Assembly: GCA_004000515.1 (NCBI GenBank)
Contig: CP034537.1
Location: forward strand, 1,922,001 to 1,986,000
Length of the DNA stretch: 64,000 bases
Direction of reading: 5' to 3'
Source of the DNA: Pseudomonas poae
Lineage (GTDB): Bacteria; Pseudomonadota; Gammaproteobacteria; Pseudomonadales; Pseudomonadaceae
The notes beneath the pieces were generated by a model. The model was given only the letters and a program-made list of their open reading frames with translations. It was not told the origin of the DNA and ran no database searches. A program made the translations under genes and the position numbers. Of this stretch, positions 1 to 64,000 are shown piece by piece; position 1 is the stretch's first letter, and every line of letters starts with the position of its first letter.

Positions 1-1
1 G

Positions 2-529
2 GCCAAGATCGCCCCGCAATTACCTATCGAAGTCGACAGCGAGACCGGTGTCTGGACCTCCGACGCCCTGCCGATGCTGTACGTGCCGCGCCATTTCTTC
101 GTCAACAACCACATCGGGATTGAAGAAGTGCTGGGCGCCGACGCCTACGCCGAGATCCTCTACAAGGCCGGCTACAAGTCCGCCTGGCACTGGTGTGAAA
201 AAGAAGCTGAATGCCACGGCCTTGAAGGCGTTGCGGTGTTCGAGCACTACATGAAACGCCTGTCGCAACGCGGCTGGGGCTTGTTCAAGATCCAGGACAT
301 CGACCTCGACAAAGGCACCTGCAGCGTCAAGCTGGAGCACTCGGCGTTTGTCTACGTGTACGGCAAGGTCGGGCGCAAAGTGGACTACATGTTCACCGGC
401 TGGTTTGCCGGCGCCATGGACCAGATTCTCGAAGCCCGCGGCAGCAAGATCCGCACCGTCGCCGAACAAGTCTACGGAGGCTCCGAAGAGGGCCACGATG
501 ACGGTTTGTTCACCGTCAAGCCGTTGTAA
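2..529 (+). CDS. DUF5943 / 4-vinyl-reductase-like protein of the dimethylglycine locus (5' partial)
   Basis: The frame is open from base 2, so the window cuts the N-terminus; 175 residues remain. The protein resembles the conserved hypothetical that precedes dgcA in Pseudomonas (PA5397 in PAO1), a member of the DUF5943 / V4R-like group whose biochemical role is not established. The visible part has the family stretch RHFFVNNHIG near the cut end and a C-terminal half rich in aromatic residues and glycine. It ends 15 bases before dgcA on the same strand, so it is probably the gene ahead of it in the demethylation operon. The product name rests on synteny and recall of the family, not on a catalytic motif. 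Confidence 0.7.
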   Translation, partial: AKIAPQLPIEVDSETGVWTSDALPMLYVPRHFFVNNHIGIEEVLGADAYAEILYKAGYKSAWHWCEKEAECHGLEGVAVFEHYMKRLSQRGWGLFKIQDIDLDKGTCSVKLEHSAFVYVYGKVGRKVDYMFTGWFAGAMDQILEARGSKIRTVAEQVYGGSEEGHDDGLFTVKPL

Positions 530-544
530 GCCGAGGACCGTGCC

Positions 545-2602
545 ATGGCTTTCGAAGCAATGTTTGCGCCGATCCAGATCGGCAAACTGACCATCCGCAA
601 CCGCGTGCTCAGTACCGCTCACGCCGAGGTGTATGCCACCGACGGCGGCATGACCACTGAGCGCTATGTTCAGTATTACGAGAAAGCCAAGGGCGGTATC
701 GGCCTGGCAATCTGTGGCGGTTCCTCGGTGGTGGCCATCGACAGCCCGCAGGAATGGTGGAGCTCGGTGAACCTGTCCACCGACCGCATCATCCCGCACT
801 TCCAGAACCTGGCCGACGCCATGCACAAGCATGGCGCCAAGATCATGATCCAGATTACCCACATGGGCCGTCGCTCGCGTTGGGACGGTTTCAACTGGCC
901 AACGCTGATGTCGCCGTCTGGCGTGCGTGAGCCGGTGCACCGTGCCACCTGCAAGACCATCGAGCCGGAAGAGATCTGGCGCGTGATCGGCAACTACGCC
1001 CAGGCCGCACGGCGCGCCAAGGCCGGTGGCCTGGACGGCGTGGAGCTGTCCGCCGTGCACCAGCACATGATCGACCAGTTCTGGAGCCCACGGGTCAACA
1101 AGCGTACTGACGAATGGGGCGGCACCTTTGAAGGCCGCATGAAGTTCGGCCTGGAAGTATTGAAGGCCGTGCGCGCCGAAGTCGGCGATGACTTCTGCGT
1201 GGGCATGCGCCTGTGCGGTGACGAGTTCCACCCGGACGGTTTGTCCCACGAGGACATGAAGCAGATCGCCAAGTACTACGACGACACCGGCATGCTCGAT
1301 TTCATCGGCGTGGTGGGCTCGGGTTGCGACACCCACAACACCCTGGCCAACGTGATCCCGAATATGAGCTACCCGCCGGAGCCGTTCCTGCACCTGGCGG
1401 CGGGCATCAAGGAAGTGGTCAAGGTTCCGGTGTTGCACGCGCAGAACATCAAGGACCCGAACCAGGCCACGCGCATTCTGGAAGGCGGTTATGTGGACAT
1501 GGTCGGCATGACCCGTGCGCACATCGCCGACCCGCACCTGATCGCCAAGATCAAGATGGGCCAGATCGACCAGATCAAGCAATGCGTCGGCGCCAACTAC
1601 TGCATCGACCGCCAGTACCAGGGGCTGGATGTGCTGTGCATCCAGAACGCCGCGACCTCCCGTGAATACATGGGCGTGCCGCACATCATCGAAAAATCCA
1701 CAGGTCCCAAGCGCAAAGTCGTGGTGGTGGGCGCAGGCCCAGCCGGGATGGAGGCAGCACGCGTGGCGGCCGAGCGCGGCCACGACGTGACCCTGTTCGA
1801 AAAGAAAGAGTTTATCGGCGGGCAAATCACCACCGCGTCGAAGGCACCGCAACGCGACCAGATCGCCGGGATCACGCGCTGGTTCCAGTTGGAACTGGCA
1901 CGCTTGAAAGTTGACCTGCGCCTGGGTGTCGCCGCTGACGCCGACACCATCCAGGACCTGCGTCCGGACGTGGTCGTGTTGGCAGTGGGTGGGCATCCGT
2001 TCATCGAGCAAAACGAACACTGGGGCGCGGCTGAAGGCCTGGTGGTCAGCAGTTGGGACGTGCTCGACGGCAAGGTAGCGCCGGGCAAAAACGTGCTGGT
2101 CTACGACACCATTTGCGAATTCACCGGTATGTCGGTGGCGGATTTCCTGGCGGACAAAGGCAGCCAGGTGGAGATCGTCACCGACGACATCAAGCCCGGC
2201 GTGGCCATCGGCGGTACGTCGTTCCCGACTTACTACCGCAGCATGTACCCCAAGGAAGTGATCATGACCGGCGACATGATGCTGGAAAAGGTCTACCGCG
2301 AAGGCGACAAGCTGGTGGCGGTGCTGGAGAACGAATACACCGGCGCCAAAGAGGAGCGGGTGGTGGATCAGGTGGTGGTCGAGAACGGCGTGCGTCCTGA
2401 CGAAGCCATCTACTACGCCCTCAAGGAGGGTTCGCGCAACAAGGGCCAGATCGACGTTGAAGCCTTGTTCGCGATCAAGCCGCAACCGTGCCTGAGCGAG
2501 GCGGGGGATGGCTACTTGCTGTTCCGCATCGGCGACTGCGTGGCGCAGCGTAATACCCACGCTGCGATCTACGACGCCCTGCGCCTTTGCAAGGATTTCT
2601 AA
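545..2602 (+). CDS. dgcA: Dimethylglycine demethylase subunit DgcA (FMN/4Fe-4S/FAD oxidoreductase)
   Basis: A 685-residue member of the NADH:flavin oxidoreductase / 2,4-dienoyl-CoA reductase family. Residues 1-370 form the old-yellow-enzyme TIM barrel. Next comes a 4Fe-4S cysteine cluster (CVGANYC and later CIQN, residues about 345-375). The C-terminal half begins with the dinucleotide-binding loop VVVVGAGPAGMEAA (about residue 390) and is FAD/NAD-binding. With DgcB it removes one methyl group from dimethylglycine to give sarcosine and formaldehyde, passing electrons to the linked flavoprotein. The ATG follows a GAGGA-type ribosome site. It is followed by a REP pair and then dgcB, the order found in P. 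aeruginosa (PA5398-PA5399). The subfamily assignment relies on that context, because TMADH-like paralogues look alike. Confidence 0.92.
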   Translation: MAFEAMFAPIQIGKLTIRNRVLSTAHAEVYATDGGMTTERYVQYYEKAKGGIGLAICGGSSVVAIDSPQEWWSSVNLSTDRIIPHFQNLADAMHKHGAKIMIQITHMGRRSRWDGFNWPTLMSPSGVREPVHRATCKTIEPEEIWRVIGNYAQAARRAKAGGLDGVELSAVHQHMIDQFWSPRVNKRTDEWGGTFEGRMKFGLEVLKAVRAEVGDDFCVGMRLCGDEFHPDGLSHEDMKQIAKYYDDTGMLDFIGVVGSGCDTHNTLANVIPNMSYPPEPFLHLAAGIKEVVKVPVLHAQNIKDPNQATRILEGGYVDMVGMTRAHIADPHLIAKIKMGQIDQIKQCVGANYCIDRQYQGLDVLCIQNAATSREYMGVPHIIEKSTGPKRKVVVVGAGPAGMEAARVAAERGHDVTLFEKKEFIGGQITTASKAPQRDQIAGITRWFQLELARLKVDLRLGVAADADTIQDLRPDVVVLAVGGHPFIEQNEHWGAAEGLVVSSWDVLDGKVAPGKNVLVYDTICEFTGMSVADFLADKGSQVEIVTDDIKPGVAIGGTSFPTYYRSMYPKEVIMTGDMMLEKVYREGDKLVAVLENEYTGAKEERVVDQVVVENGVRPDEAIYYALKEGSRNKGQIDVEALFAIKPQPCLSEAGDGYLLFRIGDCVAQRNTHAAIYDALRLCKDF

Positions 2603-2636
2603 GCCGACACCGAACCAAAGTGGACTCGGTCTGAAA

Positions 2637-2728
2637 ATGTGGGAGCGGGCTTGCTCGCGAATGCGGTGATTCAGCCACCGAATGCGTCAGCTGACACACC
2701 GCATTCGCGAGCAAGCCCGCTCCCACAT
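2637..2728. repeat. REP inverted pair (BIME) between dgcA and dgcB
   Basis: Two head-to-head copies of the Pseudomonas REP core (gtgggagcgggcttgctcgc and its complement) enclose about 45 bases. It lies inside the operon and could form a long hairpin in the dgcA-dgcB transcript. Confidence 0.9.
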
Positions 2729-2776
2729 TCAGGGCCAGTTTCACAGTAGACCTGTGTGGTCTTTGGGAGCTTCACC

Positions 2777-4719
2777 ATGTTGAACACCCTGCTTCCCATT
2801 TTATTGTTTGCCGCCCTGGGCCTTGCCGTCCTCGGCGCCCTGCGCCGGGTGAACATGTGGCGCCGTGGCCGTGCATCCAAGGTGGACCTGCTGGGCGGCC
2901 TGTTGGCCATGCCCAAGCGCTACATGGTCGACTTGCACCACGTGGTCGCCCGCGACAAATACATCGCCAACACCCACGTGGCCACGGCCTTGGGCTTTGT
3001 GCTGTCGGCGTTGCTGGCGATCCTGGTACACGGTTTCGGCCTGCATAACCGCATCCTCGGCTATGCCTTGCTGCTGGCTTCGGTGCTGATGTTTGTCGGT
3101 GCCACCTTCGTCTACCTGCGCCGTCGTAACCCGCCGGCGCGGCTGTCCAAAGGCCCGTGGATGCGCCTGCCGAAAAGCCTGATGGCGTTTTCGGTGAGCT
3201 TCTTCCTGGTGACCTTGCCGGTGGCCGGAATTCTGCCGGAGGACTTCGGCGGCTGGCTGCTGGCTGCATTGCTCAGTGTCGGCGTGTTGTGGGGTGTGTC
3301 CGAGATGTTCTTCGGCATGACCTGGGGCGGTCCGATGAAACATGCCTTCGCCGGTGCCCTGCACCTGGCCTGGCACCGCCGCGCCGAACGCTTTGGGGTG
3401 GCCGTTCCACCGGTTTGAAGCCGCTGGATCTCAGCGACAAAACCGCACCGCTGGGCGTAGAAAAACCCAAGGATTTCACCTGGAACCAACTGCTCGGTTT
3501 TGACGCCTGCGTGCAATGCGGCAAGTGCGAGGCCGCGTGCCCTGCGTTTGCTGCAGGCCAGCCGCTGAATCCTAAAAAGCTGATCCAGGACATGGTCGTC
3601 GGCTTGGCCGGCGGCACTGACGCCAAGTTCGCCGGTAGCCCCTATCCAGGCAAAGCGATTGGCGAACACAGCGGCAATCCGCATCAACCCATCGTCAATG
3701 GTTTGGTGGACGCCGAGACCCTATGGTCGTGCACCACCTGCCGCGCCTGTGTCGAAGAATGCCCGATGATGATCGAGCACGTGGACGCCATCGTCGACAT
3801 GCGCCGCCACCTCACCCTGGAAAAAGGCGCCACCCCGAACAAGGGCGCCGAAGTCCTCGAAAACCTGATCGCCACCGACAACCCTGGCGGCTTCGCACCC
3901 GGTGGCCGGTTGAACTGGGCGGCGGATCTGAACCTGCCGTTGCTCAGCGAAAAGGGCAGCTGCGACGTACTGTTCTGGGTCGGCGACGGTGCCTTCGACA
4001 TGCGCAACCAACGCACCCTGCGTGCGTTCGTCAAAGTGCTCAAGGCTGCCGGTGTCGACTTCGCCGTGCTCGGCCTGGAAGAACGCGACAGCGGTGACGT
4101 GGCCCGCCGCCTGGGCGATGAAGCGACATTCCAGTTGCTGGCCTCGCGCAATATCCAGACCCTGGCCAAGTACAGCTTCAAGCGCATCGTCACCTGCGAC
4201 CCGCACAGTTTCCATGTGCTGAAAAACGAATACGGCGCCTTCAACGGCAACTACCTCGTGCAGCACCACAGCACCTTCATGGCCGAGCTGATCGACGAGG
4301 GCGCGCTGAACCTGGGCCAGCACAAGGGCAACAGCGTGACCTATCACGACCCGTGCTACCTGGGCCGCTACAACGGCGAATACGAGGCGCCGCGCCAAGT
4401 GCTGCGGGCGCTGGGTATCGAGGTCAAGGAGATGCAACGCTCGGGCTTCCGTTCGCGCTGCTGCGGTGGCGGTGGCGGTGCGCCGATCACTGACATACCC
4501 GGCAAGCAACGTATTCCGGACATGCGCATGGAAGACATCCGCGAAACCGGCGCTGAGCTGGTGGCGGTGGGTTGCCCGCAATGTACGGCGATGCTCGAAG
4601 GCGTGGTCGAACCGCGCCCGTTGATCAAGGACATCGCCGAACTGGTGGCCGACGCCTTGCTGGAAGACGCCCCGCCGGCCAAAGCCCCGTTGAAACGCGA
4701 ACCTGCGGAGGTGCACTGA
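2777..4719 (+). CDS. dgcB: Dimethylglycine demethylase subunit DgcB (membrane/Fe-S, CCG-domain); one frameshift
   Basis: Read through one missing G in the GGGG run at 3395-3398, this gives one 647-residue protein. The N-terminal 210 residues hold several hydrophobic segments. The rest carries two 4Fe-4S motifs (CVQCGKCEAACP and CTTCRACVEECP) and two CCG-type domains near the end (RSRCCGGGGG and GCPQC), as in HdrD/GlpC-like proteins. It likely moves electrons from DgcA into the respiratory chain. The ATG at 2777 is preferred to the GTG at 2756 because a GGGAG site sits just upstream of it. The stop overlaps the etfA start (TGATG). The frameshift lies exactly between the membrane part and the Fe-S part; it fits the homopolymer error seen across the window and is probably not real. 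Confidence 0.88.
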
Positions 4720-5939
4720 TGAGCGACATTATCCGCCGCGACCCACGGGCCGAATGGATCGCCCGCAACCGTCTGCACCCGCTGCACGCGGCGATGCAGC
4801 CGGTACAACACAGTTGGATGGGGCCTAACGGCGTCATACGCAAGAACGTACATGGTGTCGGTTTTATCGGCCCCAATGGCATCAAGCGCATCGACCGCAG
4901 TGGCGCTCAGCAAGGTGGCGCGGCCAAGCGTACGGCGGCGGTGGAAGTCTTGCTGCCGTTGCATCAGCTTGCAGCCCCTGCGTTCTACATCAACGTGGTG
5001 CCGGACATGGTCGGTGGCCGCTTGAGCAGCCACGACCGCGACTTGCTCGGCCTGGCTCGCCAGTTGGCGGGCAGCGACGGTGCGGTGTTGGCGGTGGTGT
5101 TTGGCGAACACAAGGAGAGCGCGTTTGCCACCGCTGGCGTCGACCGGCTACTGGTGCTGGACGGCCACGAGTTCGACGGTTATTCACCAGAGCAACGCGT
5201 GCAAGGTTTGCGCGCTGTGGATAACCAGTTCAACCCGCGCCACTGGTTGCTGCCGGACAGTCGCAGCGGTGGCGGTGAGCTGGGACGGCGTTTTGCTGCC
5301 AGCCTCAAAGAGCGTCCGGCCACGCGTGTCTGGCAAATCAAGGGTGACGAGTGTATCGGTCGCGCTGGCGCGGGCCAGGAAGACTTGGCTCGCCCTCTGC
5401 CACGCTTGATCCTGGCCGCCGCCGAATGCGCCGAGCCGGTCAGCGAAACCCGTCACGAAGTGCTGCCCGTGGAGTTGTCCACAGCCCTGGCGCGCAGCTT
5501 GCCGCGTATCGAGGATCTCGGTGCGGTGGCGGTAGACCCGGCGGCAATCCCGATGGCCGAAGCGGAATTCATTTTCTCCGGCGGCAACGGCGTGAAGGAC
5601 TGGGCGTTGTTCCACCAGACCGCCGCCGCCCTCGGCGCCACAGAAGGCGCCTCGCGAGTGGCGGTGGACGACGGCTTCATGGCCCGTGATCGCCAGGTCG
5701 GTGCCAGCGGCACCTGGGTCACGGCGCGGGTGTATGTGGCCGTGGGTATTTCCGGGGCGATCCAGCACCTGCAAGGCATCGGTGCCTGCGACAAGGTGGT
5801 GGCGATCAACCTGGACCCTGGCTGCGACATGATCAAGCGTGCCGACCTGTCGGTGATCGGCGAAAGCGCCGCGATTCTGCAAGCCTTGATCGCGGCGGTA
5901 GAAACCTACCGCAACGGCGCCAAGCGCGATGCGGCCTGA
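4719..5939 (+). CDS. etfA: Electron transfer flavoprotein alpha subunit of the dimethylglycine system
   Basis: 406 residues. The C-terminal third has the FAD-binding layout of ETF-alpha: GATEGASRVAVDDG, the SGTWV turn, the VGISGAIQHLQGI loop and NLDPGCDMIKRADL. The N-terminal half is longer and more divergent than in housekeeping EtfA (usually near 310 residues), as in the PA5400-type copy next to dgcAB. It should form a heterodimer with the following beta subunit and accept electrons in dimethylglycine oxidation. Its ATG shares a base with the dgcB stop, so translation is probably coupled. Confidence 0.88.
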   Translation: MSDIIRRDPRAEWIARNRLHPLHAAMQPVQHSWMGPNGVIRKNVHGVGFIGPNGIKRIDRSGAQQGGAAKRTAAVEVLLPLHQLAAPAFYINVVPDMVGGRLSSHDRDLLGLARQLAGSDGAVLAVVFGEHKESAFATAGVDRLLVLDGHEFDGYSPEQRVQGLRAVDNQFNPRHWLLPDSRSGGGELGRRFAASLKERPATRVWQIKGDECIGRAGAGQEDLARPLPRLILAAAECAEPVSETRHEVLPVELSTALARSLPRIEDLGAVAVDPAAIPMAEAEFIFSGGNGVKDWALFHQTAAALGATEGASRVAVDDGFMARDRQVGASGTWVTARVYVAVGISGAIQHLQGIGACDKVVAINLDPGCDMIKRADLSVIGESAAILQALIAAVETYRNGAKRDAA

Positions 5940-5949
5940 GGATATGACC

Positions 5950-6720
5950 ATGACCACGAATGTCATCAGCCTGGTGTCCATCGGCGCCCACCCAACTTCC
6001 GGGCGCCCGCGCCGTGCCGAACAGGATGCGCGCGCGGTGGAGCTGGGTTTGCAGCTGGCTGGGGATAAGTTGCAGGTGCTGCATGCCGGTAATGTCAATG
6101 AACCGACCCTGCGCAGTTATTTGGGCATGGGCTTGCCGCAATTGCATGTGCTGGAACAACCGGCGGGCAGCGATGCGTTGCCGGTACTCGGTGATTACTT
6201 GCGCGAAGCCGGCGCCCACGTGGTGCTGACTGGCAGCCAGGCGGAAACCGGCGAAGGTTCGGGCATGTTGCCGTTCTTGCTCGCCGAGCAATTGGGCTGG
6301 CCGCTGATCGTCGGGCTGGCACAGGTGGAGTCCATCGACGGCGGCGTCGCTCATGTGCTGCAAGCGTTGCCGCGGGGGCAGCGGCGACGGTTGAAGGTGC
6401 GCTTGCCGTTTCTGGCGACGGTGGACAATGCCGCGCCCAAGCCAAGGCAGAGCGCCTACGGCCCGGCGCAACGCGGTGAGTTGGCGGCGCATGAGGTTGA
6501 GGTTGAAGAGGATGAGTTGTTCACCGGCGCCGTACTGCAACCGGCCAAGCCTCGGCCCAAGCGGTTGAAGGTGATCAAGGCCAAGAGCGGCGCGGATCGG
6601 ATGAAAGCCGCGACGGCCAAGGCCAGCGGTGGCGGTGGGCAAGTGCTCAAGGGTGTGAGCCCGGAAGAGGGGGCGCAGGCGATTCTCAAGTTGTTGGTGG
6701 AAGAGGGCGTGGTGCGCTGA
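5950..6720 (+). CDS. etfB: Electron transfer flavoprotein beta subunit of the dimethylglycine system
   Basis: 256 residues in the ETF alpha/beta adenine-nucleotide-binding fold: an N-terminal ISLVSIGAHPTSGRPR strand-loop, LTGSQAETGEGSGMLPFLLAEQLGWP in the middle, and a basic Ala/Lys-rich C-terminal region. This matches PA5401-type proteins. The third ATG of the frame (5950) is chosen because the TGAGGA ribosome site at 5937-5942 is 7 bases away; the ATG at 5944 is too close. It starts 10 bases after etfA and is the last gene of this plus-strand operon. The REP pair just downstream separates it from the opposing secretion operon. Confidence 0.85.
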   Translation: MTTNVISLVSIGAHPTSGRPRRAEQDARAVELGLQLAGDKLQVLHAGNVNEPTLRSYLGMGLPQLHVLEQPAGSDALPVLGDYLREAGAHVVLTGSQAETGEGSGMLPFLLAEQLGWPLIVGLAQVESIDGGVAHVLQALPRGQRRRLKVRLPFLATVDNAAPKPRQSAYGPAQRGELAAHEVEVEEDELFTGAVLQPAKPRPKRLKVIKAKSGADRMKAATAKASGGGGQVLKGVSPEEGAQAILKLLVEEGVVR

Positions 6721-6741
6721 CTTGAAAACGCCCCGTAGTCC

Positions 6742-6830
6742 TGTGGGAGCTGGCTTGCCTGCGATAGCGGTGTATCAGCTAAGGCTGTGCAAGCTGACCC
6801 TCCGCTATCGCAGGCAAGCCAGCTCCCACA
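6742..6830. repeat. REP inverted pair between etfB and the secretin gene
   Basis: Head-to-head REP copies (tgtgggagctggcttgcctg and complement) separate two convergent operons, so the hairpin may also help end transcription. Confidence 0.9.
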
Positions 6831-6838
6831 CTTGATCT

Positions 6839-8776
6839 TCATTGTGTCTGGGGTGGCGGCGCGGGCGCGGGCGCAGGCTTAGGCACCAAGTCCGGCAACG
6901 GCGGCGGCAGTGGTGCCCAGTTGGCATCCGGCTGCTGCATCGGCGGCGGTATCGCCGGTGTCGGATCACCGCCTAGGGGTTTGAGGATCATTTTCTCGGT
7001 GGTGTCCCGCAGGATCATGCCCTCCGTCGAACTGCGCGCCTCGGTACCACTGTGGAACGTGCTGATCTGCGAGATCGGCAGGTCCAGGTTACGTTCGATC
7101 CTGGGTGTCAGCAGCAGGATGATCTCGGTTTTCTGTTGGGTATTTTGATTGGTGCCGAACAGCTTATTGCCGAGCCACGGGATCTGGCTCAACCACGGCA
7201 AACCCGATCCTTCATCGACGTCTGCCGTGCGGATAAGCCCGGAGACAACCTGGGTTTCATTGTTGCGCGCGGTCAACAGCGTCTTGGTGGAGCGTGAGCC
7301 CAATTCAAAGGTGGCGGGTACGTTTTCCGAACCGGGAATTCGCTTGGTGATGTGGCTCATTTCCACATTCAGTTCCAGGTTCACCTCATCGCTCAGGCTG
7401 ATGTTGGGCTTGACCGTGATCTGTAGCCCTACGTCCTGGTAAGACACCGACGAGGTGGTGATCTGGTTGGCGGTGGTGGTGGTGACCACGGGAATCTTGT
7501 CACCGATATTCACTGCGGCCTCTTCACGATTACGCACCCTCACCCTGGGGTTAGCCAAGGTGACCGTGTTGCCACTGCGCTGCAGCATATTGATGCGCGC
7601 CGAAGTACTGCCGGCATCCAGCAGAATGTTGTCGCCATTGATGCCGCGCAAGGCGCTGATGGGGGTGCCCGCCAGCCCGGCGGGCACATTCGCCAGGTTG
7701 CCCACCGACACACCCACGCTTTCCGGGTACTTGATGCCCAGGTTCAATTCGTCCGTGAGGCTGACTTCCAGCACCTGGATATCAATGGTCACCTCCGACT
7801 GCGCGATATCAATGGCCTCGACCATCTTTTCCACCGCGCTCAGGGTGTCCAACCCGTCACGCACGATCACCGCATTCAGGCGCTCGTCCACCAGCACTTC
7901 CTTGGGCTTGAGCACTTGCTTGATCTCGGCGGCAACGACTTTGGCGTCGCCATGGCTCAGGTAAAAAGTACGCACTGCCAACTCGCGGTATTCACGTTCT
8001 TTGTCTGGGCGTTTGGGGTAGATCAGGATCGTGTTGCGGTTGAGGATTTTCTTGTCCAGGCCTTGGGTGGTCAGCAGCAGGTTCAGGGCGTCTTCGGCAG
8101 TGGTGCGGGTGGCTGTCATGCTCGCCGAGGCACTGGGGTTCACGTCTTTGTCGATGACAAAGTTGACCCCCGACAAACGCGCGATGGTTTCGAAAATCGT
8201 GGTCAGGCTTTGGGCGCTGAACTCCAGGCTCAAGGGTTTGCGCATGGCGTCAGTGAGGTCTGCGCTGAGGTAGTCGGCGCTCACCAGCTCGCGGGTCAGC
8301 GCATTGCGAAAGTCCAACGCTTCTCGGTAATTGGGTTTTTGCGCGATGATCTGGCGCACCAGGTTGAGTGCTTCCACCGGGTTGGCGCGTTTCATTTCGT
8401 AGGCGCGTGCCAGTTGTGGGCGCAGTTGCTTCATGTCCTGGATACTTTGGATTTCCTGACGTGCCCCAAGGTTGCTGGGGTCGTATTTGAGGATGGTTTC
8501 CAGCGCCTGGATGGCGGCCACGTCGTCGCCGCGCATCAGGGCGGTGCTGGCCTCGCGGCTGTATTGGGCGACCAGCAGTTCCAGTTTGCCGAATTGCGCG
8601 GTGCGTAATTGCACGTCGTCGGGGGATTGCCTGGCTTCGGCTTGCAGCACCTCGACCGAGCGCACGATGTCGCCTTTCTGGCGCAATTCATCGCTTTGCT
8701 TGATCGCGTTCTGTGCCTGGCAGGCGCCGAGCAACGCCAGCATCAGGCTTAAGGACATCCTCGAACGGTTCGCCAT
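6839..8776 (-). CDS. Lipoprotein secretin with N-terminal TPR region (GspD/PilQ/MshL-like)
   Basis: 645 residues and the last gene of the minus-strand secretion operon. The signal sequence ends in a lipobox (LLGAC, Cys19), so the protein should be lipidated and may reach the outer membrane without a separate pilotin. Residues about 25-160 are helical and TPR-like. They are followed by the secretin/TonB short domain (LSLEFSAQSLTTIFETIA), an N1-type domain (AVRTFYLSHGDAKVVAAEIK) and the C-terminal secretin beta-barrel domain (PRVRVRNREEAAVNIGDKIP; ending near KTEIILLLTPRI). A proline-rich tail closes the protein. It forms the outer-membrane gate for the machine encoded upstream. A strong GGGAGAGGA site precedes the ATG. 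Which named secretion family it belongs to cannot be settled by eye. Confidence 0.88.
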   Translation of the reverse strand: MANRSRMSLSLMLALLGACQAQNAIKQSDELRQKGDIVRSVEVLQAEARQSPDDVQLRTAQFGKLELLVAQYSREASTALMRGDDVAAIQALETILKYDPSNLGARQEIQSIQDMKQLRPQLARAYEMKRANPVEALNLVRQIIAQKPNYREALDFRNALTRELVSADYLSADLTDAMRKPLSLEFSAQSLTTIFETIARLSGVNFVIDKDVNPSASASMTATRTTAEDALNLLLTTQGLDKKILNRNTILIYPKRPDKEREYRELAVRTFYLSHGDAKVVAAEIKQVLKPKEVLVDERLNAVIVRDGLDTLSAVEKMVEAIDIAQSEVTIDIQVLEVSLTDELNLGIKYPESVGVSVGNLANVPAGLAGTPISALRGINGDNILLDAGSTSARINMLQRSGNTVTLANPRVRVRNREEAAVNIGDKIPVVTTTTANQITTSSVSYQDVGLQITVKPNISLSDEVNLELNVEMSHITKRIPGSENVPATFELGSRSTKTLLTARNNETQVVSGLIRTADVDEGSGLPWLSQIPWLGNKLFGTNQNTQQKTEIILLLTPRIERNLDLPISQISTFHSGTEARSSTEGMILRDTTEKMILKPLGGDPTPAIPPPMQQPDANWAPLPPPLPDLVPKPAPAPAPPPQTQ

Positions 8777-8794
8777 GACGGTGTCCTCTCCCGG

Positions 8795-9279
8795 TCAGTG
8801 AGTGTCCAGGCGCAAGGTGCTGGCATGCTTGAGCGGCATGTAGGTCAGCACCACGGCGGTATCGGTGAGTTTGTCCAAGCGGTAGTGCGCGTCCAGCATC
8901 TTGCCGGGAACGATGCGGCCAGGAACCGAGCAACGGTTGCACAAGGTGTATTGAGTGCCGTTGCCGCGCAGCACGACGATTTTCGATTGGTTCTCGAAGC
9001 GCCATTGCGCAGTGACGGTGAACGGCAGCGGTGGCGGCCTGGGCGGCGAGTTATCCACCGGTGTCGGCGGCGGTGGTGGGGTCCAGGTTTGGGCGGGGAA
9101 CAGGTCGATCACCGCGCTCGCCAGCGGTTCTGGCGTTGAGACGGGAGCGGGTTCGACGGGTTTGGCGACCACCGCTACGGGCGCAAGGGGGGACTGTCCG
9201 GCGTGTCCTGCCAGAACAGCCAGCCGCAGACGACCAGGGTCAGCAGCAACAGCAGACGTAAATACAGCGGCAGTTTCAT
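8795..9279 (-). CDS. PilP/GspC-like small periplasmic protein; one frameshift
   Basis: Repairing one missing C (G run 9187-9192 on the plus strand) gives 161 residues. They comprise an N-terminal membrane anchor rich in Leu (residues 5-24), a proline-rich linker of about 45 residues, and a small C-terminal beta domain with a CNRC pair. Its position between the PilO-like gene and the secretin gene, its size and its shape are those of PilP or GspC, which link the inner-membrane platform to the secretin. The start overlaps the previous stop (ATGA), so translation is coupled. I saw no strong sequence signature, so the role is inferred from architecture. Confidence 0.6.
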
Positions 9280-9813
9280 TCCACCACCCCCAGTACGCTG
9301 ACCTTGAGGTTGATGCTCAGCATGCCGCTGATGATTTCCTTGCGCTCCAGCGTCACGCTCTCGATGCGTACTGCCGGTTCCTGTGCCACGTCGGTCAAGG
9401 CTTCACGTAGCAGGACATACGGGCCGGTGAGCGGGATGTCCACGTCCAGCCGTTGCAGCCCGGTATCACCGGGTGCGGAATAGGCCAGGGTGGTTTGTTC
9501 GATGATGAAGCCGCGTCGGGTAAGGGTGCCCAGCAGTTTCTCCACGCGTGGGGCGAAGTCGTCGGCGCTGGGCATTTTTTCGACCACCGCGGGCTCGGTG
9601 ACCTGCACATTCTGCGGCTGTTCACCGATGCCCGCTTCCAGCTCCCTCGCGTCGCAGGGTGTCGGCGGCACCCGCCGGGTGAATCACGCTGATTTCAATC
9701 AACAACGCTGCCGCCATCACGCCGAGGGCCAGCAGCCCCCAGAAGCCGAGGTTCTGCTGCCACTGCATCAAGTGCCAGCGCAGGCGTGGCAGGTAGCGCG
9801 TGAGGGCTTCCAT
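9276..9813 (-). CDS. PilO/GspM-like inner-membrane platform protein; one frameshift
   Basis: Removing one extra G (CCC on the plus strand at 9644-9646) gives 178 residues: a basic N-terminus, one membrane segment (about residues 20-43), a short coil, then an alpha/beta domain (SADDFAPRVEKLLGTLTRRG, later VDIPLTGPYVLLREALTDV) that resembles the ferredoxin-like fold of PilO and GspM. It overlaps both neighbours by a few bases in the order PilM-like, PilN-like, PilO-like, PilP-like, secretin, as in type IVa pilus operons. The ATG at 9813 is preferred to a TTG seven codons upstream. Confidence 0.62.
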
Positions 9814-9820
9814 GGGCGGC

Positions 9821-10375
9821 TTACCCCGCGCCAATGGCGAGTTTGACCTGCACCGGGTGTTGCGGGTCGTTGGTCTTGCGCGCGCTTTGCTGCAGGTTCA
9901 CGTGTACGCCAGGCTGGGTCTTGAGCCGTTCGACAAAACGGAACGCATCGCCCAGCGCCTTGGCTTCCAGGTCCAGGTGCAATAACTGCGTCTGGGTGTT
10001 GACCTCCACCCGTGTCAGGGCGATCTCGCGGGACCAGGCCTGGGCCACTGAGTCCATCAGCGCGAAGGGCGTCGCCGATTGTTTGGAGAACGCCGCCAGC
10101 TGCTGTTTTTGTCGAGGCGAGAGGCGGATGGCGGCCTGGATCAACTGCTCCTGCCGGCGTGTCAGTTGGATAAAGTGCTGTTCCAGTTCATCGGTCTGCA
10201 GTTGTTGCTCTTCCATGCGTTGCCAGTGCTGCCAGGTAGTGAACAACAGCCCTGTCGCCAGCAGCCACAGCACCGCCACCAGCGGTCGATGGGGGCTGTT
10301 GGCATGTTGAAAATCAATACCGGGCGCGCGCGGGGTGCTCAGGTGTTGGCGGATGGCTGCGAGGTTGAACTTCAT
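9821..10375 (-). CDS. PilN/GspL-like bitopic membrane protein with coiled coil
   Basis: 184 residues. A short cytoplasmic N-terminus (MKFNLAAIRQHL) is followed by one membrane helix (about residues 31-48), a coiled-coil stretch rich in Gln and Glu (MEEQQLQTDELEQHFIQLTR) and a C-terminal ferredoxin-like domain (LTRVEVNTQTQLLHLDLEAK). This is the layout of PilN and of the periplasmic part of GspL. The ATG overlaps the previous stop (ATGA). It is expected to pair with the PilO-like protein. Family membership is inferred from topology and gene order. Confidence 0.65.
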   Translation of the reverse strand: MKFNLAAIRQHLSTPRAPGIDFQHANSPHRPLVAVLWLLATGLLFTTWQHWQRMEEQQLQTDELEQHFIQLTRRQEQLIQAAIRLSPRQKQQLAAFSKQSATPFALMDSVAQAWSREIALTRVEVNTQTQLLHLDLEAKALGDAFRFVERLKTQPGVHVNLQQSARKTNDPQHPVQVKLAIGAG

Positions 10376-11097
10376 GCGGGCAATTCCTCCAGCCATGGAT
10401 GCAGTGGCCCCAGCCAATCCTCGGTGCGGTGATTGGCAACGATCAGCGTGACAGGGGCCTGCTGTTGCGCGAGCACGTCGGCGGTGAACAGGTTGTCGCT
10501 CAATGCGCTGCCGGGATGCGTAGGCAGCACGCATACCTGATGGGGGATGCCCTGTTGTCGGTAGAGGCAACTGAGGCCTTCCGATTCAGGCACCGCCAGC
10601 ACGCAGTCATCGGGCAATTGCCGCCAGTATTGTTGTGCCACGGCGGTCAGCAGCGGGGTGCAGGTCAGCAGCGGCAGACGGTGCAGCTTGAACAGCTCGC
10701 GCAGGTCTTGCAGCAGGTCCTTTGGGGTGGCGACCGCCAAGCGTGGTTGGCCGAACACGCTATTGGCGACCTGTACCTGCCAGCGCTCTGCATCGATGCC
10801 GGCCTGTTGATGGAAAGTAGCTTCGGCAAAGTTCTGCCAGTCAGCGTGGCTGTACAGGCCCGTTTGCCACGCCAGCATCAGGTAGTGCACATGGGGAAAT
10901 CCGAGCAGCACCGTGGCGCGGTCCAAGAAGCGCAAACGGCCACGGGGTGCTTGCTCCAGCAAGGCCGCGCAGGCACTCAATGGCTCACCCGCTTGCTCGC
11001 CACGCCACACCGTCGCCCCGCGCCAACGTGGGCGTGCCGCCCAGACGGCCCCGCTGCTGTGCAGCCACACCACATGCTCAATAAAGGGAAATGACAC
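10372..11097 (-). CDS. Hypothetical cytoplasmic protein in the PilM/GspL position
   Basis: 241 residues with no membrane segment and no motif I recognise. It lies between the GspE-like ATPase and the PilN-like protein, where type IV pilus operons place PilM and type II systems the cytoplasmic part of GspL. By analogy it may dock the ATPase to the membrane platform. The start is the GTG at 11097 because an AAGGAG site, embedded in the end of gspE, sits at good distance. It overlaps gspE by 20 bases. The middle (WRQLPDDCVLAVPESEGLSC) has the look of an actin-like or GspL cytoplasmic fold, but I would not rely on that. Confidence 0.55.
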   Translation of the reverse strand: MSFPFIEHVVWLHSSGAVWAARPRWRGATVWRGEQAGEPLSACAALLEQAPRGRLRFLDRATVLLGFPHVHYLMLAWQTGLYSHADWQNFAEATFHQQAGIDAERWQVQVANSVFGQPRLAVATPKDLLQDLRELFKLHRLPLLTCTPLLTAVAQQYWRQLPDDCVLAVPESEGLSCLYRQQGIPHQVCVLPTHPGSALSDNLFTADVLAQQQAPVTLIVANHRTEDWLGPLHPWLEELPA

Positions 11098-12718
11098 GGT
11101 GAATCTCCTTGAGCGTGGTGTCGCCTTGTGCGGCGTGGGCCAGGGCAATATCGCGGATGAACACGTGGCCGGCTTCGCGCGCCAGTTCGCGCAAGGTGGA
11201 CGCCGAGCTGCGGTTGAGCAGGCCTTCCTTGATGCTGTCAGTCACGCTGAGCACTTCGGCCAGGGCCAACCGGCCGCGGTAGCCGGTGTGACGACAGGCT
11301 TCGCAGCCTTTACCCACGCGGTAATGACCTTGTTGCAGTTGCGCTTCGGGTACATGGGCAAGGCGGGCAAGTTCCGCGTCTGGCTTGGCATCGACGCCGC
11401 AGTCCGGGCAGATACGCCGTACCAGGCGTTGAGCCACCACGCCGTTGAGTGCCTCAACGAAACTGGCTGGGTCCACGTCCATGTAGGTGAAGCGCTCCAA
11501 CACACTGAATGCGCTGTTGGCGTGCACCGACGACATCACCAAGTGCCCGGTGAGCGCCGCCTGCACCGCGATGCCTGCGGTTTCGCCGTCGCGGATTTCA
11601 CCCACCAGGATCGTGTCTGGGTCGTGGCGCAGGATCGAGCGCAGGCCACGGGCGAAGGTCAGGCCCTTCTTGTCATTCACCGGTATTTGCAGCACACCGG
11701 GCAACTCGTATTCCACCGGGTCTTCGATGGTGATGATCTTTTTCTCGCCGGTGTCGGTCTCCGACAAGGCGGCGTACAAGGTGGTGGATTTGCCGCTGCC
11801 GGTGGGCCCGGTGACCAGCAACATGCCGTAGGGCTCGTTGGCCAGGATGCGTATTCGCGCGATGGTATCGGCGGCCAGGCCGAGGCTTTCCAGGTTCAGG
11901 GATTCGCCCCGTTGCGACTTGTCGAGAATGCGCAGCACCGCATCTTCACCGTGGATGCTGGGCATGATCGACACACGAAAATCCACCTCACGACCCTGGA
12001 TTTTCATCTTGAAACGCCCGTCCTGGGGCACGCGTCGCTCGCCGATATCCAGCTCCGACAACACCTTGATGCGCGACAGTGCCTGCTCGGCCATGTCCAG
12101 GCCATTGGCCTTGCCCATCTTCTGCAAGACACCGTCGATGCGGTACTTGATCTCCAGGCCTTCGGGGTTGGTCTCGACGTGAATATCACTGGCGCGACTC
12201 TGCAATGCATCGAACAGCATGGAGTTGACCAGGCGCACCACTGGGTTGTCGTCGCGGGCGATGCTGCTCAAGGAAATTTCCTGGGCGGCTTGGCTGACAC
12301 GGGCGTTTGCGTCGTCCTCGCCAAACGGTTGCATGACCCGCTGGCTGGCCTCCGCGAGGGCAAGCTGAGCCTTGACCGCGCCCGGCAGGCTCATGGCCAG
12401 GGGCAGTGCGCGCAGGCCGGAAGTGGACTGGATCCAGTGCCGATTGGCCAAGGCAAACGGGTCGCCTAGCACCAGGCAGGTCTGGTCTTGGTAGACCACG
12501 GGCAACACGTTGTGAATCAGTGCCTGGGGCAGTGACAGCACGTCAAAACGCCAATGGTTTTCCAGCAGATGTTTGGGCTCAATGGCGCGCATGCCCAGTG
12601 GCGCGGCGATGGTTGGCAGTTGATCCGGTGCTTTGTCCAGCACCTCCAGCAGGTAGTTGGCCAACGACATCGAGCGCTGTTCTGCCAGTGCTTGCCATTG
12701 CCGTGTCTGCTCGCTCAT
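11078..12718 (-). CDS. gspE: Type II secretion / type IV pilus assembly ATPase (GspE/PilB family)
   Basis: 546 residues. An N-terminal T2SSE_N-like domain is followed by the hexameric ATPase core: Walker A GPTGSGKST (about residue 305), Asp box ITIEDPVEYELPGVLQ, Walker B region ILVGEIRDGETA, His box TGHLVMSSVHANSA, and a four-cysteine zinc module (CPDC and CEAC) near residue 460. All the key residues are present. It should power pseudopilus assembly for this operon. It follows the gspF stop by 4 bases and overlaps the next gene. The cysteine module and length fit extension ATPases (GspE/PilB), not the PilT retraction type. Confidence 0.93.
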   Translation of the reverse strand: MSEQTRQWQALAEQRSMSLANYLLEVLDKAPDQLPTIAAPLGMRAIEPKHLLENHWRFDVLSLPQALIHNVLPVVYQDQTCLVLGDPFALANRHWIQSTSGLRALPLAMSLPGAVKAQLALAEASQRVMQPFGEDDANARVSQAAQEISLSSIARDDNPVVRLVNSMLFDALQSRASDIHVETNPEGLEIKYRIDGVLQKMGKANGLDMAEQALSRIKVLSELDIGERRVPQDGRFKMKIQGREVDFRVSIMPSIHGEDAVLRILDKSQRGESLNLESLGLAADTIARIRILANEPYGMLLVTGPTGSGKSTTLYAALSETDTGEKKIITIEDPVEYELPGVLQIPVNDKKGLTFARGLRSILRHDPDTILVGEIRDGETAGIAVQAALTGHLVMSSVHANSAFSVLERFTYMDVDPASFVEALNGVVAQRLVRRICPDCGVDAKPDAELARLAHVPEAQLQQGHYRVGKGCEACRHTGYRGRLALAEVLSVTDSIKEGLLNRSSASTLRELAREAGHVFIRDIALAHAAQGDTTLKEIHRVISLY

Positions 12719-12722
12719 GGCG

Positions 12723-13905
12723 TTACCCCTGTATGGACCCGGCCAGTTCAAAGATCGGCATGTACAGCATGAACACGATCAGGCCGATCAGGCCGCCCAC
12801 CACCAGCATCAGTATCGGCTCGAAGACCTTGCTGAACAGCTCGATGGCGCGTTCCAGCGCTTCATCGTGAAACTGCGCAATACGCTCGCACATCGCCGCC
12901 AACTCGCCGCTTTGCTCGCCCACGCGCAGCAGGCGCTCGGCGACGGCGGTGGTCAGTTGGTGACGCGCCAGGGACGTGGACAACGGCTGTCCGGCCCTTA
13001 TGTCGGACATGGCGTGGCGCAGATCGCCTTGGCGCTCGAGGGGCAGCAGCGCGCCGGACAGCTCCACGGCAGTGACGACCGGCATGCCGCCCATCAACAA
13101 CATGCCGGCGGTGCGATAAAAGCGCGCGAGGATAAACAGCGTGCGTTGAGCGCCCAGGCTGGGAATTTTCCAGAACAGGTTGGCGACCTGGCGCTTGAAG
13201 GCGGCGCTGCGAAAGAGCACGACCAGCGCGGCGATTGCTACCGCCATGCCGATCAGCAGCTCGGTGCCTCGCGTGTCTACCAGCGCGCCCCACCACACCA
13301 TGAAGCGTGCGGTAGCAGGCAGGTCGGCGACCGAGTCGAACACCGAAGCGAAGCGTGGAATCACAAAAACAGCAGGAACAGCAGGATCAGCGCACCCACG
13401 CTCAACACCACCAAGGGGTACATCAGTGCGCCGCTCACGCGTTTTTCACGGTCTCCAAGTGCGCTTCAAAATGGTGATAACGACGCAGGGCTACGGCCAG
13501 TTGGCCGCTGTGCTCCGAGGACGCCACGGTGGCGACCAACAGCTCAGGAAACGTCTGTGGCTTGAGCTGCATCGCCTTGGACAATGAGTTGCCTTCGTAC
13601 ATCGAAGCGAGCAAGTCGCTCATGACTTGGCGGTTGATGCCCGGCGGTGCTTTATCGCGCAGGGTCTCCACGGCTTCTACCAGCACCAGGCCGGCGTCGA
13701 GCAACACCACCAATTCCTGGATAAACAGGCCGAGGGCAAATTTTGCGCGACGACTGGGCAATGTTAGTTGGCGTCGGGCCTTGAGCGAGATGACTTGGGC
13801 GCCATCGGCTTGCAGTTGTTGGCGAGCCTGAGCCACGTCGAGGGCTTGCAGGCGCAGGGTCTGCAAATGGCCGTCACGGATGATGCGGGCATCGATGTCG
13901 ATCAT
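12723..13905 (-). CDS. gspF: Type II secretion inner-membrane platform protein GspF; two frameshifts
   Basis: Two single-base losses (plus-strand runs TTTTT at 13442-13446 and AAAAA at 13365-13369) split a 394-residue GspF/PilC protein. After repair it has the expected two T2SSF repeats: the first carries FIQELVVLLDAGLVLVEAVE and the second FYRTAGMLLMGGMPVVTAVE, each followed by membrane segments (LMYPLVVLSVGALILLFLLF and the C-terminal LMLVVGGLIGLIVFMLYMPI). It is the polytopic base on which GspE acts. It starts 3 bases before the end of the lytic transglycosylase gene, so they overlap. Both breaks are in homopolymers and I treat them as sequencing error. Confidence 0.87.
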
Positions 13906-14366
13906 GGGGTTTGCCTGGCCAGTTGTTGCCGTTGTTGCAACAACACGCCGTAGTAGCGCCAAACCGCCAACGCATAGCGTGCACGGCGCTCATCGCGGCC
14001 GGGTTTGCCCCCGGCGTTATAGGCGCCGACGGCCTGCCAGCCGTAGCCCTTCTCTTGGATGAACCCGGCAAGGATCCACGCACCGACCATTACGCTGGTG
14101 CACGGCTGAGCCAGCAGGTGCTGCTCGGTGATGCCGAAGCGTGCCAACGCGGGCAAGTGGCGGCTGTTGATCTGCATCAGGCCGATGTCCTGGGTGCCGT
14201 CGCCGTTGATATTGCGTGCGTTGGGGTTGAGGTTGGATTCGACCTTGGCGATCGCATACAGCAACAGCGGGTCGACGTGGTAGCGGCTGGCCGCCAGTTG
14301 CCAACAGTTGGCCTGGGCGGTGCCCGTGAGGCACAGCAGGGTCAGGGCAATCCGTAGGGTGTGCAT
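13902..14366 (-). CDS. Lytic transglycosylase, SLT family (IagB-like)
   Basis: 154 residues with a Sec signal peptide (cleavage near AQA|N, residue 19) and an SLT domain. It has the catalytic glutamate in AKVESNLNP, the GLMQINSRHLPAL motif and the AYNAGG motif. It is the size of IagB/PilT-type peptidoglycan lyases that open the wall for secretion machines and pili. Its place inside the operon, one base after gspG and overlapping gspF, suggests it makes room for the periplasmic parts of this apparatus. C23-C89-type cysteines (NCWQ, QPCTS) suggest a disulfide. Confidence 0.85.
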   Translation of the reverse strand: MHTLRIALTLLCLTGTAQANCWQLAASRYHVDPLLLYAIAKVESNLNPNARNINGDGTQDIGLMQINSRHLPALARFGITEQHLLAQPCTSVMVGAWILAGFIQEKGYGWQAVGAYNAGGKPGRDERRARYALAVWRYYGVLLQQRQQLARQTP

Positions 14367-14367
14367 G

Positions 14368-14799
14368 TCACAGGCCGTACACGATGTCGGCGTAGGTGTT
14401 CACACCACCGGCTTTGCCATCGCGGCCCAGCGAGATGATTTCCACATCGTTGGGCGGTGTGCCGGGGTTCTTGTACAGGTACGGGTTGCCCCAGGGGTCT
14501 GGTGGCAGCGTCTTCAAATAGGGCCCTTGCCAATTGCCCGCGTTGGCGGGGCGGGTAGTCAGTGCGTTGAGGCCGAGGGTTTCGTCGGGGTAGTTGCCGT
14601 TGTCGAGACGGAACTGATTCAAGGCGTCGGCGAGGGACTTCATCTGGCCTTGGGCGGTCTGGACTTTGGCCAGTTCCAGGCGATCGAACATCTTCGGGCC
14701 GACGTAGCCGGCGAGGAGGGCGATGATCAGCAGGACGACCAGCAGTTCCAACAGCGTGAAGCCGCGTAGGGGGCTGTGGATAAGCGAACGATTGCGCAT
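14368..14799 (-). CDS. gspG: Major pseudopilin GspG
   Basis: 143 residues. The prepilin leader MRNRSLIHSPLRG is followed by FTLLELLVVLLIIALLAGYV with Glu at +5, the mark of prepilin peptidase processing. The C-terminal domain has the GspG calcium-loop features (PPDPWGNPYLYKNPG, SLGRDGKAGG) and ends in YADIVYGL. Size and domain make it the major pseudopilin of a type II system. No prepilin peptidase lies in the window, so processing must use one encoded elsewhere. The ATG at 14799 is taken; a TTG 24 bases upstream is possible but needs no extra leader. Confidence 0.92.
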   Translation of the reverse strand: MRNRSLIHSPLRGFTLLELLVVLLIIALLAGYVGPKMFDRLELAKVQTAQGQMKSLADALNQFRLDNGNYPDETLGLNALTTRPANAGNWQGPYLKTLPPDPWGNPYLYKNPGTPPNDVEIISLGRDGKAGGVNTYADIVYGL

Positions 14800-14852
14800 G
14801 GAGATACCCTGTGGGAGTGCCAAGGTACGGCGGTTGTGTGTAACTCTCCCGG

Positions 14853-14871
14853 CCCGCGTTTTTTACGCGGG
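14853..14871. other. Short hairpin upstream of gspG
   Basis: CCCGCG and CGCGGG form a 6-bp stem with a TTTTTTA loop. It lies in the leader between the LPMO and gspG, about 55 bases before the gspG start. Confidence 0.5.
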
Positions 14872-14920
14872 CACCGCCGGTAGGACTGCGTTGTACTTCT
14901 TCAACTGTAGCGTTGTCGTG

Positions 14921-14946
14921 TATAGGGCGCGGTGAGGCGCCCTATA
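14921..14946. other. Perfect 10-bp hairpin between LPMO and gspG
   Basis: TATAGGGCGC, a 6-base loop, then GCGCCCTATA. It lies about 47 bases past the LPMO stop on the minus strand and has no T tract, so it looks more like an RNA-stabilising or processing hairpin than a strong terminator. Confidence 0.55.
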
Positions 14947-14992
14947 ACGTTTGGCTCTGACATTTATTGGATTAACGAATATACCCAGTGGG

Positions 14993-16519
14993 CTACTGGA
15001 CCTCGTCCCATGCTTGCTCCCAGGCAGTGCCTGAACCGGGCGCATAAGCCCATGCCGCACCCGCACACCACGCGGTATAAGGGTGAGGTTTGCACTTATA
15101 GTTTTTACCGTTGTTGCTCACGACATCTCCATCTTTATAAGGAGTGCCCTCTTTATAAGCCGGATGATCCCCGCCGCCGCCCGCAGGCGTTACCGTAAAA
15201 TCAAACTCCGCTTGGCTGGTTTTTCCATTTTTTGATCACGAATATTAAGTCGCGCTTTGAAGGGGGTTGATTGGGTGACGGTGGGTGCTTTCCCGCTCGC
15301 TGTACTGTTACCTTGTGAGCCGACCAATCCTGGGATAGCCCATTGATAAAGCAGTGGTCCGTTGCTACCGGATGAAGCCGTGCCATTGAACGTGAAGGAG
15401 TCTCCCGACTTTATCGATGTTGGTCCCGTGATTCGTGCTACGGGTGGAGCCGGGTTCACTGGGCCGGTGCCCCCCCTTCAATAATCGACATTGCTTGGGA
15501 GTAACCTTCTTGTTTAACAAATGTGGAGTTAAGAAGTGCATCGACATCATTGAAAGTAACGATATCGTTTTCCAGTTCACCGATCTCGGCATCCGTTGCA
15601 TTCACCTTGCTCGCCAGCTCCTTCCCCCACTTACCTGGAGGCAGATTGGATTGGGTAATGAGAAGCTCGATATCGACAATTTCGCTAACTTTACTGTCCC
15701 TGCCGAAAATCCGGTAGTGCACAGCATCGCCAGGTTTAAGGGCTTGCATGTCAGGCTTAATGAACTGACCTAAGTTGTAGCGTTTACTCGGTACGCTATT
15801 GCCCTTGAAATTCACATCTGAGCAACCGATAAAAAACTCACCATGCGGGTCGCTCCTGACCCAGATGGTAACGATCAAGCCATTTCCCAAGAGTCCACTT
15901 GGGATTGTTCTCACAATCTCAAAGTATCCCCAGGCCCCCGAGATTTTTGGTGGGTTATTGGGGGATAGACGGTTTTGGCAACGGTGAGTAATTCGGGTTG
16001 TGCTAAAGGCGTCAGATCGCTCCATTTGAGCGTGTCAGTAGCGCTGTTGAAGCCAGCTCTCGTTGTAAATGCATAGAACGTACTGGGCACATGAGGGGCT
16101 GTACCGATGAGGCGCATCGTCAGGGGTTGCCCAGGGGTGACATCGGTTTTTGTCCAATCGGGCAAAGGGAGGTCCAAACTGGCCTTTTTCGGATCATTCG
16201 CGGAGCATATCTGACCATCTTTAATGATTGCCTTGATCTGATCCAGCGTTGGATTATCAATCAACGGAATGTGCGCAACCTCATTCCACTGTTGTGCGGG
16301 ATATACTTTTTCCGCATCGGTATTAAATATTTTTGCCGACTCTCGGCAACCTTTATCAAGGATCGGTGGCTGCCAGTAACCTCCGGTAACTTGGCAGTTC
16401 ACTGCGCGCGTCTGCGGGAAGTCTAATGCGCCATGGGCCCAGACCAGCGCGGGCGCCAGTAATACTGCCGCCAACACCCACTTAAACAAATGCTCCGTAT
16501 ATCGCTGTAAATTATTCAT
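14993..16519 (-). CDS. Secreted lytic polysaccharide monooxygenase (AA10) with PKD-like and CBM5/12-like domains; three frameshifts
   Basis: Three single-base losses (plus-strand runs at 15960-15964, 15470-15476 and about 15220-15233) split a 509-residue protein. The signal peptide ends at VWA, so the mature protein begins HGALDFPQTRAVNC. The N-terminal His is the first ligand of the copper histidine brace, and APHVPSTFYAF likely holds the second His. After the AA10 domain (to about residue 210) and a linker region comes a PKD-like domain (ARITGPTSIKSGDSFTFNG). The C-terminal module (GTPYKDGDVVSNNGKNYKCK, ending EQAWDEVQ) has the CBM5/12 chitin-binding pattern. It probably oxidises chitin or a related polymer outside the cell. 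It lies inside the secretion operon between pseudopilin genes and is clearly AT-richer than its neighbours, which suggests separate acquisition. Confidence 0.85.
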
Positions 16520-16583
16520 GCTCTAGTCCACCTTCAATTCAGATAAACAAGTTCCGAACTGCTGGAACGATCAGTGTGATTAT

Positions 16584-17099
16584 TCAATTGGCATCATGGG
16601 TCAGCTGATCTCCCTTGGGACCGGTGCGGGTTGCAGGATTACTCTGTACAGAGCCATACAGAAACACCCACCCTTGATAACTACCTTGCCCTGTAAAACT
16701 TTGGTTGCTGGCTATGAAGTTGCCTTGTTTAAACGGCGTGCCCTTGGCCTTGCTGAACACGCCCATGATGGTTTCGCCGGGGCCTTCAACCACACCCCAT
16801 TCGGCGGTGCCGGTGAGCGGGTCGTCGTAGGCCCGACGCAGGTAGCGTTTGATCGTCGGTTGGCGGCCGTCTAGCACCAGGTCATCGAGGGACTTGGGAA
16901 AGGTGTTGCCCTCCCGGTAATACAACCCAATCGCCCGGCGGATTTCATTGCCGCGTGCCAACAACTCCTGCTCGCGCTCGCGCTGCAACACGCTGGACCA
17001 CAGCGTGCCCACTTCCATCAGCATTACGGCCACCACGGCCACCGTCACCAACATGCCCATGAACACCGAGCCTTGCTGGCGTTGCTTACCAGTCGGCAT
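16584..17099 (-). CDS. Atypical pseudopilin-like protein
   Basis: 171 residues. The leader MPTGKQRQQG is followed by SVFMGMLVTVAVVAVMLMEV, so the hydrophobic N-terminal helix and the G before the cut are present but the usual FTLIE is replaced and the +5 Glu is missing. The C-terminal part (EIRRAIGLYYREGNTFPKSL; RAYDDPLTGTAEWGVV) is clearly of the GspG-like pseudopilin fold. A missing Glu5 is typical of GspK-type tip pseudopilins, although this protein is shorter than GspK. It overlaps the previous gene by 14 bases. It is probably a minor or priming subunit. Confidence 0.75.
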   Translation of the reverse strand: MPTGKQRQQGSVFMGMLVTVAVVAVMLMEVGTLWSSVLQREREQELLARGNEIRRAIGLYYREGNTFPKSLDDLVLDGRQPTIKRYLRRAYDDPLTGTAEWGVVEGPGETIMGVFSKAKGTPFKQGNFIASNQSFTGQGSYQGWVFLYGSVQSNPATRTGPKGDQLTHDAN

Positions 17100-17466
17100 A
17101 GGTGCTCCCGTCTTTCGCAGTGCCGGGAGCGCCGCTGCGCACATCGCCCAGGCCTTGTTCGTCGGAGGGTTGCAGTTGCCAGGTGTCGCGTTTACCAGTC
17201 ACCGGATCCACCGGGATTTCCCGCAGGTAGCGGCGGTCCACCAGGGCTTGCAGGGAGTCGGGGTTAGTGCCGTGGTCTTCGCGAAATTGATCCAGCGCCT
17301 GGCGGATGGACGACAGGTTATGGCGCAGCACGGTTTCCTGGGCCTTGGCGTGCTGGCGGAAATATTGGGGGGTCACCAAGGTCATGAGGGTGGCGATAAT
17401 CGCCATGACCACCAGCAACTCGATCAGGGTAAAACCCTGGTTACCACTGGCTGTATGACGTTCCAT
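17086..17466 (-). CDS. GspG-like pseudopilin 2
   Basis: 126 residues. The leader MERHTASGNQG is followed by FTLIELLVVMAIIATLMTLV with Glu5, a canonical prepilin peptidase site. The periplasmic part (LSSIRQALDQFREDHGTNPD; REIPVDPVTGKRDTWQL) is of GspG/H type and ends DGSTYADW. It overlaps the first pseudopilin gene by 26 bases. It may be a minor pseudopilin; the operon already has a clear GspG downstream. Confidence 0.85.
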   Translation of the reverse strand: MERHTASGNQGFTLIELLVVMAIIATLMTLVTPQYFRQHAKAQETVLRHNLSSIRQALDQFREDHGTNPDSLQALVDRRYLREIPVDPVTGKRDTWQLQPSDEQGLGDVRSGAPGTAKDGSTYADW

Positions 17467-17938
17467 TCAAACTCTCCCGGGTGCTGCGGGATGAAACGTC
17501 AAATACATCTTCTCCCTCTTGTGGGTTATCAGCGGTGCTTTTGTAGCTGCGCAGTTGCCAGGTTTTTTCAGGCGCAAGTTCGGGGCACTCGCACACAGGG
17601 TCGCGGGGAATACGGCGCAGGAAATAGAGTTTGTTGCCTTGCAGGTTGGTTTTGTCTGTGACCCCTTCAACCAACACTTGCAGGGTGGGCGGATAACCAC
17701 TTGCGCTGAGGCTTTTTTCAACACGCCCGTCGTCAGTGGCTTCTTTGTAGGAGTCGATCGCGCGCCGTATTTCCCGCAACGAGCGTTGCAAGTCGAGTTC
17801 CCGGTCGCGTTTACCCATCAGTGCCGTCAGCGGATAAGCCACTGTCGCGAGCGTGGCCAGCAGGGCCAGCGTCAGTAGTAATTCAATCAGCGTAAAACCT
17901 TTGGCGCAGTGATGGCTGGGGTTGCCCTGCCACGTCAC
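17441..17938 (-). CDS. GspG-like pseudopilin 1, first gene of the secretion operon
   Basis: 165 residues. The leader MTWQGNPSHHCAKG is followed by FTLIELLLTLALLATLATVA with Glu5. The periplasmic domain has the same plan as the next two proteins (SLREIRRAIDSYKEATDDGR; FLRRIPRDPVCECPELAPEK; end GTSYSQW) plus a CEC pair. The start is GTG at 17938, chosen because CAGGAGA lies 8 bases upstream. No minus-strand gene lies ahead of it for more than 800 bases, so the operon promoter should be in 17939-18100. Confidence 0.85.
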   Translation of the reverse strand: MTWQGNPSHHCAKGFTLIELLLTLALLATLATVAYPLTALMGKRDRELDLQRSLREIRRAIDSYKEATDDGRVEKSLSASGYPPTLQVLVEGVTDKTNLQGNKLYFLRRIPRDPVCECPELAPEKTWQLRSYKSTADNPQEGEDVFDVSSRSTRESLNGTSYSQW

Positions 17939-18783
17939 CGTTCTGATCTCCTGTTATCCCGCCAAGGACTTCCGCATTAACCCAGGCTAGTGAAATGAAC
18001 TGCAAGGATGAGTCTAGATGCTGGATGTTTTTTGTACAGGCAAGACGGTTACCCACAATCGCTGTGCGCGTAACTGTGGATAAGGTGTTCGTGGCTTGCC
18101 GCAGGGCACGTGTATCGAGGGTTACAGACTCTTGTACGAAAAATGACCAGGCTAAGTTGCGGTTTTTAAGAGAGTTTTCATGTGGATAAGCGCGTTGCGC
18201 GATCTGGAGTTGCCCCCAAAGTCTGTTGGCGCTTCTGTGGATAAGATGTTTGCTATCGGCTACAGGCCTTATGGATAAAGGCTTGTATGGTTATGGTTAA
18301 ATATTGATCAAAACGCGCTCCAATGACAATAAAACTGCTGAAACCCTTGGTTTATGAAGGTTTGACGCGGTTTTCCACAGCGGTCCCGAAGTTACACCCA
18401 AAGTCTGTTGGCTGTTCTGTGGATAAGGTGTTTGCGTACCGCTACAGGCCACTATTCATAAGGTCTACAGACTTATGGTTAAAAAGTGATCAGGCAGGGG
18501 TTGAAACTGCGATCTTGAATAAGTCACGGATTTTCTTGGTTTAATTTCGCCGCAACAACGCAGTTGCCCACAATTGCTGTGGGTGGCTTTGTGGATAAGT
18601 TGTTGGGGAAAGGCTGGAGGGCAGGAAGCCAAAGGGGTGCGAGGGTGTTGCTCAAATTCTGACCATTGAACAGATCTGAAAGGTGGAGGGCTTGCTGTGG
18701 TGAGCGGGCTTGCCCCGCGCTGGGGGGCAAGCCCGCTCACTACAAGTTGTGTAGATACCCACAGTTTGATCTGTGGGATGCCG
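17939..18783. repeat. Gene-free region with a degenerate ~105-bp repeat (four copies) carrying DnaA boxes
   Basis: No plausible gene. Perfect TGTGGATAA (complement of the DnaA box TTATCCACA) occurs at 18075, 18181, 18236, 18418 and 18590, all in the same orientation. Four of these sit in a repeated unit that opens with a gttgcccacaa- or acccaaagtctgttgg-like stretch, then TGTGGATAAGgtgtttgc, then a tacaggcc/tatggttaaa segment with a nearby TGATCA or TGACCA. Units are near 18047-18152, 18209-18315, 18390-18496 and 18560-18610 (partial). The left edge must also hold the promoter of the secretion operon. Confidence 0.7.
18696..18744. repeat. Single REP-like palindrome downstream of gbcA
   Basis: gtgagcgggcttgccccgcg, the loop ctgg, then its complement. 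This is a second REP subtype, matched by the pair at 51319-51468. It lies just beyond the gbcA stop and may end transcription. Confidence 0.8.
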
Positions 18784-20079
18784 TTATTCGTGTACAGCCA
18801 CGCCCTTGAGGTACGGCGCCGGCGCCGCGCCCAGGTTGCTGAGCATGCGCTCGCTGTACCAGTCCACGAAGTTCACCACGCCAAACTCATAGGTCTTGGA
18901 GTATGGGCCGGGCTGGTAGGCGGTGGAGTTGATCCCGCGCTGGTTTTCTTCGGCCAGGCGACGGTCCTGGTCGTTGGTGGCGTCCCATACTTCGCGCATG
19001 CGCGCGGGGTCGTAGTCCACGCCTTCCACCGCGTCTTTGTGCACGATCCACTTGGTGGTGACCATGGTTTCCTGGGCGCTGATTGGCCACACGGTGAACA
19101 CAATGATGTGATCGCCCATGCAGTGGTTCCACGAGTGCGGCAGGTGCAGGATGCGCATCGAGCCCAAATCCGGGTTCTTTATGCGACCCATCAGCTTCGC
19201 GCAGCCCTGTTTGCCGTCCATGGTCATCGACACGGTGCCCTTGAGCAGCGGCATGCGCACGATGCGGTTACGCAGGCCGAAGCTGGCGTGGGCGTAAGGG
19301 ATCTTTTCCGCGTCCCAAGCGGCAGCCGACGCGGCCACGTGGTCCTTGAACGCCTGGTCGGCGCGCGGGTCGGTGACGTCGTCCCATTCCAGCAGGGTCT
19401 TGAGCAGTTCCGGGTGCGAGGCGTTGCAGTGGTAGCACTCGCGGTTGTTTTCCAGCACCAGCTTCCAGTTGGCCTTTTCCATCAAGGTGGTTTGCACCGC
19501 CACCTTGGTGTTCTCCATGTCGTAGGGTTCCATGTAATGGTTGAGCGTCGACAGGAAGTCATCGATGGCCGGCGGGTTCTGCGACAGGCTGATGAAGATG
19601 TAGCCGCCGGCGGTCTTCACGTTCACTGGCTTGAGGCCGTATTGCTTCATGTCGAAGTCGGCGCCCATCTCGGTACCTGCGAACAGAAGGCGTCCGTCCA
19701 GTTCGTAGGTCCACTGGTGGTAGTGGCAGACCAACTTGGCGACCTTGCCCTTGTCGCTGGTGCACAAGCGCGAGCCACGGTGACGGCACACGTTGTGGAA
19801 CGCATGCACCACACCTTCGGCGCCACGGATCACTATGATCGGGTTCTTGCCCACTTGCAGGGTCAGGTAGTTGCCCTTGGTGGGGATCTCGCAGGTCATG
19901 CCGGCGATCAACCACTCTTTCTGGAAGATCTCCTGCATGTCGATATCAAACAACCGCTCATCAGAGTAGAACGGCTGTGGCAGCGAGAACGTGCGCTCAC
20001 GTTCCTGCAGCATTTGCGCGGTGGCCTTGCGTGCGGGTTCCAGCGGATCGCCCAAGCTTAAGGTTGCGGTGACGTCCAT
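18784..20079 (-). CDS. gbcA: Glycine betaine demethylase oxygenase subunit GbcA (Rieske)
   Basis: 431 residues, aromatic-ring-hydroxylating dioxygenase alpha fold. The Rieske 2Fe-2S ligands are CRHRGS (about residue 97) and CHYHQW (about residue 117). The mononuclear iron site begins at ECYHCNASHPELL (about residue 215). With the reductase GbcB it converts glycine betaine to dimethylglycine and formaldehyde using O2. The ATG at 20079 is chosen over two upstream ATGs because AGGA sits about 9 bases before it. It is divergent from gbcB, as in P. aeruginosa PA5410/PA5411. Expression there depends on the AraC-family regulator GbdR; a possible site is given at 20261-20295. Confidence 0.95.
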   Translation of the reverse strand: MDVTATLSLGDPLEPARKATAQMLQERERTFSLPQPFYSDERLFDIDMQEIFQKEWLIAGMTCEIPTKGNYLTLQVGKNPIIVIRGAEGVVHAFHNVCRHRGSRLCTSDKGKVAKLVCHYHQWTYELDGRLLFAGTEMGADFDMKQYGLKPVNVKTAGGYIFISLSQNPPAIDDFLSTLNHYMEPYDMENTKVAVQTTLMEKANWKLVLENNRECYHCNASHPELLKTLLEWDDVTDPRADQAFKDHVAASAAAWDAEKIPYAHASFGLRNRIVRMPLLKGTVSMTMDGKQGCAKLMGRIKNPDLGSMRILHLPHSWNHCMGDHIIVFTVWPISAQETMVTTKWIVHKDAVEGVDYDPARMREVWDATNDQDRRLAEENQRGINSTAYQPGPYSKTYEFGVVNFVDWYSERMLSNLGAAPAPYLKGVAVHE

Positions 20080-20260
20080 CGTGTGTGTCCTCATGGCCAT
20101 TCTGTGTGGCCGAGATAAGTGGCTAATCAGGTTTGCAGCAAGGCGTAAAGAAAGCGTCGTTGTTGGAAGCGAGTGTGGGGCCGCCGATGTGCCGAACCTT
20201 ATCCATGGGCGACATGGCCCAATCTGTTCCCGACGCGCAACCCTAGGTCGTTGGGGGCTG

Positions 20261-20295
20261 GTCGCGATAAGTATGTGAATGTCGCAGATAGGTAA
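20261..20295. promoter_or_regulatory. Direct repeat in the gbcA-gbcB divergent promoter, possible AraC-family (GbdR) site
   Basis: gtcgcgataagta at 20261 and gtcgcagataggta at 20281 are about 20 bases apart, two helical turns, as expected for an AraC-type activator. GbdR control of gbcA is known in P. aeruginosa; that this repeat is its site is my inference. Confidence 0.4.
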
Positions 20296-20361
20296 ATGGG
20301 CGAATCCGGCGTTACGCAGAATCGCCACCATAAAGCCGAACATCGGCAGTGGAGAATGAGC

Positions 20362-21462
20362 ATGTCCAACAGCTTCCTGAACCCGGTAACCACCCAGACC
20401 TGGGCCAATGGTCGACACATCGTCCGTTGCGTCAAAGTCATCCAGGAAACCTGGGACGTGCGCACCTTTTGTTTCATGGCCGACCAGCCGATCCTGTTCT
20501 TTTTCAAGCCGGGGCAATTCGTCACCCTGGAGCTGGAAATTGAAGGCCAGCCGATCATGCGCTCCTACACCATTTCCAGCTCGCCTTCGGTGCCTTATAG
20601 CTTCTCGGTGACCATCAAGCGCGTGCCGGGCGGTCGGGTCTCCAACTGGCTGCACGATACCCTTCATGAAGGGCAAGAGTTGGCGGTACACGGGCCGGTG
20701 GGGTTGTTCAACGCCATCGACTTCCCAAGCCCAAAAGTGCTGTACCTCAGCGGAGGTGTTGGCATCACCCCGGTGATGTCCATGGCGCGCTGGTTCTACG
20801 ACACCAATGCCAACGTCGACATGACGTTTATCCACAGCGCTCGCTCGCCCAAAGACATCATTTACCACCGTGAGCTGGAGCACATGGCGTCGCGGATCGA
20901 CAATTTCAGCCTGCACCTGATTTGTGAGAAGCACGGCCTGGGCGAGCCTTGGGCGGGTTATCGCGGCTATCTGAACCACAAGATGCTGGAACTGATGGTG
21001 CCGGACTTCCTGGAGCGCGAGGTGTTCTGTTGCGGCCCGACGCCCTACATGAACGCAGTGAAGCGCCTGCTGGAAGTCGCAGGTTTCGACATGGCGCGTT
21101 ACCACGAGGAATCCTTCGGTGCCACGCCGCCGGAAGCCCGTGCCGACGCGGTGGAACAGGCCGAGCAAGCGGCAGATGCACCGGAAATCGACCTGGCAGA
21201 TTTGCACCAGGTGGAATTCATTGCCTCGGGCAAAAGCATTCGTGTGGCACCGGGCGAAACCGTGCACGCAGCAGCGGCCAAGCTTGGCCTGTTGATTCCG
21301 AAGGCCTGCGGCATGGGGATCTGCGGAACGTGCAAAGTGATGAAGCTGGGCGGGGAAGTCGAGATGGACCACAACGGCGGGATCACCGAGGAAGACGAGG
21401 CTGAGGGTTACATCCTGTCGTGCTGCAGCGTGCCGAAAGGCGACGTACGCATTGAGTTTTGA
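20362..21462 (+). CDS. gbcB: Glycine betaine demethylase reductase subunit GbcB
   Basis: 366 residues. An FNR-like module has FAD-binding RSYTISSSPS (about residue 72) and NAD-binding LSGGVGITPVMSMARWF (about residue 132), with the C-terminal CCGPTPYMNAVKRLL. It is followed by a plant-type 2Fe-2S ferredoxin domain (CGMGICGTCKVM and the final CCSVPKG). It passes electrons from NAD(P)H to GbcA. The ATG at 20362 is chosen because GGAGA ends 6 bases upstream; the ATG at 20356 touches that site. A partial copy of its 3' end lies just downstream. Confidence 0.95.
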   Translation: MSNSFLNPVTTQTWANGRHIVRCVKVIQETWDVRTFCFMADQPILFFFKPGQFVTLELEIEGQPIMRSYTISSSPSVPYSFSVTIKRVPGGRVSNWLHDTLHEGQELAVHGPVGLFNAIDFPSPKVLYLSGGVGITPVMSMARWFYDTNANVDMTFIHSARSPKDIIYHRELEHMASRIDNFSLHLICEKHGLGEPWAGYRGYLNHKMLELMVPDFLEREVFCCGPTPYMNAVKRLLEVAGFDMARYHEESFGATPPEARADAVEQAEQAADAPEIDLADLHQVEFIASGKSIRVAPGETVHAAAAKLGLLIPKACGMGICGTCKVMKLGGEVEMDHNGGITEEDEAEGYILSCCSVPKGDVRIEF

Positions 21463-21476
21463 CCCTGATCACTGAT

Positions 21477-21521
21477 CGTACTGCAGCATGCCGAAGGGTG
21501 ACGTGCACATCGAGTTCTCAT
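21477..21521 (+). pseudogene. Duplicated remnant of the gbcB 3' end
   Basis: Codons from TACTGCAGCATGCCG onward repeat the last 13 codons of gbcB (CCSVPKGDVRIEF) as YCSMPKGDVHIEF. Most differences are in third positions, so this is a diverged coding copy rather than a fresh slip. It starts 15 bases after the gbcB stop. Confidence 0.75.
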
Positions 21522-21545
21522 GTCTCAAGTGGGGCAGTCGAGTAG

Positions 21546-21567
21546 GGGAGGGTGTTGGTCCCCTCCC
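21546..21567. terminator. Possible hairpin terminator between convergent gbcB and a small ORF
   Basis: GGGAGGG, 8-base loop, CCCTCCC. It lies between two convergent genes. There is no clear T tract, so strength is doubtful. Confidence 0.4.
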
Positions 21568-21575
21568 GCACTTAG

Positions 21576-21776
21576 TCATTTGACGAAAACATGGATGGTG
21601 AAACCTTCCCCTGACTCACTCATTTCAAAGACCTTTTCACTGACTGTTCTTTTTAGCCCGAGGGCTTCATAAGTATCGCCAACTTGCACGATTTTCCTGA
21701 ATTCATCCCAATCGACGATTGTTTCGCTGACATGGTTTTTGCTTTTTAGAGCGTTGGCGTGCTTTCCACTGTTCAT
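21576..21776 (-). CDS. Small protein of unknown family, paralogue A (66 aa)
   Basis: 66 residues. It is clearly related to the 66-residue ORF at 22703-22903: both have I/V-DWDEFRK at residue 21-28, VGDT at 32-35, a KV(F/Y)E(M/L) strand near 48 and end in a hydrophobic HVFVK or HIYAQ. A GAGAGGA ribosome site 8 bases upstream supports the ATG at 21776. The fold looks like a small beta-rich domain with no signal peptide or membrane helix. The function is unknown. The pair brackets a dead REP-associated transposase. Confidence 0.7.
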   Translation of the reverse strand: MNSGKHANALKSKNHVSETIVDWDEFRKIVQVGDTYEALGLKRTVSEKVFEMSESGEGFTIHVFVK

Positions 21777-22033
21777 TGTGCAGTCCTCTCTGAGTTGTTG
21801 TTGCTCGCCGAGTTCTCGGTAGGCACCTTTTCCTGAAAGACTGCGCAAATTCCTTTTCAGGTTCGCAGAATCTACTCCCTGGCCGAAAACGGTGGCACTG
21901 TGAGAAATACCAGTGCGGATGAACGGCAGTTATCCATTGTTTTCTGAAGGTCCGCCGGAGGGCATTCGCTTCCAGTTCGATCATTCCCGCGCCAGAGGTC
22001 ATGACTTTCTGGCGCAGGCTTCGGTTGTTGATC
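21777..22033. other. Gap with no recognisable gene
   Basis: It contains the ribosome site and probable promoter of the small ORF at 21576-21776. I see no other structure. Confidence 0.5.
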
Positions 22034-22059
22034 GGTCCCACGCTCCGCGTGGGAATACC
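22034..22059. repeat. REP palindrome flanking the transposase remnant (distal side)
   Basis: ggtcccacgctccgcgtggg plus a few bases: an imperfect palindrome of the type found beside REP-associated transposases. It pairs with 22654-22684. Confidence 0.75.
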
Positions 22060-22081
22060 TCAAGACGCTCCGCGTCCCGCC

Positions 22082-22618
22082 TCATTCATACCAACGTTGG
22101 ATATCGATCAGCCCTTCCACCCCTGCATAGTTACGCGCACTGGAATACCGCCAGTGTTCTGCCAGATCCACATAGCCGCGTTTAACCGGATTGTGGTGGA
22201 TGTAATCGAGCTTCTGTCGCATCACCGCCTCGCTGTACACCAACTCGGCATGTGAACCTTCCTACCAAAGTTGATAAACCCGATCTGTCTTGTGCGCGCG
22301 TTTGCTGAAGCGCAGGCGTTGCAGAACGCGTTCGACGCCTTTGTTTTGCAGGTCATCAATGATGGAGCGGGCGGTGAAAGATTTGAATTGGCGGAGGCAC
22401 TTGTTCAGGTCGGGTGCCTGGGCAACAAAATGCAGGTGGTTTTCGAGGATGACTTAGCCATAAAGGCTTAAGTCTTTATGGCATTGCTGGTAGCGCCAGC
22501 AATCCAGAATATGGTCAACGAGGTAGGCTCGGGTGAACAACGGTAGCCACTCCATGACGGTACATGTCAGGAAGTGCGGTTTTTCAGGTTCGGTGATGAC
22601 GTAGCGGCTTCTGCCCAT
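22082..22618 (-). pseudogene. REP-associated tyrosine transposase (RAYT, IS200-like Y1 family), two in-frame stops
   Basis: The frame runs 178 codons from MGRSRYVITEPEKPHFLTCT to the final IQRWYE, full length for this RAYT group. The HUH motif (ENHLHF) and the catalytic Tyr region (MRQKLDYIHHNPVKRGYVD) are present. TAA at 22456-22454 replaces the Tyr expected in SLYGYVILEN, and TAG at 22264-22262 replaces a residue expected to be Gln in QLWQEGSHAE. Both are substitutions, not homopolymer indels, so this gene is truly inactive. It is flanked by its own REP palindromes, forming a decayed REPtron. Confidence 0.85.
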
Positions 22619-22653
22619 GCATTCATCCTTGGATGGGGCGCGAAGCGTCGGAG

Positions 22654-22684
22654 GCGTTCCCACGCGGAGCGTGGGAACGATCAT
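22654..22684. repeat. REP palindrome flanking the transposase remnant (start side)
   Basis: gcgttcccacgcggagcgtg followed by ggaacga: a near-perfect palindrome, in opposite arrangement to the copy at 22034-22059. Confidence 0.8.
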
Positions 22685-22702
22685 TACCTTTGCTTTGTGT
22701 GA

Positions 22703-22903
22703 TTACTGCGCATAGATATGGACCACGAAATGCTGGCCTGATGCTGTCAATTCATAGACTTTATCGTAGATCCGCAGTGTCCTTGATGGCTCGCGGATGG
22801 TGTCGCCGACTTTTGCGTACTTGCGGAACTCATCCCAGTCGATGACCGTGGTGTTGATGGTGCCGTCGCTTTGCAGGGTGTTGCCGTTGCTTTGGTATTC
22901 CAT
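22703..22903 (-). CDS. Small protein of unknown family, paralogue B (66 aa)
   Basis: 66 residues, a paralogue of 21576-21776 (shared VIDWDEFRK, KVGDT and KVYEL positions and identical length). The N-terminal 17 residues differ and are Asn/Gln/Ser-rich. No membrane segment or known motif. It lies downstream of ltaA on the same strand, separated by a large hairpin, so it may have its own promoter. Function unknown. Confidence 0.7.
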   Translation of the reverse strand: MEYQSNGNTLQSDGTINTTVIDWDEFRKYAKVGDTIREPSRTLRIYDKVYELTASGQHFVVHIYAQ

Positions 22904-22959
22904 GGTTTAGCTCTCTGCTGGACTTCCGTTTCCGGCCGATTATTCGGCAGGCAGTTGTT

Positions 22960-23001
22960 CCCGAAAGGGGGCCGCTGCAGCGGCGTTTTCCTCTCGGGTT
23001 C
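22960..23001. other. Large imperfect hairpin between ltaA and the small ORF
   Basis: An outer stem (cccgaaagg with cctctcggg) encloses the perfect palindrome gccgctgcagcggc at 22971-22984. It may be a terminator for ltaA on the minus strand, but no T tract follows. Confidence 0.5.
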
Positions 23002-23086
23002 CAAGAGGCTAGTCAACGAAAATGCAGTGCGCTGCTGTCAGAAATATCAAATAACAGACTCGGCATTGCGCCAGTATCCGCTACGG

Positions 23087-24127
23087 TCAGGCGCCCATCA
23101 CTTCCCGGATATCCGCCGCCAATTCCCTTACACGATCTTCCTCGGTGTCCCACGCACACATGAACCGTGCGCCGCCCTTGCCGATGAAGGTGTAGAAGCG
23201 CCAGCCCTTGGCCGTCAGCGCCGCGATAGCCGGTTCTGACAGCTGTAGGAACACCCCGTTGGCCTGCACCGGGAACATCAATTCCACCCCCGGAATATCC
23301 GCCACCAAGTTGCTCAGCAATTGCGCGCAGTGGTTGGCATGGCGTGCGTGTTTGAGCCACGCGTCGTTTTCCAGCAAGCCTACCCATGGGGCGGAGAGGA
23401 AGCGCATTTTCGATGCCAGTTGGCCGGCCTGTTTGCAGCGGTAGTCAAAGTCTTCGGCCAGCTTGTGGTTGAAGAACAGGATCGCTTCACCCACGGCCAT
23501 GCCGTTTTTGGTGCCGCCAAAGCACAACACGTCCACCCCGGCTTTCCAGGTCAGGTCGGCCGGCGAGCAGCCGAGGAAGGCGCAGGCGTTGGAAAAACGC
23601 GCGCCGTCCATGTGCAGGTTCAGGCCCAATTCCTTGCAGGTGGCGCTGATGGCGCGGATTTCTTCCGGGGTGTACACGCTGCCGACTTCGGTGGCTTGGG
23701 TCAGGGTGACCACGCGCGGCTTGGGGTAGTGGATGTCTTGGCGCTTGAGGGCGATCTCGCGGATCGATTCCGGGGTTAGCTTGCCGTTTTCGGTGCGGGC
23801 GGTGAGCAGCTTGGAGCCGTTGGAGAAAAACTCCGGCGCGCCGCATTCGTCGGTTTCGACGTGGGCGGTTTCCGAGCAAATCACGCTATGGTAGCTCTGG
23901 CACAACGAGGACAGCGCAAGGGAGTTGGCAGCGGTGCCGTTGAAGGCGAAGAATACTTCGCAGTCGGTTTCGAACAGATTGCGGAAACCGTCGGCGGCGC
24001 GGTGGGTCCATTCATCATCGCCGTAGGCCCGTTGATGGCCCTGGTTGGCTTGTTCCATGGCGGCCCAGGCTTCCGGGCAGATGCCGGAGTAGTTGTCGCT
24101 GGCGAATTGTTGGCTCTTGTCGGTCAT
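23087..24127 (-). CDS. ltaA: Low-specificity L-threonine aldolase
   Basis: 346 residues, PLP fold-type I aldolase of the beta-eliminating lyase family. The substrate/PLP region includes LHMDGARFSNA, and the Schiff-base Lys lies in CFGGTKNGMAVGEA (about residue 207). It interconverts threonine or related beta-hydroxy amino acids with glycine and an aldehyde, which fits a glycine betaine catabolic locus (PA5413 in PAO1 occupies the same place). The ATG at 24127 follows AGGAAT; the frame stays open upstream but has no better start. It is divergent from the TraX-like gene. Confidence 0.92.
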   Translation of the reverse strand: MTDKSQQFASDNYSGICPEAWAAMEQANQGHQRAYGDDEWTHRAADGFRNLFETDCEVFFAFNGTAANSLALSSLCQSYHSVICSETAHVETDECGAPEFFSNGSKLLTARTENGKLTPESIREIALKRQDIHYPKPRVVTLTQATEVGSVYTPEEIRAISATCKELGLNLHMDGARFSNACAFLGCSPADLTWKAGVDVLCFGGTKNGMAVGEAILFFNHKLAEDFDYRCKQAGQLASKMRFLSAPWVGLLENDAWLKHARHANHCAQLLSNLVADIPGVELMFPVQANGVFLQLSEPAIAALTAKGWRFYTFIGKGGARFMCAWDTEEDRVRELAADIREVMGA

Positions 24128-24217
24128 GGCCCATTCCTGTGGTCGATGTTGGTGCGCACTGTAACCAAGATTGTCTGGGGTGCGCACGTACTGTAAATGC
24201 AAAGTCGTTGGGGAATT

Positions 24218-24940
24218 ATGCACGCTGCCTACACCTTGCCTGTCGGACGTGTCCGAGACGGCGCCCTGGACCTGCTCAAGTGGCTGGCGCTGCTGTGCAT
24301 GGTGCTTGATCACCTGCGTTATGTCGGGTTAAGCCTGGATGGACTGTATGTGCCGGGGCGCCTGGCTTTTCCGTGGTTTTGCTTGGCCATTGCGGCGAAT
24401 TTGCACCGAATGGGAAGCGCGCCGGTCACCGGTCGTTACCTGGGCTGGTTGCTGCTGTTCAGTGTGATCGGTGAAGTGCCGTATCGGCTGTTTATCGAGG
24501 ATGCCGATACGTTGAATGTGTTGCCGACCTTGGCGCTGGGTTTGCTGGTTGCGCGAGGATGGCAACAGAGGGCGCTTGTTGATCGCGGATTGGCGTTGGT
24601 TGCCCTCAGCATAGCCACAGTATTTTCCAGCCAACTGATGTTCGGTTTTTTCGGTGTATTGCTGCCGCTGGCGATGCTGCTGGTATTTCGTCGGCCCTGG
24701 TATTTCAGCCTGCTGCCAGGGTTGGTCTGTGTGGCTGCTAACCAATGGCAGGTTCTGCTCATTAACGGCAAGCTCGTGGCGCTATTGGGACTGGCCGCAT
24801 GCTTGATTGGGCCGCTGCTCGGCCTGATCTTGTTGCGACATGCCCAAAGCGCCTCCCCGCCAGCTATGCGCCGTTGGGCGTATGCCCTCTACCCGGCACA
24901 TTTTGTGGTATTGCTCGCTGTCCGGCAGGTTATCGCCTGA
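24218..24940 (+). CDS. TraX-like integral membrane protein
   Basis: 240 residues, mostly hydrophobic, with about seven to eight membrane segments. The start DGALDLLKWLALLCMVLDHLRYVG is the TraX family signature (named for F-pilin acetylation, though chromosomal copies have unproven roles). PGRLAFPWFCLAIAANL follows as in the family. The ATG at 24218 has GGGGA 5 bases upstream and is preferred to 24197. It is a single gene between ltaA and the opposing flavoprotein gene. The family call is firm; the function is not. Confidence 0.8.
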   Translation: MHAAYTLPVGRVRDGALDLLKWLALLCMVLDHLRYVGLSLDGLYVPGRLAFPWFCLAIAANLHRMGSAPVTGRYLGWLLLFSVIGEVPYRLFIEDADTLNVLPTLALGLLVARGWQQRALVDRGLALVALSIATVFSSQLMFGFFGVLLPLAMLLVFRRPWYFSLLPGLVCVAANQWQVLLINGKLVALLGLAACLIGPLLGLILLRHAQSASPPAMRRWAYALYPAHFVVLLAVRQVIA

Positions 24941-24966
24941 ACGATCGGCCCAATGGCCCGCGCACG

Positions 24967-26002
24967 TCAGGAAACGGGAAGCCAGGCCGGTGGGAATGGA
25001 TGCTCTGCGTACAGTGCGCGCATGCTCTTCACATCCTGATCGAACCAGTCCTGTAACCATTGATGGTAATGCACTGCGATTGCATGTTGCTGTGCCCCGG
25101 ATGTCCGGCTCTGTAAAAATCCCATGGGCAGCCATTGTTCCGGACATGATTGCCTTGAGCACGCCATGGGATGCCGCAGGGTCGAGAACCGCCGCCGCAT
25201 CCCCCCGTGATGAAGTAGCCGTCGCCCGCCAGATGGTCGTAGATCCTCCAGGTGACATCAGCGCCGCGTGTTTTCCCCAGGGGGTTGATGCCTGTGAGCG
25301 ACAAGGGAGCAGTGTTCGCCCGTTGGTCAGCGGCATGCTCAAATCGCAGCCGCGTCCAGTTATAGCGGCCGTCACCCAGATGAGCCATCCAATACCAGCC
25401 GAACGGATCTGCGAACATTCCTTCAGGCGGGCGTTCATCGTCATCTTCGATTTGTACATACCCATAAAACGCCATCAGCGGCGCAGAATACCGATGGAGC
25501 TTGAGACCCAACTGACGTGCCAGCCAGCCGTTGGCACCGCTGGCGTCGACCAGATAGGTACTGTGTAAAACCCCCTCATTGGTCTGAACGCCGATGACCC
25601 GCTGGTGCCGTGTAATAACGCCTTTGGCGTGGCACGGTTGCCTGATAACGACGTTGCATGCCTTGGCCGCTTCCAGCAGCAGGCTGTCCAGCGTGGCTCC
25701 GGGGATTTGAAACCCGCGCCACGGCCCGTTTGCATCCTCGCCAAACGGGACGAAGCGACGCTCATGCTGCCATGCGACCCATACCCCCAAGGGGCGGGCA
25801 AAGCCCCATTGTTCACCCACTCGGCAACACCGAGTTGGTGAAGCAGGGGCTCAATGCCGGGATGCAGGGTTTCACCCGGACGATCACGCGTGGCGGGATG
25901 GCGCTCGATAATGGCAACACTCATGCCGTTTCGAGCGCTATGAATCGCACACGCGCAACCTGCCGGCCCTGCGCCGATGACAATAACGTCATAGCGTTCC
26001 AT
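24967..26002 (-). CDS. FAD-dependent oxidoreductase, tryptophan-halogenase/LodB-like; three frameshifts
   Basis: Repairing one missing base (near 25810) and two extra bases (near 25195-25200 and 25120) gives 344 residues. It starts with the FAD loop VIVIGAGPAGCACAIHSARN (residues 6-25), followed by GETLHPG (halogenase-like GE motif region) and the second FAD motif YFITGDAAAVLDPAASHGVL (about residue 265). It ends HPFPPAWLPVS. The small size fits LodB/GoxB-type flavoproteins that modify a partner oxidase, rather than true tryptophan halogenases, which are above 500 residues. The gene directly follows the 741-residue partner on the same strand. The indels include short runs, but all repair cleanly. 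Confidence 0.7.
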
Positions 26003-26026
26003 AGGTTACCAGGTGTCGGTTGTGGG

Positions 26027-28250
26027 TCAGGTACGCCGCCATGGGCGCTCTGCATATCGCTGCAGGATTGTTTCGGGCCATACCAGGAAAGTTGAGCTTT
26101 CAATCACTTTTACATGCACTTTGTTGAACGCTGTAGACGTCGCTGAGCCAAGCCGTGCCATTTCAAATCGATAAGCGGTTTGCACACTTTTAACTTGCTC
26201 GGCCAGGCAGTGATCAAGTTCTTTCATATCCTCCTCCATGGCAAGTCGAAATGAAATGATTCGCCATTCTTTATATGTTTTCCCAATGATTGAGCGTACA
26301 CGCAGCAATGCGCTCATTCGCTGTTGATATTCCTTGGCGTCAACTTTGCCGGTAAGTGTTAGGGAAAATGCCCCATCAAGTGCACTTTGCGTGTAATCCC
26401 CATATAAGGACGAAGTAAAAGCGATATAGGGCTGGCCATTTTCGCTGTAATGGTGTGGCGCAGGGGTACCATCCCAAGGGACGCCGCCGGCCTTGCCGAT
26501 TTCGGCATCAAGCATGGGTTTTACCGTCTGCCGGCTGCTCGATGGTTCGAATTGCTGGACCGTGTCGGGTGCGACGGCAGGCCAGAAGGAACTCAAGGCG
26601 GCACACAGTTTCGCATCCTCCGGAAGGGGCTTCCCAGCCTATAAGCGGCCAGGTGCCACTCGGTGTTGTCATAGTCGAAAACGTCACCCTCGAAGTCTGT
26701 TCCCACGTCCCAACCCGGTGCGAACAGTCCCGCAGCGGCGTCCGGCAAATAGGACGCTCGCCTGGCAGAGTCAACTTTGAGCAGGGCCGGAAGGGGCGTG
26801 CCGAGGGGCGTATCGGCTTGTGCAACAATCGCTGTGATTCCTGTGTCCGAGCGATCAAAGGTTGCAGCAAACGAGCTCAGGTTGGCGGGGCTTCTGACGT
26901 CCGACAAACATACAGGGGGTTGGCTGAAAAGTTCCTCTTGGATGTCGGTCGGCATGCTTTCAAGCCATTCACTCAGTTGGCGCTGAGTGCACAGCGGGTA
27001 GAAGTCTGGGGCGCTGATCAGTGAGTAAGCCGCAACGCGCTGCGGAAAAATGGCATCCAGTGCAGCGCACTTGGCGTTGATCCAGCCGTCCGCGGTAAAG
27101 TCCAGATAGTGCAAGGCATCGAAGCGACCTTTGTTCAAGACCTCCATCATGCTGGGGGATTGGTTGAGATCAATGATGTCGCCAGTGGAAAGCACCTGAT
27201 GGCGAATGTGGACAAATTCGGGTGCGTGGGGAGGCATGGACAAGCTCGAGTCCAGTAACAATGGCTGGCCTGGAACTCTGAATGTCAGGGGTTTACCCTG
27301 ATAGCGAGCCGCTTCGACCAAGCAGTCACGTGGCAGTGGGCAGAGCAGTCCCGGGTCATGTTCATCGGTCACTAGCCCTCCAATGACGCTTAGCCAGTCG
27401 GCCAACCCTTCGTTGATTACGAAGGGTTGGCGGCTGATATCGGGTTCTCCCCAGCCTGAGTTTGCCCCTAGCGCCAAATGGATGCGGCGCAGCTTCTCGT
27501 TTTTGTGTTCGCTCAGCAGTTCAAGCTCAAGGTTCATACCGGCAATACATTCGTCGCCATCGAACAGCTTGTGCACAGGCACCCAAAAGTCGCGGTCGCC
27601 ATCACTGGTGCCAAAGCGCATCGGGCCAAAGCTGGCTTGATCCCCCTTACGCTGTATTGCAACAAAAGCGCTATAGCGTGCAGGTAATACGCGGATTTGA
27701 TGGTCTTGACCCTCCACGAATGGCAGGAAGCCCCGGCGCTGTGGGTCATACAGGGCTGGCATGGTGCCCACACGTGCGATGCCTGTTCGCGAGAAGCACA
27801 GGTCGGCGCGGGCTTTGTGGACGGTGTCGGGTGCCGGGCGATATTCATGGGAGAACACCACAACCGCCAGGGGTGCGCCCTGAGCGCGCTCTTTGAGATG
27901 TTCGATGCTGGGGGATCAATCCCGTAGACCAGGTTGAGGAGGGTCTCTAGTTCGGCTGTGGTGGGGTAGTCCTGAAGCGGTGTGCCTTGCGCGTCGTGGG
28001 TCACGTTAGGGCTGGCCAGTGCGTGATACAGCAGGCTTTGTGCCGGTTTGCCCGGCTCTATGCCATGTTGGCCGGTGGGGCAAAAGTCTTCGAAGCCGGC
28101 GAGTGTCCGATCTATATGAGTTAACGGCTTGCGAAGTTCAGTTGCAAGGCATGGCGCCAGTATATCAAGGCCATGTTTAAGCAGTAAGTTATGCCAGCCG
28201 CCGGGGGCCAGCCGTTTGCAAATAGCAGTCGCGTTGTCGATTAATGTCAT
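26027..28250 (-). CDS. Large protein of unknown family, possible LodA-like oxidase; two frameshifts
   Basis: Two missing bases (plus-strand G run 27910-27914, and CC at about 26632-26637) split a 741-residue protein. There is no signal peptide. The N-terminal 130 residues are helical. Then come ADLCFSRTGIARVGTMPALY, DRDFWVPVHKLFDGDECIAG and PPHAPEFVHIRHQVLSTGDI, and the C-terminal part has KLCAALSSFWPAVAPDTVQQ. Length, pairing with a LodB-like flavoprotein and the GIARVG stretch recall LodA-like cysteine tryptophylquinone oxidases. I do not recognise a decisive LodA signature, so this is a hypothesis. The C and W in KLCAALSSFW are candidates for a cofactor pair. It is AT-richer than the flanking catabolic genes. 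AGGAG precedes the ATG. Confidence 0.6.
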
Positions 28251-28633
28251 GCCGTGTCTCCTGGAATAAACATGAGGTTCAAGTTTTCTACAGTGACTAA
28301 GTTGCAGGCTGAGTGGCGCTTCGAAGGGGGTATTAATACAGCGGGTATGGTGTTCGATCTATAAGGGTTGTGTAAGGTTTTATTTGGCTGGATATTTTAA
28401 GTTTGTATTTTTAAGTTTGGTTTTGAATAATGGTTTTATAGCTTTTTAAGTTGTTTCTTACGGCGGCTGCGTTGAGGTGTGTAGGATTAATTTTCTGCCC
28501 GTATGGCTGCTGATGTCGTAAACGCACCTTTGCGTGGCGCCCGTAGGCATTTGACCCAGAGGCGCCAGCCCTACCATCGCATCAAAGGGCCCTGCACCGG
28601 GCCTCAACAATACGAAAGGCTGGGAGAGACGCG
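28251..28633. promoter_or_regulatory. AT-rich intergenic region upstream of glyA
   Basis: No gene. The left 250 bases are markedly AT-rich with T runs, unlike the rest of the window, and serve as the leader of the 741-residue gene. The right part carries the glyA ribosome site GGGAGAG. In P. aeruginosa the glyA1-sox operon is induced by sarcosine; I could not point to a specific operator. Confidence 0.5.
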
Positions 28634-29887
<1,254 letters not shown>

Positions 29888-29909
29888 GCGCGGTTTTGGA
29901 GTAATGACT

Positions 29910-31161
29910 ATGCAACGCTACTCGGGCTTTGGCCTCTTCAAGCACTCACTCAGCCACCACGAAAACTGGCAGAAGATGTGGCGCACGCCCACCCCTAAAA
30001 AGGTTTACGACGTGGTCATCGTCGGCGGTGGCGGGCATGGTCTGGCGACCGCCTACTACCTGGCCAAAGAACACGGCATCACCAACGTGGCCGTGGTCGA
30101 GAAAAGGCTGGCTGGGCGGCGGTAACACCGCGCGCAACACCACCATCGTGCGCTCCAACTACCTGTGGGACGAGTCGGCTCACCTGTACGAACACGCGAT
30201 GAAACTGTGGGAAGGCCTGTCCCAGGACCTGAACTACAACGTGATGTTCTCCCAGCGTGGTGTGTACAACCTGTGCCACACCCTGCAAGACATCCGTGAT
30301 TCCGAGCGTCGCGTCAGTGCCAACCGCCTCAACGGCGTGGACGGCGAGTTGCTCAACGCCAAACAAGTGGCTGACGAGATCCCGTATCTCGATTGCTCGA
30401 AAAACACCCGCTACCCGGTACTCGGCGCCACCGTGCAACGTCGCGGCGGCGTGGCCCGTCACGATGCCGTGGCCTGGGGTTTTGCCCGTGCCGCTGACGC
30501 ACTGGGCGTGGACTTGATCCAGCAGACCGAAGTGATCGGCTTTCGCAAGGAAAACGGCGTGTGCATCGGCGTGGAAACCAACAAGGGCTTTATCGGCGCC
30601 AAGCGCGTCGGTGTGGTGACTGCCGGTAACTCCGGGCACATGGCTTCACTCGCCGGCTTCCGCCTGCCGATTGAATCCCACCCGCTGCAAGCGTTGGTGT
30701 CGGAGCCGATCAAGCCGATTATCGACAGCGTGATCATGTCCAACGCCGTGCACGGTTACATCAGCCAGTCCGACAAGGGCGACCTGGTGATCGGCGCCGG
30801 TATCGACGGCTACAACGGCTACGGCCAGCGTGGTTCGTACCCGGTGATCGAGCACACCATCCAGGCCATCGTCGAGATGTTCCCCGTGCTGTCGCGCGTG
30901 CGCATGAACCGCCAGTGGGGCGGCATCGTCGATACCACGCCGGATGCCTGCCCGATCATCTCCAAGACGCCAGTGCCGAACATGTTCTTCAACTGCGGTT
31001 GGGGCACCGGTGGCTTCAAGGCCACGCCGGGCTCAGGCAACGTGTTTGCCGCGAGTTTGGCCAAGGGTGAGATGCACCCGTTGGCGGCACCGTTTTCCAT
31101 CGACCGTTTCCACAACGGTGCGCTTATCGACGAACACGGCGCTGCGGCCGTCGCCCACTAA
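29910..31161 (+). CDS. soxB: Sarcosine oxidase beta subunit; one frameshift
   Basis: One extra A in the AAAA run at 30102-30105 breaks the frame. Removed, the protein is 416 residues, as usual for SoxB. The FAD loop [20 protein letters not shown] (about residue 34) is followed by [20 protein letters not shown], which contains the covalent-flavin region of the family. [15 protein letters not shown] lies near the C-terminus. With SoxA, SoxD and SoxG it oxidatively demethylates sarcosine to glycine. Of two nearby starts, 29910 has better spacing from GGAG. Confidence 0.93.
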
Positions 31162-31176
31162 CAGGAGAAATTTCCT

Positions 31177-31479
31177 ATGTTGCATATCTTCTGTCCTCAC
31201 TGTGGCGAACTGCGCTCCGAAGAGGAATTCCACGCGTCCGGCCAAGCGCATATCCCGCGTCCGCTGGACCCGAATACCTGCACCGATGAGCAGTGGGGCG
31301 ACTACATGTTCTTCCGCGACAACCCGCGTGGCCTGCACCACGAACTGTGGATTCACGCCGCCGGTTGCCGCCAGTACTTCAACGCGACCCGCGACACGCT
31401 GACCTACGAAATTCTTGAAACCTACAAGATCGGCACCAAGCCGCAATTCACCGCCAAGGCTGCTGGAGAGAAGGTATGA
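31177..31479 (+). CDS. soxD: Sarcosine oxidase delta subunit
   Basis: 100 residues. The N-terminal FCPHCG and a later AAGCRQYF give the zinc-binding pattern of SoxD; DYMFFRDNPRGLHHELW is the conserved middle. It is a small structural subunit of heterotetrameric sarcosine oxidase. AGGAGA lies before the ATG, and its stop overlaps the soxA start by 4 bases (ATGA). Confidence 0.95.
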   Translation: MLHIFCPHCGELRSEEEFHASGQAHIPRPLDPNTCTDEQWGDYMFFRDNPRGLHHELWIHAAGCRQYFNATRDTLTYEILETYKIGTKPQFTAKAAGEKV

Positions 31480-34400
31480 GCCAGACCAATCGCCTGTCCA
31501 ACGGTGGCCGGATCGACCGTAATAAAGTCCTGACCTTCAGCTTCAACGGCCAGACCTACAAGGGCTTTGAAGGAGACACCTTGGCCGCTGCCCTGCTGGC
31601 CAACGGCGTTGACATCATCGGCCGCAGCTTCAAGTACTCGCGCCCTCGCGGCATCTTTGCTGCTGGCGCCGAAGAGCCGAACGCGGTGCTGCAGATCGGT
31701 GCCACCGAAGCCACCCAGATCCCCAACGTGCGCGCCACGCAACAGGCGCTGTACCAAGGCCTGGTCGCCACCAGCACCAACGGCTGGCCGAACGTCAACA
31801 CCGACGTGATGGGCATTCTCGGCAAGGTCGGCGGCAAGCTGATGCCGCCGGGCTTCTACTACAAAACCTTCATGTACCCGCAATCGTTCTGGATGACTTA
31901 CGAGAAGTACATCCGTAAGGCCGCTGGCCTTGGCCGCTCGCCGACCGAGAACGACCCGGACACCTACGACAACTTCAACCGCCACTGTGACGTGCTGGTG
32001 GTGGGCGCAGGCCCTGCTGGCCTGGCCGCCGCACTCGCTGCTGCGCGCAGCGGTGCCCGCGTGATCATCGCTGACGAACAAGAAGAGTTCGGTGGCTCGC
32101 TGCTGGATTCGCGCGAAAGCCTCGACGGCAAGCCGGCCACTGAGTGGGTCGCCAGCGTCATCGCCGAATTGAAAGCGTTGCCGGACGTGGTGCTGCTGCC
32201 CCGCGCCACCGTCAACGGCTACCACGACCATAACTTCCTGACCATTCACGAACGCCTCACCGATCACCTGGGTGACCGTGCGCCGATTGGCGTGGTGCGT
32301 CAGCGTATCCACCGTGTGCGCGCCAAGCGTGTAGTGCTGGCGACCGGTGCGTGCGAGCGTCCACTGGTTTACGGCAACAACGACGTGCCGGGCAACATGC
32401 TGGCGGGTGCGGTTTCTACCTACGTGCGCCGCTACGGCGTGGCACCGGGCAAGAAACTGGTGCTGTCCACCAACAACGACCACGCCTACCGCGTAGCGCT
32501 GGACTGGTTGGATGCCGGCCTGCAAGTGGTTGCGGTGGCCGATGTCCGCCACAACCCACGCGGCGCGCTGGTGGAAGAAGCCCGCGCCAAAGGCATTCGT
32601 ATCCTCACCGGCAGCGCCGTGGTCGAGGCCCGTGGCACCAAGCGCGTGACCGCTGCGCGGATCGCCGCGATTGACGTCAAGGCGCACAAAGTCACCAGCC
32701 CCGGCGAGTGGCTGGACTGCGACCTCGTCGCCAGCTCCGGCGGCTACAGCCCGGTGGTCCACTTGGCCTCGCACCTGGGCGGCAAGCCGACCTGGCGCGA
32801 AGACATCCTCGGTTTTGTGCCGGGCGAAGCACCGCAAAAACGCGTGTGCGTGGGCGGCATCAATGGTGTCTACGGTCTCGGCGATTCCCTGGCAGACGGT
32901 TTTGAAGGTGGCGTGCGCGCCGCCAGCGAAGCCGGTTTTGCGCCGGTGGAAGGCACCTTGCCCAAAGCGCTGAGCCGTTTGGAAGAGCCGACTTTGGCGG
33001 TGTACCAAGTGCCGCATGACAAGCCAACTGCACGGGCGCCCAAGCAATTTGTCGACCTGCAAAACGACGTGACCGCCGCCGCCATCGAACTGGCGACCCG
33101 CGAAGGTTTCGAGTCGGTCGAGCACGTCAAGCGCTACACCGCACTGGGCTTTGGCACCGACCAAGGCAAGCTGGGTAACGTCAACGGCCTGGCCATCGCC
33201 GCTCGCTCGCTGAACGTGACCATCCCGCAGATGGGCACCACCATGTTCCGCCCGAACTACACGCCGGTGACTTTCGGCGCGGTAGCAGGCCGTCACTGTG
33301 GGCACATCTTCGAACCCGTACGCTACACCGCGCTGCAAGCCTGGCACGTGAAGAACGGCGCCGAGTTTGAAGACGTCGGCCAGTGGAAACGCCCATGGTA
33401 TTTCCCGCGCAACGGTGAAGACCTGCACGCGGCGGTGAAACGCGAATGCCTGGCCGTGCGCGACAGCGTCGGCCTGCTGGACGCGTCCACCCTCGGCAAG
33501 ATCGACATTCAGGGCCCGGATGCCCGCGAGTTCCTCAACCGCATCTACACCAACGCCTGGACCAAGCTCGACGTGGGCAAGGCGCGCTACGGCCTGATGT
33601 GCAAGGAAGACGGCATGGTCTTCGATGACGGCGTGACTGCCTGCCTCGCTGACAACCACTTCCTGATGACCACCACCACCGGCGGCGCGGCACGCGTTCT
33701 GCAGTGGCTGGAAATCTACCAACAGACCGAGTGGCCAGACCTCAAGGTGTACTTCACCTCGGTCACCGACCACTGGGCCACCATGACCCTGTCCGGCCCC
33801 AACAGCCGCAAGTTGCTGGCGGAAGTCACCGACATCGACCTGGACAAGGACGGCTTCCCGTTCATGACCTGGAAAGAAGGCCTGGTGGGCGGCGTACCGG
33901 CGCGGGTGTTCCGTATCTCGTTTACCGGTGAGCTGTCGTACGAAGTCAACGTGCAGGCCGACTACGCCATGGGCGTGCTGGAAAAAATCGTCGAGGCCGG
34001 CAAGAAGTACAACCTGACCCCGTACGGCACCGAAACCATGCACGTATTGCGGGCCGAAAAGGGCTTCATCATCGTCGGCCAGGACACCGACGGCTCGATG
34101 ACCCCGGACGACCTGAACATGGGCTGGTGCGTAGGGCGTACCAAGCCGTTCTCGTGGATCGGCTGGCGCGGCATGAACCGTGAAGACTGCGTGCGTGAAG
34201 AACGCAAGCAACTGGTGGGCTTGAAGCCGGTGGACCCGAAAGTGTGGCTGCCGGAAGGCGCGCAGTTGGTGTTCGATCCGAAGCAGTCGATCCCGATGAA
34301 GATGGTCGGTCACGTGACCTCAAGTTATGCACACAACTCCCTCGGTTATTCATTTGCCATGGGTGTGGTGAAGGGCGGCTTGAAGCGTATTGGCGAGCGG

Positions 34401-34493
34401 GTGTTCTCACCGCAAGCGGATGGCAGCGTGATCGAGGCGGAGATTGTGTCTTCGGTGTTCTTTGACCCGAAAGGCGATCGTCAGAACATCTGA
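31476..34493 (+). CDS. soxA: Sarcosine oxidase alpha subunit
   Basis: 1005 residues, full length. The N-terminal Fer2_4-like domain (FTFNGQTY-type start, GFEGDTLAAALLANG) is followed by the NAD-binding domain (VLVVGAGPAGLAAALAAARS, about residue 172), a second dinucleotide region, and a C-terminal GcvT-like half that binds tetrahydrofolate (from about residue 620, with GLLDASTLGKIDIQGPDARE and ARVFRISFTGELSYEVNV). It produces 5,10-methylene-THF from the methyl group. A REP pair separates it from soxG. Confidence 0.96.
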   Translation: MSQTNRLSNGGRIDRNKVLTFSFNGQTYKGFEGDTLAAALLANGVDIIGRSFKYSRPRGIFAAGAEEPNAVLQIGATEATQIPNVRATQQALYQGLVATSTNGWPNVNTDVMGILGKVGGKLMPPGFYYKTFMYPQSFWMTYEKYIRKAAGLGRSPTENDPDTYDNFNRHCDVLVVGAGPAGLAAALAAARSGARVIIADEQEEFGGSLLDSRESLDGKPATEWVASVIAELKALPDVVLLPRATVNGYHDHNFLTIHERLTDHLGDRAPIGVVRQRIHRVRAKRVVLATGACERPLVYGNNDVPGNMLAGAVSTYVRRYGVAPGKKLVLSTNNDHAYRVALDWLDAGLQVVAVADVRHNPRGALVEEARAKGIRILTGSAVVEARGTKRVTAARIAAIDVKAHKVTSPGEWLDCDLVASSGGYSPVVHLASHLGGKPTWREDILGFVPGEAPQKRVCVGGINGVYGLGDSLADGFEGGVRAASEAGFAPVEGTLPKALSRLEEPTLAVYQVPHDKPTARAPKQFVDLQNDVTAAAIELATREGFESVEHVKRYTALGFGTDQGKLGNVNGLAIAARSLNVTIPQMGTTMFRPNYTPVTFGAVAGRHCGHIFEPVRYTALQAWHVKNGAEFEDVGQWKRPWYFPRNGEDLHAAVKRECLAVRDSVGLLDASTLGKIDIQGPDAREFLNRIYTNAWTKLDVGKARYGLMCKEDGMVFDDGVTACLADNHFLMTTTTGGAARVLQWLEIYQQTEWPDLKVYFTSVTDHWATMTLSGPNSRKLLAEVTDIDLDKDGFPFMTWKEGLVGGVPARVFRISFTGELSYEVNVQADYAMGVLEKIVEAGKKYNLTPYGTETMHVLRAEKGFIIVGQDTDGSMTPDDLNMGWCVGRTKPFSWIGWRGMNREDCVREERKQLVGLKPVDPKVWLPEGAQLVFDPKQSIPMKMVGHVTSSYAHNSLGYSFAMGVVKGGLKRIGERVFSPQADGSVIEAEIVSSVFFDPKGDRQNI

Positions 34494-34510
34494 TGGACCG
34501 AGTCGCCTGC

Positions 34511-34580
34511 ATCGCAGGCAAGCCAGCTCCCACACTTGGAATGCATTCTCCTGTGGGAGCCGGGCTTGCCCGCGATGAGG
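34511..34580. repeat. REP pair between soxA and soxG
   Basis: Two REP cores in opposite orientation (cgcaggcaagccagctccca then tgtgggagccgggcttgccc) inside the sox operon; a likely site of mRNA processing or attenuation. Confidence 0.88.
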
Positions 34581-34617
34581 CCAGAACAGACACCACAGCA
34601 TTCAAAACAGGTGCTTT

Positions 34618-35250
34618 ATGACAGCAGCCAATGTTTACCAACAACGCCCAACCTCCGGGGCCAAGGCCGAGTCGTCGCTGCACCATGCCGACCTCGCCAG
34701 CCTGGTCGGCAAGGGCCGCAAGAACGCCGGCGTGACCGTGCGTGAAAAGAAACTCCTGGGCCACCTGACCATCCGTGGCGATGGCCATGACGCGGCTTTC
34801 GCAGCCGGTGTGCACAAGGCCCTGGGCATCGAACTGCCAGGCGCCCTGCAAGTGATCATCAAGGGCGAAACCAGCCTGCAATGGCTCGGCCCGGATGAGT
34901 GGTTGCTCATCGTGCCAAGCGGTGAAGAATTCGCTGCCGAGAAAAGCTTGCGCGAAGCCCTGGGCGAGCTGCATATCCAGGTGGTCAACGTCAGCGGCGG
35001 CCAGCAGATTCTTGAACTCAGCGGCCCGAACGTGCGCGATGTGCTGATGAAATCCACCAGCTACGACGTGCACCCCAATAACTTCCCGGTGGGCAAGGCA
35101 GTGGGTACGGTGTTCGCCAAGTCGCAACTGGTGATCCGCCACACCGCTGAAGACACCTGGGAGCTGCTGATTCGTCGCAGCTTCTCGGACTACTGGTGGT
35201 TGTGGTTGCAGGATGCCTCTGCCGAATTCGGCCTGAGCGTCCAAGCCTGA
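34618..35250 (+). CDS. soxG: Sarcosine oxidase gamma subunit
   Basis: 210 residues, SoxG family. The conserved GPDEWLLIVP (about residue 98), VVNVSGGQQILELSGPNVRD and RRSFSDYWWLWLQDA segments are present. It completes the heterotetramer with SoxBDA. It is followed after 10 bases by purU. Confidence 0.94.
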   Translation: MTAANVYQQRPTSGAKAESSLHHADLASLVGKGRKNAGVTVREKKLLGHLTIRGDGHDAAFAAGVHKALGIELPGALQVIIKGETSLQWLGPDEWLLIVPSGEEFAAEKSLREALGELHIQVVNVSGGQQILELSGPNVRDVLMKSTSYDVHPNNFPVGKAVGTVFAKSQLVIRHTAEDTWELLIRRSFSDYWWLWLQDASAEFGLSVQA

Positions 35251-35260
35251 GGAATGCCCC

Positions 35261-36117
35261 ATGAGCCGCGCACCCGATACATGGATTTTGACTGCCGACT
35301 GCCCCAGCGTGCTCGGCACGGTGGACGCGGTCACCCGCTACCTGTTCGAACAGGGCTGCTACGTGACTGAGCACCACTCGTTCGATGATCGGCTGTCCGG
35401 GCGGTTTTTCATTCGCGTGGAATTCCGCCAGCCCGATGGGTTTGACGAACAAGCCTTCCGTGATGGCCTGGCCACGCGCGGTGAAGCGTTCGGCATGATC
35501 TTCGAACTGACGGCGCCGAACTACCGGCCGAAAGTGGTGATCATGGTCTCCAAGGCCGATCACTGCCTGAATGATCTGCTGTATCGCCAGCGCATCGGCC
35601 AGTTGTCGATGGATGTAGTCGCGGTGGTGTCCAACCACCCCGATTTGAAACCGTTGGCCGACTGGCACCAGATTCCCTACTACCATTTCCCCTCGACCCC
35701 AACGACAAACCGTCCCAGGAGCGTCAGGTGTGGCAAGTGGTGGAAGACACCGGCGCGGAGCTGGTGATTCTTGCGCGCTACATGCAAGTGTTGTCGCCGG
35801 AGCTGTGCCGCAAACTTGATGGAAAGGCCATCAACATTCACCACTCGTTGTTGCCCGGGTTCAAGGGCGCCAAGCCTTATCATCAGGCGTACAACAAGGG
35901 CGTGAAATTGGTGGGCGCTACGGCGCATTACATCAACAACGATTTGGATGAAGGCCCCATCATCGCCCAGGGCGTAGAGGTGGTGGATCACAGCCACTAT
36001 CCCGAGGACTTGATTGCCAAGGGGCGGGATATTGAAGGGCTGACATTGGCCCGGGCGGTTGGGTATCACATTGAGCGGCGGGTGTTTCTCAACGCCAATC
36101 GCACAGTCGTTCTTTAG
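35261..36117 (+). CDS. purU: Formyltetrahydrofolate deformylase; one frameshift
   Basis: A missing C in the CCCC run at 35689-35692 splits a 285-residue protein. The N-terminal ACT domain (TWILTADCPSVLGTVDAVTR) precedes the formyltransferase domain with the catalytic INIHHSLLPGFKGAKPYHQA and TAHYINNDLDEGPIIAQ. It hydrolyses 10-formyl-THF to formate and THF, recycling the folate loaded by sarcosine oxidase. Its position matches PA5420 (purU2), so this is the sox-linked copy. Confidence 0.93.
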
Positions 36118-36120
36118 ATC

Positions 36121-36216
36121 GCTATCGCAGGCAAGCCAGCTCCCACATTGGAATGTGTTCACACATCCAAATGTGTAAATACAGTTAATGTGGGAGCGGG
36201 CTTGCTCGCGAAGAGG
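36121..36216. repeat. REP pair between purU and fdhA
   Basis: gcaggcaagccagctcccac and, inverted, atgtgggagcgggcttgctc enclose about 45 bases. The two arms are different REP variants. Confidence 0.85.
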
Positions 36217-36317
36217 CCCCAACAAACAACACAAGAAACAGCATCTGTACCCAAGCACTTAAACGCGCCGCCTGCCTGGGCGACGCGGTTCCATAAAAAC
36301 AACAGCGAGGTGAAAGC

Positions 36318-37515
36318 ATGTCTGGTAATCGTGGTGTCGTGTATCTCGGCAACGGCCAAGTCGAAGTACAGAAAATCGACTATCCCAAAATGCAGGACCC
36401 CCGTGGCAGGAAGATCGAACATGGCGTCATCCTGCGCGTGGTCTCCACCAACATCTGCGGCTCCGACCAACATATGGTGCGCGGCCGCACCACTGCCCAG
36501 ACCGGCCTGGTGCTCGGTCACGAGATCACCGGTGAAGTGATCGAGAAGGGCAGCGACGTCGAGAACCTGAAAATCGGCGACCTGGTGTCCGTACCGTTCA
36601 ACGTGGCGTGCGGCCGTTGCCGCTCGTGCAAAGAGCAACACACCGGCGTGTGCCTCACTGTTAACCCGGCCCGTGCCGGTGGTGCCTACGGCTACGTCGA
36701 CATGGGCGACTGGACCGGTGGCCAAGCCGAATACGTGCTGGTGCCATACGCCGACTTCAACCTGCTCAAACTGCCGGACCGCGACAAGGCCATGGAGAAA
36801 ATCCGCGACCTGACCTGCCTCTCCGACATCCTGCCCACCGGTTACCACGGCGCCGTCACTGCCGGCGTTGGTCCAGGCAGCACCGTGTATATCGCCGGTG
36901 CCGGCCCTGTCGGCCTGGCTGCTGCTGCCTCGGCACGCCTGCTCGGCGCAGCGGTGGTGATCATCGGCGACGTCAACCCGATCCGCCTGGCTCACGCCAA
37001 GGCCCAGGGTTTTGAAGTGGCCGACCTGTCCACTGATACCCCGCTGCACGAACAGATCGCTGCATTGCTGGGCGAACCGGAAGTGGACTGCGCCGTCGAT
37101 GCCGTAGGCTTCGAAGCCCGTGGTCATGGCCATGAAGGCGTCAAGGCCGAAGCTCCGGCCACCGTGCTCAACTCGCTGATGGGCGTAGTGCGCGTGGCGG
37201 GCAAGATCGGTATTCCGGGTCTGTACGTCACCGAAGACCCGGTGCTGTGGATGCCGCCGCAAAATGGGCAGCCTGAGCATTCGCTTCGGTCTGGGCTGGG
37301 CCAAGTCCCACAGCTTCCACACTGGCCAGACCCCAGTGATGAAGTACAACCGCGCGCTGATGCAGGCGATCATGTGGGACCGTATCAACATTGCTGAAAT
37401 CGTCGGTGTGCAGGTGATCAGCCTGGATGACGCGCCGCGTGGCTACGGCGAGTTCGATGCGGGCGTGCCGAAGAAGTTTGTGATCGATCCGCACAAACTG
37501 TTCAGCGCTGCGTAA
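36318..37515 (+). CDS. fdhA: Glutathione-independent formaldehyde dehydrogenase; two close frameshifts
   Basis: Two missing bases (GG at 37241 and AAAA at 37261-37264) garble about 8 codons and shift the end. Repaired, the protein is 399 residues and reads EDPGAVDAAAKMGSLS across the break. It is a zinc-dependent medium-chain dehydrogenase: ICGSDQHMVRG (catalytic Zn), CGRCRSCKEQHTGVC (structural Zn), and the NAD loop YIAGAGPVGLAAAASARLLG (about residue 195). It oxidises the formaldehyde released by the three demethylation steps to formate (PA5421 in PAO1). Confidence 0.93.
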
Positions 37516-37538
37516 ACCACAGGCAAACAAAGATCCAA

Positions 37539-37629
37539 ATGTGGGAGCGGGCTTGCTCGCGAAGACGGTGTGTCAGTCGGCTGATACGGGGCTGACCCAC
37601 CGCTTTCGCGAGCAAGCCCGCTCCCACAT
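37539..37629. repeat. REP inverted pair after fdhA
   Basis: Nearly perfect inverted copies of gtgggagcgggcttgctcgc around a 50-base centre, between convergent fdhA and the anti-sigma gene. Confidence 0.9.
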
Positions 37630-37642
37630 GGGTTAAGGGGTG

Positions 37643-38320
37643 TCAGCGAGTGGCTAGCGCTCCTTGATACAACACGGGCCCAGTCGGTTGCCCGGTCGGC
37701 GAACCACCTTGTGGCTCCAGGCTGACGGCCAGGGTCAGTGATGCGGTCAGCAGCGCTTGCTGCTCTTTGCTCAACTCAATCCGACCCTTACCGGCGCTAG
37801 GCACCAAGCCCAGTGAAATCGGTTTGCCGCCAGCGGGAATAGCCCACAATTCCAGGACGCGCGTCGGTTCCAGCGCCGCCAACGTCAACGGCTCGACTTG
37901 CAGGTAATCGGCAAAAGCCTGGATCTGCAACGCCGGTTGTTGGTTAGCGGCAACCAGCGTGGCCTTGTACTCGGCGCCGATATCACGCTGATAAAGAACG
38001 CCCACCAGCACTGCAACGACGACCGCACACGCGGCTGCCAGCAGGCGCACATTCATCCAGAACGGTTTCTTCGCCGGCACATGCAGCACTTGCGGCTCGA
38101 TGCGTGCCTGGATGCCGGCCCAAACATGATCGGGGACCGGCCGTTCCGGCAAGGTGCCGGTCAGGCTGGCAAGGGCGTCTTGCCAATGACCCAGCTCGAC
38201 CCGCAGCGCGGCATCGTCAAGCAACAAGGCATCAAAACGCCGACGTGCAGTGGCGGGCATCAGTCCGATGGCGTAGTCGCCGGCAAGGGCGCGGCGCAGT
38301 GCCGGGGTTTGGTAATTCAT
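37643..38320 (-). CDS. Anti-sigma factor, RskA family
   Basis: 225 residues. An N-terminal anti-sigma domain (ALRRALAGDYAIGLMPATARRRF; HWQDALASL) is followed by one membrane helix (about residues 92-110) and a periplasmic RskA domain (VLELWAIPAGGKPISLGLVP). It should hold the ECF sigma factor encoded just upstream at the membrane. Its ATG overlaps the sigma stop (ATGA), so they are translated together. The activating signal is not evident. Confidence 0.88.
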   Translation of the reverse strand: MNYQTPALRRALAGDYAIGLMPATARRRFDALLLDDAALRVELGHWQDALASLTGTLPERPVPDHVWAGIQARIEPQVLHVPAKKPFWMNVRLLAAACAVVVAVLVGVLYQRDIGAEYKATLVAANQQPALQIQAFADYLQVEPLTLAALEPTRVLELWAIPAGGKPISLGLVPSAGKGRIELSKEQQALLTASLTLAVSLEPQGGSPTGQPTGPVLYQGALATR

Positions 38321-38943
38321 GATTCAAGACACCTGCGCAGGCGCTCCATGCCTCGGCGAATCCAGGATTTGACCGAACCCAGTGGCGCTGCCAAGTGGTC
38401 GGCCAATTCGGAGCAGGAGAGGCCTTGGAAGTAAGCCACGCTGATGGATTGGCGCTGCATGCCGTCCAGGGTCTCCAGGCAGCGATTCAAGGCGTTGGCC
38501 TCACGTTGGCTGTCGAGCAGGTCGTGGGCGCTGGGGGCGTCATCGACCATGGCGTCTTGTTGGCCATCCACCAGCGGTTGCTCACGGTGCTTGCGCAATT
38601 GGTCGATGGCCAGGTTGCGGGTGATATTGACCATCCAGGTCATCGGCGCCGCCAGGTGCGCCTCGTAGCGCGGGGCGTTGTACCAGATACGCACGAAGGC
38701 TTCCTGCAGAACCTCTTCGGCCAGGTCAGGGCGCCCCATGAAACGCAGGGCCACACCGTGCAGTCGCGGTGAAACGTTGCGGTAAAGGGTTTCGAACGCC
38801 TGGCGGTTGCCTAGGGCGCATTGAGCCAGTAATGGCCGCAATGGGTCAGTATCGTTGATCGAAATAGGGCCTCTCCAAGCGCTCGAACGAGGGCGATGGG
38901 ACTGCGCACGGTAGGCAGAGGGTAGTTCAGCTCTGGCATTCAT
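38317..38943 (-). CDS. ECF RNA polymerase sigma factor (SigK/RskA-linked type)
   Basis: 208 residues. Region 2 has RQAFETLYRNVSPRLHGVAL and DLAEEVLQEAFVRIW with TWMVNITRNLAIDQLRK. Region 4 has AYFQGLSCSELADHLAAPLGSVKSWIRRG. The start at 38943 follows a GGAG site; an upstream ATG in frame would add 16 residues. It forms an operon with the RskA-type anti-sigma. It is divergent from the DUF2780 gene, which could be a target, but I found no clear -35/-10 copy to prove it. Confidence 0.9.
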   Translation of the reverse strand: MNARAELPSAYRAQSHRPRSSAWRGPISINDTDPLRPLLAQCALGNRQAFETLYRNVSPRLHGVALRFMGRPDLAEEVLQEAFVRIWYNAPRYEAHLAAPMTWMVNITRNLAIDQLRKHREQPLVDGQQDAMVDDAPSAHDLLDSQREANALNRCLETLDGMQRQSISVAYFQGLSCSELADHLAAPLGSVKSWIRRGMERLRRCLES

Positions 38944-39119
38944 TCCATCCCACTCCCCATCCCTCTCTCCATCCCACTTCGGGCGGTACATGGTAGATAT
39001 ACGCGCAGACGACTGATTCGGATGCGGTGACTATCTGAACTAATCTGAGTGTGGGAACAATCCTTCGGGACTGTCAGTCAAATCCCTGCTTTTAGCGCCT
39101 ACTTTCAGAGGTTATTTTG

Positions 39120-39689
39120 ATGAAGATTTCACGCGGTTTTGCCCTGTCCTGCCTGCTGAGCGTGGCCGCCGGCCCGGTGTTTGCCGCAGGTTTCAGCCTC
39201 GGTGACGTGGCCAACGCCGTTTCCGGCGCCCAGGGCACCAACAAGGCGGCGGCTGCGGCGCCGAGCTCCCAGACCGCCGGTCTGCTCAGCGCCCTGACCT
39301 CGCAACTCAATGTCACCCCAGAACAAGCCGTAGGCGGCACCGGCGCCATGCTGGGTCTGGCGAAGAACCAACTGAGCGGCACCGACTATTCGCAATTGGG
39401 TAAAAGCGTGCCCGGCCTGGACCAACTGTCAGGCAGCAATTCCCTGGGCAGCCTCGGCGCCTTGAGCGGGATGCTCGGCCAGAGTGGCGGCAGCAAGACC
39501 AGCGGCCTGGACGGCTTGCTGGGTAACGTGAAGAGCACCAGCGACCTGAACACCGCGTTCAGCGCACTGGGCATGGACAGCGGGATGGTCGGCCAGTTTG
39601 CGCCGGTGATCCTGCAATACCTGGGCAGCCAGGGCGCCAGCACTTCCGTGCTGGGCAAACTGGCCCAGGCCTGGGGTACCGGCGGTTAA
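39120..39689 (+). CDS. Secreted DUF2780 (VcgC/VcgE) protein
   Basis: 189 residues. A Sec signal peptide with probable cut after VFA|AGF (residue 23) is followed by a Gly/Ser/Ala-rich protein with LTSQLNVTPEQAVGGTGAML and FAPVILQYLGSQGAS, the DUF2780 pattern. It is likely periplasmic. The function is unknown. The final TAA shares the palindrome TTAA with the stop of the convergent acyltransferase gene. Confidence 0.85.
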   Translation: MKISRGFALSCLLSVAAGPVFAAGFSLGDVANAVSGAQGTNKAAAAAPSSQTAGLLSALTSQLNVTPEQAVGGTGAMLGLAKNQLSGTDYSQLGKSVPGLDQLSGSNSLGSLGALSGMLGQSGGSKTSGLDGLLGNVKSTSDLNTAFSALGMDSGMVGQFAPVILQYLGSQGASTSVLGKLAQAWGTGG

Positions 39690-40574
39690 GGACGTTCCGC
39701 GCGCAGTTGTTCGATGCGCGCGTCTTTCTCCTTCCAGAGCTGGTTCACCCAGCTCTGGACGGTTTGGCGAAATGCCGGATCGTTCTCGTAATCCCCCCTG
39801 CCATAAGGCCGGGTCCAGTTCGCGGGTGCGGATATCGATGATCACCCTTGGCACCGCGCCGCTGATCAGGTCCCAAAACCCTGGGATGTTCTCCTGTGGG
39901 TAAACCACCGTGACGTCGAGAATCGCGTCCAGTTGTTCACCCATCGCCGCCAGTACAAATGCCACGCCGCCCGCCTTGGGCTTGAGCAGCCGCTTGAACG
40001 GTGAATCTTGCTGCTTGCGCTTGGTCTCGTTGAACCGTGTGCCTTCCAGGTAGTTGACCACCGTCACCGGCTGGCGCTTGAACAGCTCGCACGCCTCCTT
40101 TGTGATCTTCAAGTCCTGCCCCGCCAGCTCCGGGTGCTTGGCCAGGAACGCCTTGGTGTAGCGCTTCATGAACGGGTAATCCAGCGCCCACCATGCCAGG
40201 CCCAGGAAGGGCACCCAGATCAGCTCCTTTTTCAGGAAGAACTTGAAGAACGGCGTGCGGCGGTTGAGGGCCTGGATCAGCGCGGGGATATCCACCCAGG
40301 ATTGGTGGTTGCTGATGACCAGGTAAGAGGTGTCGGTGCGCAAGTCGCCGCCACCGCGAATGTCCCATTGGGTGGGGATGCACAGGGCGAAAATCAACTT
40401 GTCGATCTCGGCCCAGGTCTCGGCGATCCACATCACCGCCCACGACATGTAGTCGCGCGAGCGGCCGGGGGCGACCAGTTTGAGCAGGGCAAACACCATC
40501 AACGGACCGATCAGGACCAGGGTGTTGAGCAACAGCAGCAGGGTGACAAAACAGCCGGTGAGCAGGCGGCGCAT
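39686..40574 (-). CDS. PlsC-like 1-acylglycerol-3-phosphate acyltransferase; one frameshift
   Basis: One extra base in the C run at 39793-39798 sends the frame far past its end. Repaired, the protein is 295 residues. Two N-terminal membrane segments are followed by the acyltransferase motifs NHQSWVD (block I), FFLKKEL (block II), VVNYLEGTRFNETK (block III) and the VVYP block, as in the YihG/OlsA-like inner-membrane acyltransferases. The corrected C-terminus ends KDARIEQLRAERP at a TAA that overlaps the DUF2780 stop. It acts on phospholipid precursors. Confidence 0.87.
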
Positions 40575-40747
40575 AAGCAACTCTTGGGATCTTGTGGGCG
40601 GGCCATGATAAGAGAGCTGAGTCTAGAGGCCAAATCGCAAATCGCCGCACGAATGTTTCACAATGTGCCGGTTATGGTTGAGGACGCTAACTAAGTGCCG
40701 CTTTTGCGGTCTAGAATCCGCCTACTTCTTTCCGAGGAAATCACTTC

Positions 40748-41248
40748 GTGAAACTGCTCCTTGCCGCCTTCGCCCTGGTCGCCTTGCCCGTCATGGCTGC
40801 CGAACCGACCCTCTACGGTCGCTACGAATACATCCAACTGCCGGAGATCGGCGAAACCTTCAAGGCCAAGATGGACACCGGCGCCCTGACCGCCTCGCTG
40901 TCGGCGCGCAATATCGAAACCTTCCAGCGTGACGGTGACGATTGGGTGCGCTTCCGCCTCGGCGGCAAGGATGCCAGCGACAAGGTCTACGAGCACAAGG
41001 TATCGCGCATCAGCAAGATCAAGAGCCGCGCCGACGAAGACGACGACAAGGACGAAGCCACTGTAGCCAAGCGCCCGGTGATCGACCTGGAAATGTGCCT
41101 GGGCAACATCAAGCGCACTGTCGAGGTCAACCTCACCGACCGCAGCAGCTTCAACTACCCGCTGCTGATCGGCGCCAAGGCCCTGCGTGAATTCGGTGCA
41201 GCGGTGAACCCGGCGCGTCGTTACACTGCCGACAAACCGGACTGCTGA
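40748..41248 (+). CDS. Secreted RimK-linked / retropepsin-like zinc-protease family protein
   Basis: 166 residues. A signal peptide (cut near VMA|AEP, residue 18) precedes an aspartic-protease-like fold with MDTGALTASLSARN (DTGA motif, residue about 42) and a final LIGAKALREFGAAVNPARRY. It is the PF05618 group often called ATP-dependent zinc protease, but no ATP site is visible and activity is unproven. The start is a GTG with CGAGGA upstream. It precedes creB by 9 bases, so it may be in the creBCD transcript. Confidence 0.82.
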   Translation: MKLLLAAFALVALPVMAAEPTLYGRYEYIQLPEIGETFKAKMDTGALTASLSARNIETFQRDGDDWVRFRLGGKDASDKVYEHKVSRISKIKSRADEDDDKDEATVAKRPVIDLEMCLGNIKRTVEVNLTDRSSFNYPLLIGAKALREFGAAVNPARRYTADKPDC

Positions 41249-41257
41249 CGGATCCAC

Positions 41258-41926
41258 ATGCCCCACATCCTGATTGTCGAAGACGAAGCGGCGATTGCCG
41301 ACACGCTGATATTCGCCCTGCAGGGCGAGGGCTTCACCACCACCTGGCTGAGCCTCGGCCAGGAGGCGCTGGCCCATCAGCGCCAGACGCCGGCGGACCT
41401 GGTCATCCTCGACATCGGCCTGCCGGATATCACCGGGTTTGAAACCTGCAAGCAACTGCGACGGTTCAGCGAAGTGCCGGTGATGTTCCTCAGTGCGCGG
41501 GATGGCGAGATCGATCGCGTGGTGGGGCTGGAGATCGGCGCTGACGATTATGTGGTCAAGCCGTTCAGCCCTCGGGAAGTGGCGGCGCGGGTACGGGCGA
41601 TCCTCAAGCGTGTCGGCCCCGCAGTGACGCCCGCTGTGTTCCAAGTGGACCTGGAACGCATGCAGATCCATTATCGCGGCCAGCCGCTGAGCTTGACGCG
41701 CCACGAATTCCGCCTGCTGCACAGCCTGCTGGAACAGCCCGAGCGGGTGTTCAGCCGCGAGCAACTGCTGGACGCTGTCGGCGTGGCGGCGGATGCCGGC
41801 TATGAGCGCAACATCGACAGCCACATCAAAAGCCTGCGCAGCAAATTGCGAGCGGTGGCTGCCGATGCCGAGCCGATCCAGACCCACCGCGGCCTCGGCT
41901 ACAGCTACAGCCCGGGCAACAGCTGA
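41258..41926 (+). CDS. creB: Response regulator CreB (OmpR family)
   Basis: 222 residues. The receiver domain has acidic EDEA, phospho-Asp in LVILDIGLPD (about residue 51) and Lys in VVKPFSPREV. The C-terminal winged helix has LTRHEFRLLHSLLEQPERVF and GYERNIDSHIKSLRSKL. With CreC it answers carbon or cell-wall signals and drives creD in other bacteria. The stop overlaps the creC start (TGATG). Confidence 0.92.
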   Translation: MPHILIVEDEAAIADTLIFALQGEGFTTTWLSLGQEALAHQRQTPADLVILDIGLPDITGFETCKQLRRFSEVPVMFLSARDGEIDRVVGLEIGADDYVVKPFSPREVAARVRAILKRVGPAVTPAVFQVDLERMQIHYRGQPLSLTRHEFRLLHSLLEQPERVFSREQLLDAVGVAADAGYERNIDSHIKSLRSKLRAVAADAEPIQTHRGLGYSYSPGNS

Positions 41927-43363
41927 TGCGCCTGGGGCTGCGGATCTTCCTGGTGTACGCGCTGTTTATCGGGCTCACCGGCTACTTTGTGCTCAGCACG
42001 GTGATGAAGGAAATCCGCCCGGGCGTGCGCCAGTCCACCGAAGAAACCCTGGTGGACACCGCCAATCTTCTGGCCGAAGTCCTGCGCGATGACGTGAAGA
42101 ACGGCACCCTCGGCCAAAGCCACTGGCCCGAACTGCTCAAGGCTTATGGCAATCGCCAGCCGGGGGCGACCATCTGGGGCTTGCCGAAAACCAGGTCAAC
42201 CACCGTATCTATGTGACCGACGCCAAGGGCATCGTGCTGCTCGACTCCACCGGCGAAGCGGTGGGCCAGGATTATTCCAAGTGGAACGACGTGTACCTGA
42301 CCCTGCGCGGTGAATACGGCGCCCGTTCCACCCGCAGCGAACTGGACGACCCGGCGTCGTCGGTGATGCACGTGGGCGCGCCGATTCGCGACAACGGCGA
42401 GATCATCGGCGTGGTTACCGTGGCCAAGCCCAATAGCTCGTTGCAACCCTATGTAGATCGCACTGAGCGGCGCCTGCTGTGGTACGGCGCGGGGTTGGTG
42501 ATCCTCGGTCTGTTGCTTGGCGCATTGCTGTCGTGGTGGCTGAGCGTCGCCCTACGGCGGCTCACGGCGTACGCAGAGGCCGTCAGCGAAGGCCGGCGTG
42601 CCGAGCTGCCGCATTACCGTGGTGGTGAACTCAAGCAGCTGTCCACCGCCGTGGAGCACATGCGCACCCAACTGGAAGGCAAGGCCTACGTCGAACATTA
42701 CGTGCACACCCTGACCCACGAATTGAAGAGCCCATTGGCGGCAATTCGGGGTGCGGCGGAGCTGTTGCAGGGCGATATGAGCCGCGAGCAGCAGCAGCGT
42801 TTCGTCGGCAATATCGACAGTGAAAGCGCACGCCTGCAGCACTTGATCGAACGCCTGCTGAACTTGGCGCAAGTCGAGCAGCGCCAGGGCCTGGAGGAGC
42901 AGGTGAGTATTGCGGTGGCGGCGATGGTCGATGACGTACTCAAGGCCCAATGCGCGCGCATCGAAGGCGCCGGCTTGCAGGTCGAGCAGGCGATTGCTGC
43001 TGACGTGAGGGTGTACGGCGAGCCGTTCCTGTTGCGCCAGGCGTTGGGCAATCTGCTGGATAACGCACTGGATTTCACACCCCCGGCGGCACGCTGAGGT
43101 TCAGTGCCAGCACCCGGCACAACGACGTGCAGGTCAGCCTGTTCAACCAGGCAGCACCGATTCCCGACTACGCCCTGCCGCGCCTGAGCGAGCGCTTCTA
43201 CTCGCTGCCACGCCCGGCCAGCGGGCGCAAAAGCACGGGCCTGGGCCTCAACTTTGTCGAGGAAGTGATGAAGCTGCACGGCGGTGCGTTGCAGATCGGC
43301 AATGTGCCGGGGGGCGTGCACGTGGTGCTGCATCTCCACACAGTCTCCACATTGCCCACATAA
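41926..43363 (+). CDS. creC: Sensor histidine kinase CreC; two frameshifts
   Basis: Two missing bases (AAAA at about 42187-42190, C run at 43080-43084) split a 479-residue kinase. It has an N-terminal membrane helix, a periplasmic domain to about residue 185, a second helix (LVILGLLLGALLSWWLSVAL), HAMP, the phospho-His box HTLTHELKSPLAAIRGAAEL (about residue 265), the N box GNLLDNALDFTPPGG and the G box RKSTGLGLNFVEEV. It signals to CreB. Both breaks are in homopolymers. Confidence 0.9.
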
Positions 43364-43414
43364 ATCTCCCACACAGGCTGCCCAGACTCGCCCCATCAAA
43401 ACAGGGAGAGTCCC

Positions 43415-44788
43415 ATGAACCGCAGTCTGCTTTTCAAACTGGGCGCAATTGCGCTGCTGATGCTGGTATTGCTGATTCCATTGCTGATGATCAACGGCAT
43501 CATCGGCGACCGGCAATACACTCGCGACAGCGTGCTGGAGGAAATTGCCCGCAGTTCCAGCTACAGCCAGCGCCTAACCGGCCCGGTGATGGTGGTGCCC
43601 TATCGCAAGACCGTGCGCGAGTGGAAGCTCAATGAAAAGCTCAACAAACGCTACGAAGTCACCCGTGAAGAGCGTGGTCGTCTGTATTTCCTGCCGGATC
43701 GATTTGAACTCGACGGCAAGGTGCAGACCGAACTGCGGGCACGGGGTATCTACCAGGCGCGGTTGTTCCATGCCGACAACCGCATCAGTGGGCATTTCGA
43801 ACTGCCTGCGCAGTTGGGTATCACCGAAGACTTCGTCGATTACCGCTTTGATCCGGCGTTTCTGGCGGTGGGTATCAGCGATATTCGTGGCATCGAAAAC
43901 GCGCTGAAGCTTGAGCTGGGCAGCCAGCGCCTGGACTTTGAACCGGGCTCCCAGGTCGACTGGTTGGGTGAAGGCGTGCACGTGACATTGCCCGAGCAGG
44001 ACAGCAAAAAGCCCTACGTCATGGCGTTTGCGTTTGACCTGCGCCTGCAAGGCACCGAGCAATTGCAAGTGGTGCCGGTGGGCAAGACCAGCCAGGTGTC
44101 ACTGGCTTCCAATTGGCCGCACCCGAGTTTTATCGGCAACTTCCTGCCGGCCCAGCGTGAAGTCACCGACCAGGGCTTCACCGCCACATGGCAGACCTCA
44201 TTCTTTTCCACCAACCTCGAACAAGCGCTGCAAAACTGCCTGGATGGCCAGAGCTGCAAGGACTTCAGCAACCGCAGCTTTGGCGTGAACTTCATCGACC
44301 CGGTTGACCAGTACCTCAAGAGCGACCGGGCGATCAAATACGCATTGCTGTTCATCGCCCTGACCTTTGCCGGCTTCTTCCTGTTCGAAGTCCTCAAGAG
44401 CCTGGCGGTACACCCGGTGCAGTATGCGTTGGTGGGCGTTGCGCTGGCGTTGTTCTACCTGCTGCTGTTGTCGTTGTCCGAGCACATCGGCTTCGCCATG
44501 GCCTACCTTATCTCCGCCAGCGCCTGTGTGTTGTTGATCGGTTTTTACGTGTGCCACGTGCTGCGCAGCATCACTCACGGCTTGGGTTTTTCGGCGGGGC
44601 TGGCAGCGCTGTATGGCTTGTTGTACGGGTTGCTGAGTGCCGAGGATTACGCGTTGCTGATGGGCTCGCTGCTGCTGTTTGGCTTGCTGGGGACGGTGAT
44701 GGTGCTGACGCGCAAACTGGATTGGTATGGCGTGGGCAAGCGCAAGGTGGTGGAACCGTTGCAGTTTGATCTGGAGGCGGTGAAATGA
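43415..44788 (+). CDS. creD: Inner-membrane protein CreD
   Basis: 457 residues. One N-terminal helix is followed by a large periplasmic domain with ARGIYQARLFHADNRISGHF and SNWPHPSFIGNFLPAQREVT. Five to six membrane helices occupy the C-terminal third (FIALTFAGFFLFEVLKSLAV; HPVQYALVGVALALFYLLLL). It is the CreD/colicin E2 tolerance family, the output gene of CreBC and linked elsewhere to beta-lactam response. A 51-base gap and a GGGAGAG site precede it. Confidence 0.93.
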   Translation: MNRSLLFKLGAIALLMLVLLIPLLMINGIIGDRQYTRDSVLEEIARSSSYSQRLTGPVMVVPYRKTVREWKLNEKLNKRYEVTREERGRLYFLPDRFELDGKVQTELRARGIYQARLFHADNRISGHFELPAQLGITEDFVDYRFDPAFLAVGISDIRGIENALKLELGSQRLDFEPGSQVDWLGEGVHVTLPEQDSKKPYVMAFAFDLRLQGTEQLQVVPVGKTSQVSLASNWPHPSFIGNFLPAQREVTDQGFTATWQTSFFSTNLEQALQNCLDGQSCKDFSNRSFGVNFIDPVDQYLKSDRAIKYALLFIALTFAGFFLFEVLKSLAVHPVQYALVGVALALFYLLLLSLSEHIGFAMAYLISASACVLLIGFYVCHVLRSITHGLGFSAGLAALYGLLYGLLSAEDYALLMGSLLLFGLLGTVMVLTRKLDWYGVGKRKVVEPLQFDLEAVK

Positions 44789-44856
44789 TTGGCTTGCGCG
44801 AGGATCAGCAAATGAAGGCGCGGATTGTCGACTATCTCAATCACGCCATGGGACTC

Positions 44857-44944
44857 TGTGGGAGCTGGCTTGCCTGCGATGCAGGCACCTCGGTATGTCA
44901 GTCAAACCGAGGTGATGCCATCGCGGGCAAGCCCGGCTCCCACA
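44857..44944. repeat. REP pair after creD
   Basis: tgtgggagctggcttgcctg and, inverted, gcgggcaagcccggctccca around a 45-base centre. Confidence 0.88.
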
Positions 44945-44976
44945 CAAGCCCCTCCCACATTGGTTCGCGGTGGATT

Positions 44977-45607
44977 TTAGGCCGGTGGCTGGGTCTGTTG
45001 CATCGAAGGACGCTGGCTGACTTCGGCGTACCAAGCGGCAAGCCTCGGGTTATCCAACCGCCATTGCATGTCCGGGTGGCGGAAATCCAGGTAACCCAAG
45101 GCACACGCCACGCTGATGGCGGCAATGTCGAAATGGCTGGCCAGTTCGGCAATCGCGTCGGCTTCCAGCTCGGCGAGGGTACGACGGATCTTATTGCGCT
45201 GCTCATCCAGCCATTGGTCCCAGTGTTTTCTCCACCGGGCGCAGGGCGCTTTCATAGCGCACCAGCACGGCAGCATCCATGATTCCGTCGGCCATCGAGG
45301 CCAGGGTCAGACGGCGCCAGCGGGCCGAGCCGTCGCGGGGTATCAGCGGGTTGCCAACGTGCTGGTGGTCGAAGTAATCGAGGATCACCCGGCTGTCGTG
45401 CAGTACCGAGCCATCGGCCAGGCGCAAGGCTGGGATCTTGCCGACTGGGTTGCTTTGCACCACGTTGGCGTCCGGGGTGACCGGTGTTGGCATGCAGGTT
45501 TGCAGGGCGACGCGATCCTGCTGGCCGGTTTCCAGCAGCAGTACGCGAACTTTGCGGACAAAGGGCGAGGCGGGGTTGTGGAACAAGGTCATGCTGGGAG
45601 CGGACAT
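44977..45607 (-). CDS. Glutathione S-transferase family protein; one frameshift
   Basis: One extra base in the T run at 45226-45229 splits a 209-residue GST. The N-terminal thioredoxin-like domain has MTLFHNPASPFVRKVRVLLL and VGKIPALRLADGSVLHDSRV with the cis-Pro. The C-terminal helical domain has DIAAISVACALGYLDFRHPD. The Ser in the SPF segment is the probable glutathione-activating residue. The second ATG (45607) is chosen because AGGA lies 6 bases before it. The substrate is unknown. Confidence 0.9.
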
Positions 45608-45665
45608 GGACATTCCTCACTGTGGGCAGTGGCTAGCCTAGAGGTATCGAAGGTGTTTTTGAAGG

Positions 45666-45747
45666 CCTCATCGCGGGCAAGCCCGGCTCCCACATTTGAC
45701 CGTGTTCACACATCAACCTGTGGGAGCTGGCTTGCCTGCGATGAGGG
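45666..45747. repeat. REP pair upstream of the GST gene
   Basis: catcgcgggcaagcccggct and, inverted, tgtgggagctggcttgcctg. The right edge nearly touches the stop of the small membrane protein gene. Confidence 0.87.
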
Positions 45748-45749
45748 GC

Positions 45750-45932
45750 TCAGCCACGCCGCTTAAACAACGCCCAAACACCAATGACAGCCGGAATCCC
45801 CAACCCCAGCCAACTCAACGAATCCCACAGTCCATCCCCCAGCAACGCCGCAAACAACCCGCCGGCACTGAGCAGGCCAATCCCCAGCGGAATCGCAAAC
45901 ACCTTCCAGAAACTCGATTGACGCGGCTTCAT
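45750..45932 (-). CDS. Small two-helix membrane protein coupled to the PepSY gene (60 aa)
   Basis: 60 residues: a basic start (MKPRQSSFWKV), two hydrophobic stretches (about 10-30 and 38-54) and a basic end (FKRRG), so probably a hairpin in the inner membrane with both ends inside. Its ATG overlaps the PepSY stop (ATGA). Small proteins in this place occur downstream of PepSY-TM genes in siderophore clusters; the role is unknown. Confidence 0.7.
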   Translation of the reverse strand: MKPRQSSFWKVFAIPLGIGLLSAGGLFAALLGDGLWDSLSWLGLGIPAVIGVWALFKRRG

Positions 45933-47022
45933 GTTTTACGCCTGACGATCCACAGGTAAACCCCGCTGCCCAGCACGATGATGGTCAGCACATCCAGCAC
46001 CGCCCACAACACCTTCATCGGCATGCCGCCATAGTCGCCAAAGTGCAGCGGCTGGGACATGCCCATGGCGTCCATGTACCACGGCCGCTCGGCGATGGCG
46101 GTGACGGCCAGGGTGCTGGCGTCGATCAGTACCGGCGTGAGCAGGTGCGAAGTGAGGTGGTGCTGCCCTTCATGAACACCGCATAGTGGTGCTCACTGGA
46201 AAAACGCGTGCCGGGGAAGGCAATGAAGTCCGGCTCCATGCCGGGCGCAGCCTTGGCAGCGATGGCCAGCAGCTCGGTGGCCGGTGCACGCTGGGTCAGC
46301 GGCGGCGCATGTTTGTACGGTTCGATCATGGCGCTGAGGCTGTCCTGTCGCCAGGCGGCGATGATCAGGTCGGCGCAGGCACTGATCACGCCGGTCACGC
46401 CCACCACCAATGCCCAGGTCAGGGTCACCACGCCGATCAGGTTATGCAGGTCGAGCCAGCGCAAACGTGTGGATTTGTCCTGGCGTACGGTGGCGAACTT
46501 CAAGCGGCGCATGAACGGCAGGTACAACACCGTGCCCGAGACAATCGCCACCACAAACAAAATGCCCATGAACGCCAGCAGCAACTTGCCCGGCAAACCG
46601 GCAAACATATCCACATGCAAGCGCAGCAGAAACAGGGTGAACCCGCCATTGGCCGATGGCATCTCCACGGCCTCCCCGGTGCGCGCATCGAGCATGAAGG
46701 TGTGGGATGAGTTGGGCTCGGTCCCGGCGGTGGCCGCCATGATCGCGATCACGCCGTTCTTGTCGTCCTCGTCCCAGGCCAGGTACTGCATGGCTTCGCC
46801 AGGGCGATGGGCCTGGGCGGCGGTCACGAGTTGTTCCAGGTTGAGCTGTGGTGTGTCGGCGGGCATTTGCGCCAATTGCGGCTCGTTGCCCAGCAGGTGA
46901 TCGATCTCGTGGTGAAATACCAACGGCAGGCCGGTGAGGGCGAGCAGCAGCAGGAACACCGTGCAGATCAGGCTGGTCCAGGTGTGGATGAAGGACCAGC
47001 GGCGGATGGTTTTGCTTTTCAT
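45929..47022 (-). CDS. PepSY-associated TM protein (FpvG/PiuB-like), iron uptake; one frameshift
   Basis: One missing base (plus-strand GGTGG at about 46157-46161) splits a 364-residue protein. It starts IRRWSFIHTWTSLICTVFLL, with further membrane segments (LLLAFMGILFVVAIVSGTVL; LIGVVTLTWALVVGVTGVIS; end IIVLGSGVYLWIVRRKT) and periplasmic PepSY parts. Conserved His residues in HTW, HHEID and HNLIG suggest haem or electron transfer, as in the FpvG-type reductases that release iron from siderophores. It follows the TonB receptor in the same orientation. Confidence 0.82.
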
Positions 47023-47085
47023 TTTCTAGCCTTCAGACACACCGAAGCCGCCCAGGGTGGGCGGCCTGGTTGTTAACTCAGCCGA

Positions 47086-49517
47086 TTACCACTGATAGGT
47101 GGCGCTGGCGATGACGCTGCGTTGGTCGCCGAAGTAGCAGTAGGAGCCGTCGCAGGTGGAAATGTAGTCCTTGTTGAACAGGTTGGTGGCGTTGAGCTTC
47201 ACCGAGGCGCCCTTGAGGCTGTTGTCCAGGCGACCCAAGTCGTAATGCACCGCGCCATCGAACACGGTGTAGGCGTTGGCCTTGCCCAGCCAGGTGTTGC
47301 CTTGGTCGCCGTAGGTATTGCCGGTGTAGCGAGCGCCGAAGCCGATGCCGAAGCCATCGAGTACGCCGGCGTGCCAGGTGTAGTCAGTCCACAGCGAGGC
47401 TTGTTGGTTTGGCATCAATTGCAGGCGGTTGCCCTTGAAGTCGCCTTTTGCACTTCGGATTTGGCCAGGGTGTAGGCCGCGATCACCTTGAGGTTCTCGG
47501 TGACGTCAGACACGGCTTCCAGTTCCAGGCCCTTGACCTTCACTTCGCCGGTCTGGTCTGTGACTGGAGTACCGCTGCTGCCGGTGCTGGTGACCAGCAC
47601 GTTCTTCTGGGTCAGGTCATAGATGGCCGCACTCAACAAGGTGCTGGAGCCTGGCGGTTGGTATTTGATCCCCAATTCCCACTGTTTGCCTTCGGTGGGC
47701 TTGTACGACTTCAACGGGTCGACGCTGGCATTGCTCGCCGGCTGGAACGACTCGGCGTAGGACAGGTACGGCACAAAACCAGAGTCGAACACATAGCTCA
47801 ACGCCGCGTTGCCGCTGAAGTTCTTGCTGCGGTCGGTGTTGGTAGCGTCCAGCTTGTTGAAATAAGTGGTGCCCTGATGGACCCAGTCTTCACGCCCGCC
47901 CAGGGTCAGGCGCCAATTGTCGAGGGCCATCTGGTCTTGCGCGTAGAGGCCGGTCTGTACGGTTTTCTGGTTGTAGTCGTAAGACGCGCCGGAGCGCGGG
48001 GGACGTACGACCGGCGCGGAGTTGGCAGGGTTGAAGATGTTGACCGTGCCTGCGCCGCCGTAGATCGACAAGTACGAGGTGTCGGTGCGTTGGTGGTCCA
48101 GGCCGAGCAGCAGGGTATGGGTGACGTCGCCTGTGGCGAAGTCAGCCTGGAAGTTGTTGTCTACGGCGAACTGGCCGATGTTCTCGTCGACGTTGGTCGA
48201 GAGCCGATTCATATTTCCGGCGGCATCCACGGGAGCGTAGGCATAGGCGCCCACGGTCAACTGCTGGAACGACAACTCCGATTTGGTGTAGCGCAGGTTC
48301 TGCTTGAACTGCCAGGTGTCGTTGAAGCGATGTTCAAAGGCATAGCCCAGCGCGTAGTAGGTACGGTCGTAGAACTCGTAGTCCGGGTCGCCCAGGTTTT
48401 TGTGATGGGACACATCGCCAAGCGGCGATTTGATCTTGGTGCCGACAATGGGCAAGAACTGGCTGGTAGCCCCGGTATCGTCACGGGTGAACTGCGAGAG
48501 AAAGGTCAGCTTGGTGTCGGTGTCGATGTTCCAGGTCAGGCTCGGCGCAATGTTGTAGCGCTTGTTGTCGATGTGGTCGACCTGGGTACCCGCGTCTCGC
48601 ACCACGCCGCTGACGCCATAGAGGAACTGGCCTTCATCGTCGATCTTGCCGGTGCTGGCGAAATTGATCTGGCGGTAGTTGTCACTGCCGTATTGCACTT
48701 GGATGGCATTGCTCGACTCGGCGCTGGGGCGGCGGCTGACCATGTCCAGCAGGCCGCCCGGTGGCGTCTGGCCGTACACCGACGAAGCCGGGCCGCGCAG
48801 CAGGGCGATGCGGTCGAGGTTCCAGGTTTCGGCCTTGGGGTTGGCGTACACGCCGCGAGGCAGTGGCAGGCCGTCGAGGAATTGGGTCGGTTCGAAACCG
48901 CGTACACGCATCCAGTCGTAGCGGGTGTCGCTGCCGTAGCTGGCAGACACGATGCCGGGCATGTATTTGACAGCGTCATCCAGGTTCTGGACGTTGCGGT
49001 CCTGCATCTGCTCGCGGGTGGCGACGGAGATCGAGCGCGGTGCCTCCACCAGCGCGGTATCGGTTTTGGTCCCGGCGGCGGTGCGGGTCGCCAGGTAGCC
49101 TTGCGCCGGCCCCCAGGCGCTTTCCAGGTTGGCGTCTTGCCCGGTGATGTTGGTGACCGGCAGCGCCATCACACCCTCCGGAATCGCCACCAACGTATAA
49201 GTCCCGGCGCTGCTCTGCTCCAGCTGCAACCCTGTCCCACGCAACGCTTCACGCAGCGCACCCGGTGCATCGAACTGACCCTGGACCGGTGCCGAGGTCT
49301 TGCCCGAGGCCAGCGCCGGGCTGAGGGTCAGCGCGAGGCCGGCCTGGCTGGCGATCTGGTTCAGGGTGCTGGCCAAGGGCGCGGCCGGCAGGTTGTAGGC
49401 GCGCACGCTGGACGCTTGCTCGGCGGCCATCAGCAAAGGGCTGGCCAGCGGGGCACTGAGGGCGATGGCCACGGCTAACAGGCTGGGGCGCAACAGGGTG
49501 TCTAGCGTGCGGGACAT
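47086..49517 (-). CDS. TonB-dependent siderophore receptor with STN signalling domain (FoxA/FiuA/FhuA-like); one frameshift
   Basis: One missing base in the T run at 47446-47449 separates the last 110 residues; repaired length is 810. A signal peptide (to about residue 31) precedes the secretin/TonB short domain (VRAYNLPAAPLASTLNQIAS) that contacts a FecR-type anti-sigma, then a plug domain (APRSISVATREQMQDRNVQN; RGFEPTQFLDGLPLPRGVYA) and the 22-strand barrel ending SVIASATYQW. The CDGSYCYFGDQRS loop near the end is typical of the hydroxamate siderophore receptor group. Its own FecR and FecI lie upstream. The exact ligand cannot be read from the sequence. Confidence 0.9.
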
Positions 49518-49620
49518 GGGGCGGCTCCTGAATGGAAATATTTCTCAATTGCCTAGGTGCCGAGCGAGAATCAAAAAGTGATAGGGCTGGGTGAAAATAT
49601 TTTTTGGGGTGCAATTGAGG

Positions 49621-49692
49621 GCCTCATCGCAGGCAAGCCAGCTCCCACAGGGGAATGCATTCCAAGGTGGGAGCTGGCTTGCCTGCGATAGC
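49621..49692. repeat. REP pair between fecR-like and receptor genes
   Basis: gcaggcaagccagctcccac and, inverted, gtgggagctggcttgcctgc with a 22-base centre; a tight hairpin. Confidence 0.9.
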
Positions 49693-49714
49693 GATGGACC
49701 AGGCACCGCAGACC

Positions 49715-50683
49715 CTAAGGCTTGGCGCTCACCGTCACCCACCACGGCGTGTGCTGCTCAATCTGCACCGGCAATGTGGGCAGCAACGCATTCAACGCCA
49801 AGCTCGTGTCATGCAGCGGGAAGCTGCCGGTAATCCGCAAGTCGGCCACATGTTTATCCACACCCAGGTACCCGGTGCGATAACGCGCCAGTTCCGCTAC
49901 CACATCCCCCAGGCGGGCGTTGTCCACCACCAGCATGCCGCGGGTCCAGGCGTCGGTGGCAGGGGTGACGGCCAGCGCAGGGCCCAGGCCATTGCTGCGC
50001 ATCAGCACTTGCTGGCCTTCCTTGAAGATCTGTTCTTCGTGCAATGCCTCGGGCTGCGCGCCTACTGCCGATTGCAGCACGCTCAAGCGCGTGGCGTCGT
50101 CTTCGCGCTTGACGATAAACCGCGTGCCCAGTGCACGCAGGCTGCCGTCGCGGGTTTGCACGTAGAACGGTCGTGTGTCGTTGTGGCCGGTTTCGACCAG
50201 GATTTCGCCTTCCTGCAACACGATCAACCGGCGCTTTTCATCAAAACGCACGTCGATGGCACTGTGGGTGTTGAGGTTGATCAGCGTGCCGTCCGCCAGT
50301 TTCAGCGTGCGTTGTTCACCGGTGGCGGTGCGTTGGTCAGCCAGCCAATAGTGGATCGGCACATAGCGCTCACCGGCAAGCAAGGCCAGGCCAAGCACCA
50401 GCGCGATACTCGCCAAGCCGCTACCCAGCTTGCGCACGCGCTGGCGAATGCCTTCGCGTGATTGCAACAACGCTGCTCGCGCCGGTCCCGAGGCCACGCT
50501 GAAACGTCGGTCGAGCATGCCCAACTGACGCCACGCACGGGCGTGCTCCTCATCGCTGGCCAGCCACTTGTCGAACTCTTCCTGTTCCACCGTGCTGCCG
50601 TCGCCCGAGTCGAGGGACAGTTGCCAGGCAATCGCCGCATCCAGCACGCGTGCCGACACCGGCTTGGAGCTGATCACCGTCAC
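49715..50683 (-). CDS. FecR-family anti-sigma/sigma regulator
   Basis: 322 residues from the GTG at 50683 (a second GTG six bases later is equally possible). The N-terminal DUF4880 domain (ARVLDAAIAWQLSLDSGDGS; FDKWLASDEEHARAWRQLG) is followed by one membrane helix (about residues 95-112), then the FecR domain (GEQRTLKLADGTLINLNTHS; GEILVETGH) and a C-terminal STN-like part (NARLGDVVAELARYRTGYLG). It relays receptor occupancy to the sigma factor. The start overlaps the sigma stop. Confidence 0.92.
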   Translation of the reverse strand: MTVISSKPVSARVLDAAIAWQLSLDSGDGSTVEQEEFDKWLASDEEHARAWRQLGMLDRRFSVASGPARAALLQSREGIRQRVRKLGSGLASIALVLGLALLAGERYVPIHYWLADQRTATGEQRTLKLADGTLINLNTHSAIDVRFDEKRRLIVLQEGEILVETGHNDTRPFYVQTRDGSLRALGTRFIVKREDDATRLSVLQSAVGAQPEALHEEQIFKEGQQVLMRSNGLGPALAVTPATDAWTRGMLVVDNARLGDVVAELARYRTGYLGVDKHVADLRITGSFPLHDTSLALNALLPTLPVQIEQHTPWWVTVSAKP

Positions 50684-51198
50684 AGCGGCTCGCCATACAG
50701 TGCGATGTAGCACTGGCGAATGCCCTGGGCCAGGTACTGGCGTACGCGAGGGACCGACACGCCAAGGCGCTGGGCAATTTCCGCGTGGCCCATGCCATCG
50801 AGGCGGTTATAGAGGAAGGCCGCGCGCGCCTTGCTCGACAGCTTGCCGAGCAGGCGGTCGATGGCCTTGAGGTCTTCGAGGATCAGTTGCTGTTCTTCGG
50901 GCGAGGGGTGTTCGCTTTCCGGGATCAGCATCAATTCGGTGAGGTAGGCCTGTTCCAGTGCTGCGCGTCGGAAGTAGTCGAACAACAAGCCCTTGGCGAT
51001 GGCCACCAGGAACGCCCGTGGCTCGCGGGGTTCGCGCAATTCGTCACGGCCCAGCAGGCGCATGAAGGTGTCTTGGCTCAGGTCTTCGGCGCGGCTCGGG
51101 CAGGCCACATTGCGCCGCAGCCAACCCAACAGCCAGCCACGATGGTCGCGATACAACGCGCCAACCAGCTCACTGTGTGGGTTTGGGACCGACGACAA
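50680..51198 (-). CDS. FecI-like ECF sigma factor for siderophore uptake
   Basis: 172 residues. Region 2 has RAEDLSQDTFMRLLGRDELR and PRAFLVAIAKGLLFDYFRRA. Region 4 has LSSKARAAFLYNRLDGMGHA and LGVSVPRVRQYLAQGIRQCY. The start is TTG at 51198 with a GGTGA site close upstream; no ATG fits. It should direct transcription of the receptor gene in the presence of the siderophore. A Fur-box-like site lies just upstream. Confidence 0.9.
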   Translation of the reverse strand: MSSVPNPHSELVGALYRDHRGWLLGWLRRNVACPSRAEDLSQDTFMRLLGRDELREPREPRAFLVAIAKGLLFDYFRRAALEQAYLTELMLIPESEHPSPEEQQLILEDLKAIDRLLGKLSSKARAAFLYNRLDGMGHAEIAQRLGVSVPRVRQYLAQGIRQCYIALYGEPL

Positions 51199-51228
51199 GG
51201 CATCACCGAATAAACAAGAGGTTTAAAC

Positions 51229-51249
51229 TAACGAGAATTATTCGCGATT
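51229..51249 (-). promoter_or_regulatory. Fur-box-like operator upstream of the FecI-like gene
   Basis: On the minus strand it reads CGCGAATAATTCTCGTTA, close to the GCGAATAATTCTCATT type site seen before Pseudomonas iron sigma genes. It is about 30 bases before the start codon. Implies repression by Fur with iron. Confidence 0.65.
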
Positions 51250-51318
51250 GTGTCAGAGGCGTCGTGTAGGTGCAATTGGCGTCTGTCGGGTTAAGACCGA
51301 ATGTAAACGCTGAGGATG

Positions 51319-51468
51319 TAGTGAGCGGGCTTGTCCCGCGCTGGGGGGCAAGCCGCCCTGAACCCAGGCACCTCGGTTCTAACTGGAAAAACTCAGTGCC
51401 TGAAATGGGGCGGCTTCGCCACCCAGCGCGGGCGGTGCGACGATTCGACAAGCCCGCTCACTACAGGG
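51319..51468. repeat. Inverted pair of the second REP subtype
   Basis: gtagtgagcgggcttgtccc near 51319 and its complement gacaagcccgctcactac near 51450 enclose partly palindromic internal arms. Same subtype as 18696-18744. Confidence 0.8.
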
Positions 51469-51480
51469 AAATCATTGTGT

Positions 51481-52187
51481 TTAGAAGGCGGGGGATTGTT
51501 TGCGCCGTTTCCATTGGCTCAAACGCTCTTGCAATGCCTGTGGCGTGTCGATGTGCTGCTGACGTGCGCGACTGAACAGGATCAACATCAGCTCGGCCGT
51601 GGCCAGGGCATCGGCGCTGGCGTGGTGGCGTTCGCCTACCTGCAGGTTGAAGTGGTTGATCCAGTCGTCCAGCCCGCTTCGCGGATATGCGCTTCGGGGC
51701 ACAGCAGTGGAGCAATCTCTGCAACATCGAGAAACGGATGGCTCAGGCGGTAACCCAGGCTGTCCTTGAGCGCCCGGCACAGCATGTATTGGTCGAACGG
51801 CGCATGGAATGCGAGCAGCGGGCTGTCGCCCACAAATGTCATGAAATCCAGCAGCGCCTCCACAGGATCACTGCCGGCGGCAATCGCGCTGGGACCAAGG
51901 CCGTGGATCAGCACACTGGGGCTCAGTTTGGTCTCCGCCCGTTGCAGTGTGCGTTCAAACATCTGCGAGAAATCCACCGCGCCGTCTTCAATCACCACGG
52001 CGCCGATCGACAGCACTTGGTCACGGTTGAGGTTCAGGCCGCTGGTTTCGAGGTCGACCACCACCCAGCGCTGGCTGCGCAAGGAGCCGTCGCCCAATGC
52101 GGCGGGTTTGGGCAACTGCATCAGGCGTTGCTGTTGTGTGGCATCGAGTCCCGGTTTTTTCGCACGCAACCACCCGAACCAACTCAC
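51481..52187 (-). CDS. DnaQ-like 3'-5' exonuclease; one frameshift
   Basis: A missing base at the CCC at 51673-51675 splits a 235-residue protein. The DEDD exonuclease motifs are Exo I VVVDLETSGLN (about residue 43), Exo II FHAPFDQYML (about residue 128) and Exo III near GERHHASADALATAELM. The GTG start overlaps the stop of the CBS/DUF294 gene (GTGA), so both are cotranslated. This pair is common in Pseudomonas. The substrate is unknown. Confidence 0.9.
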
Positions 52188-54104
52188 AACTGATACCGCA
52201 AGGTCAGGCTGCTTTGCAGGCGTTGGGCCTGGCGCAGGGATTCACGCAGGATGCGCCGGTCCAGGTGGTTGAGGCTGTCGGGGTCGACGCGGTTGGAATA
52301 CGGCTGGTTCTCACGGGTTTGCAACTGATGCTGCTGCATGCGGGTTTGCTGGATGAAGTGATACGCCTCTTCATAGGCGGCGCCGTCCAGTGGCTCGATG
52401 ACTTCCTTGGCCACCAGTTGGCGCAGGCGCTCCAGGGTGTTGTTGGCGTGGATGCCATTGGCCAGGGCCAGCAGGCGCGCGCCGTCGACAAAGGGGGTGA
52501 GGCCCTGCACCTTGAGATCCAGCGTGGCCTTTTCCCCACCTTTACGTGTGAGCACAAACTCGCGGAAACGCCCTACGGGTGGGCGTTGGCGCAACGCGTT
52601 CTCGGCCAGCATGCGCTGGAACAAACGGTTATCCGCGACCTGGTCGAGAATGCCTTGGCGCAGCTGCTCACAGCCACGTTCATCGCCCCACACCACGCGC
52701 AGGTCGAAGTAGATACTCGAGCCCAGAAGATTCTCCGGAGTCGCCTCGCGGATAAACGCCGCGAAGCGCCGCGCCCACTCGGCCCGCGACAGGCACAACT
52801 CTGGGTTGCCGGCCATGATATTGCCCTTGCACAGGCTGAACCCGCATAACGCCAAGCTTTGGTTGATCTGCTGGGCCAGCGGCAATAACCGGGCGCGGAT
52901 CGCAGCGGCTTCGGCAGCGTCCTTGGCCTCGAACAGGATGCCGTTGTCCTGGTCGGTATACAGCGTCTGCTCGCGCCGGCCTTCGCTGCCGAAACACAGC
53001 CAACTGAACGGCACGCCGGGGTCGCCTTTTTCTGCCAGGGTCAGTTCGATTACTCGGCACACCGTGTGATCGTTGAGCAGCGTAATGATGTGGGTAATCT
53101 GGGTGGACGACGCGCCATGGGCGAGCATGCGCTCCACCAATTGGCCGATCTCACCGCGAATCGCCACCAGGTGTTCCACCCGGGGCGCATTGCGGATGGT
53201 TCGGGCCAGGTGCACCAGGTCGACACGCTGCAGGGAAAACAAGTCGCGCTCGGACACCACGCCACACAAACGCTGATCTTTGACCAGGCACACGTGGGCA
53301 ATATGCCGCTCGGTCATTGCAATGGCTGCGTCGAAGGCACTGTGGTCCGGCGTCAGGAAGAACGGCGCCTGGGTCATATGGCCTTCGATGGCCTGGCTGA
53401 AATCGCTGGTGCCATCGGCCACCACTTGGCGCAGGTCGCGCAGGGTGAAAATCCCCAGGGGCGCCTTGTGCTCGTCGACGATCACGATGCTGCCGACCTG
53501 TTGTTCATGCATCAACGTAACGGCTTCGCGCAACGGTGTTTGCGGGCTGCAAGTGACCGGGTGGCGCATGGCCAGTTCGCCCAGGCGGGTATTCAGCGAG
53601 TACTGGGTGCCGAGGGTTTCCACGGCTTTTTGCTGCACCTGCTGATTGACCTGGTCCAGCAGGCTGCTGACGCCGCGCAGGGCAAAGTCACGAAACGGGC
53701 TGGAGAGCGCGAACAGTTTGATAAACGCAGGTTTGTTCAGTTGCAGGCAGAAGGTGTCTTCAGCGGCCTTGTGCTCGGTACGGGTCGCCCGTTCACCAAG
53801 CAGGGCGGCGAGGGGGAAACATTCGCCGGTGGTGATTTCGAAAGTGGTTTCAGCGGAGTCAGGTCGCTCACCGACAACGCGGCCCTGTTTGACGATGTAG
53901 AAGTGCTCCACCGGTCCGCCCGACGGCTTGAGGATGCTCTCGCCGGGGCCGAAGAAACGCAACTGGCACTGCTCTACCAAAAACGCCAGGTGCGCGTTTT
54001 CCATCTGGTTGAACGGGGAAGCGTTGCAGGAACTGCAGGGTGCCGTGGATGTTCTGCAAAACAGCAGTTTTCCCCGCCTGGGCGAAGGCATCAGCTTTAC
54101 TCAT
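52184..54104 (-). CDS. Cyclic-nucleotide-like / CBS / DUF294 putative nucleotidyltransferase; one frameshift
   Basis: One extra base near 54013-54016 hides the true N-terminus (MSKADAFAQAGKTAVLQNIH); repaired length is 639. Residues about 30-140 are a cNMP-binding-like domain (LRFFGPGESILKPSGGPVEH). Two CBS motifs follow (MRHPVTCSPQTPLREAVTLM; IAMTERHIAHVCLVKDQRLC). DUF294 has the nucleotidyltransferase site CFGSEGRREQTLYTDQDNGI, with the GS and DxD residues intact, and a C-terminal DUF294 domain. It resembles GlnD-like PII-modifying folds, but the target is unknown. It is the first gene before the exonuclease. Confidence 0.87.
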
Positions 54105-54328
54105 AACCATGACCGCATTTTTTTGTCGTTATCGTCCTTCATGGTCGACTCCCACGCGGCAGGTGCCCATTGGACGTAAGTCTAGGTCGATGAAAATGGC
54201 GTAAAACTAAGGAAAAACCTTACATGACTGTCGTCCAAACCCCGTAGAACACCCACTAGGCAAACTTTCCGACGAAGTGCACATTGTTCGCCCTTCTGCA
54301 GATGTCTGACGAGTGTGCTGGGAGATTG

Positions 54329-54795
54329 ATGAGAACTGCTGAGAACCGTATGTCCGACCACGATATTTTAAGTGATGCCGAGCGCGAGGCGCTGAGCGCC
54401 GTGATGCTGGAGCCTGATTTACCGCCGCAACGGGTGTTGATCGTCGACGACGACAAGGACGCTCGCGAACTGTTGGCGGAAATCCTGGGGCTGGACGGTA
54501 TTCGCTGCATGACTGCCGAGAGTGGTGAGGCAGCGTGGGACTTGTTGAACTCCAGCAGCTCGATTGGTTTGTTGATCACCGACCTGCGCATGGCGCCGAG
54601 CAATGGGCTGGAGTTGATCCGCCAGGTGCGCGGGTCCACGCGGGCGGCGTTGCCGATTATCGTCATGTCCGGGGACGCGGAAGCACCAGATGTGATCGAT
54701 GCGATGCATTTGAGCGTGGTGGACTTTTGCTCAAGCCGATCGATAGCGTGAAGTTGGCGAAGATGGTGAAGCGGGAGTTGGGGATGGCTTCCTGA
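54329..54795 (+). CDS. Stand-alone response regulator (receiver only); one frameshift
   Basis: A missing T in the TTTT at 54725-54728 cuts the end; repaired length is 155. The receiver has RVLIVDDDKDARELLAEILG (acidic pocket), phospho-Asp in LLITDLRMAPSNGLEL, a Ser in IIVMSGDAEAPDV and Lys in FLLKPIDSVKLAKMVKRE. No output domain. The ATG at 54329 follows GGGAGA; a second one at 54350 would remove seven residues. Divergent from the CBS/DUF294 gene. The partner kinase is not in the window. Confidence 0.85.
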
Positions 54796-54816
54796 GCTCT
54801 GTGGTGACTGGACTGG

Positions 54817-54895
54817 CCTCATCGCAGGCAAGCCAGCTCCCACATTTTGACCGCGCCGTCTATCAAGTGTGGGAGCTGGCTTGCCTGCGATGAGG
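54817..54895. repeat. REP pair after the response regulator
   Basis: catcgcaggcaagccagctc and, inverted, gtgggagctggcttgcctgc. Confidence 0.88.
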
Positions 54896-54919
54896 GCACC
54901 ACAGTCACCACAACCCAAA

Positions 54920-54953
54920 GAAAAAGCCCGGTCTTACGACCGGGGCTTTTTTC
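54920..54953. terminator. Bidirectional rho-independent terminator at the end of glcB
   Basis: aaaaagcccggtcttacgac followed by cggggcttttttc: a GC-rich stem with A and T tracts on either side. It lies 3 bases past the glcB stop on the minus strand and can also stop the plus strand. Confidence 0.9.
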
Positions 54954-54955
54954 AT

Positions 54956-57133
54956 TTACAGGCCATTCTTAGCCTTGAACTCCCGACGCCTGCGGTGCAA
55001 CACCGGCTCGGTATACCCATTAGGTTGCTTGGTGCCTTCAATCACCAACTCCACCGCTGCCTGGAACGCGATGTTGCTGTCGAAATCCGGTGCCAGTGGG
55101 CGGTACAACTTATCCCCGGCATTTTGACGGTCTACCACCGGCGCCATGCGCTTGAGGCTTTCCAGTACCTGGGCTTCGTTGACGATGCCATGGCGCAGCC
55201 AGTTGGCGATGTGCTGGCTGGAGATACGCAGGGTGGCGCGGTCTTCCATCAGGCCCACATCGTTGATGTCTGGCACTTTCGAACAACCCACGCCCTGGTC
55301 GATCCAGCGCACAACATAGCCAAGGATGCCCTGGGCGTTGTTGTCCAGTTCGTTGCGGATTTCTTCGTCAGACCAATCGGTATTGGTCGCCAGAGGAATG
55401 GTCAGGATGTCGTCCACCGAAGCGCGCTCGCGCTTGGCCAGCTCAGCTTGGCGGGCGAATACGTCGACCTTGTGGTAGTGCAATGCGTGCAGCGCAGCCG
55501 CCGTTGGCGACGGTACCCAAGCGGTGTTGGCGCCAGCCAGCGGGTGGGCAATTTTCTGTTCGAGCATCGCCGCCATCAGGTCGGGCATGGCCCACATGCC
55601 TTTACCGATTTGTGCTCGGCCTTGCAGGCCAGTGCTCAAGCCGATATCGACGTTCCAGTTTTCGTAGGCGCCGATCCATTTTTCCGCCTTCATCGCTGCT
55701 TTGCGCACCATCGCGCCAGCTTCCATGGAGGTGTGGATCTCGTCACCGGTGCGGTCGAGGAAGCCGGTGTTGATAAACACCACGCGCTCGCTGGCCGCCT
55801 TGATGCAGGCCTTGAGGTTGACCGTGGTGCGGCGCTCCTCATCCATGATCCCGACTTTCAGGGTGTTGCGCGGCAGGTTCAGCACGTCTTCGATGCGACC
55901 GAACAGCTCGTTGGTGAACGCCGCTTCTTCCGGGCCGTGCATCTTCGGTTTCACGATGTACACGGAGCCAGTGCGGCTGTTCTTGCGGCTGTTGTTGCCG
56001 TTGAGGCTGTGGGTCGCGGCGAGGCTGGTGACCAGACCGTCGAGAATGCCTTCGGGTACTTCGTTGCCGTCTTTGTCGAGGATCGCATCGATGGTCATCA
56101 AGTGACCCACGTTACGCACGAACAACAGCGAACGACCGTGCAGGGTCACGTCCTGGCCATTGACGCCGGTATAAACGCGGTCGGCGTTCATGGTGCGGGT
56201 GAAGGTCTTGCCGCCCTTGGCCACTTCTTCGGCCAGGTCACCTTTCATCAGGCCGAGCCAGTTGCGGTAGATCACCACCTTGTCATCGGCATCGACGGCG
56301 GCGACGGAGTCTTCGCAGTCCATGATGGTGGTCAGCGCAGCTTCCATCAGCACGTCTTTGACACCGGCGGCATCGGTCTGGCCGACCGGGGTGCTGGCGT
56401 CGATCTGGATTTCGAAGTGCAGGCCGTTGTGCTTGAGCAGAATCGCGGTTGGCGTGGCGGCGTCGCCCTGGTAGCCGATCAGTTGTGCATCGCTGCGCAG
56501 GCCGCTGTTGCTGCCGCCCTTGAGGCTGACAACCAGCTTGCCATCAACGATCTTGTAGCCGGTGGAGTCAACGTGGCTGCCGGCCGTGAGCGGTGCGGCT
56601 TCGTCGAGGAAGGCACGGGCGAAGGCAATCACCTTGTCGCCGCGTACTTTGTTGTAGCCCTGGCCCTTTTCGGCGCCGTCGGCTTCGCTGATGGCATCGG
56701 TGCCATACAGCGCGTCATACAGCGAACCCCAGCGCGCATTGGAGGCGTTGAGGGCAAAACGGGCGTTCATCACCGGCACTACCAGTTGGGGGCCGGCCAT
56801 GCGGGCGATTTCGTCATCGACGTTTTGGGTCGTGGCCTGGAAATCTGCGGCTTCTGGCAGCAGGTATCCGATGTCTTGCAGGAAGGCCTTGTAGGCCACC
56901 GGGTCGTGGGCCTGGCCGGCGTGGGTCTGGTGCCAGGTGTCGATGCGCGCCTGGAAATCGTCGCGTTTGGCGAGTAGGGCTTTGTTCTTCGGTGCCAGGT
57001 CGTGGATGACCTTGTCGGCACCGGCCCAGAACTGGTCGGCAGTAATGCCGGTGCCGGGAATGGCTTCGTTGTTCACGAAGTCGAACAGGACTTTGGCGAC
57101 CTGCAGGCCACCGACTTGAACGTGTTCAGTCAT
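54956..57133 (-). CDS. glcB: Malate synthase G
   Basis: 725 residues, full length for isoform G. Key segments are [20 protein letters not shown] (catalytic Asp/Glu region), [60 protein letters not shown] and [20 protein letters not shown]. It condenses glyoxylate with acetyl-CoA to malate. The ATG at 57133 follows GTGAGG. It is a single gene with a terminator just beyond its stop. Confidence 0.97.
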
Positions 57134-57399
57134 TGCTTGCCTCACTCTGCACAGCTTAAGCGCTTTTTAGATTTTCATTATGTAGTGCACGGTTGCGCAT
57201 ACTACATGATGACTTGCGGTTGTGAAAATTAGACTAAATACGTCGTTTAGCGACCCACTTTGGTCGTACGGTCACAGCGGAGAACGGGATGTTCTCAAAA
57301 AACTATTGGATTGTTCCAGATAAATATAAAAATGGTACACGATTTGTTTTCGGTGGCTGCCGAGTCCACCTTGTAGATTGAATTCCAGAGGGCATCGCC

Positions 57400-57912
57400 A
57401 TGGACCATCTTGTACTCACAATTATCGCTGCCGACAAACCCGGCTTGGTTGAACGCATCGCGCAGAACATCGCCGCCCATGGTGGTAACTGGCTGGAAAG
57501 CCGCATGGCCCACATGGCTGGGCAGTTCGCCGGAATCCTGCGAGTCAGTGTTCCTACGGAAAACCGTCAGGCGTTGGTGGCGGCGCTGGAGGACTTATCC
57601 ACACACGGCATCCGCGTCTTGGTGGGAGAGGGCAGCAGCGGGCAGGCATCGGCGTCCAAATCGATTCTGATGACCTTGGTGGGCAATGACCGTTCGGGCA
57701 TCGTGCGCGAGATCACCGCGTTGTTGAGCAAGCAGGGGGTGAATCTGGAAAGCCTGAGCACTGATGTACGTCCGGCACCTATGAGCGGTGATCCATTGTT
57801 TACTGCCGAGGCTGTGTTGCGGGTGCCGACAGCCTTGTCGCTGGATACCTTGCAGCTATCCCTTGAAACCCTGGCGGACGACTTGATGGTGGAACTGCAT
57901 CACGAGGAATAA
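57400..57912 (+). CDS. gcvR: Glycine cleavage system transcriptional repressor-like protein (GcvR family)
   Basis: 170 residues with two ACT domains: LVLTIIAADKPGLVERIAQN (residues 4-23) and ILMTLVGNDRSGIVREITAL (about 89-108). This is the size and layout of GcvR, which binds glycine and restrains GcvA in E. coli. In Pseudomonas the target is not proven. It is divergent from glcB. Confidence 0.82.
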   Translation: MDHLVLTIIAADKPGLVERIAQNIAAHGGNWLESRMAHMAGQFAGILRVSVPTENRQALVAALEDLSTHGIRVLVGEGSSGQASASKSILMTLVGNDRSGIVREITALLSKQGVNLESLSTDVRPAPMSGDPLFTAEAVLRVPTALSLDTLQLSLETLADDLMVELHHEE

Positions 57913-58135
57913 GTTGCCCACAAGGTTATGCATGGAAATCTTGCATGGGCCTGTGGATAACCTGTAGAGACCAGGCGCCAGGCCACGCGGGCCGGGCTTC
58001 TACGACATTTGAGCAAAAAACGAGCAATTTCAAAAGCTTGTGCACAAATGGCGGGGACCAGGTTGTGGATAACCTTGGGGTGGATGTCTGCAAGCCAAGC
58101 CGGCCGTGGCTTGCAGAGGTTTGTGTGTTTTTTGA
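57913..58135. other. Intergenic region with two DnaA-box-type sequences
   Basis: TGTGGATAA at 57952-57960 and 58064-58072, same orientation; another perfect box (TTATCCACA) lies inside gcvR at 57595. No gene seen. Confidence 0.55.
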
Positions 58136-59021
58136 TCAGCGTTTGCGTGCGCTCAGCCAGATATCCACGCTGTATACCACCAGGCCAGCCCAGATGAACG
58201 CAAAGGCGGTCAACGTGCTCGGCGCCAGGTGCTCACCGAACAACAGCACGGCTTCGAGCAACACCAGGGTCGGCGCCACGTACTGCAAAAAAGCCCAGCG
58301 CGGTGTAGGGCAAATGCCGTGCGGCGGCGTTAAAACATACCAATGGGATCAGCGTTACCGGGCCTGCGGCCACCAGCCACCACGCTTCGGAAGTGCTCCA
58401 GAACTCAAGCTGCGCACTGTGGGCCGATGGGTTGAACAGCAACCATGCGACGGCAATCGGCACCAGCATCCAGGTTTCCACCACCAACCCCGGCAGCGCC
58501 TTCACCGGTGCCTGCTTACGGATCAGCCCGTAGAAACCGAAGGTCAAGGCCAGCACCAGCGACACCCACGGCAAACTGCCCACCTGCCACACCTGTTGCG
58601 CCACACCCGCGGCAGCCAGCCCCACCGCAACCCACTGCAGGCGACGCAGGCGTTCGCCGAGGATCAGCATGCCCAGCAGCACATTCACCAGCGGGTTGAT
58701 GTAGTAACCCAGGCTCGCTTCCAGCATGCGCCCGCTGTTCACCGACCACACATAGGTCAGCCAGTTGCCTGCAATCAACGAACCGCTCAGGGCCAGGATC
58801 GCCAGGCGCTTGGGGTTGTCGCGCAGTTCGCGGAACCAGCCAGGGTGCTTCCACACCAGCAGCAGCAAACCGCCGAATAGTGCCGACCACAACACGCGGT
58901 GCACGATGATTTCGGCGGCCGGAACACTGGCGATGGCTTTGAAGTAGAGCGGGAACAGACCCCAGATGACGTAGGCACTCAGGCCCAGGATGTACCCCTT
59001 GCGGGGGTTGGCAGCTTGCAT
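58136..59021 (-). CDS. rarD: RarD-type EamA permease; one frameshift
   Basis: One extra A in the A run at 58287-58292 breaks the last helices; repaired length is 294. The start GYILGLSAYVIWGLFPLYFK is the RarD signature. About ten membrane helices follow in two EamA halves (NWLTYVWSVNSGRMLEASLG; VETWMLVPIAVAWLLF). It is a probable inner-membrane exporter of the drug/metabolite superfamily with unknown substrate. The corrected C-terminus is VYSVDIWLSARKR. Confidence 0.9.
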
Positions 59022-59095
59022 TGCAGAATCCTTGCTCAGGCAGCTAACAAAGCGCGATTGTAAGGATATTTGTCTGCCAGTGGGACCCGCTTTTC

Positions 59096-59182
59096 TGTGG
59101 GAGCTGGCTTGCCTGCGGTGCAGGCGCCTCGGTTTGTCTGCCGGACTGCGTTGATGCCATCGCAGGCAAGCCAGCTCCCACA
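59096..59182. repeat. REP pair between rarD and srkA
   Basis: tgtgggagctggcttgcctg and its complement around a 45-base centre. Confidence 0.9.
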
Positions 59183-59199
59183 GGGGAGTGTGGGGCCAG

Positions 59200-60174
59200 T
59201 TAAAACAGTTTGAGGGGTTCTTCGTTCAGGGCTGAGAGCTGCTCACGCAACGCCAACACCTGATCCCCCCAATACCGCTCACTGCCAAACCACGGAAAGC
59301 TGTGGGGGAACGCCGGGTCGTCCCAACGGCGTGCCAGCCAGGCGCTGTAATGCATCAGTCGCAAGGCACGCAGGGGCTCGATCAACGCCAGTTCACGCGG
59401 GTCGAAGTCGTGGAATTCCTGGTACCCGTCCATCAATTCCGACAGCTGGCCCAGACATTCCTGGCGATCACCCGCGAGCATCATCCACAGATCCTGTACC
59501 GCCGGGCCCATGCGGCAGTCATCCAGGTCGACGATATGGAACATCTCGTCGCGGCACATCATGTTGCCGGGGTGGCAATCGCCGTGCATGCGGATGTTTT
59601 TGTGCGGGGTGGCCTTGTACACCTCCTCTACACGTTTGAGCAGGTCGCGGGCGACGGACTCGTAGGCCGGCAGCAGGCTCTTGGGGATAAAGTTGCCTTC
59701 CAGCAGCGTGGTGAGGGAGTCGTGACCGAAGTTCTTCACCCCCAACGCTTCGCGGTGTTCAAACGGGCGCGTGGAACCCACCGCGTGCAAACGGCCGAGC
59801 AATTGCCCAAGGCGATAGAGTTGATCGAGATTGCCCGGCTCCGGCGCACGGCCGCCACGGCGAGGGAAGAGGGTGAAGCGGAAACCCGCGTGTTCGAACA
59901 GGCTTTCGCCGTTGTGGATCAGTGGCGCCACCACCGGCACTTCGCATTCGGCCAGCTCGAAGGTGAAGCGGTGTTCTTCCAGGATCGCCTCATTGGTCCA
60001 GCGCTGAGGGCGGTAGAACTTGGCGATCAGTGGTTCGGAGTCTTCGATGCCCACCTGATACACGCGGTTTTCGTAGCTGTTGAGCGCCAGCACGCGTGCA
60101 TCGCTGAGGAAACCGATGCTTTCGACAGCATCGAGGACCAGGTCGGGGGTGAGTGTTTCAAACGGGTGGGCCAT
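59200..60174 (-). CDS. srkA: Stress response kinase A (YihE/SrkA family)
   Basis: 324 residues, an APH-like Ser/Thr kinase. ATP-binding Lys is in PLIAKFYRPQRW (about residue 50), the catalytic loop is RMHGDCHPGNMMCRDE (about residue 200) and the metal Asp is in HIVDLDDCRMGPAVQDLWMM. The family protects cells during oxidative and envelope stress. AGGAG precedes the ATG at 60174; the open frame extends upstream through a REP and is not coding. Confidence 0.92.
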   Translation of the reverse strand: MAHPFETLTPDLVLDAVESIGFLSDARVLALNSYENRVYQVGIEDSEPLIAKFYRPQRWTNEAILEEHRFTFELAECEVPVVAPLIHNGESLFEHAGFRFTLFPRRGGRAPEPGNLDQLYRLGQLLGRLHAVGSTRPFEHREALGVKNFGHDSLTTLLEGNFIPKSLLPAYESVARDLLKRVEEVYKATPHKNIRMHGDCHPGNMMCRDEMFHIVDLDDCRMGPAVQDLWMMLAGDRQECLGQLSELMDGYQEFHDFDPRELALIEPLRALRLMHYSAWLARRWDDPAFPHSFPWFGSERYWGDQVLALREQLSALNEEPLKLF

Positions 60175-60252
60175 GGAAACTCCTGCGCGCAGCAGGGCGC
60201 CGCGTCCGGCCGGGTATGGTAACAGCATAGATAGGTGGTGGCTGTGTGGACG

Positions 60253-60341
60253 CCTTCGCGAGCAAGCCCGCTCCCACACTCGATCGAGTTCCATCTTTGG
60301 AGCACGGTCAAAATGTGGGAGCGGGCTTGCTCGCGAAAGCG
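60253..60341. repeat. REP pair upstream of srkA
   Basis: cgcgagcaagcccgctccca and, inverted, atgtgggagcgggcttgctc. Its right edge almost meets the phoX stop. Confidence 0.88.
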
Positions 60342-60346
60342 GTGTA

Positions 60347-62245
60347 TCAGGCGCCGACTATCCCGCCATCATCCCGCCGAATCGCCATCACCGACGAGCG
60401 CGGCTTACCGTTCGGCAAGTGCTCCGGCCAGGTCGAACCGCCGGTTTCACCCGGATGCTGAATGCCCACAAACAGCGTTTTCTGGTCCGGCGAGAAGCTG
60501 ATACCCGTCACCTCACATGCTACCGGTCCTACCATGAAACGACGGATTTCCCCGGTTGCCGGGTCGGCGCAAAGCATCTGGTTATTGCCCATGCCGGCGA
60601 AATCGCCTGCGTTGCTGTAGTCCCCATCCGTAAGAATCCACAGGCGACCCGCTTTGTCGAAACCCAGGCCATCGGGGCTGTTGAACATGTTCTGTGGGTT
60701 GATATTCGATGAGCCGCCCTTTGGCGTCCCGGCGTGTACGCCCGGGTTGCCGGCGACGACAAACAGGTCCCAGGAAAACTCCGTGGCGCCGTGATTATCG
60801 GCGTCGGCCTTCCAGCGCAGGATCTGGCCATACACGTTTTTCTCGCGCGGGTTGGGCCCGCCCACTGGCTGGCCGTCTTCGCCGCGCTTGGCGTTGTTGG
60901 TCAGGGTGCAATAGACCTGGCCGTCGGTGGGGCTGACCACGATCCATTCCGGGCGGTCCATGCGGGTGGCCTTCACCACGCTGGCCGCCAGACGCGCATG
61001 GATCAGCACTTCGGCCTGGTTGGCGAACCCTGTGCTGGCGTCAATGCCGTTTTTGCCATGGGTGAGTTCGACCCATTGGCCCTTGCCCTTGGGGTGGTCG
61101 GCGTTGCCGTCGCCTGCGTCGAAGATCGCGACAAACAAGGTGCCGTGGTCGAGCAGGTCTTTGTTGGCCTTGGGGTTCTTGTGGTTGATCTTGTCGCGGC
61201 TGACGAATTTGTAGATGAACTCACCGCGTTCATCGTCGCCCATGTACACCACGGCGCGGCCATCGCGGGTTTCGGCCAAGGCTGCGTTTTCATGCTTGAA
61301 GCGCCCCAGGGCGGTGCGCTTGACCGGCGTGGAGGTGGGGTCGAACGGGTCGATTTCCACCACCCAGCCGTGGCGATTGAGTTCGTTGGGGTTCTTGGCG
61401 ATGTCGAAACGCGGGTCGTGCAGGTGCCAGTTGATCTCTTTACTGGCCGCCACCACGCCATAGCGTTTCTGCCCGGCGTCGAAAGTTTGTTGTGGGTTGC
61501 TGCTACCAAAGCAGTCGGTGAAGTTCTCTTCGCACGTCAGGTAAGTGCCCCATGGCGTCTTGCCGTTGGCGCAGTTCTGGAAGGTGCCAAGGGCGTTCTT
61601 GCCGGATTTGTCGGCACTCGTTTTCAGCCAGGCGTGGCCGGCGGCGGGACCGCTGAGGCGGATTGGCGAATTGCCGTGGATGCGCCGGTTGTAGCGCGAG
61701 TCCTGCACGAATTGCCAGGTGTCGCCTTGGCGTCGCACTTCGATCACCGAAACGCCTTCGCTGGCCTGGGCCTTGTGCACGTCTTCGGCCGATTGCGGCG
61801 CGCCGCCGTGGGCATAGAGGTAGCGATAGTTGGTGTATTCGTTGTTGATGGCCATGAGGGCGCGGTTGTCGTCGCCGGGGAAGGCGAACAGGCTCATGCC
61901 GTCGTTGTTGTCGCCGAACTGTTGCTCCTGGGCCTTGGCCGTACCGTTGCCGGATGGGTCGAAGGCAGGGGCGCTCTTGCTTAGCGGCTGGCCCCAACTG
62001 ATCAGCACTGAGGCACTGTAGCCTGGCGGCAAGGTGATGGCGTCGCTGGTCGCGGCGGCAATGCTGGTGAAACCGAGCATTGGGCTGGCGCTTGCGGCAT
62101 TCACGGCCAGGGCACTGCGGCTCAGCAGGTTGCCACCCAGGAACATCGCAGCACCGCATAGGGCGCCGGCGCCGATAAAACGGCGGCGGGTAAGGCCGAC
62201 CATCTGTTCAAGGTCGGTGGCTTGGTTTTCTTCTAATAGGCTCAT
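60347..62245 (-). CDS. phoX: PhoX-family phosphatase (Tat-exported)
   Basis: 632 residues. The Tat signal TRRRFIGAGALCGAAMFLGG (residues 19-38) is followed by the PhoX/DUF839 domain: INNEYTNYRYLY, TPWGTYLTCEENFTDCF (cysteine-containing iron/calcium site), HGWVVEIDPFDP and DGLGFDKAGRLWILTDGDYS. PhoX enzymes are calcium- and iron-dependent monoesterases in the periplasm. No Pho box was clear upstream. AGGGAGCC precedes the ATG. Confidence 0.9.
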   Translation of the reverse strand: MSLLEENQATDLEQMVGLTRRRFIGAGALCGAAMFLGGNLLSRSALAVNAASASPMLGFTSIAAATSDAITLPPGYSASVLISWGQPLSKSAPAFDPSGNGTAKAQEQQFGDNNDGMSLFAFPGDDNRALMAINNEYTNYRYLYAHGGAPQSAEDVHKAQASEGVSVIEVRRQGDTWQFVQDSRYNRRIHGNSPIRLSGPAAGHAWLKTSADKSGKNALGTFQNCANGKTPWGTYLTCEENFTDCFGSSNPQQTFDAGQKRYGVVAASKEINWHLHDPRFDIAKNPNELNRHGWVVEIDPFDPTSTPVKRTALGRFKHENAALAETRDGRAVVYMGDDERGEFIYKFVSRDKINHKNPKANKDLLDHGTLFVAIFDAGDGNADHPKGKGQWVELTHGKNGIDASTGFANQAEVLIHARLAASVVKATRMDRPEWIVVSPTDGQVYCTLTNNAKRGEDGQPVGGPNPREKNVYGQILRWKADADNHGATEFSWDLFVVAGNPGVHAGTPKGGSSNINPQNMFNSPDGLGFDKAGRLWILTDGDYSNAGDFAGMGNNQMLCADPATGEIRRFMVGPVACEVTGISFSPDQKTLFVGIQHPGETGGSTWPEHLPNGKPRSSVMAIRRDDGGIVGA

Positions 62246-62334
62246 TTCAGGCTCCCTGCGGTTTTTGCAGACACCTTAAGGAGCGGACATGACGCAATTG
62301 TTGCAGTTTAACGGCGGGGCAGAGCAGGCGTTGG

Positions 62335-63099
62335 CTACACCGGCGTGCCAAGCAACACATTGCTGGGTGCGAATTGCACCTGAATCGGTTGGCCTTCGCC
62401 CGCGTTAAGCGCCTTGAGGGCGGCTGGCTGGGCCAGGGCGCACAAAACCTGGCCACTGGGCAGGGAGATGCGCACTTCGCTGGGGCCGTCGTGGGCGTCG
62501 AGAATCGTCTCGATCACACCACTCATGCAATTGTGTCCAGGTGTTGCGGCTTGCCCGATGGCGAGCAGTTCCAGCCAACCGGCCTTGATCAGGGCGACCA
62601 CTTCAATGCCCGCTTCCAGTTCCAGGCGATACGTACTGTCGTGGGTGATTTGCGCGTCCAGTGTCAGCCCGCCAGACAGCTGCAGGCGGATCAGGTCGTT
62701 GCGGCCATGGCTTTCAATCGTCATGACTTGGCCATGCAACTGGTTGCGCGCGCTGGTGCGCAGCATCAAGCGGCCCAGCAGGTTGAAGTCGCTGGCGGCT
62801 TCGTCAGAGCCCAATACTTCGGCTTGCAACACCTGCAGACGCTGGTAAAGGCGCAGCACCCGCTCACCCTCGGCGGTCAGCTTGGCGCCGCCACCGCCCT
62901 TGCCGCCAACGCTGCGCTCCACCAGTGGTTTTTGCGCGAGGTTATTCAGTTCATCAATCGCGTCCCAGGCAGCCTTGTAGCTCAGGCCAGCACTTTTGGC
63001 CGCGCGGGTGATGGAGCCCTGCTCGGCAATGTGCCCCAGCAAGGCAATACGCTGGGGACGACGGATGATGTGTTGGCTAAGGGAAGTCGGCAGGGACAT
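62335..63099 (-). CDS. modE: ModE-type molybdate-dependent transcriptional regulator
   Basis: 254 residues. The N-terminal winged helix has RRPQRIALLGHIAEQGSITR and GLSYKAAWDAIDELNNLAQK, with VGGKGGGGAKLTAEG (wing). The C-terminal part has two TOBE/Mop domains (SARNQLHGQVMTIESHGRND; CMSGVIETILDAHDGPSEVR), which bind molybdate. No molybdate transporter lies beside it in the window. Confidence 0.9.
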   Translation of the reverse strand: MSLPTSLSQHIIRRPQRIALLGHIAEQGSITRAAKSAGLSYKAAWDAIDELNNLAQKPLVERSVGGKGGGGAKLTAEGERVLRLYQRLQVLQAEVLGSDEAASDFNLLGRLMLRTSARNQLHGQVMTIESHGRNDLIRLQLSGGLTLDAQITHDSTYRLELEAGIEVVALIKAGWLELLAIGQAATPGHNCMSGVIETILDAHDGPSEVRISLPSGQVLCALAQPAALKALNAGEGQPIQVQFAPSNVLLGTPV

Positions 63100-63158
63100 G
63101 GCAATACGCTTCGATGAGATGGCCCGAACGTTGCGGGCAAGGTGGTGCTCGCGTCAAG

Positions 63159-63895
63159 TCAGGCGCCAGGCTTTGGCGTGCGGGCCAGGCAATACACGTC
63201 GACCTGCCGCGCCCCGGCGTTCAGCAACAGGCGCGCCAAGCTGTGGGCGGTGGCCCCGGTAGTGAGCACGTCGTCCACCAAGGCGAAGTGGCGGCCTTGC
63301 ACTTGGGCATCGGGGGCTAATGCAAAGGCGTTGAGCAGGTTGCGTTTGCGGGTCTTGGCATCGAGGGCTTGCTGCGCGACGGTTTCATGAGGACGTAACA
63401 ACATGTCTTCATCGTGGTTGATAGTCAGGTCTTCGCTCAGCCATCTCGCCAGCATCAGGGCCTGGTTATACCCGCGTTCGCGCAGGCGCTTGCGAGCCAT
63501 GGGCACCGGCAGCAGGCAGTCCGGGCGGGTAAGCCCGGTGTTCTCGTAGCGATGTTGCAGGTGCCGGCCCAACTGGCGCGCAAGCATCTGCCCGAACGGC
63601 CAGCGTGCCTGGTGCTTGAAGCGGCTGATCAGGCTGTCGATGGGGAAACTGTAGGTCCAGGGGCGATCACCTGTTTAAACGCGGGTGGCTGTTGCAAACA
63701 TTGGCCGCACACCAGACCGTCCATCGGCAAGGGCAGGGCGCATGCCTCGCACTGTTCCATCAGCCATGGCAACTCGGTTTCGCAGACGTTGCACACACAA
63801 TCGGCGGATTCTGTTGCTTCATCGCACACTAAACATGATTGTACGTTTTTTAGCCAGATGTAAACCGTGTGTTTGTACTCTGGTTGACAGTGCAT
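63159..63895 (-). CDS. comF: ComF-family phosphoribosyltransferase-like protein; one frameshift
   Basis: A missing C (plus-strand GGGG at 63660-63663) splits a 245-residue protein. A four-cysteine zinc module (CLVCDEATESADCVCNVC) starts at about residue 21, a second pair follows (CEACALPLP; VCGQC), and the PRPP site FALVDDVLTTGATAHSLA is near residue 205. ComF proteins are tied to DNA uptake or repair. It is divergent from the probable bioB, the usual Pseudomonas arrangement. Confidence 0.9.
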
Positions 63896-63987
63896 GAATC
63901 TTCCTTAAATATGCCGAGCATCCGTGTCGTGACTGTGGGTATTGCCCTTCCCGCAGCGTTTGCCAAAGCATAATCAAGGAATCGCCC

Positions 63988-64000
63988 ATGAGCGCCAGCA
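63988..64000 (+). CDS. bioB: Start of probable biotin synthase BioB (3' cut by window)
   Basis: Only MSAS and one further base are visible. AAGGA sits 8 bases before the ATG. The call depends on the divergent comF-bioB order of Pseudomonas and on the MSAS start, so it is tentative. Confidence 0.5.

Follow-up and report, generated by a model that had tools for sequence, protein, structure and literature searches.

A hybrid type II secretion/type IV pilus operon of Pseudomonas that probably serves an exchangeable LPMO cargo encoded within it

Introduction

Several Pseudomonas systems described in the literature come close to the locus analysed here. The passages available on Txc of P. paraeruginosa describe a third Xcp-type type II secretion system (T2SS), whose parts include a two-component regulator and proteins named GspL and GspF, and place cbpE in the same island (PMC12369383, PMC8623646). 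The excerpts available for P. putida GB-1 and KT2440 present Xcm as a second T2SS-like cluster (PMC4509608) and a secretory pathway as needed for Mn oxidation (PMC3056050). A survey of type IV filaments, again in the passages available, has a 'generic' or chimeric class for systems with mixed parts (PMC6668835). Our literature search, which covered titles and the starts of abstracts and few subscription papers, gave no mention of the present operon, and no link of mnxG or a Chitinibacter chitinase to such a system, among the matches listed; for Xcm it gave a homonym and one relevant passage among the matches listed.

Here we describe an operon in a 64,000-nucleotide stretch of Pseudomonas poae DNA (the window) that, judging from its sequence and that of its relatives, is probably a dedicated type II-like exporter for an enclosed LPMO, with the LPMO gene as an exchangeable cargo cassette.

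Results

Layout of the operon

As the earlier note had described, the window ORFs include 13 same-strand genes, which run on the minus strand from 17938 to 6839. From 5' to 3' they encode three pseudopilins, an AA10 LPMO, GspG, a lytic transglycosylase, GspF, GspE, PilM/N/O/P-like proteins and a secretin. Their ends had been called mostly overlapping or near-touching, which does not apply to the LPMO gene: a gap of about 64 nt precedes it, and one of about 190 nt, containing a hairpin, follows. The features are as follows.

17441-17938, minus strand: pseudopilin A; prepilin motif with Glu5 (N_methyl 30.3 bits, cut-off 21.2)
17086-17466, minus strand: pseudopilin B, GspG/ComGC-like; prepilin motif with Glu5 (N_methyl 33.8 bits)
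16584-17099, minus strand: pseudopilin C, no Glu5; no family match, junction read directly
14993-16519, minus strand: LPMO gene, in four frame pieces
15911-16519, minus strand: LPMO piece 1, N part of AA10 (LPMO_10 81.1 bits, cut-off 23)
15456 to about 15955, minus strand: LPMO piece 2, end of AA10 plus GbpA_2 (42 bits, over cut-off)
15190-15459, minus strand: LPMO piece 3, PKD-like (PKD_4 24.7 bits, below cut-off)
14993-15229, minus strand: LPMO piece 4, CBM5/12-like (CBM_5_12 23.3 bits, below cut-off)
14916-14960, minus strand: hairpin between LPMO and gspG (-20.1 kcal/mol, without a shuffled control)
14368-14799, minus strand: gspG, major pseudopilin (TIGR01710 146.6 bits, cut-off 88.85)
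13902-14366, minus strand: lytic transglycosylase, SLT (PF01464 89.9 bits, cut-off 21.3)
12723-13905, minus strand: gspF, in frame-broken pieces (T2SSF in both long pieces)
11078-12718, minus strand: gspE, assembly ATPase (T2SSE 413 bits)
10372-11148, minus strand: PilM/cytoplasmic GspL-like, start uncertain
9821-10375, minus strand: PilN-like, by position
9276-9813, minus strand: PilO/GspM-b-like, one frame break (family profile, PilO 3jc8, E 1.1e-7)
8795-9279 (upper end approximate), minus strand: PilP-like, one frame break near the start (family profile, PilP, E 0.044, weak)
6839-8776, minus strand: secretin with lipobox-like Cys19 and a weak TPR region (Secretin 119, Secretin_N 41.4, STN 34.5 bits)

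Matches over Pfam cut-offs bear out the GspG, GspF, GspE, secretin, SLT and LPMO assignments made earlier: the prepilin motif in pseudopilins A and B, GspG, T2SSF (in two pieces), T2SSE, STN with Secretin_N and Secretin, SLT, LPMO_10 and GbpA_2. Against the GspG model, pseudopilin B scores 59.7 bits, under the cut-off of 88.85. Profile searches gave no trustworthy family match for pseudopilin C or the window's own PilM/N/O/P-like proteins. The homologues of pseudopilin C likewise lack Glu5, by direct reading of the junction, and it is possibly a GspK-like tip subunit.

The PilM-like gene encodes a separate 258-aa protein with the PilM/cytoplasmic-GspL fold, the PilN-like one being a gene of its own. 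The PDB gave no match to sequence profiles of the PilM-like family, and the PilN-like family profile gave chance-level matches only; Pfam PilN is over cut-off in one homologue tested (L051), the window protein itself having no match. T2SSM_b was matched in 11 of 23 homologues of the PilO-like protein, and Cys19 of the secretin is invariant in all seven aligned sequences. The earlier statement that GspH-N genes are lacking was thus too strong: three further pseudopilins stand beside GspG, and the PilM fold and PilO family occupy the places of the cytoplasmic GspL and the GspM of a T2SS.

In the window assembly the frame is broken in the LPMO gene (four pieces), in gspF (twice, relative to genomes G017 and G067) and once each in pilO and pilP. 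The LPMO had been described as having a chitin-binding-type tail; LPMO_10 and GbpA_2 exceed their cut-offs, the PKD_4 and CBM_5_12 matches are sub-threshold, and the gene lies in four pieces in differing frames. Most relatives have a single LPMO ORF (G139 has two), with LPMO_10 at 107-124 bits. The GbpA_2 and CBM5/12 parts, and CbpD as a PDB relative, suggest that the enzyme may oxidise chitin. The locus looks intact in relatives such as the P. rhodesiae type strain.

A machine apart from the canonical families

Against curated models, the secretin scores 152.7 bits for GspD (cut-off 351.35), 141.4 for PilQ (284.35) and 103.4 for MshL (250.2), and the ATPase 482.9 for GspE (630.25) and 445.2 for PilB (675.65); one canonical GspE of G017 also falls narrowly under the GspE cut-off, at 628.3. 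GspG, by its score of 146.6 against 88.85, passes as a T2SS major pseudopilin. A canonical T2SS has GspL as one protein with a cytoplasmic actin-like and a periplasmic part; here the PilM-like and PilN-like proteins are split.

Trees of GspE and of the secretin, from quick searches with SH-aLRT support only, assign the operon to a hybrid family that is separate from the canonical T2SSs, MshE/MshL and PilB/PilQ of the genus. They hold 56 of 97 GspE and 55 of 109 secretin sequences (the totals being 86 and 98 plus 11 references each), chosen without the duplicates L068 and L073, the secretin of L045 and most of the distant cousins. The tree tool warned of long branches meeting, those of Msh with the hybrid family and of two T2SS rows with each other. 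In both trees the canonical T2SSs of G017 and G067 branch apart from the operon, and no placement firmly within a known family was seen with the references used, from which named Xcp, Hxc and Txc sequences are absent. We rejected assignment to a canonical T2SS on the GspD and GspE cut-offs and the trees, and to MSHA on the MshL cut-off and separate tree branches, the latter subject to the long-branch warning. The hybrid T2SS/T4P reading given earlier therefore holds, on sub-cut-off scores for GspD, PilQ, MshL, GspE and PilB and on separate branches.

A fixed slot with an apparently exchanged passenger

From 483 relatives, 80 were taken into the survey. Each of the 17 distinct, closely related loci found in Pseudomonas has an LPMO in the same slot and the same gene order (gene picking missed single small genes in some), a conservation beyond chance. 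Across ten loci, median identity is 43% for the LPMO versus 73-91% for the other twelve proteins, and slot LPMOs can be as little as 32% identical to each other. DNA identity falls across the LPMO in six of eight locus pairs, with no clear drop in two pairs from the P. gingeri branch. The slot in CBZ-4 holds a CbpD-type LPMO, which belongs to another subfamily; no other LPMO was found in the CBZ-4 genome, and the GspE and secretin there are still those of the clade. Two His columns, which we take to be the AA10 copper-brace positions, one at the mature N-terminus, are kept without exception in 18 of 18 aligned rows, 16 being slot LPMOs. In all 15 relatives compared, the LPMO has a lower GC content than the 7 kb behind it, and the window's LPMO is lower in GC than every machine stretch measured. 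Across these loci the machine has changed little, while its passenger gene seems to have been swapped several times.

Cousins with other secreted enzymes

In the Chitinibacteraceae, whose systems adjoin the Pseudomonas LPMO clade in the trees, a GH18 chitinase lies directly upstream of gspG in four of four loci found. A further cousin, with a secretin about 34% identical to that of the window, occurs together with mnxG in 46 of 46 Pseudomonas genomes. Neither an LPMO nor this GH18 chitinase turned up in a search of seven class-wide loci at a greater distance. A general rule that all cousins have a secreted enzyme upstream of gspG was not borne out. We examined 70 cousin loci, of which 10 had no readable gspG/F/E start and eight begin at that point; nine of the remaining 52 have a recognisable secreted enzyme beside gspG, namely GH18 (four), subtilase (three) and ExeM-type (two, with a PEP-CTERM-like gene between enzyme and gspG). 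Profiles confirmed the four GH18 enzymes, the three subtilases and one ExeM, L099 only looking alike.

We offer tentatively a wider reading, a family of hybrid T2SS/T4P exporters with one machine for one cargo, where each of several lineages has a secreted enzyme of its own with the machine: LPMO or GH18 in the chitin clade, MnxG in other Pseudomonas, and a subtilase or ExeM-type nuclease in Oxalobacteraceae, with the cargo of the LPMO branch swapped by recombination. The shared parts would be gspG-F-E, the PilM-N-O-P-like set, the secretin and three pseudopilins, and the exchanged unit either the whole cargo ORF or the portion of it ahead of the CBM.

Discussion

The cargo reading is strengthened because the slot is conserved, its LPMOs are replaced and the neighbouring clade carries a chitinase. 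For the exporter we counted the slot LPMOs, their His brace and divergence, the CBZ-4 swap, the complete GH18 and mnxG associations and the GspG score; against it, the broken window LPMO and three broken machine genes, the two-ORF LPMO of G139, the canonical T2SSs of the same genomes, which could export the LPMO, the distant loci lacking LPMO and chitinase, the low share of cousins with an enzyme and the two P. gingeri pairs.

The canonical T2SSs among these points give one rival, which we regard as unlikely: one of them would take the LPMO out of the cell, and the hybrid operon would build a surface pseudopilus by which the cell attaches to chitin or a host, the genes being kept together for co-regulation. 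G017 and G067 do have several canonical gspE and gspD genes, P. aeruginosa CbpD is said in the passages available to use type II machinery (PMC7902821), and the platform is split as in type IV pili. However, the major pseudopilin is of GspG type, none of the operon's thirteen genes is PilT-like, and the canonical T2SS of G067 and that of the window genome each lie beside a CbpD-type LPMO of their own, which suggests separate pairs. That the slot is simply a recombination-prone site where an LPMO gene happens to persist, its position irrelevant to export, would fit the low GC and the identity drops; we judge it very improbable, as all 17 loci keep an LPMO, even where one of another subfamily has taken over, and in the neighbouring clade the gene upstream of gspG also encodes a chitin-active enzyme, of a different kind.

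It is quite unlikely, too, that the window strain's locus is decaying and its frame breaks are real. The breaks are most likely sequencing indels: of 67 ORFs compared, those of the operon among them, 19 are broken. We do not take decay as the main reading, since breaks also affect 17 of the 57 G017 ORFs that lie elsewhere, in some cases where identity to the relative is 97-100%. Four of five breaks examined adjoin runs of at least five equal bases, which occur in 11% of random 60-nt windows, a comparison of short, unequal stretches that is only indicative. We keep decay as a rival because the operon has seven frame changes in 11 kb against 19 in the 57 outside ORFs, roughly double the rate.

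With parts, family, fixed slot and LPMO replacement computed, we infer the following order of export by the proposed dedicated machine. Sec would carry the LPMO over the inner membrane, signal peptidase cleavage baring the N-terminal His of the copper brace, and the enzyme would fold and take up copper in the periplasm. GspE would dock on a PilM/PilN/PilO platform with GspF and lengthen a short pseudopilus by GspG subunits, pseudopilins A, B and C lying close to its tip; this would push the folded LPMO out via the lipoprotein secretin. PilP may join platform to secretin, the SLT enzyme may make an opening in the peptidoglycan, and the prepilin peptidase would be supplied from elsewhere in the genome.

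To our knowledge, how type II systems recognise their cargo is unsolved. If the LPMO was swapped by recombination and the machine kept, the machine must read a feature common to very different LPMOs. Divergent LPMOs, down to 32% identity and in one case of another subfamily, in one slot of closely similar machines would make a natural test of cargo choice, and the features common to them a short list in the search for a recognition signal. If the mnxG link reflects export, the family also bears on how the giant Mn oxidase gets to the cell surface.

Among known systems, MSHA and type IVa pili resemble the operon in secretin, ATPase, platform and PilM/N/O/P-like parts but differ in that it scores under the MshL, PilQ and PilB cut-offs and branches separately. 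It could fall into the 'generic' or chimeric class of filaments, whose description, in the passages available, names neither this operon nor an LPMO cargo (PMC6668835). Like Xcm, as excerpts describe it, it may be a Pseudomonas pathway that is related to Gsp and linked to a single extracellular oxidation activity (PMC4509608, PMC3056050), and by description only the mnxG-linked cousin may be Xcm itself. The canonical T2SSs beside CbpD-type LPMOs (L053; L195 in G067) share the adjoining LPMO gene but branch apart in both trees, as do the genus's canonical T2SSs generally, and in G067 their GspE and GspD exceed the curated T2SS cut-offs. One such T2SS lies in the source genome itself, so an LPMO beside a T2SS is not new there. 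Nor is it new in itself that a T2SS and its LPMO cargo are encoded together, given cbpE (PMC12369383): in the passages available, the Txc island also combines secretion genes with a chitin-binding LPMO cargo (PMC12369383, PMC8623646). Our operon is set apart from Txc, by description rather than sequence, by its separate PilM and PilN. Whereas an LPMO beside its T2SS is thus already known from the published passages on Txc and CbpE, the new element is the exchange of cargo within a machine that stays fixed.

A conserved slot with a divergent LPMO

A secretin closely related to that of the hybrid machine (66-100% identity) occurs in 9 of 149 genomes of the genus, the window genome among them. 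In all nine, an LPMO lies between pseudopilin C and gspG and starts 7.7-9.2 kb from the secretin on the same contig. LPMOs as such are common in the genus, with at least some LPMO in 80 of the 149 genomes. A named search, in which the best 80 of 483 relatives were examined, yielded ten close ones (a P. viridiflava isolate, two P. marginalis, P. cyclaminis, P. rhodesiae, two P. gingeri, and strains KBW05, CBZ-4 and Irchel 3E20), and all ten carry an LPMO in this slot. Two of them coincide with loci of the 149-genome set, which leaves 17 distinct loci. Most relatives examined also share the two operon neighbours (5929-6720 and 18784-20061 in the window), which we take to be electron-transfer-flavoprotein-like and gbcA-like.

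The slot LPMO varies far more than the machine around it. Pairwise comparison across ten loci, a set that leaves out the P. gingeri branch, Irchel 3E20 and CBZ-4, gives a median identity of 43% for the LPMO (minimum 32%) and of 73-91% for each of the twelve other operon proteins. In sliding comparisons of chosen pairs, DNA identity falls over the LPMO ORF and recovers at gspG in six of eight; the two P. gingeri-branch pairs show no clear drop. A fine view of four slot pairs places the fall at the start codon, gradual in one pair, and the recovery about 30-60 nt past the stop. In two of these four, the CBM end of the ORF (its final 180-300 nt) remains 70-93% identical, so the exchange there spans the front part of the gene. 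The GC content of the LPMO gene is below that of the following 7 kb in every one of 15 relatives; in the window it is below every machine stretch measured. Fourteen of 15 relatives, and the window too, have a stable hairpin that begins no more than 46 nt past the LPMO; the best 45-nt stretch gives -20 to -27 kcal/mol, a value without a shuffled control. In CBZ-4 the best hairpin lies 183 nt past the LPMO. Such a hairpin may allow cargo and machine to be made in different amounts.

CBZ-4 provides a case of replacement. Its GspE and secretin fall inside the LPMO-locus clade in trees, and the LPMO in its slot is of the CbpD type and groups (100/100) with LPMOs beside canonical T2SSs in the window genome and in G067, another Pseudomonas genome. 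No other LPMO was found in the CBZ-4 genome. Over its opening 30 nt, the leader of the CBZ-4 LPMO shares 77% identity with one slot LPMO (L041), 50% with the LPMO of a close machine relative (L069) and 27% with the CbpD-type gene, which hints that a slot-type leader may have been retained, although leader identities are not proof. A domain search found no CBM5/12 match in this LPMO, so the CBM would not be the sole recognition part. The CbpD-type LPMO of the window genome is a second one, directly adjoining the canonical T2SS cluster (G000:C1, about 963000-975000), and G067 has the same pairing.

Frame breaks in the window assembly

The LPMO, gspF, pilO and pilP are spread across several frames in the window assembly, and relatives hold unbroken copies of the split genes. 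The broken frames are largely a property of the assembly, because 19 of 67 ORFs in the window and its flanks (17 of 57 beyond the operon) change frame against intact ORFs of G017, a comparison whose 70% identity filter masks the LPMO's own breaks. Frame changes affect 15 of 57 ORFs against G067, and some frame-changed ORFs are 97-100% identical to the relative's copy. Pseudogene claims for single genes of this genome therefore need care. The LPMO is in four pieces in the window and in two ORFs in a further Pseudomonas genome, G139; the two ORFs of G139, a single-contig genome, overlap and may reflect an error or a true break.

The hybrid family and its cousins

In the GspE and secretin trees, which carry a long-branch warning, the hybrid family (45 GspE and 44 secretin rows) forms one branch (SH-aLRT 100 in both), separate from canonical T2SS, PilB/PilQ and MshE/MshL. 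Within it the LPMO loci form one branch (support 100), whose neighbours are four Chitinibacteraceae loci and a Roseateles MAG (support 98 for GspE, 84 for the secretin). A GH18 chitinase with CBM5/12 lies immediately upstream of gspG in all four Chitinibacteraceae loci; in the Roseateles MAG, a small PEP-CTERM-like protein takes this position.

More distant cousins (secretin identity 31-35%) occur in 46 of the 149 Pseudomonas genomes, exactly those with mnxG (L049-L052 and 42 further; MnxG identity from NCBIfam). In 42 of the 46, a distance of 10.4-12.3 kb separates cousin and mnxG; three genomes have them on different contigs, and in one the distance is 181 kb. Among Oxalobacteraceae cousins, three loci have a subtilase gene upstream of gspG and two have an ExeM-type nuclease gene there; in most cousins examined, no such secreted-enzyme gene was seen there.

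Subtilases or ExeM-type nuclease upstream of gspG, Oxalobacteraceae
L097:531-3704
L115:925-4095
L125:553-3732
L083:35-3016

PEP-CTERM proteins near cousin operons
L083:3026-3652
L133:1269-1922
L078:2792-3379
L097:214-489

Many cousins carry a divergent SLT-like gene just upstream of gspG (L088, L092, L098, L100, L101, L102, L124 and L128, some labelled by search, others by eye); the window SLT lies between gspG and gspF.

Export of the slot product and known systems

Type II systems carry folded enzymes. The simplest account of the loci would be that the machine exports the product encoded in its slot, because the LPMO slot is fixed, the LPMO has been replaced by other LPMOs and a chitinase occupies a similar place in the neighbouring clade. 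Chitin would be the probable substrate, and a recognition signal is presumed. The mnxG-associated cousin is a possible exporter of MnxG. The gene content resembles the mnxG operon described in PMC8218464. In P. putida GB-1, a general secretory pathway, Xcm, is reported to play an important part in Mn oxidation (PMC3056050), and the cousin may be this pathway. What is new here is a hybrid machine with a cassette-like cargo; the general kind is already known, since the relevant passages on Txc with CbpE (PMC12369383, PMC8623646) and on Type II export of P. aeruginosa CbpD (PMC7902821) provide precedents.
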